Shown here: piece after piece, positions 1-20,222 of the stretch
How positions within the stretch are numbered: the stretch's first letter is position 1
How the letters are laid out: every line of letters starts with the position of its first letter
Source of the DNA: a virus
Length of the DNA stretch: 20,222 nucleotides
Reading direction: 5' to 3' (one strand)
Virus record (IMG/VR): IMGVR_UViG_3300030110_002260
Coordinates: 1 to 20,222 of that record
Notes under the pieces: model-generated
Told to the model about the DNA's origin: nothing
The model's input: the letters and a program-made list of their open reading frames with translations, nothing else
The model's database searches: none
Translations under genes and position numbers: made by a program

Positions 1-807
1 AGAAGAGAAGATTCTGATACTCCTAAGTTTCAAGGAGCAAAAACCAATACTGTTTTTGATGCTTCAGCCGATGCACTTACATTAACCAATCCAGCTACTA
101 ACGCATCTGGTGAATATGCTTTTAATACTGTTTTAGGGTATAATGCAGGACTTGATATGACGACTACTACAGATAATGTTTTTGTGGGAGCACAAGCAGC
201 ACAAAATGTAACGACAGGGGGTGCTAGCGTTATAATAGGAAGAGATGCTGCAAATACCTTAACAACGGGTGGTAGTTGTATTGCGATTGGATATAGCACA
301 GATGTATCTGCTTCAGGAGCTTCTCATCAAATTGCAATAGGAACAGACATTGCTGCTACTGGTGACAATACATTTAATTTTGGTAAAGCAAGTAATGTTG
401 TTTCAAATACATTTACTTCTAATGCTTCTTTTACCAGAAGTTCTGATGTCCACAAGAAAACAAACATAGAAGATGACACTTTAGGTTTAGATTTTATTAA
501 CGATTTAAGAACGGTAACTTTTAATTGGAGACCTAATAGTGAGTTTCCAGAGCATTATAAAGACTATCATCCTACTGTTAGTAAAATGCAAACGGATATT
601 AAGTTACATGGTATGATTGCTCAAGATGTAAAAGCTGCATTAGATAAGCAAGGTGTAGATAGCTTTGGTGGTTGGTCAGAAGAAGAAGATGGCTCGCAAA
701 GAATATCTCAAGAAATGTTTGTCCACCCAATCATTAGGGCAGTGCAAGAATTATCAGCACAGGTTGATGAATTAAAAGCAGAAATAAAGGAGCTTAAAAA
801 TGGCTAG
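1..807 (+). CDS. Tail fibre C-terminal part with S74 peptidase chaperone (5' partial)
   Basis: The frame is open from base 1, so this is the last 268 residues of a longer protein. The first ~140 residues carry short repeats with VFVGAQAA, VIIGRDAA and AIGYST separated by TTGG-type turns, the pattern of beta-roll repeats in YadA-like heads and phage fibres. From residue 148 comes the start of a peptidase S74 domain, SDVHKKTNI. The Ser and the Lys five residues later match the catalytic Ser/Lys dyad known for endosialidase-type intramolecular chaperones, which trimerise the fibre and then cut themselves off just before that Ser. Further S74-like elements are HGMIAQDV and the heptad-like end from about residue 243 (VQELSAQVDELKAEIKELK), probably a trimeric coiled coil. 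The protein is inferred to be the receptor-binding fibre or appendage. An internal ATG at 157 is not the start, because repeat sequence continues upstream of it. The domain call is firm; the receptor is unknown. Confidence 0.88.
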   Translation, partial: RREDSDTPKFQGAKTNTVFDASADALTLTNPATNASGEYAFNTVLGYNAGLDMTTTTDNVFVGAQAAQNVTTGGASVIIGRDAANTLTTGGSCIAIGYSTDVSASGASHQIAIGTDIAATGDNTFNFGKASNVVSNTFTSNASFTRSSDVHKKTNIEDDTLGLDFINDLRTVTFNWRPNSEFPEHYKDYHPTVSKMQTDIKLHGMIAQDVKAALDKQGVDSFGGWSEEEDGSQRISQEMFVHPIIRAVQELSAQVDELKAEIKELKNG

Positions 808-1114
808 CGTTGATGATAGAAAAGCAAGCGATCCTTTACTAGAGTGGTTTAGTTTTGATAGTGAAGGCAAAAGAACTAGGACAGATAAAAAGATAGCTAA
901 AGATTTAGTAACAATGGGTCATTCTGTGACATACATCAATGATATTATAGCAGGAAATGCTGCAACAGATGTTAACGATACTAGAAAAAAGTTAATAGTT
1001 GGCGATAATGTTATGTCTTTAGAAAATATGATAGCCTACAAAGATTGGAAAGGTGATGAAGATTTTACCGATGCAAATAAAGCAATCACAGATGGCAAAG
1101 CATATATGGGATAA
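800..1114 (+). CDS. Small hypothetical phage protein, paralogue 1 (104 aa)
   Basis: I do not recognise a named family. The start ATG overlaps the end of the fibre gene by 8 bases and has AAGGAG about six bases upstream, so translation is probably coupled to the fibre. The protein is polar, with no signal peptide or membrane segment. Its last ~30 residues (YKDWKGDEDFTDANKAITDG, then KAYMG) align with the end of the next protein (LDDWGSEDMTAVNAAISAG, then ETFVG), so the two look like tandem paralogues. Its position straight after the fibre suggests a virion accessory, fibre-associated or assembly protein, but that rests on location alone. Confidence 0.8.
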   Translation: MASVDDRKASDPLLEWFSFDSEGKRTRTDKKIAKDLVTMGHSVTYINDIIAGNAATDVNDTRKKLIVGDNVMSLENMIAYKDWKGDEDFTDANKAITDGKAYMG

Positions 1115-1124
1115 GGGGGAATAA

Positions 1125-1403
1125 ATGGCAAAAGAGGCAAGGTCAGACGAATTAAAAGCACAAAATCATGCAGCAATGCTCGATGGTGCTAATGTTATTA
1201 CAACTGTAATAGCTACTCACAATAAAGGCAGTGATGCGGAAGAAGCTGATTTTGCACATGATATGACGCATGACGAAAAGAAAGCCAGAGTGTCAAGGTC
1301 AATGGGATATCTTAAAGTTATGGTCTCCCTAGATGATTGGGGTTCAGAAGACATGACTGCTGTAAACGCTGCAATTAGTGCAGGGGAAACATTTGTAGGC
1401 TAA
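1125..1403 (+). CDS. Small hypothetical phage protein, paralogue 2 (92 aa)
   Basis: The ATG lies four bases after a strong AGGGGGA ribosome-binding sequence, ten bases after the previous stop. The N-terminal half is Ala- and charge-rich (KEARSDELKAQNHAAMLDGA) and probably helical. The C-terminal half carries the element shared with the preceding gene, centred on DW, ED, N-x-AI and a terminal G-x(2,3)-(V/M)-G. No enzyme motif, signal peptide or membrane segment is visible. I cannot assign a function. Its place between the fibre and the tail hub-like gene suggests a structural or assembly role. Confidence 0.8.
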   Translation: MAKEARSDELKAQNHAAMLDGANVITTVIATHNKGSDAEEADFAHDMTHDEKKARVSRSMGYLKVMVSLDDWGSEDMTAVNAAISAGETFVG

Positions 1404-1417
1404 AAGGATATATCTGA

Positions 1418-3343
1418 ATGCCCTTAACGAAGTTACAATTCAAGCCGGGTGTTAATAGAGAAACAACGTCTTATTCTAATGAGGGCGGTTGGTTTGACAT
1501 AGACAAAACACGGTTTAGGTTTGGTTTTCCAGAAAAAATAGGCGGTTGGACAAGATACGCTGTTAATGCGTTTTTAGGTACGGCTCGTTCTTTACACCCT
1601 TGGGTTGCACTTGATGGAACTCAGTTTCTTGGTGTAGGAACTCATTTAAAATACTACATTAACGAAGGTGGTGGTTATAATGATGTAACGCCTATTCGAG
1701 CTACAACTACAAATGGTATTGTCTTTGCAGCTACAAATGGGTCTTCTACTATTACAGCTACGGATGACGCTCACGGAGCAAGTATTGGGGATTTTGTAAC
1801 AATATCAGGAGCAGTTTCTCTTGGAGGTTTAATAACCGCAGATGTTTTAAACCAAGAATATCAAGTCGTTCTTGTGCCTACCGCTAATACCTTTACTTTT
1901 GTAGCGAGAGAAGCTGATACGTCCATAGCAAGTATTACTACAACATCAGGTTTAAATCCAACGCCTGTTGTAGCAAACTCTAGTGACACAGGTAATGGTG
2001 GTTCAGGTGCAGATGCTGCTTATCAAGTAACTGTTGGTTTAGATACGGCTCTTACTGGTAACGGTTGGAACGCAGGATCATATGGTCGTGGCACTTGGAA
2101 CTCTTCTTCAAACTTATCTGTTGAGGGGGCTACTTTACGAATATGGAGTCATGATAACTTTGGTGAAGACCTTATTCTAAACGCCAGAGATGCAGGTATA
2201 TTTTATTGGGATAGAACAAACGGAACATCAACAAGAGCCGTGGCTTTATCTTCTTTAGCAAGTTCAAACCTTGCACCCACGATAGCAAAAAAGGTTTTAG
2301 TATCAGACAGAGATAGGCACATAATAGCGTTTGGTTGTGATCCTGAAACAGCTATAGGCACACAAGATCCGCTTCTTATTCGATTTGGTTCTCAAGAAAG
2401 TCTGACGGATTGGCAAAGTTTAGCAACCAATACAGCCGGCGAATTGCGTATAGGTTCTGGGTCTGAAATTATAACGGCTATAGAAACACGCCAACAGGTG
2501 ATTGTATTTACAGACGAATCACTTCATGCCATGCAGTTCCTAGGACCGCCTTTCACCTTTGGTATAAATACTATTTCTGAAAACATCACAATAGCAGGTC
2601 CACTTGCTGCTATAGCTGTTGAAGACATGGTGTTTTGGATGGGTAAACAAGAGTTTTACGTTTATGGTGGAGGAGTTCAAAGACTTCCGTGTACTGTAAG
2701 AGATTTTGTATTTAATGACTTTAATGAATTGCAAAGTGAAAAAGTAACAGCTGCAACAAATACTTCCTTTTCGGAGGTTTGGTGGTTTTACCCCAGTGCG
2801 AATAGTCAGGAGAATGACCGATACGTTATTTACAACTATCAACAAAAGATCTGGTACTTTGGTGCATTAGCTCGAACGGTTTGGTTGGATAGAGGCATTG
2901 AAAGCAATCCTGTAGCTGCTGGTACGGACCATTATTTATATACCCACGAAAGTGGTTTAGACGATGGAAGCACCGATCCTGTTTCAGCTATCACAGCGTT
3001 TGTTGAATCTAGTCAAATAGACGTTGGTGATGGGGATTCATTTTCTTTTGTAAACAGAGCTATTCCTGATCTTACATTTAGAAATTCAACAGCAGAATCA
3101 CCGAAAGCTATTTTTACTGTTAAAACACGGAATTACCCCGGTGGTGCGTATTTACAATCAGATGCAAAAGACGTTACAAGATCCGCAGCAGCTACATCAA
3201 CGGTGGTAGAACAATTTACAAATCAAATAAATTTACGGCTTAGAGGTCGTTCTTTTGCTTTAAAAATAGAAAGCACCGATACAGGGGTGGCTTGGCGACT
3301 GGGTTCTCCAAGAATAGATGTTAAGCCAGATGGAAGAAGATAA
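1418..3343 (+). CDS. Putative tail hub/nozzle-type structural protein (641 aa)
   Basis: This is a large, beta-rich protein with many Gly, Thr, Ser and aromatic residues and almost no Cys. It begins MPLTKLQFKPGVNRETTSY and continues with WFDIDKTRFRFGFPEKIGGW, an opening I associate with the tail-tube/nozzle or head-completion proteins of podoviruses (the T7 gp12 and P22 gp10 functional class). That assignment rests on length, composition and position rather than a catalytic signature. Residues ~105-200 look like an inserted beta domain rich in Thr/Ala (TNGSSTITATDDAHGASIGD). The start has AAGGA nine bases upstream. The stop shares one base with the next start (TAATG), so the next gene is likely coupled. 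It lies downstream of the fibre and upstream of the ejection proteins, as expected for tail assembly genes. It could be another tail structural protein of similar size. Confidence 0.65.
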   Translation: MPLTKLQFKPGVNRETTSYSNEGGWFDIDKTRFRFGFPEKIGGWTRYAVNAFLGTARSLHPWVALDGTQFLGVGTHLKYYINEGGGYNDVTPIRATTTNGIVFAATNGSSTITATDDAHGASIGDFVTISGAVSLGGLITADVLNQEYQVVLVPTANTFTFVAREADTSIASITTTSGLNPTPVVANSSDTGNGGSGADAAYQVTVGLDTALTGNGWNAGSYGRGTWNSSSNLSVEGATLRIWSHDNFGEDLILNARDAGIFYWDRTNGTSTRAVALSSLASSNLAPTIAKKVLVSDRDRHIIAFGCDPETAIGTQDPLLIRFGSQESLTDWQSLATNTAGELRIGSGSEIITAIETRQQVIVFTDESLHAMQFLGPPFTFGINTISENITIAGPLAAIAVEDMVFWMGKQEFYVYGGGVQRLPCTVRDFVFNDFNELQSEKVTAATNTSFSEVWWFYPSANSQENDRYVIYNYQQKIWYFGALARTVWLDRGIESNPVAAGTDHYLYTHESGLDDGSTDPVSAITAFVESSQIDVGDGDSFSFVNRAIPDLTFRNSTAESPKAIFTVKTRNYPGGAYLQSDAKDVTRSAAATSTVVEQFTNQINLRLRGRSFALKIESTDTGVAWRLGSPRIDVKPDGRR

Positions 3344-3654
3344 TGCCAAGAAATTTAAATCTACCATTCTTTCCTGTTCCACCGGAGGAATACAGTCGAG
3401 AGTATATGGCAGAGGTTGTACGAGCTTTTTCTGTTTACCTAACACAAATGCAAAATCCAGGAGAGGGAAGAAACACAGAGTTAACGCTAACTAATTTACA
3501 GACAGATGATCTTGGACTAGAGGTGGGATCAGTATTTGAGTACAGAGACGTGTCAGGTATGATGGGAAATTTAAAGATTGTAACGGCAGATAGATCTCAT
3601 ACAAGAGGCAACTCTGCTACAGGTGCGGTAGGAAGTGTAACGATAACAACATAA
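3343..3654 (+). CDS. Small hypothetical virion-module protein (103 aa)
   Basis: The ATG overlaps the preceding stop by one base (TAATG), with GGAAG seven bases upstream inside the previous gene, which indicates translational coupling. The N-terminal ~40 residues contain a Pro-rich lead (LPFFPVPPEEY) and an amphipathic helix (MAEVVRAFSVYLTQMQNPG). The second half is beta-like with Thr/Val and ends in GSVTITT. I do not recognise a family. Coupling to the hub-like gene suggests a tail component or assembly partner of that protein. Confidence 0.78.
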   Translation: MPRNLNLPFFPVPPEEYSREYMAEVVRAFSVYLTQMQNPGEGRNTELTLTNLQTDDLGLEVGSVFEYRDVSGMMGNLKIVTADRSHTRGNSATGAVGSVTITT

Positions 3655-3716
3655 TGGTACTAGTAAAAAGAATATAACTTTGATACCATGCGATAAATAC
3701 AGGAGATCTAAAAGCA

Positions 3717-4436
3717 ATGGGCATTGATTTACTAAAAACATTAGGCACTCTGGTTGGAATGTCTGTGGGTGGCCCAGGTGGTGCTGCCATAGGTGCTGCT
3801 TTAGGAGAAGGAATTTCCTCTGGTGGTAACTTTGAAAAAATGCTTCAAGCGGGAATAGGCACTCTTACAACGGCTCAGTTTGGAGGCAACGCTTTACTTG
3901 CAGCTAACCTCTTGAACAGCGGCACTACTTCTTCTTCACGTCCTGGACCAATGATGCCGCCGGGACAACCACAACCAGGCGGCATTCCTGGTGCCTTTGG
4001 AACAGGAACTCCAGCTCGTGGAGTTTTACAAGGTGGTGGTGGTATAACCAATCTTTTAAATATAGCAGGGTTGAATACTCCTGAAGGATTATCTATGTTA
4101 AGAGTTCTTGCAGATAAAAATCCTCCAAAAGTTACAACACCTTTACAAAGACGACAGATGGAAACAGGAGAAAGACTTCCTGATTATAGAGGAACTCCGG
4201 CACCCGACATGAGATTTGCAAACATGGGAGGTATGATTGAGGGTCCTGGAACAGGAACCAGTGATTCCATTAACTCTATGATTTATCAAAATGGTAGACC
4301 AGTTCAAGAAGCTCGGCTCTCGGACGGTGAGTTTGTTATGACGGCAGATGCCGTCAAAGGTGCTGGCAACGGTAACCGTGCTGCTGGTGCTGCTAAGATG
4401 TACAAGATGATGAATCAATTTGAGGGGAGAGCATAA
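3717..4436 (+). CDS. Putative internal virion / ejection protein with glycine zipper (239 aa)
   Basis: The start ATG is nine bases after AGGAGAT. Residues ~12-36 form a Gly-rich hydrophobic stretch (VGMSVGGPGGAAIGAALGEG) of glycine-zipper type, able to pack or insert into a membrane. A Pro/Gly-rich linker at ~75-100 follows. The C-terminal ~70 residues carry GPGTGTSDSINSMI, ARLSDGEFVMTADAVKGAGN and a basic/Met end (GAAKMYKMMNQFEGRA). I recall this LSDGEFVM-type tail from structural or internal virion proteins of environmental phages, but its role is not established to my knowledge. It is first of four consecutive genes with ejection-protein character, which supports a DNA-ejection (T7 gp14/gp15-like) role by inference. 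The stop overlaps the next start by one base. Confidence 0.68.
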   Translation: MGIDLLKTLGTLVGMSVGGPGGAAIGAALGEGISSGGNFEKMLQAGIGTLTTAQFGGNALLAANLLNSGTTSSSRPGPMMPPGQPQPGGIPGAFGTGTPARGVLQGGGGITNLLNIAGLNTPEGLSMLRVLADKNPPKVTTPLQRRQMETGERLPDYRGTPAPDMRFANMGGMIEGPGTGTSDSINSMIYQNGRPVQEARLSDGEFVMTADAVKGAGNGNRAAGAAKMYKMMNQFEGRA

Positions 4437-5749
4437 TGGCTGAAGAGTATGTACAGTTAAGTGGTCAATATCTTCCTGATTATCAAGAACGATTTCTTAA
4501 AGACCTTCTAGCAAATGTTTATCAAGTTGATCCTGAAACAGGACAACCCACAGGTATTTCTGCCACGTCTCCGTTATATGGTGTTCCTGTAACAGACGAA
4601 GAAGGCAATCCTGTTTATGAGTTAGATCAGGAAGGAAATGTAAGATACGATCAATACGGTGAACCGATACAACAAGTTCAAGGTGGCGTACCTCGACCTG
4701 ACATTATGCAGTTTACCCCGGCTCAACAAAGAGCCATAGAAATGATGACAGGAACTGTTGACCCTGAAACTGGGGAGAGAGTTGGAGGTGGTATAGGTTT
4801 ATACCAGCCTATGATGGAACAAGCTGCCAGTACTCTGGGGGAGGGTCTCCAATCTTATCGATCCGGTGTAAACACTTTGGGTGCAACTACTCAAATGTTT
4901 GATCCAAGCGGTGGTATGGGATCTCCTCAACCTATGGGTAGACTTTCGTATGAACAACAGTTAGCAGGTTCTACTGATGCCCCACCAGGGGTTCCACCGT
5001 CCGAAGGTGTGCCTATTGATCCAAGTGTGTACGTAACGAAAGACCCAAGGGAAATTATAACTGAACCTACTATGTACGGGCAATCCCCTGTTGATAAGTT
5101 TATGAACCCGTATACGCAAAATGTTATTGATAATACCATGAGGCAAATAGATCGTCAGGCAGCAATGGCTCGTGCAGGAGAAGATGCAAGAGCGATAGAA
5201 GCAGGGGCGTTTGGTGGATCTCGATCCGGGGTTCAACGTGCAGAGACAGCAGGTCGAGTTCAAGAAGCAAAGGATAGAACGATAGCAGGTTTGTTAGACA
5301 AAGGATACAGTTCTGCTTTGGCTGGTGCACAATCTGCTTTTGAAAACCAACAGAACAGGGGGCAAACAGCAGGACAGCTGTTTGGTTCTTTGGGTCAGGG
5401 TATCGCAGGGCTTGGTGTGAAGCAAGGTGCTCTTGGAGAAGCAGCACAAGGTGCGGCACAACGAGATATTAATGCCTTGTTTAATGTTGGTTCCTTAGAG
5501 CAAGCACAGAGACAAGCAGAGTATGATGTGCAGAGGGCTGGGGCCATAGAAGAAGCATATGAACCCTTCCAACGTTTTTCATATATGTCTGATATATTTA
5601 GGGGCGTTCCTTCTACCTCGCAGACAATGACAATGTCTAGTATACCAAGACCTAACCCTGTATCTTCTTTCTTAGGAAATGTTGCAGGATATTCAGCACA
5701 ACAACAGCTTGGTGGACTAGGTGGTCTTAGAAACGTGAGTGGAGTGTAA
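4436..5749 (+). CDS. Putative internal virion / ejection protein (437 aa)
   Basis: The start shares one base with the previous stop (TAATG), and GGGGAG lies six bases upstream. The N-terminal ~100 residues include a run of short acidic/Gly-Asn turns (DEEGNPVYELDQEGNVRYD). Residues ~225-310 form a long Ala/Gln/Arg-rich helical block (MNPYTQNVIDNTMRQIDRQA, then ARAIEAGAFGGSRSG, then GLLDKGYSSALAGAQSAFE). Long Ala-rich helices of this kind are typical of phage internal core proteins that pass into the host with the DNA. The C-terminus is Gly/Ser/Gln-rich. No lytic transglycosylase or peptidase motif is seen. The role in the ejectosome is inferred from composition and neighbours. Confidence 0.66.
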   Translation: MAEEYVQLSGQYLPDYQERFLKDLLANVYQVDPETGQPTGISATSPLYGVPVTDEEGNPVYELDQEGNVRYDQYGEPIQQVQGGVPRPDIMQFTPAQQRAIEMMTGTVDPETGERVGGGIGLYQPMMEQAASTLGEGLQSYRSGVNTLGATTQMFDPSGGMGSPQPMGRLSYEQQLAGSTDAPPGVPPSEGVPIDPSVYVTKDPREIITEPTMYGQSPVDKFMNPYTQNVIDNTMRQIDRQAAMARAGEDARAIEAGAFGGSRSGVQRAETAGRVQEAKDRTIAGLLDKGYSSALAGAQSAFENQQNRGQTAGQLFGSLGQGIAGLGVKQGALGEAAQGAAQRDINALFNVGSLEQAQRQAEYDVQRAGAIEEAYEPFQRFSYMSDIFRGVPSTSQTMTMSSIPRPNPVSSFLGNVAGYSAQQQLGGLGGLRNVSGV

Positions 5750-5750
5750 C

Positions 5751-6962
5751 ATGGCAACAGATGTTAATAACAGAAGTTTATTTAAAAAGAAAAACCAAGA
5801 AGCAAGAAACGCCCTTAAAAAGATGGGCGGCATTATGGGATCTTCTGAAGAACTTATGAACGCTGTTATGGGTGGTGCTCCAAGTGCTACTGTTGAAAAG
5901 ATGACGGGTCAGGGAATGATGAACCCTGTTCCCTTTCAACCTATTATACCTTCTGGTAAACCAATGTCTCCTCCTCAAATGAGAATGCAACCTCAGATGG
6001 GACAGCCGCCTCAAATGAGAATGCAACCTCAGATGGGACAGCCGCCTCAAATGATGGCTCAAAATCAAATGAGAATGCAGCCTCAGATGGGGCAACGACC
6101 TCAAATGGGACAGCCACCTCAAATGAACATGCCTGTGCGAATGGCGGCAACAGGTGGCATTATGAACGCTTATCCAAGTAACTATTTTGCTGGAGCATTA
6201 GTTCAAAGAGGATTAAAATATCTTCCCGGTGTTGCACGTTTTTTACAAGGAAGACCTAGATCAGGTATCGGGGGAAAAGGTCCAGCAGGTTTTGAAAAAG
6301 CTATAAGTAAAGTAGATCGTCTTGCAGGGGCTACTGTCGGAAGAGGTATTGATGCTTTAAGAGGAAAAGTTGGTGGTGGCAAACCCACAGGTCCTGTGGG
6401 TAAAACTTTAAGAGCAATGAGAAGAAACCCTATTTTAACAGGAGCTGGGTTGTATTATGGCGGTAAAGCAATAGGAAGTTTGTTTGAGGATAAAGGAATA
6501 CCTGAAGGACTAGAGGAGGTAACGGTTGATAAGGGTTTATCTCCTCAAGAGAAAGAGGCTTTAAGGTTTCAGATGAGACAAGGGTTTGCAGAAGCTGCTA
6601 GTAAAAGTCCTTTTCCTTCTCGGGCGTATGCGGAAAGTTCTCTTTATGCAATGGACAAGCAGGACGAGGTAACTAAAGAGGCAGATAAAACGTATGACGC
6701 TGCGTATGCTGCTCTTTTTGCAGAGAACATAAGTAGGGTAGACCCTGACACTGGAGAAACGATGTCTCCCGAACAAGCAGATGAAGCGGCACAAGAAGTG
6801 GCTTCTAGAATAGCTCCTTTGTCTAGGAGAGCGATAGACATTACAGAAGATAGGCTTGGTGGTTCTGTTAAAATTATAGGCACTAAAGAAGAATATGATG
6901 AGTTGACTTCCGGAACTGTTTTTAGAGACAAAAATTCAGGTAAACTTCTCAAGAAACCTTAG
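5751..6962 (+). CDS. Putative virion protein with Met/Pro/Gln tandem repeats (403 aa)
   Basis: I chose the ATG at 5751 (MATDVNN) because GGAG lies six bases upstream; an in-frame GTG 12 bases earlier would lie inside the previous gene and lacks spacing to that site. Residues ~74-127 are a low-complexity segment built from PPQMRMQPQMGQ-type units. After it come AATGGIMNAYPSNYFAGALV and a basic Gly-rich stretch. Around residues 222-245 is a hydrophobic segment (ILTGAGLYYGGKAIGSLF) that could contact a membrane. The last ~150 residues are acidic and helical (ALFAENISRVDPDTGETMSP, then EQADEAAQEVASRIAPLSRR). The family is unrecognised. Its position inside the ejection-protein block suggests an internal virion or tail protein. 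Confidence 0.66.
   Translation: MATDVNNRSLFKKKNQEARNALKKMGGIMGSSEELMNAVMGGAPSATVEKMTGQGMMNPVPFQPIIPSGKPMSPPQMRMQPQMGQPPQMRMQPQMGQPPQMMAQNQMRMQPQMGQRPQMGQPPQMNMPVRMAATGGIMNAYPSNYFAGALVQRGLKYLPGVARFLQGRPRSGIGGKGPAGFEKAISKVDRLAGATVGRGIDALRGKVGGGKPTGPVGKTLRAMRRNPILTGAGLYYGGKAIGSLFEDKGIPEGLEEVTVDKGLSPQEKEALRFQMRQGFAEAASKSPFPSRAYAESSLYAMDKQDEVTKEADKTYDAAYAALFAENISRVDPDTGETMSPEQADEAAQEVASRIAPLSRRAIDITEDRLGGSVKIIGTKEEYDELTSGTVFRDKNSGKLLKKP
5970..6131 (+). repeat. Imperfect 36-bp tandem repeats encoding PPQMRMQPQMGQ
   Basis: Two adjacent 36-base units (5970-6005 and 6006-6041) differ by a single base. Degenerate and partial copies follow, up to the NMPV residues. All units stay in frame, giving Met/Gln/Pro-rich protein. 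The near-identity of the first two copies suggests recent slippage or recombination. Confidence 0.9.
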
Positions 6963-6974
6963 TGAGGAGTAAAG

Positions 6975-9900
6975 ATGGCTTTTGATAAATTTGGAAGACC
7001 TATAAGAACAGGTAAGTCAAAGAGCGAAGGGTTACCTATAGAGCTTGCAGAAGGCGTTGCCTCTGGTGTTATTGGCATAGGACAAGGAATCGGGGAACTT
7101 GGTGCTTCAGCCGTGGACCTTGTTGCTGGATCAAACTATTCTTCAGCCATAACAGACGCAGCTGAAGAGTTAAGAGAAAGTTTAGGCATAGACCCTGTGG
7201 GTTTTGCTGGTAAGGGTGCAGAAGTCTTAACTCAATTTGTAGTTCCCGGGGTAGCTGCGGCAAGAACTGTTGGAGCTGCTACCAAAGCGGCACGAAAAGC
7301 TAAAGGTTTATCTGAAGATTTAAAAGATTTTACAGCAGCTGAAAAGTTTGGGTATTATGCAAAGGAACTCGGTGCTGCCGCCGGGGTAGACGCTGCTGTT
7401 TCTACAGATGGCATGACAACAATAGGTGATTTTTTTGGTGGTGGACCCACAGCCTCGGATCAAACCATTGGATTAGACGGACGTGCAGAAGCTTTACGAA
7501 GAATAAAAAACAAACTTAAAATAGGAGCAGAAGCAGGAGTTGTTGGTGGTGTTCTTACGGGTGCTGTTGTTGGGGCAAAAGGTGCCGTTGGCTCTACTAA
7601 GATACAAGAAAAATTAAAACAGTTAGAACAAGACAGAATTTTTGGACAAGGTACAGACAGAGAATTAACAAAAGGACAAAAACTTTTTGCAGATGTTTTG
7701 GCTGGTTTTAGATACAGATCTTTTTTACCTGAAGCTATATCAAATAAAAGACTTATGACTTCGGGCATTGTTCAAAATGATGTAATGGTAGCTGAAAACT
7801 TACTCAATAAGTTTGATAAAAATTTATCATCTGCTTTTAATAATTTATCTGGGGAGCCTTTAAAAAACCGTCGTGTACAAGAATTAAATAAAATTATGGA
7901 TTATCTTACATCAGCTCCTACGAAAGACGAGCTCGATAAAGGCATAACAAAAGAAATTTTTAAAAGATCTAAACTAAAAGACATAAATCCTAAGTTAAGA
8001 AAAGACGCAAATGATATGAGGAATCATATTGATAAATTAAGTGATAATATTTTAAATAGTCATTTTTTAAAGTATAATGATTTTACAAACACAAAAACAG
8101 GGAAAAAACAATTAGAAGAAACTATAACAGCTAACCTCAATACTTATGTTCGTAGAAGATATAGAGCTCTTGAAAACGCTAATTATGTTCCTGATGAAGC
8201 GACAGAAAAAGTAGTGGATACTTTTTTTAAAACAAAAGAAGGTAAAAGATTTGCTGCTCAAATGTTTACGAAGGCAAGAGGCAATCCAGATATACCTGGA
8301 GGCAACTATCTTTCTGATCAAAAGATGAAAGACTTAGGACTTGTTGAGGTAGATAATGAAATTCGTTTTGCAGGGGATGTTTCAGACGAGGCAGCAGCTG
8401 AAGCTAGAAAACTTACTTTAAATAAATATAAAAATTTAAAAAATAGAAAACACAAAGGAGGTCGTGTCGCTGTGGACAGGCTTAACACGGGTATGTTTAT
8501 AGATCGTGAAAATATTCCCCCTGCGATTAGACAACTACTTGGAGAGGTAGACGATCCAAGAGAGGCATACCTTGGAACGATTGCAGACTTATCTGAGTTT
8601 AAAGCTATTGATGATTACTTTGGTGTAACAAGAGAACTTGCTGATGCCAATCCAGAAACAATCGGAAAGTACTTTATGAACCCAGAACGGTTTAGTGAAG
8701 ATCAAATAAAATCTCTTGTAGATTCTGGAAACTATGTTCAGCTTGGTTCAAAGAATGGCAAAAGTCATATAGATCGAGGGGATGATGTGGCTGTTGACGA
8801 ACCTATAGATCAGTCTGGATGGGGAGCATTGCACGGTTATATTGTTCCAGAATCAATTTACTCTAATTTAACAAGGAGTGTTTTAAACGAAGACAATGTT
8901 GTTTCGGCTGGAGTATCTCGATTATATGGGGCATTTTTAAGAGCAAAGGGTGCGTCTCAATATTCTAAAACAGTTCTATCTCCAATAACACAAATAAGAA
9001 ATTTTACTACAGCTTCTTTGTTTGCTGTTGCTAATGGTAACATTGGTTCTGGTATGGGGGGTAGTCTTGCAAACTCTATAGATGCTGTGCGTCAAAACAT
9101 TAGAGGAAACTTCACTGATGAAAAAGTTTTAGATTATCTTCAAGATGCTCAAAGTCGTGGGGTGTTAGGAACACAAGCAGAGCTTAGAGAAATACAAGAT
9201 CTTATTAGTCAAGGAGCAGGAATAGGAGCAGATTTTAAACCCGCTAAAACGGGAGGTGCTGCTCTTGTACAAGACATACCTTTTGCCGGAGAGAAACTTG
9301 GAACTTTACTTGAAAAAAGTAAACTTGCTCAAGGTGGCGGTAAAGTTTTTAAATTTATGGAAAAAGCATATCAAGGATCTGATGACATTTGGAAGCTACA
9401 TTCTTATGAATTTGAACAAAAAAGGTTAATTAATTCTTTACGGGCTGCAACAGATGAACAAAAGTTTTTTCATCTTACTAAAAACGGTACGGATATGTCC
9501 TTGGAAGCATATCAAAAATGGGCAAAAAATGGAGGTCGTATAGACGATGGCAGAGTTACAAATTTAAAGCCCGAAATTATAGATGAGTTAATTAAAGATC
9601 GTGCTGCTCAAATTGTTAGGGATACTGTGCCTAATTACAATAAAGCCCCTGATGTTCTCAAAGCAGCTAGAAAAGTTCCGGTTGGTAACTTTATAACTTT
9701 TCCTTATGAAATATGGAGAACGAGTTCTCACATTATAAAACAAGCATTAGAGGACATTAGATCTCCAATTAAAGAAGTTCAAGACGAAGGTCGTAAAAGA
9801 CTTATTTCTTTTATTGGAACAACAGCTGTTCTTCCAGGGGCTCTCTCTACCTTTGCGTATAGTGTTAGTGGAGTTGACCGAGATCAAATGAAAGCATATC

Positions 9901-11108
9901 AAAGATCCTTTGGTGCAACGTGGGAAAAGAACTCACTTCTTATTCCTTTATCCATAGCCAAGGACGGTAATTTAAGTTACATAAATTTTAGTTTGTCAAA
10001 CCCTTATGATACAGTTTCTCGAATGGGTTACGCTGCTCTTAATGCTATAGAAACAGGTGCTACATTAAATCAATCTGTTCCTGATATAATGGGAAACATT
10101 ATGTTTCAAAGCACAAGAGAACTTGCCGAACCTTTCCTTAGTCAATCTATGGTTGCAGAGGCGTTGTTAGATGTAACCGCAAGAGAAGGTCGAACTCAAA
10201 CAGGAGCAGAGATATTTAATCCACAGGACACAAGATTTAATAAAATGGCGAAAGCTCACCTTCATGTTCTTGACACCATTCTTCCAAACTTAATACCTCT
10301 TGAAGTCAGTGGAGGTGAACTTCAACTTAGTCGTTTTGCTCGAGCAGGTCTTGGTTCTTTTGGAGTTGTAAGTGACACAGATAAGTTTGGAAGAGAGAGA
10401 TCTATTGGTGGAACACAAGAAAAGTTTTTTGCAGATGGAGAATTGTTTCGGCTTACGGGATTTAGTTCGAGAGAATTTAATATTAAAAAAGGTACACAAT
10501 TTAAAGGACGAGAACATCAACGAGCACAAAGAGATTCTCGAAGATTGTTTAACAGGTATACTGATGATGAAAATGCAAACGCAAATACTTTTGTTGAAGG
10601 GTATCAATATGGAAATGAAAGAAAGTTTGCAAACGATAAAAAGTTTTATCAAGCGATACAAGATTTAAAAACTTTAGGTTTATCGGAGCCTGAAATAAAA
10701 AAAATATTAAAACAAAACGCTATGTTAACCGGGGACGTAAAAGAAATATTTAAAGGAAAGTTCACACCGTTTAACATTACAGATGATAACATAAGAAAGA
10801 TGAAACAAGCTGGCACTTATGATATATTTCCAACATCAATTATAAACGAAATGTCAAACACGTTTAAGAATTTAAGTTACGAAGATGTAAGCTCTACACC
10901 TACCCGAACACAATCACCTGGTGCGGCTGGTGCTTTAAGTAGCTTGGTAGAGAACATACAAAACATTGTACCTCCAGCCGCTGCTGCAACCACCACGCCA
11001 GGAGTTAGGCCACAGTTTACAACACCTCAAAGTAACATTGATCCTCAGTCCTTGGCTGGATCTAATTTAGCGACTCAAGAGATTGCTCGTCGTCAATCTC
11101 CTTCATAG
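6975..11108 (+). CDS. Giant putative internal virion (DNA ejection) protein (1377 aa)
   Basis: The start ATG follows GAGGAG with a five-base spacer, 12 bases after the previous gene. The N-terminus (~25-50, GVASGVIGIGQGIGELGASA) and residues ~180-205 (AGVVGGVLTGAVVGAKGAVG) are Gly/Ala-rich hydrophobic segments of glycine-zipper type. The middle (~230-500) is Lys/Asn/Leu-rich and helical. Around residues 900-965 there is GNFITFPYEIWRTSSHIIKQ followed by a hydrophobic stretch (FIGTTAVLPGALSTFAYSVS). The final ~70 residues are Pro/Thr/Ala-rich and end LATQEIARRQSPS. A single very long helical protein at the end of the virion block fits the T7 gp16-type ejected protein class. I see no transglycosylase signature, so any cell-wall activity is unproven. 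It could also be a polyvalent protein delivered to the host. Its end overlaps the opposing operon by 47 bases. Confidence 0.7.
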   Translation: MAFDKFGRPIRTGKSKSEGLPIELAEGVASGVIGIGQGIGELGASAVDLVAGSNYSSAITDAAEELRESLGIDPVGFAGKGAEVLTQFVVPGVAAARTVGAATKAARKAKGLSEDLKDFTAAEKFGYYAKELGAAAGVDAAVSTDGMTTIGDFFGGGPTASDQTIGLDGRAEALRRIKNKLKIGAEAGVVGGVLTGAVVGAKGAVGSTKIQEKLKQLEQDRIFGQGTDRELTKGQKLFADVLAGFRYRSFLPEAISNKRLMTSGIVQNDVMVAENLLNKFDKNLSSAFNNLSGEPLKNRRVQELNKIMDYLTSAPTKDELDKGITKEIFKRSKLKDINPKLRKDANDMRNHIDKLSDNILNSHFLKYNDFTNTKTGKKQLEETITANLNTYVRRRYRALENANYVPDEATEKVVDTFFKTKEGKRFAAQMFTKARGNPDIPGGNYLSDQKMKDLGLVEVDNEIRFAGDVSDEAAAEARKLTLNKYKNLKNRKHKGGRVAVDRLNTGMFIDRENIPPAIRQLLGEVDDPREAYLGTIADLSEFKAIDDYFGVTRELADANPETIGKYFMNPERFSEDQIKSLVDSGNYVQLGSKNGKSHIDRGDDVAVDEPIDQSGWGALHGYIVPESIYSNLTRSVLNEDNVVSAGVSRLYGAFLRAKGASQYSKTVLSPITQIRNFTTASLFAVANGNIGSGMGGSLANSIDAVRQNIRGNFTDEKVLDYLQDAQSRGVLGTQAELREIQDLISQGAGIGADFKPAKTGGAALVQDIPFAGEKLGTLLEKSKLAQGGGKVFKFMEKAYQGSDDIWKLHSYEFEQKRLINSLRAATDEQKFFHLTKNGTDMSLEAYQKWAKNGGRIDDGRVTNLKPEIIDELIKDRAAQIVRDTVPNYNKAPDVLKAARKVPVGNFITFPYEIWRTSSHIIKQALEDIRSPIKEVQDEGRKRLISFIGTTAVLPGALSTFAYSVSGVDRDQMKAYQRSFGATWEKNSLLIPLSIAKDGNLSYINFSLSNPYDTVSRMGYAALNAIETGATLNQSVPDIMGNIMFQSTRELAEPFLSQSMVAEALLDVTAREGRTQTGAEIFNPQDTRFNKMAKAHLHVLDTILPNLIPLEVSGGELQLSRFARAGLGSFGVVSDTDKFGRERSIGGTQEKFFADGELFRLTGFSSREFNIKKGTQFKGREHQRAQRDSRRLFNRYTDDENANANTFVEGYQYGNERKFANDKKFYQAIQDLKTLGLSEPEIKKILKQNAMLTGDVKEIFKGKFTPFNITDDNIRKMKQAGTYDIFPTSIINEMSNTFKNLSYEDVSSTPTRTQSPGAAGALSSLVENIQNIVPPAAAATTTPGVRPQFTTPQSNIDPQSLAGSNLATQEIARRQSPS

Positions 11109-11319
11109 ATCTTTGCCATACGAAAACAGGAGTAAGTTTTCCAACGTAAGATCCTAAGGTATTAAACGAAAAATAATCTAAAGCCTCATCAGGGTCCATG
11201 TCATGATCTCTAACAAGGATCTCTATGCACTTCTCTGCATCGTAAACAATAACATCCTCACTGCCACATCTACTTCCAATGCCTATAACAGCATCGTCAA
11301 ATCCATCTGCCTTTAACAC
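11062..11319 (-). CDS. Small hypothetical protein ending the replication operon (85 aa, GTG start)
   Basis: I chose the GTG at 11319: it shares one base with the polymerase stop (TAGTG) and has GGGGAG nine bases upstream, mirroring the TAATG couplings elsewhere. A TTG at 11337 would add six residues but has no such site. The protein reads LKADGFDDAVIGIGSRCG near the start and DEALDYFSFNTLGSYVGKLT at residues ~51-70, features I associate with a small conserved protein of many tailed phages with no known role. It is acidic, soluble and lacks a signal peptide. Its last 47 bases overlap the 3' end of the giant ejection gene on the other strand. Confidence 0.82.
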   Translation of the reverse strand: MLKADGFDDAVIGIGSRCGSEDVIVYDAEKCIEILVRDHDMDPDEALDYFSFNTLGSYVGKLTPVFVWQRSMKEIDDEQSLESLN

Positions 11320-13235
11320 TATCCTACTTCTCCCCAATTATCTCCGAGCTCCTCATCAACTTTAGAAGGGACCTTTAGAATATCATTAAGTCCATTCTCC
11401 ATCAACTCTGTTATTCGAGATGCCTGTTCTTTATCTTTTACAGAAAAACACAATTCATCATGAACCGTGAGCATAGGAACAAGACCCTCGTCGTAACAAT
11501 CCTTCATGGCTTTCTTTGTTTGATCTGCGGCAGACCCTTGTATAAGTTTGTTTAAAGCCTTGTAAGTAAACGCCCTTCTTAGACTCATGCCGTGTTCCTT
11601 CTGTGCTTGTTCCAAAGGTAAGGGTTTGTTGTATTCGTAGGTCCTTGGTTCCCATAAATGAAACCTACACTTACGCCCAAGTAACGTGCGTATAACTCCG
11701 TGGTTCTGTGCCTGGGAACTCGCCACGTCTGCCAGTCCTTTAACAAAGGGAACTTTTGTACGATGGGTGTCAAGTAATTCTTTTGCATCGTCCGGTGCAA
11801 TCGACAACTGATTCGCAAGTTTAGCTTTACCCATGCCATACATAATACCAAGGTTCACGGTCTTCGCTTCTTTTCTACTTATACCTGCAAAGTCTGCCAC
11901 CATCTGGTGCAAGTCAACGTCTCCCTTATGGTACTCTTCTACAATCTCATCGATCATATCATGACGACCAGCCACGCTTTTAGGTAGGCTGGCAGCAAAG
12001 TGAACCAAGAGCCTCGGTTCTTGACTTGAGTAATCAAAGGACCCCCACTTCTCTCCCTCCTCTGGTATAAACAAACCACGAATCATCTTCTTTATTTCAG
12101 GATCACGAGCCGGGATCTGTTGCAAGTTAGGATTAGAAGAAGAAAACCTACCTGTTACTGTGCCCCCATCATCAGAACGAAGCTGGTGAAATTCTGTATG
12201 TATTCTACCTTTGTGATTGTGACGAAGGATTGTTTCTATAAACGTACCATCTGCCTTATCAAACTCTCTTAGCTTAACTAACGCTTGGCACACTTCATGG
12301 GGGTGAGCATTAAGATATTGTTTTGTAAAAGATGGTGAGCCAGCCTCTGTCTTTGGATACTTTAGGTTCAAAGCCTCAAACATTTTTCTAACGGAAGCAC
12401 TTGCCCAGGGGTCTACGTCCACACTGGACTTATCTTTTATAAATGCTTTCAACTCCTTAGTCTTTTTTTGTAATCCCTTCTTAACCCTATCGGCCTTGTC
12501 GAGATCAACTCTTACACCGTTTGTTCTCATGTCCAACATCAAAGGAATTAAGGAAGTCTCAAGATTAAAGATAGACCAGAGATCCTGTGTATCGAGCTCA
12601 ATCTTCATTCGCTCCCACAACCGTAAGGTCATGACTGCATCTTGCTCGGCATAAGCACCAACATACTTGGGGGGCAGTCTCCACATCTCGGCCTTTGGAT
12701 CTATGCCCCAGTCCTTTGCAGCTGCCCGAAGCATCTTCTCGTCCTTACGCATATCAATGTAATCACGAGATACATTATTAAGGCTGTAAGAAAAACGGTT
12801 CTCGTTTACAACAGGGGCGGCAATCATGGTATCGATTATCTGTCCTTGAACCTCGATCCCTTCAGCCCGAAGCCACCCGGCATCATAGGTTGCATTGTGC
12901 ATAATCTTTTTTATATGCGGTGTTTCCATCTGTGCCTTCAGCCATTTCATTGTGATCTTTGGATCTAAGTTGTGTCCGTTCTCATGGCGTATGGGAAAGT
13001 ACCCTTGATAATCCCCGGCGGCTACAGCAACACCAACAATGTAGCCATCGTTTCTTACCCAGCCTGGACCAAGCGTTGTAATGTTTGGGTCTCTTGTTTC
13101 AAGATCAACGGCTATCTGTTTGTATTGTGTTAAGTCTGGGTACTCACTTGGTATATTCCAATCAGGTTCCAAGTAATCCATTTCCATACGTTCAAAAAAG
13201 TTGACCGTACTTTTATCATTTCTATTTCTCGCCAT
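11319..13235 (-). CDS. polA: Family A DNA polymerase with 3'-5' exonuclease (638 aa)
   Basis: This is the replicative or repair polymerase of the phage. The exonuclease motifs are DLET (D44, E46), HNATYDAGWL (D118) and YAEQD (Y195, D199). The polymerase motifs are A, FDYSSQEPRLL with D401; B, RKEAKTVNLGIMYG with R454, K458 and Y466; and C, VHDE with D593. All catalytic residues are present, and there is no 5' nuclease domain, as usual for phage enzymes. The position matching E. coli Phe762 is Leu462. No DnaJ-like CxxCxGxG insert is seen between the exonuclease and polymerase parts, unlike what is reported for phage HMO-2011. I chose ATG 13235 because GGGGAGG lies six bases upstream; an in-frame GTG at 13268 extends further into the upstream gene without a better site. 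It overlaps the DUF6378-like gene by 14 bases. Confidence 0.97.
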   Translation of the reverse strand: MARNRNDKSTVNFFERMEMDYLEPDWNIPSEYPDLTQYKQIAVDLETRDPNITTLGPGWVRNDGYIVGVAVAAGDYQGYFPIRHENGHNLDPKITMKWLKAQMETPHIKKIMHNATYDAGWLRAEGIEVQGQIIDTMIAAPVVNENRFSYSLNNVSRDYIDMRKDEKMLRAAAKDWGIDPKAEMWRLPPKYVGAYAEQDAVMTLRLWERMKIELDTQDLWSIFNLETSLIPLMLDMRTNGVRVDLDKADRVKKGLQKKTKELKAFIKDKSSVDVDPWASASVRKMFEALNLKYPKTEAGSPSFTKQYLNAHPHEVCQALVKLREFDKADGTFIETILRHNHKGRIHTEFHQLRSDDGGTVTGRFSSSNPNLQQIPARDPEIKKMIRGLFIPEEGEKWGSFDYSSQEPRLLVHFAASLPKSVAGRHDMIDEIVEEYHKGDVDLHQMVADFAGISRKEAKTVNLGIMYGMGKAKLANQLSIAPDDAKELLDTHRTKVPFVKGLADVASSQAQNHGVIRTLLGRKCRFHLWEPRTYEYNKPLPLEQAQKEHGMSLRRAFTYKALNKLIQGSAADQTKKAMKDCYDEGLVPMLTVHDELCFSVKDKEQASRITELMENGLNDILKVPSKVDEELGDNWGEVG

Positions 13236-13491
13236 GACATGCCTCCCCGAGAAGGGCACCATAGCCACAAATATCTATGGCACTATCCTCATGCGTTGGC
13301 GTTTCAATTAATCGGGAAAGTTTTACGGCAATCATACACATGTAAACTTGCTCAACAGTTACATCATGTCCTAGTAAAACCCTCCACATTTTAGCAATGC
13401 GTTCATGGTTAAGATACGCATCACCATAATCCTTGGCCCTTGGACCATTGATCATTCGCTCTGCCTCTTGTAGTATTTCATCTCTTTTCAT
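13222..13491 (-). CDS. DUF6378-like phage protein (89 aa)
   Basis: The sequence has INGPRAKDYGDAYLNHERIA, then KMWRVLLG, then VEQVYMCMIAVKLSRLIETP, and SAIDICGYGALLG. This matches my memory of the DUF6378 pattern: a DYGD loop, N-x-E-R-I-A-x-x-W, a helix with K-x-x-R, and D-x-x-GYG. The fold is likely all-helical and resembles that of nucleotide pyrophosphohydrolases in layout, but the metal-binding ExxE motifs of that group are not evident, so no reaction is assigned. The start overlaps the helicase stop by four bases (ATGA), and its end overlaps the polymerase start, placing it firmly in the replication operon. A nucleotide-metabolism or replication accessory role is an inference from context. 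Confidence 0.82.
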   Translation of the reverse strand: MKRDEILQEAERMINGPRAKDYGDAYLNHERIAKMWRVLLGHDVTVEQVYMCMIAVKLSRLIETPTHEDSAIDICGYGALLGEACHGEK

Positions 13492-15011
13492 ATTTCATAC
13501 CTGTATTTTTTATCTGTATCTACGATGTGTAGTGTCTTCCTTGCTCTGGTTATACCTACATAGAATGCTCGATGCTCGTCGTCTTGATTTTTTGTATTAA
13601 CGCAAGCGTATGTAGACCCAAGATACACGACACAGTTGTCGTCTTCCCCACCCTTCATGGCATGAAAGGTAGAAACTTTTATTCGTGGTGGTTTTGTAAT
13701 GTCCTCTCCTCTTCTCTCAAGTGCTCTTATATATAGTTTGTCATCAAACCCCATCTTAACAATGTCCATAGGCTCTCTATCTATTGGTGCAATCAAACCA
13801 AAGTCTGCAACCAGCTGATCATACCCCAACAGATCGTCGTCAGCAGCTGCATCTAACAGTGTTGTTGCTCCTCGCTTCACGACAGCGGCAGTCCCTTGCT
13901 TCGGTACGTTCCTATAAAACTTTCTTATCTGATCCATCGATACCCGGTTGCCGTCTTGTAGCTCCTCCCATGTCTCCATTGTTTCTGCAATCGCAGTGCT
14001 TAAAGAAGGGTGACCTTTATAACTGTAGAGATATCCATCGTCACGAAGCATGGACGCAAAGTCCCTTGCCATTTTATTTGTTCTTGCCATCAAGGTCCAC
14101 GAACCGTGGTTCAATGGTACATTATCAATGCTCATATGAAAGTGAACGGCACCCTCTTCTTTTGTTGGTTTAAATATCTTTGGCTTGCGTTTAAGGATAC
14201 GACGAACCACAGACTGTGATAAGGAATGTATACTCCGGGGCATACGATACGATTGATCTAAAACAATCACATTATCTGAACACTCCATAAATAAATTTAC
14301 ATCAACCCCGGTCCATCTATGAATAGCCTGGTCGTCATCCCCTGCAAAGACCACACGCTCTGCCGTTTCAGACATGTGATCAATCATGTTCCACTGCATG
14401 GGTGTTAAATCTTGAGCCTCATCAACAATCAATAGATCCAGAAAAGGAGGCGTTACTATTTCATACTTCTCTATAAGATCTGCAAAATCCATCTTGCTTG
14501 TTTCTTGTTTATACTTTTGTATCTCATTGTTTACCCGGACCAACATCCTATAGTTTATATCGTAGTCCTCTGACTCTTTAAACTCTTGCTCTAAAGGAAC
14601 ACACCTGTACCTTGCCTTGGTTATCATCCGTACATACTTACTGCCGTTGCCATCAAAGGTAGGAATAAGAATACCGTCGTCAGGAGACACGTTATCAACC
14701 CCATCAAAAATCATACCCAAGTTTTTACCAAGTTGTTTCCAATCATCCTTACCCAACATGTCTGTTGCCTGTAGTCCAAGCCCATGAAATGCAAGGGAAT
14801 GCATTGTCCTAAAGTATGGCATCTCTTTCTTTTCTAACTTAAACTCTGTACAAGCCCGGTCAACAGCTTCACCTATAGCTTTACGAGTAAAAGAAACAAA
14901 ACCTATCCTAGCCGGGGGTATCCCTTCCGCTAGTGCTTTTCTAACGTGATCTATTAAGGTATACGTCTTGCCGCAACCCGGAGGACCAAAGATAAGAGTA
15001 CTATTTTGCAT
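13488..15011 (-). CDS. UvrD/PcrA-like superfamily 1 DNA helicase (507 aa)
   Basis: This is an ATP-driven DNA-unwinding enzyme. Motifs in order are: I, GPPGCGKT (9-16); Ia, FVSFTRKA; II, DEAQD (197-201); III, GDDDQAI (224-230); IV, QSYRMP (253-258); V, STFHAMKGGE (447-456); and VI, VGITRARK (485-492). Motif order and the GDDDQAI and ITRARK forms identify the UvrD/Rep branch. At ~507 residues it is shorter than cellular UvrD (~720), so the 1B/2B insertions are reduced. I chose the ATG at 15011, with GGAG nine bases upstream; an in-frame GTG at 15026 would lie deeper in the upstream gene. It overlaps that gene by 11 bases and the next by 4. No DnaB-type helicase is seen in this window, so this may be the main fork helicase. 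Confidence 0.93.
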   Translation of the reverse strand: MQNSTLIFGPPGCGKTYTLIDHVRKALAEGIPPARIGFVSFTRKAIGEAVDRACTEFKLEKKEMPYFRTMHSLAFHGLGLQATDMLGKDDWKQLGKNLGMIFDGVDNVSPDDGILIPTFDGNGSKYVRMITKARYRCVPLEQEFKESEDYDINYRMLVRVNNEIQKYKQETSKMDFADLIEKYEIVTPPFLDLLIVDEAQDLTPMQWNMIDHMSETAERVVFAGDDDQAIHRWTGVDVNLFMECSDNVIVLDQSYRMPRSIHSLSQSVVRRILKRKPKIFKPTKEEGAVHFHMSIDNVPLNHGSWTLMARTNKMARDFASMLRDDGYLYSYKGHPSLSTAIAETMETWEELQDGNRVSMDQIRKFYRNVPKQGTAAVVKRGATTLLDAAADDDLLGYDQLVADFGLIAPIDREPMDIVKMGFDDKLYIRALERRGEDITKPPRIKVSTFHAMKGGEDDNCVVYLGSTYACVNTKNQDDEHRAFYVGITRARKTLHIVDTDKKYRYEI

Positions 15012-15222
15012 CCGTCTGTACTCCACGAGGACACTCGTCTAGCCACTCTTGTATCTTTTCCCTGTCCCACCTACTCGCACTACGCTTACCGTCGTCCTGG
15101 CCTAATATAATAGGCTCTGGAAACGTGCCGTCTTTAACATGTTCGTAGACCCAAGACCTGGATACACCAAGCCATTTTGTCACCTCTGATATTCTCATCA
15201 GATGTCTAGAAGGGTATGTCAT
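15001..15222 (-). CDS. AlpA/excisionase-like helix-turn-helix protein (73 aa)
   Basis: After a short lead the sequence reads MRISEVTKWLGVSRSWVYEH, then VKDGTFPEPIILG and SRWDREKIQEWL. This is the compact winged helix-turn-helix pattern of AlpA-type regulators and excisionases, which bind DNA as small dimers. The start at 15222 has a perfect AAGGAG seven bases upstream, inside the end of the primase gene, and overlaps it by 17 bases. No integrase is visible, so a role as transcriptional regulator or replication/architectural factor is more likely than excision. The face-to-face promoter region at 18254-18313 is one conceivable target, which is speculation. Confidence 0.88.
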   Translation of the reverse strand: MTYPSRHLMRISEVTKWLGVSRSWVYEHVKDGTFPEPIILGQDDGKRSASRWDREKIQEWLDECPRGVQTDAK

Positions 15223-16735
15223 CTAGTATCTCCTTTTCAGTTTCACCTTCATTCTCTTCAAACGATGGAACCCACCACACTCGTAGTTGGATTCTTTTGC
15301 CGTCTGCATTTCGGACGTTGTATCTACCAAAACATTCCTGTCCGTTATTCAAATGTTTTATTTGTTCTTGCACCTGGGCTCTTGAATAAGAAGTAAACCC
15401 ACGGTTCTTGAGGAACTGCATAAGTCCTGCAATCGTAAACCTTGTAAGACCCTCGTCTGTCCAAGGTTTGCCCATCTCCATTTCTTCAGGAGCCATAGCT
15501 TTAATCCGGCTCGTGCAATAAGTCTTCAACAGTTCTTTAAACTGCCCTGTTAAGGTTAACTCTTCTGGAACCTCGAGCTGTGTAGACTTATCCATCAGAA
15601 GACTAACCAACACCTGCCACTTCTGTGGCTTTACTGTAGGTGGCATGGTTTGGATCTGTTCCATACAAGCCCTCTGCCACAGCAGCTGGTTCTGTAGTTG
15701 CTCTGTCGATAGCTGCACCCGCTTGCCATTTACATCCATGAAGTATAACCGAGGTTCTGATAACATGATCGTCAGTCCCCCAAGGTCAGGGGTATCAGGA
15801 GCCGAGCTCCCAACACCAAAGGGCCGGGTCTTACATATATCTTTATCGCAGTGATCCTTCAGTGGACACACGTCACACTGATAAAAGTATTCTTTCTTTT
15901 GTAAGGACTCCTGTATCTGCACAATTTCTTTTGCGTCAAGAGAAGGAGAGCAAAGCATCCTGTTATATTCTTCATGGTGCTTTTTCCAATCGTCAGGCCA
16001 CTTGTATCGGCAGTATACCCCAACGGCAAACATAAAAATGTTTCTCATTTCACTGACGGGACCAAGACTTGATATGACCTCCAGGCAATATGGACCATCA
16101 ACAAAGTGTTCTCTCTTTCCGGCAAACTGAAAAGCGTTTAACTCAGACACAGAAATACGTTTCTTCTTAACAGCTTCAAAAAACTCGGCAAGGCTCATGG
16201 CTTCACCGTCCTTATTCAAACAGTACCTTGTTGTCAGGTCAGCCTTAAAGTATGGCATGTTAATAAAGTTTCCAACGTCACCACGATCCGCAAGTATCTT
16301 GTCCTGTTTTGGAAAAATCTCGCAGCCCGAATGTCCCAGGGTTATAGACATCTCTGTTAAATATTCTCGAACCAAAGACGCAGGTTCCCAATCCTTTAAA
16401 AACAAAAACAAATGGGCACCACCTGACTTGGATCGACATAACAACAAAGGAAGTTTTAATTTAAGTATCTTTTTATTTAAGCTCTTGTGATCAAGGTCAT
16501 AGGTATCAATGTCCAATGCTCCAAACTTACACATGTTATCCTGCGTTATAGGGATTGAACCAACGCCGTGTTTCCCATCTATGTGGGCTTGTACTTTATC
16601 CACGGTCAACGGCTCTCGAACCACGGTACTGTTGGCCTCGGTCTTACCATTACGACCAACACGTCCCAGTATCGTTTGACCGTGAGCGGCCTTTGATCCT
16701 TGAAATACTGTAAGCAACTGCTCTGCCTCAGACAT
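15206..16735 (-). CDS. Archaeo-eukaryotic-type primase with Cys cluster and SSB-like tail (509 aa)
   Basis: It is predicted to make primers on single-stranded DNA. Motif I is FGALDIDTYD with the metal-binding DxD (D75, D77). Motif II is SKSGGAHLFLF (104-114) with the nucleotide-contacting His108. A later GCEIFPKQD segment (137-145) fits the TOTE/polyvalent type of AEP primase. A helical PriCT-like region follows (~225-285). Then come four Cys (C287, C290, C296, C301; CX2CX5CX4C) that may hold zinc or an iron-sulphur cluster. The C-terminal ~170 residues are unassigned and end EILDDIPF, like the acidic peptide of bacterial SSB. The start has AGGAGG five bases upstream. The gene lies after the putative SSB and before the AlpA-like gene. 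A leading hairpin region may control its translation. Confidence 0.88.
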   Translation of the reverse strand: MSEAEQLLTVFQGSKAAHGQTILGRVGRNGKTEANSTVVREPLTVDKVQAHIDGKHGVGSIPITQDNMCKFGALDIDTYDLDHKSLNKKILKLKLPLLLCRSKSGGAHLFLFLKDWEPASLVREYLTEMSITLGHSGCEIFPKQDKILADRGDVGNFINMPYFKADLTTRYCLNKDGEAMSLAEFFEAVKKKRISVSELNAFQFAGKREHFVDGPYCLEVISSLGPVSEMRNIFMFAVGVYCRYKWPDDWKKHHEEYNRMLCSPSLDAKEIVQIQESLQKKEYFYQCDVCPLKDHCDKDICKTRPFGVGSSAPDTPDLGGLTIMLSEPRLYFMDVNGKRVQLSTEQLQNQLLWQRACMEQIQTMPPTVKPQKWQVLVSLLMDKSTQLEVPEELTLTGQFKELLKTYCTSRIKAMAPEEMEMGKPWTDEGLTRFTIAGLMQFLKNRGFTSYSRAQVQEQIKHLNNGQECFGRYNVRNADGKRIQLRVWWVPSFEENEGETEKEILDDIPF

Positions 16736-16740
16736 ATTCT

Positions 16741-16785
16741 CCTCCTAATATATTCGGGGAGAGGAGGAATCATGAACCTCTCCCC
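16741..16785 (-). promoter_or_regulatory. Alternative hairpins before the primase start
   Basis: The gap between the putative SSB stop and the primase ATG holds a perfect 9-bp inverted repeat, GGGGAGAGG/CCTCTCCCC (16777-16785 with 16756-16764, 12-base loop). On the - strand the 3' arm overlaps TCCTCCT (16768-16762), which is perfectly complementary to the primase ribosome-binding site AGGAGGA (16746-16740). The two pairings share bases and so exclude each other. No T run follows the first hairpin (GAATATATT), so it is not a standard terminator. A translational switch or attenuator is inferred. Confidence 0.5.
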
Positions 16786-16798
16786 AAGACAGCGTGGT

Positions 16799-17623
16799 TT
16801 AAAACGGTATTTCGTCACCGTCGTTAGAAGTATCGGGGGAGGAACCCTGACCTCCTACTGCCTTATTCTCGTGCTCCGGATCTGGAACAGCTTTAACATC
16901 ACCAGCAGCTATGGCTTTACGAAAAGTCATTGCCTCTTGCAATAAGTCTTTGCTTTCAACAAGACCCACTCTCTCTACAGCATAGTTATTCCAAGATCCC
17001 TTGTCGTTACTCTCTTCCGTAGTGTTAAGTTTCCAAACAGTAGCAAACACAGCAGGTGTTACCATCTTACCTGTCTTTGGATGCTTGACCTTTTGCATGG
17101 CAATCATAGTCTTCCACCGACGACCAACCTTTAACTGAGATGATTTCATATCAATCACGGCTGGTTGCCATGATCCATCTTCATCAACAACAAGGCAATA
17201 AGTCTGGTCAGAACGAACAACCTCATTCTTATTCGGTAGGATCTCACTGCTTCCTTGTCTTTCTGTTCTTTGCAAGACCGGATCAGTTGGTGATATCTCT
17301 CCTTTAAATCCACCCCCCTGATCTCTAGGAGTAAACTCAAGATACTTTGTTGTCTGGTAACAAGGAACAACATTAATTCCTTTCTCACCATCCCAGTACT
17401 GAGATGTTACCGTATTGTAAATGCCACCTATTTCTGCCCCCTCAATGTACTCAGGCTGTTTTTTATTAATGTGTGGCGAGGTGTTCTGGATAATACGAAT
17501 AAAAGGTATCTGCATTTCTGAGCTGTCAAAGGTTGCACCTTCTCCAGCAGTCTCAAAAATATCATCCATTACATCTGTGGAAACGTCTGTGCCCTTGGGC
17601 TTATCTAAATCTTTAGTGCTCAT
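16799..17623 (-). CDS. Putative single-stranded DNA-binding protein (274 aa)
   Basis: There is no clear family signature, but the profile fits a phage ssDNA-binding protein: a beta-rich body of ~220 residues with aromatic and basic residues (INVVPCYQTTKYLEFTPRD, RRWKTMIAMQKVKHPKTGKM, PAVFATVWKLNTT), then a disordered Gly/Ser/Asp tail ending DTSNDGDEIPF. That last peptide closely matches the bacterial SSB C-terminus (DDDIPF), which recruits replication and repair proteins. The N-terminus is acidic (DDIFETAGEGATFDSSEM). The start overlaps the upstream stop by four bases (ATGA), with AAGGA seven bases upstream. The following gene is the primase. It could instead be a recombination mediator or an unrelated replication accessory protein. 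Confidence 0.7.
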   Translation of the reverse strand: MSTKDLDKPKGTDVSTDVMDDIFETAGEGATFDSSEMQIPFIRIIQNTSPHINKKQPEYIEGAEIGGIYNTVTSQYWDGEKGINVVPCYQTTKYLEFTPRDQGGGFKGEISPTDPVLQRTERQGSSEILPNKNEVVRSDQTYCLVVDEDGSWQPAVIDMKSSQLKVGRRWKTMIAMQKVKHPKTGKMVTPAVFATVWKLNTTEESNDKGSWNNYAVERVGLVESKDLLQEAMTFRKAIAAGDVKAVPDPEHENKAVGGQGSSPDTSNDGDEIPF

Positions 17624-18228
17624 GTCACCGTCCTTTTTATTGTTGCAGCGTTGGCTAGAAATCCAGAAAACAAATCAAGATCGATAGGCTTCCCATCTTC
17701 TACATGTCTTTTAATAACTGATTTAAGAGAGGGAGGAGGTACATGAACCTTTCTCTGCGGATAAAAACCTTTCTCTTCCAGAATACCAACGACATTTCCT
17801 GCAAGATTATCTTCACCCATACTAAAAGAAACAATAACATCGTTCTTTATTTTTTCTCCATAACCATTTTCACGAAGCCAAGAAAAACATTGCTCACGTT
17901 TTGCAACGCACTCACGTCTTTCTGTCTCACTCATCTTATCATTCAACGAGGGTATCGATGCACTTACCACCGTCCTTCGTCCAACACTAAGACCTTTGAG
18001 TTTTATGCCCTCAGTTTCTCCCATTTCATCCATAAGATTCGGTATGGTTTCCATCTCGAGCTGATGCTTCTCTTTTTTCTTCTCACTTAACTCACTCTCT
18101 AACTTCGCAATGTCGTCATTAATTTGATCCACCCGGACAGCCAGCTGGCTTAAAGACTTCATTCCTTCTACACTCACGTTCTTTAAAGCATCTGCCTTAT
18201 CAAACATGTCTTCAAAAATATCATTCAT
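17620..18228 (-). CDS. Coiled-coil hypothetical protein, first gene of the replication operon (202 aa)
   Basis: I chose the ATG at 18228 (MNDIFEDMF) because AGAGGA lies seven bases upstream; a longer TTG-start form from 18264 would use weak codons and no good site. Residues ~28-65 form a likely coiled coil (VDQINDDIAKLESELSEKKK). Then come IKLKGLSVGRRTVVSASIPS and a C-terminal half with FSWLRENGYGEKIKNDVIVS and basic surfaces (ISPQRK-like, SLKSVIKRHVEDGK). I do not recognise a named family with certainty. It is first in the operon, closest to the promoter, and coupled to the putative SSB gene by ATGA, so a DNA-associated or replication-accessory role is plausible. No enzyme motif is visible. 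Confidence 0.82.
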   Translation of the reverse strand: MNDIFEDMFDKADALKNVSVEGMKSLSQLAVRVDQINDDIAKLESELSEKKKEKHQLEMETIPNLMDEMGETEGIKLKGLSVGRRTVVSASIPSLNDKMSETERRECVAKREQCFSWLRENGYGEKIKNDVIVSFSMGEDNLAGNVVGILEEKGFYPQRKVHVPPPSLKSVIKRHVEDGKPIDLDLFSGFLANAATIKRTVT

Positions 18229-18253
18229 AAGTATGTCCTCTTCAGAATTGTGA

Positions 18254-18282
18254 TTGACACACAAGTTTGCATGTCGTAAAAA
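18254..18282 (+). promoter_or_regulatory. Candidate sigma70-type promoter for the SNF2 gene
   Basis: A perfect -35 TTGACA (18254-18259) is followed after exactly 17 bases by TAAAAA (18277-18282), a weak -10. Transcription would start near 18289, leaving about 14 bases before the ATG at 18303 with GGGAG inside. A 5-bp inverted repeat TTGTG/CACAA (18248-18252 and 18260-18264) brackets the -35 exactly and could be an operator. Confidence 0.5.
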
Positions 18283-18283
18283 G

Positions 18284-18313
18284 ACTATAAAGGGAGAACT
18301 GGATGACTGTCAA
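18284..18313 (-). promoter_or_regulatory. Candidate sigma70-type promoter for the replication operon
   Basis: On the - strand a perfect TTGACA (18313-18308, inside the first codons of the SNF2 gene) is followed after 18 bases by TATAGT (18289-18284), five of six matches to the -10 consensus. The start would fall near 18277, giving a ~49-base leader before the ATG at 18228. It overlaps the start region of the rightward promoter. Confidence 0.62.
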
Positions 18314-19772
18314 CTACAAATTTAAAACTATACCATATAAACATCAACAGACTGCATTGGACAAATGTGGAGACAATAAATGTTTTGGTTTGTTTATGGA
18401 AATGGGTACTGGTAAGTCAAAGGTTTTAATAGATAATCTTGGGATGTTATTTTGCAAAGGTAAGGTAAACTTTGCTCTAATTATAGCACCAAAGGGGGTA
18501 TATAGAAATTGGGTTGAGAAAGAAATACCGCAACATCTATCCGATAGCGTACCATACAGGGTGATTCGCTGGGTATCTAGTGCCAACAAAAAACAAACAG
18601 AAGAAATGAGGTCCGTAAAGGATACGTTCTCCGGCCTTACTATCTTTGTTATGAATGTCGAAGCCTTCTCCACACTCAAAGGAAAGAATGCCGGAGAATG
18701 GATGGCAAAGAATTATGGACCGCACGGCATGATTGTTGTTGACGAATCAACTTCGATTAAAAACCACAAGGCTAAACGAACCAAGAGCCTCATTAAGATA
18801 GCTGAAAGTTTTGATTATACTAGAATACTGACAGGATCTCCAGTAACAAACTCACCTTTAGATATTTATGCACAGACCGAGTTCCTTAGACCTGGGCTCT
18901 TGGGTTTTGATTCGTATTGGGCATTCCAGGCACGGTATGCAGTCACGCAAAATGTAAAAATGGGGGCACATTCTTTCACTCAGATCAGAGGGTATCGAAA
19001 CTTGGACGATCTGCAATGGAGACTTGATAAGTTTTCATACCGTGTTCTTAAGAAAGATTGTTTGGATCTGCCTGAGAAAACTTTTACTTCACGGTATGTT
19101 ACATTAAGTGACAAGCAACATGATTGGTATCAAAGAATTAAACGAGAAGCTATGATCCTACTTGACAATGGTGATCTTGTGACAGCCCCGGCAGTCATTA
19201 CACAGATGCTTCGATTGCAACAAATACTTTCCGGTCACATTAAGACAGATGATGGTGACGTTGTATCCATACCAACCAAAAGACTTGAGGCCGTCACCGA
19301 TATTCTAGATGAGAGCAGTAGCAAGGCTATTATATGGTCTCGGTTTAGGCACGACATTGTATCTATTACAAGTGAGCTCAATAAAAAGTATGGGACAGGT
19401 AGTGCCGCAGCTTATTTCGGGGATACATCTGACGATGAACGCAATAGAATTGTAAGAGATTTTCAAGATCCTAAATCAAAGCTGCGATATCTAATTGGCA
19501 ATCCATCAACAGCGGGTTACGGCTTGACTTTAACAGAGGCTAACCTTGTGATATATTATGCTAATGACTTTAACCTAGCTACTCGAATGCAAAGTGAAGA
19601 CCGAGCTCATAGAATTGGTCAGAACAACCCGGTTACTTATGTTGATCTCATATGTGAGGGTACGATAGACGAAAAAATAGTTAGTGCATTGCAAGCTAAG
19701 ATAGATATTAGTGCTAAGGTATTAGGAGAAGAGGTACGAGAATGGCTAAATCTAAAACCAACCCGAAGCTAG
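18303..19772 (+). CDS. SNF2-type superfamily 2 helicase/translocase (489 aa)
   Basis: This is a DNA-dependent ATPase of the SNF2 branch. Motifs are: Q-like PYKHQQTAL (11-19); I, MEMGTGKS (32-39); Ia, IAPKGVYRNW (61-70); II, DEST (147-150, in place of DEAH); III, LTGSP (176-180); then IV-like KAIIWSRFRHD (341-351); V, STAGYGLTLTEANLVIYY (402-419); and VI, RMQSEDRAHRIGQ (428-440). Both RecA-like lobes are complete, and there is no extra chromatin-type domain, as usual for phage members. GGGAG lies six bases before the ATG. It is divergent from the replication operon and overlaps the next gene by 31 bases. Likely roles are fork remodelling, recombination or clearing proteins from DNA; the exact role is unknown. 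Confidence 0.95.
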   Translation: MTVNYKFKTIPYKHQQTALDKCGDNKCFGLFMEMGTGKSKVLIDNLGMLFCKGKVNFALIIAPKGVYRNWVEKEIPQHLSDSVPYRVIRWVSSANKKQTEEMRSVKDTFSGLTIFVMNVEAFSTLKGKNAGEWMAKNYGPHGMIVVDESTSIKNHKAKRTKSLIKIAESFDYTRILTGSPVTNSPLDIYAQTEFLRPGLLGFDSYWAFQARYAVTQNVKMGAHSFTQIRGYRNLDDLQWRLDKFSYRVLKKDCLDLPEKTFTSRYVTLSDKQHDWYQRIKREAMILLDNGDLVTAPAVITQMLRLQQILSGHIKTDDGDVVSIPTKRLEAVTDILDESSSKAIIWSRFRHDIVSITSELNKKYGTGSAAAYFGDTSDDERNRIVRDFQDPKSKLRYLIGNPSTAGYGLTLTEANLVIYYANDFNLATRMQSEDRAHRIGQNNPVTYVDLICEGTIDEKIVSALQAKIDISAKVLGEEVREWLNLKPTRS

Positions 19773-19999
19773 ACACCCCGGCAGCGATAGAAATCATGGC
19801 TGAATATAGACGTGGGCTTTGGCACCTAGGTAATGCAAGCAGAGAGCTGGCTGATGTTACAGGATTAGATGAAGAGATCGCTGGTTTATTATTAAAAGAT
19901 ATGAAACGTCACAACGTTACACAGATCAGAGGCTATAGCAAGGAGCCAGAGAGATTAAGAAAAGGAAAGATCGGTACGCCTTATGAGCCAAAAAAATAG
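19742..19999 (+). CDS. Small hypothetical protein downstream of SNF2 helicase (85 aa)
   Basis: The ATG lies 31 bases inside the end of the SNF2 gene in another frame, with GAGG about seven bases upstream, so translation is probably coupled. The protein is basic at both ends (MAKSKTNPK and GKIGTPYEPKK). Its middle is helical (AIEIMAEYRRGLWHLGNASR, then ELADVTGLDEEIAGLLLKDM), possibly a helix-turn-helix-like bundle, but I cannot assign a family. Its stop codon lies in the left arm of the downstream hairpin. Co-transcription with the SNF2 gene suggests a partner or regulator of that enzyme. Confidence 0.78.
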   Translation: MAKSKTNPKLDTPAAIEIMAEYRRGLWHLGNASRELADVTGLDEEIAGLLLKDMKRHNVTQIRGYSKEPERLRKGKIGTPYEPKK

Positions 20000-20017
20000 G
20001 GACCGTTGTCCCTATTT
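19990..20017. terminator. Bidirectional rho-independent terminator
   Basis: A perfect 10-bp inverted repeat (AAATAGGGAC at 19994-20003 and GTCCCTATTT at 20008-20017) has a four-base loop. On the - strand the stem runs straight into seven T residues (19996-19990), a classic intrinsic terminator for the gene entering from the right edge. On the + strand it is followed by TTTAAGTTTG, a weaker T tract, and serves the SNF2 unit. It lies between two convergent genes. Confidence 0.85.
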
Positions 20018-20058
20018 AAGTTTGCCTGGGAGGCTAAACATGAGGCGATGTTTCCTCA

Positions 20059-20222
20059 CTATAACAACCGACCATTTGAAAGTCTACCATAAAAAGAAGC
20101 ACACGCTACTCTGTTATATTTATCAAAATAATACCAACAACAATTATCTTTTCCGGTGCTTTCAGAATCAGGTATCCACTTAACCCGACCAACGCTAACA
20201 ATCTTTTTTAAATAAGGTAGAT
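20059..20222 (-). CDS. C-terminal fragment of a phage protein entering from the right edge (53 codons)
   Basis: On the - strand the frame is open from the window edge to tandem stops TAG TGA (20061-20056). The fragment reads IVSVGRVKWIPDSESTGKDN, then CCWYYFDKYNRVACASFYGR and LSNGRLL. The ordered pattern RVKWIPDS, TGKDNCCWYYFD and FYGR looks like the end of a real conserved phage protein. It resembles the C-termini I recall from phage DNA methyltransferase-like proteins (RVK-x(n)-CW-x-x-(F/W)-D), but this is a weak memory match and no catalytic motif is in view. A strong - strand terminator 42 bases after the stop supports it as a gene. It has no start here, so it is easily missed, and the + strand frame over the same bases (19983-20183) is probably a shadow. 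Confidence 0.7.
   Translation of the reverse strand, partial: LPYLKKIVSVGRVKWIPDSESTGKDNCCWYYFDKYNRVACASFYGRLSNGRLL

Follow-up and report, generated by a model that had tools for sequence, protein, structure and literature searches.

Gene content of the replication block

The window (the whole stretch of 20,222 nucleotides that was analyzed) contains a block of replication genes on its minus strand which, based on open reading frames and Pfam matches, is ordered as DUF7307 protein, OB-fold protein, primase, AlpA-like HTH protein, UvrD-like helicase, DUF6378 protein, and family A DNA polymerase. The DUF7307 (Pam3 gp33-like) gene (positions 17620 to 18264; Pfam PF23984, 8.4e-19) lies directly upstream of the OB-fold gene; it is also found near the SSB gene in another locus, L425, and is a conserved neighbor. 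Downstream of the primase gene are those for the 73-aa AlpA-like HTH protein (15001 to 15222; Phage_AlpA, 6.5e-9), the UvrD-like SF1 helicase (13488 to 15026; UvrD-helicase, 5.2e-24), and the family A DNA polymerase with its 3'-5' exonuclease (11319 to 13268; DNA_pol_A, 9.9e-61). An SNF2-type SF2 helicase is encoded on the opposite, plus strand (18303 to 19772; SNF2-rel_dom, 3.1e-22). In other primase clades, a UvrD- or helicase-annotated gene is close downstream of the primase gene; in the loci L206, L207, and L211 to L216, which belong to another clade than the window, the end of the primase gene has the same 17-nt overlap with the next gene as in the window (see below), and that next gene encodes a UvrD-like helicase instead of AlpA.

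The primase (15206 to 16735, minus strand, 509 aa) is an AEP-family enzyme (Prim-Pol), with matches to Pfam AEP-TOTE (PF22548, 8.8e-16) and to the primase family phrog_21866 (1.2e-79). Its AlphaFold model (pLDDT 87) consists of an AEP domain (residues ~1 to 204), a cysteine-rich region (~285 to 307) that probably binds Zn, a winged-helix-like region (~389 to 496), and a disordered tail (496 to 509). The AEP fold has both the DxD and the SGGxH motifs, of which D75, D77, and SGG..H108 are invariant, as are three cysteines of the cysteine-rich region (C287, C296, and C301). The Prim-Pol domain is structurally closest to CRISPR-associated Prim-Pol (CAPP), with a Z value of 20.8 over 190 residues, and CAPP was also the only relative of the primase detected in a sequence search of the PDB. 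The winged-helix-like region matches 2ipq (STY4665), which is also the template for the winged-helix domain of PolpTN2-like primases (PMC5862659).

The protein encoded upstream of the primase (16799 to 17623, minus strand, 274 aa, with a disordered C-terminal tail) matches Pam3_Gp34 (PF23977, 4.4e-65) and no other Pfam family, including the bacterial SSB profile PF00436. Its AlphaFold model (pLDDT 85) has an OB-type fold. Neither the PDB sequence search nor Foldseek alone gave a significant PDB match for this protein, and VIA-align matched it to the phiC31 recombination directionality factor, to BRCA2 OB folds, to T4/RB69 gp32, and then to many SSBs (Z 3 to 4). The T4 gp32 match has a Z value of ~6.3 over 157 residues with an rmsd of 4.6, which is below the guide value of Z 8. 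Because these Z values are middling, we infer rather than conclude that the gp34-like protein is a phage SSB; this is helped by its gene position and by a search of 15 related records, several of which are incomplete, that yielded no canonical SSB (PF00436). The original prediction of an ssDNA-binding protein at this locus is therefore plausible. The best match of the gp34-like model is the phiC31 factor (9teh_I, Z 8.4, 155 residues), which hints at a possible relationship between phage OB-fold SSB-like proteins and this factor.

Direct reading of the sequence shows that the primase ends in EILDDIPF followed by the stop codon at 15206 to 15208, with the DDIPF codons at 15209 to 15223, and that the putative SSB ends in SNDGDEIPF followed by a stop codon, with these codons at 16802 to 16828 (both on the minus strand). 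Both proteins thus have, at their extreme C terminus, the acidic residues and I/L/V-P-F that define an SSB-Ct type tip. In both, the tip follows a linker predicted to be disordered, with pLDDT values of <50 at residues 256 to 268 of the putative SSB and 496 to 507 of the primase in AlphaFold models that are otherwise confident. The original prediction had placed two SSB-type tails at two positions in this region; both tails are present, but the positions had been assigned to the wrong proteins, with their order swapped. It had also treated a tail of this type as expected on an SSB. The upstream protein is plausibly an SSB, but it is outside the bacterial SSB family, and for this reason its tail looks convergent too.

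Conservation and coding constraint at the primase tip

We compared the primase and OB-fold protein with those of 80 loci from viral contigs in which the primase is 58 to 100% identical to that of the window. Among the 79 complete primases at least 58% identical to the window's, 78 end in [IV]PF and 77 have D or E at position -4; the sole exception to the [IV]PF end, in L064, is a frame that stops early, near residue 486. The neighboring OB-fold protein ends in [IV]PF in 73 of 74 cases, and the exception (L005) is a truncated frame. In 18 primase representatives, P and F are 100% conserved, the residue before P is either I (83%) or V, and 89% have an acidic residue at position -8, while many positions of the linker are down at 17 to 44% conservation, which is the pattern of a variable linker before a fixed tip. 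The original prediction had named absence of the tail from most close primase homologues as grounds for rejecting it. This is clearly not the case, as the tip is near invariant and, as described below, is selected at the protein level.

The tips are not a product of chance. Based on residue frequencies, an [ILV]PF end is expected with a probability of 3.4e-4 and a [DE][ILV]PF end with a probability of 4e-5, and among 546 other ORF clusters of the same contigs, none ends in PF and only 15 (2.7%) end in F. We conclude that the primase tip is genuine. We also considered whether there is a third tailed protein. A scan of ten close-relative contigs (~390 kb) for [IV]PF followed by a stop codon matched the SSB-primase pair plus scattered sites, and the scattered matches read in four of the ten contigs are frames of 13 to 43 codons that are not genes.

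The codons of the primase tip are also the start of the next gene, in a dual-coding overlap of 17 nt (15206 to 15222, minus strand), and in the window's clade the ATG of the AlpA-like gene sits within the two acidic codons of the primase. It could therefore be that the tip sequence is a by-product, retained solely for the sake of the overlapping downstream gene, whose start it encodes. In favor of this, the 17-nt overlap with the ATG of the next gene persists in most members of the window's clade and in several of the IPF-ended primases of the ct3Et533 clade, the ATG is contained in the D/N-D/E codons, and the Phe codon of the primase is always TTC. However, the codons for Ile (ATA, ATT, or ATC, or GTT, GTC, or GTG where Val replaces it) and for Pro (CCC, CCT, CCA, or CCG) vary in their third base. 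The primase sequence is left unchanged or changed conservatively by this variation, which at the same time alters residues 3 (Y/F/S) and 4 (P/L/H/R) of the AlpA-like protein. The fact that I/V-P-F is kept while the overlapping protein is altered indicates that selection acts on the primase frame. In addition, there are tips without any overlap, in L181 (KIPF), L196 (GDIPF), and L223 (GDIPY), and the downstream gene is not constant, encoding either AlpA or UvrD. Some of the D/N-D/E pattern can be put down to the overlap, as perhaps can the invariable TTC codon, but I-P-F cannot, and a by-product origin is largely refuted and retains hardly any probability.

Tips in other clades and in bacterial islands

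More distant primases (~24 to 39% identical to that of the window) were collected from four further viral-contig scans and from nine annotated phage records, and the tips of both proteins differ between their clades. In the DSL-LC04 clade, the primase tip is SPF, often after basic residues, and the SSB tip is xPF; in the psg01 clade, the primase ends in ENF or similar and the SSB in TPY; in PSA28 and JeffCo, the primase tip is SEF; and in the ct3Et533 clade, primase tips are a mixture of xIF, xVF, TPF, and several IPF. In the HTVC023P clade, the primase has the end HTGKFRT without an SSB-type tail, beside an SSB ending in VPF or TPF, and in Nanhaivirus the primase also has no such tail, beside an SSB ending in VPF or IPF. 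The HTVC023P-clade primases of L088 and L230 to L309 mostly share a different conserved terminal motif, MDD[DE][FY]HTGKFRT. In L214, where the primase ends in TPFN, a long ORF (~496 aa) downstream of it ends in LVEDVPY, which is also an acidic-Pro-aromatic end.

Of the 45 primase representatives, 28 have a terminal F; these include 15 that end in PF, of which 10 end in [ILV]PF. The F end in 28 of 45 primases versus 15 of 546 other ORF clusters gives a Fisher p of 1.5e-25, a value that is not corrected for relatedness. Both proteins have an aromatic end in 24 of 42 SSB-primase pairs. The two tips can be unmatched within one genome, as in L211 (primase DEIPF, SSB KEHF) and L222 (SSB DDIPF, primase GGDSF), and a phylogenetic test for joint change of the two tips had just 5 independent pairs to draw on.

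In a tree built without the tails, the canonical IPF tip occurs in all 17 rows from the window's clade and in several separate places in the ct3Et533 clade. Similar tips are also present on AEP-helicase proteins of three islands in alphaproteobacterial genomes, which end in DEDIPF (L411 and L418) and DEDLPF (L416). Two of these genes (L416 and L418) adjoin phage-type (tyrosine) integrases, and no gp34-like SSB gene was seen near the AEP-helicase in any of the three stretches. The island tips are sporadic, with relatives mostly lacking the tip (e.g., L414, L434, and L435). This distribution suggests that the canonical IPF tip recurs, having arisen independently more than once, including on island AEP-helicases.

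Possible docking partners and comparison with known systems

A primase tip that is real and selected suggests a docking site at the replication fork common to the primase and the SSB. The reading we favor, tentatively, is that the two proteins share a C-terminal docking peptide and most likely one pocket on a phage replication protein. The primase tail would be a docking peptide of the bacterial SSB type, with a free carboxylate and a flexible linker, and the phage OB-fold SSB would have a peptide of the same kind. We infer that both tips may dock in one pocket on the phage family A polymerase or the UvrD-like helicase, the two candidate tail-binding partners in the block (the SNF2-type helicase is a weaker candidate), so that primase and SSB would be held at the fork and would alternate on this partner as primers are made and handed over. 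There is precedent for such sharing in phage T7, in which the SSB gp2.5 has an acidic tail similar to that of the primase-helicase gp4, for the same region of the T7 polymerase. The gp4 tail needs its terminal Phe and its acidity for polymerase binding and contacts basic patches of the polymerase (PMC12230644, PMC12593628), and the pockets that bind SSB-Ct grip the side chain and carboxylate of the terminal Phe, with basic residues to accommodate the acidic stretch (PMC10238739). The drift of the tips between clades away from the host-type sequence favors a partner that is phage encoded and co-evolves with them. Against shared docking, the HTVC023P and Nanhaivirus primases are tailless though the SSB keeps its tip, and the unmatched tips of L211 and L222 mean that primase and SSB need not share one pocket.

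It is also conceivable, but on balance unlikely, that the tail of the primase is a mimic of host SSB that docks on host SSB-interacting proteins (e.g., Pol III chi, PriA, RecQ, RNase HI, or RecO), which would be recruited to the phage fork or displaced from host SSB. The tip of the window's clade is the canonical host sequence, the island AEP-helicases have canonical tips with no gp34-like SSB found in their neighborhood, and in L206 and L211 to L215 a canonical primase tip is found beside a noncanonical tip on the phage's own SSB; these canonical tips favor host pockets in at least some cases. However, conserved host SSB pockets fit poorly with the variation in sister clades, where primase tips have drifted to SPF with basic residues, ENF, SEF, and xIF, and the tips of the islands are sporadic. 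Less probable still is that the primase tail docks in the OB-fold groove of the phage SSB, which would either loosen the SSB's hold on the template or bring the primase onto DNA coated with SSB. Acidic SSB tails compete with ssDNA for the OB fold in T7 gp2.5 and E. coli SSB, and this groove is probably where an SSB keeps its own acidic tail. Competition of this kind, together with the adjacency of the SSB and primase genes in most loci and the acidic-aromatic tips on both proteins, is compatible with groove docking, but it leaves the strict retention of the Pro-Phe tip unexplained, and the HTVC023P and Nanhaivirus primases do without a tip beside a tailed SSB.

Whether the shared partner is of phage or host origin, a more general proposal, which we regard as possible though speculative, is that the AEP primases of phages and integrated elements have repeatedly and independently gained SSB-type tips as an add-on. 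The primase would then be a second SSB-like hub in the SSB docking network, competing with SSB for the same pockets, which is the inverse of the arrangement in E. coli, where the primase holds the pocket.

Docking tips and primase-SSB coupling are both of known kinds, while the literature searched, subscription papers aside, has no description of an AEP primase with an SSB-type Pro-Phe tip; the paper on the PrimPol-PV1 families, for example, makes no mention of an SSB-type tail (PMC5862659). Like CAPP and the PrimPol-PV1 primases of mobile elements, the window's primase has the AEP catalytic fold, although CAPP serves CRISPR systems, and like PrimQH it has the AEP-Zn-winged helix layout, with a winged-helix domain similar to STY4665 (2ipq). 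If the gp34-like protein is an SSB, the tail points to a role for a "hypothetical" but widespread phage family: in the phage collection, 503 records match the window's gp34-like protein. The replisomes of phage AEP primases have received little study, and the tail also gives a simple and testable entry to the question of how these primases are recruited to SSB-coated DNA.

Compared with E. coli SSB-Ct (MDFDDDIPF), the tips described here have the same acidic residues followed by I-P-F at the extreme C terminus after a disordered linker, and the window's clade has the acidic residue at -8 and D or E at -4. The difference is that here the tip is on an AEP primase, and that the phage SSB sharing it has an OB fold and belongs to the Pam3 gp34 family, not to the bacterial SSB family. 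As in the contact between E. coli DnaG and SSB, a primase is tied to the SSB-tail interaction system, but DnaG holds the pocket and SSB the tail, whereas here the tail is on the primase. The closest parallel is T7 gp4, which is also a primase-containing protein with an acidic, Phe-ended tail; polymerase docking has been demonstrated for the gp4 tail, and the comparison made here is one of tail anatomy. In contrast to gp4, in which a DnaG/TOPRIM-type primase is fused to a hexameric helicase, the window's primase is an AEP enzyme that lacks a helicase, has Zn and winged-helix regions, and ends in a Pro-Phe tip of the SSB type. The shared-tail logic of T7 would thereby be extended to a different primase fold.
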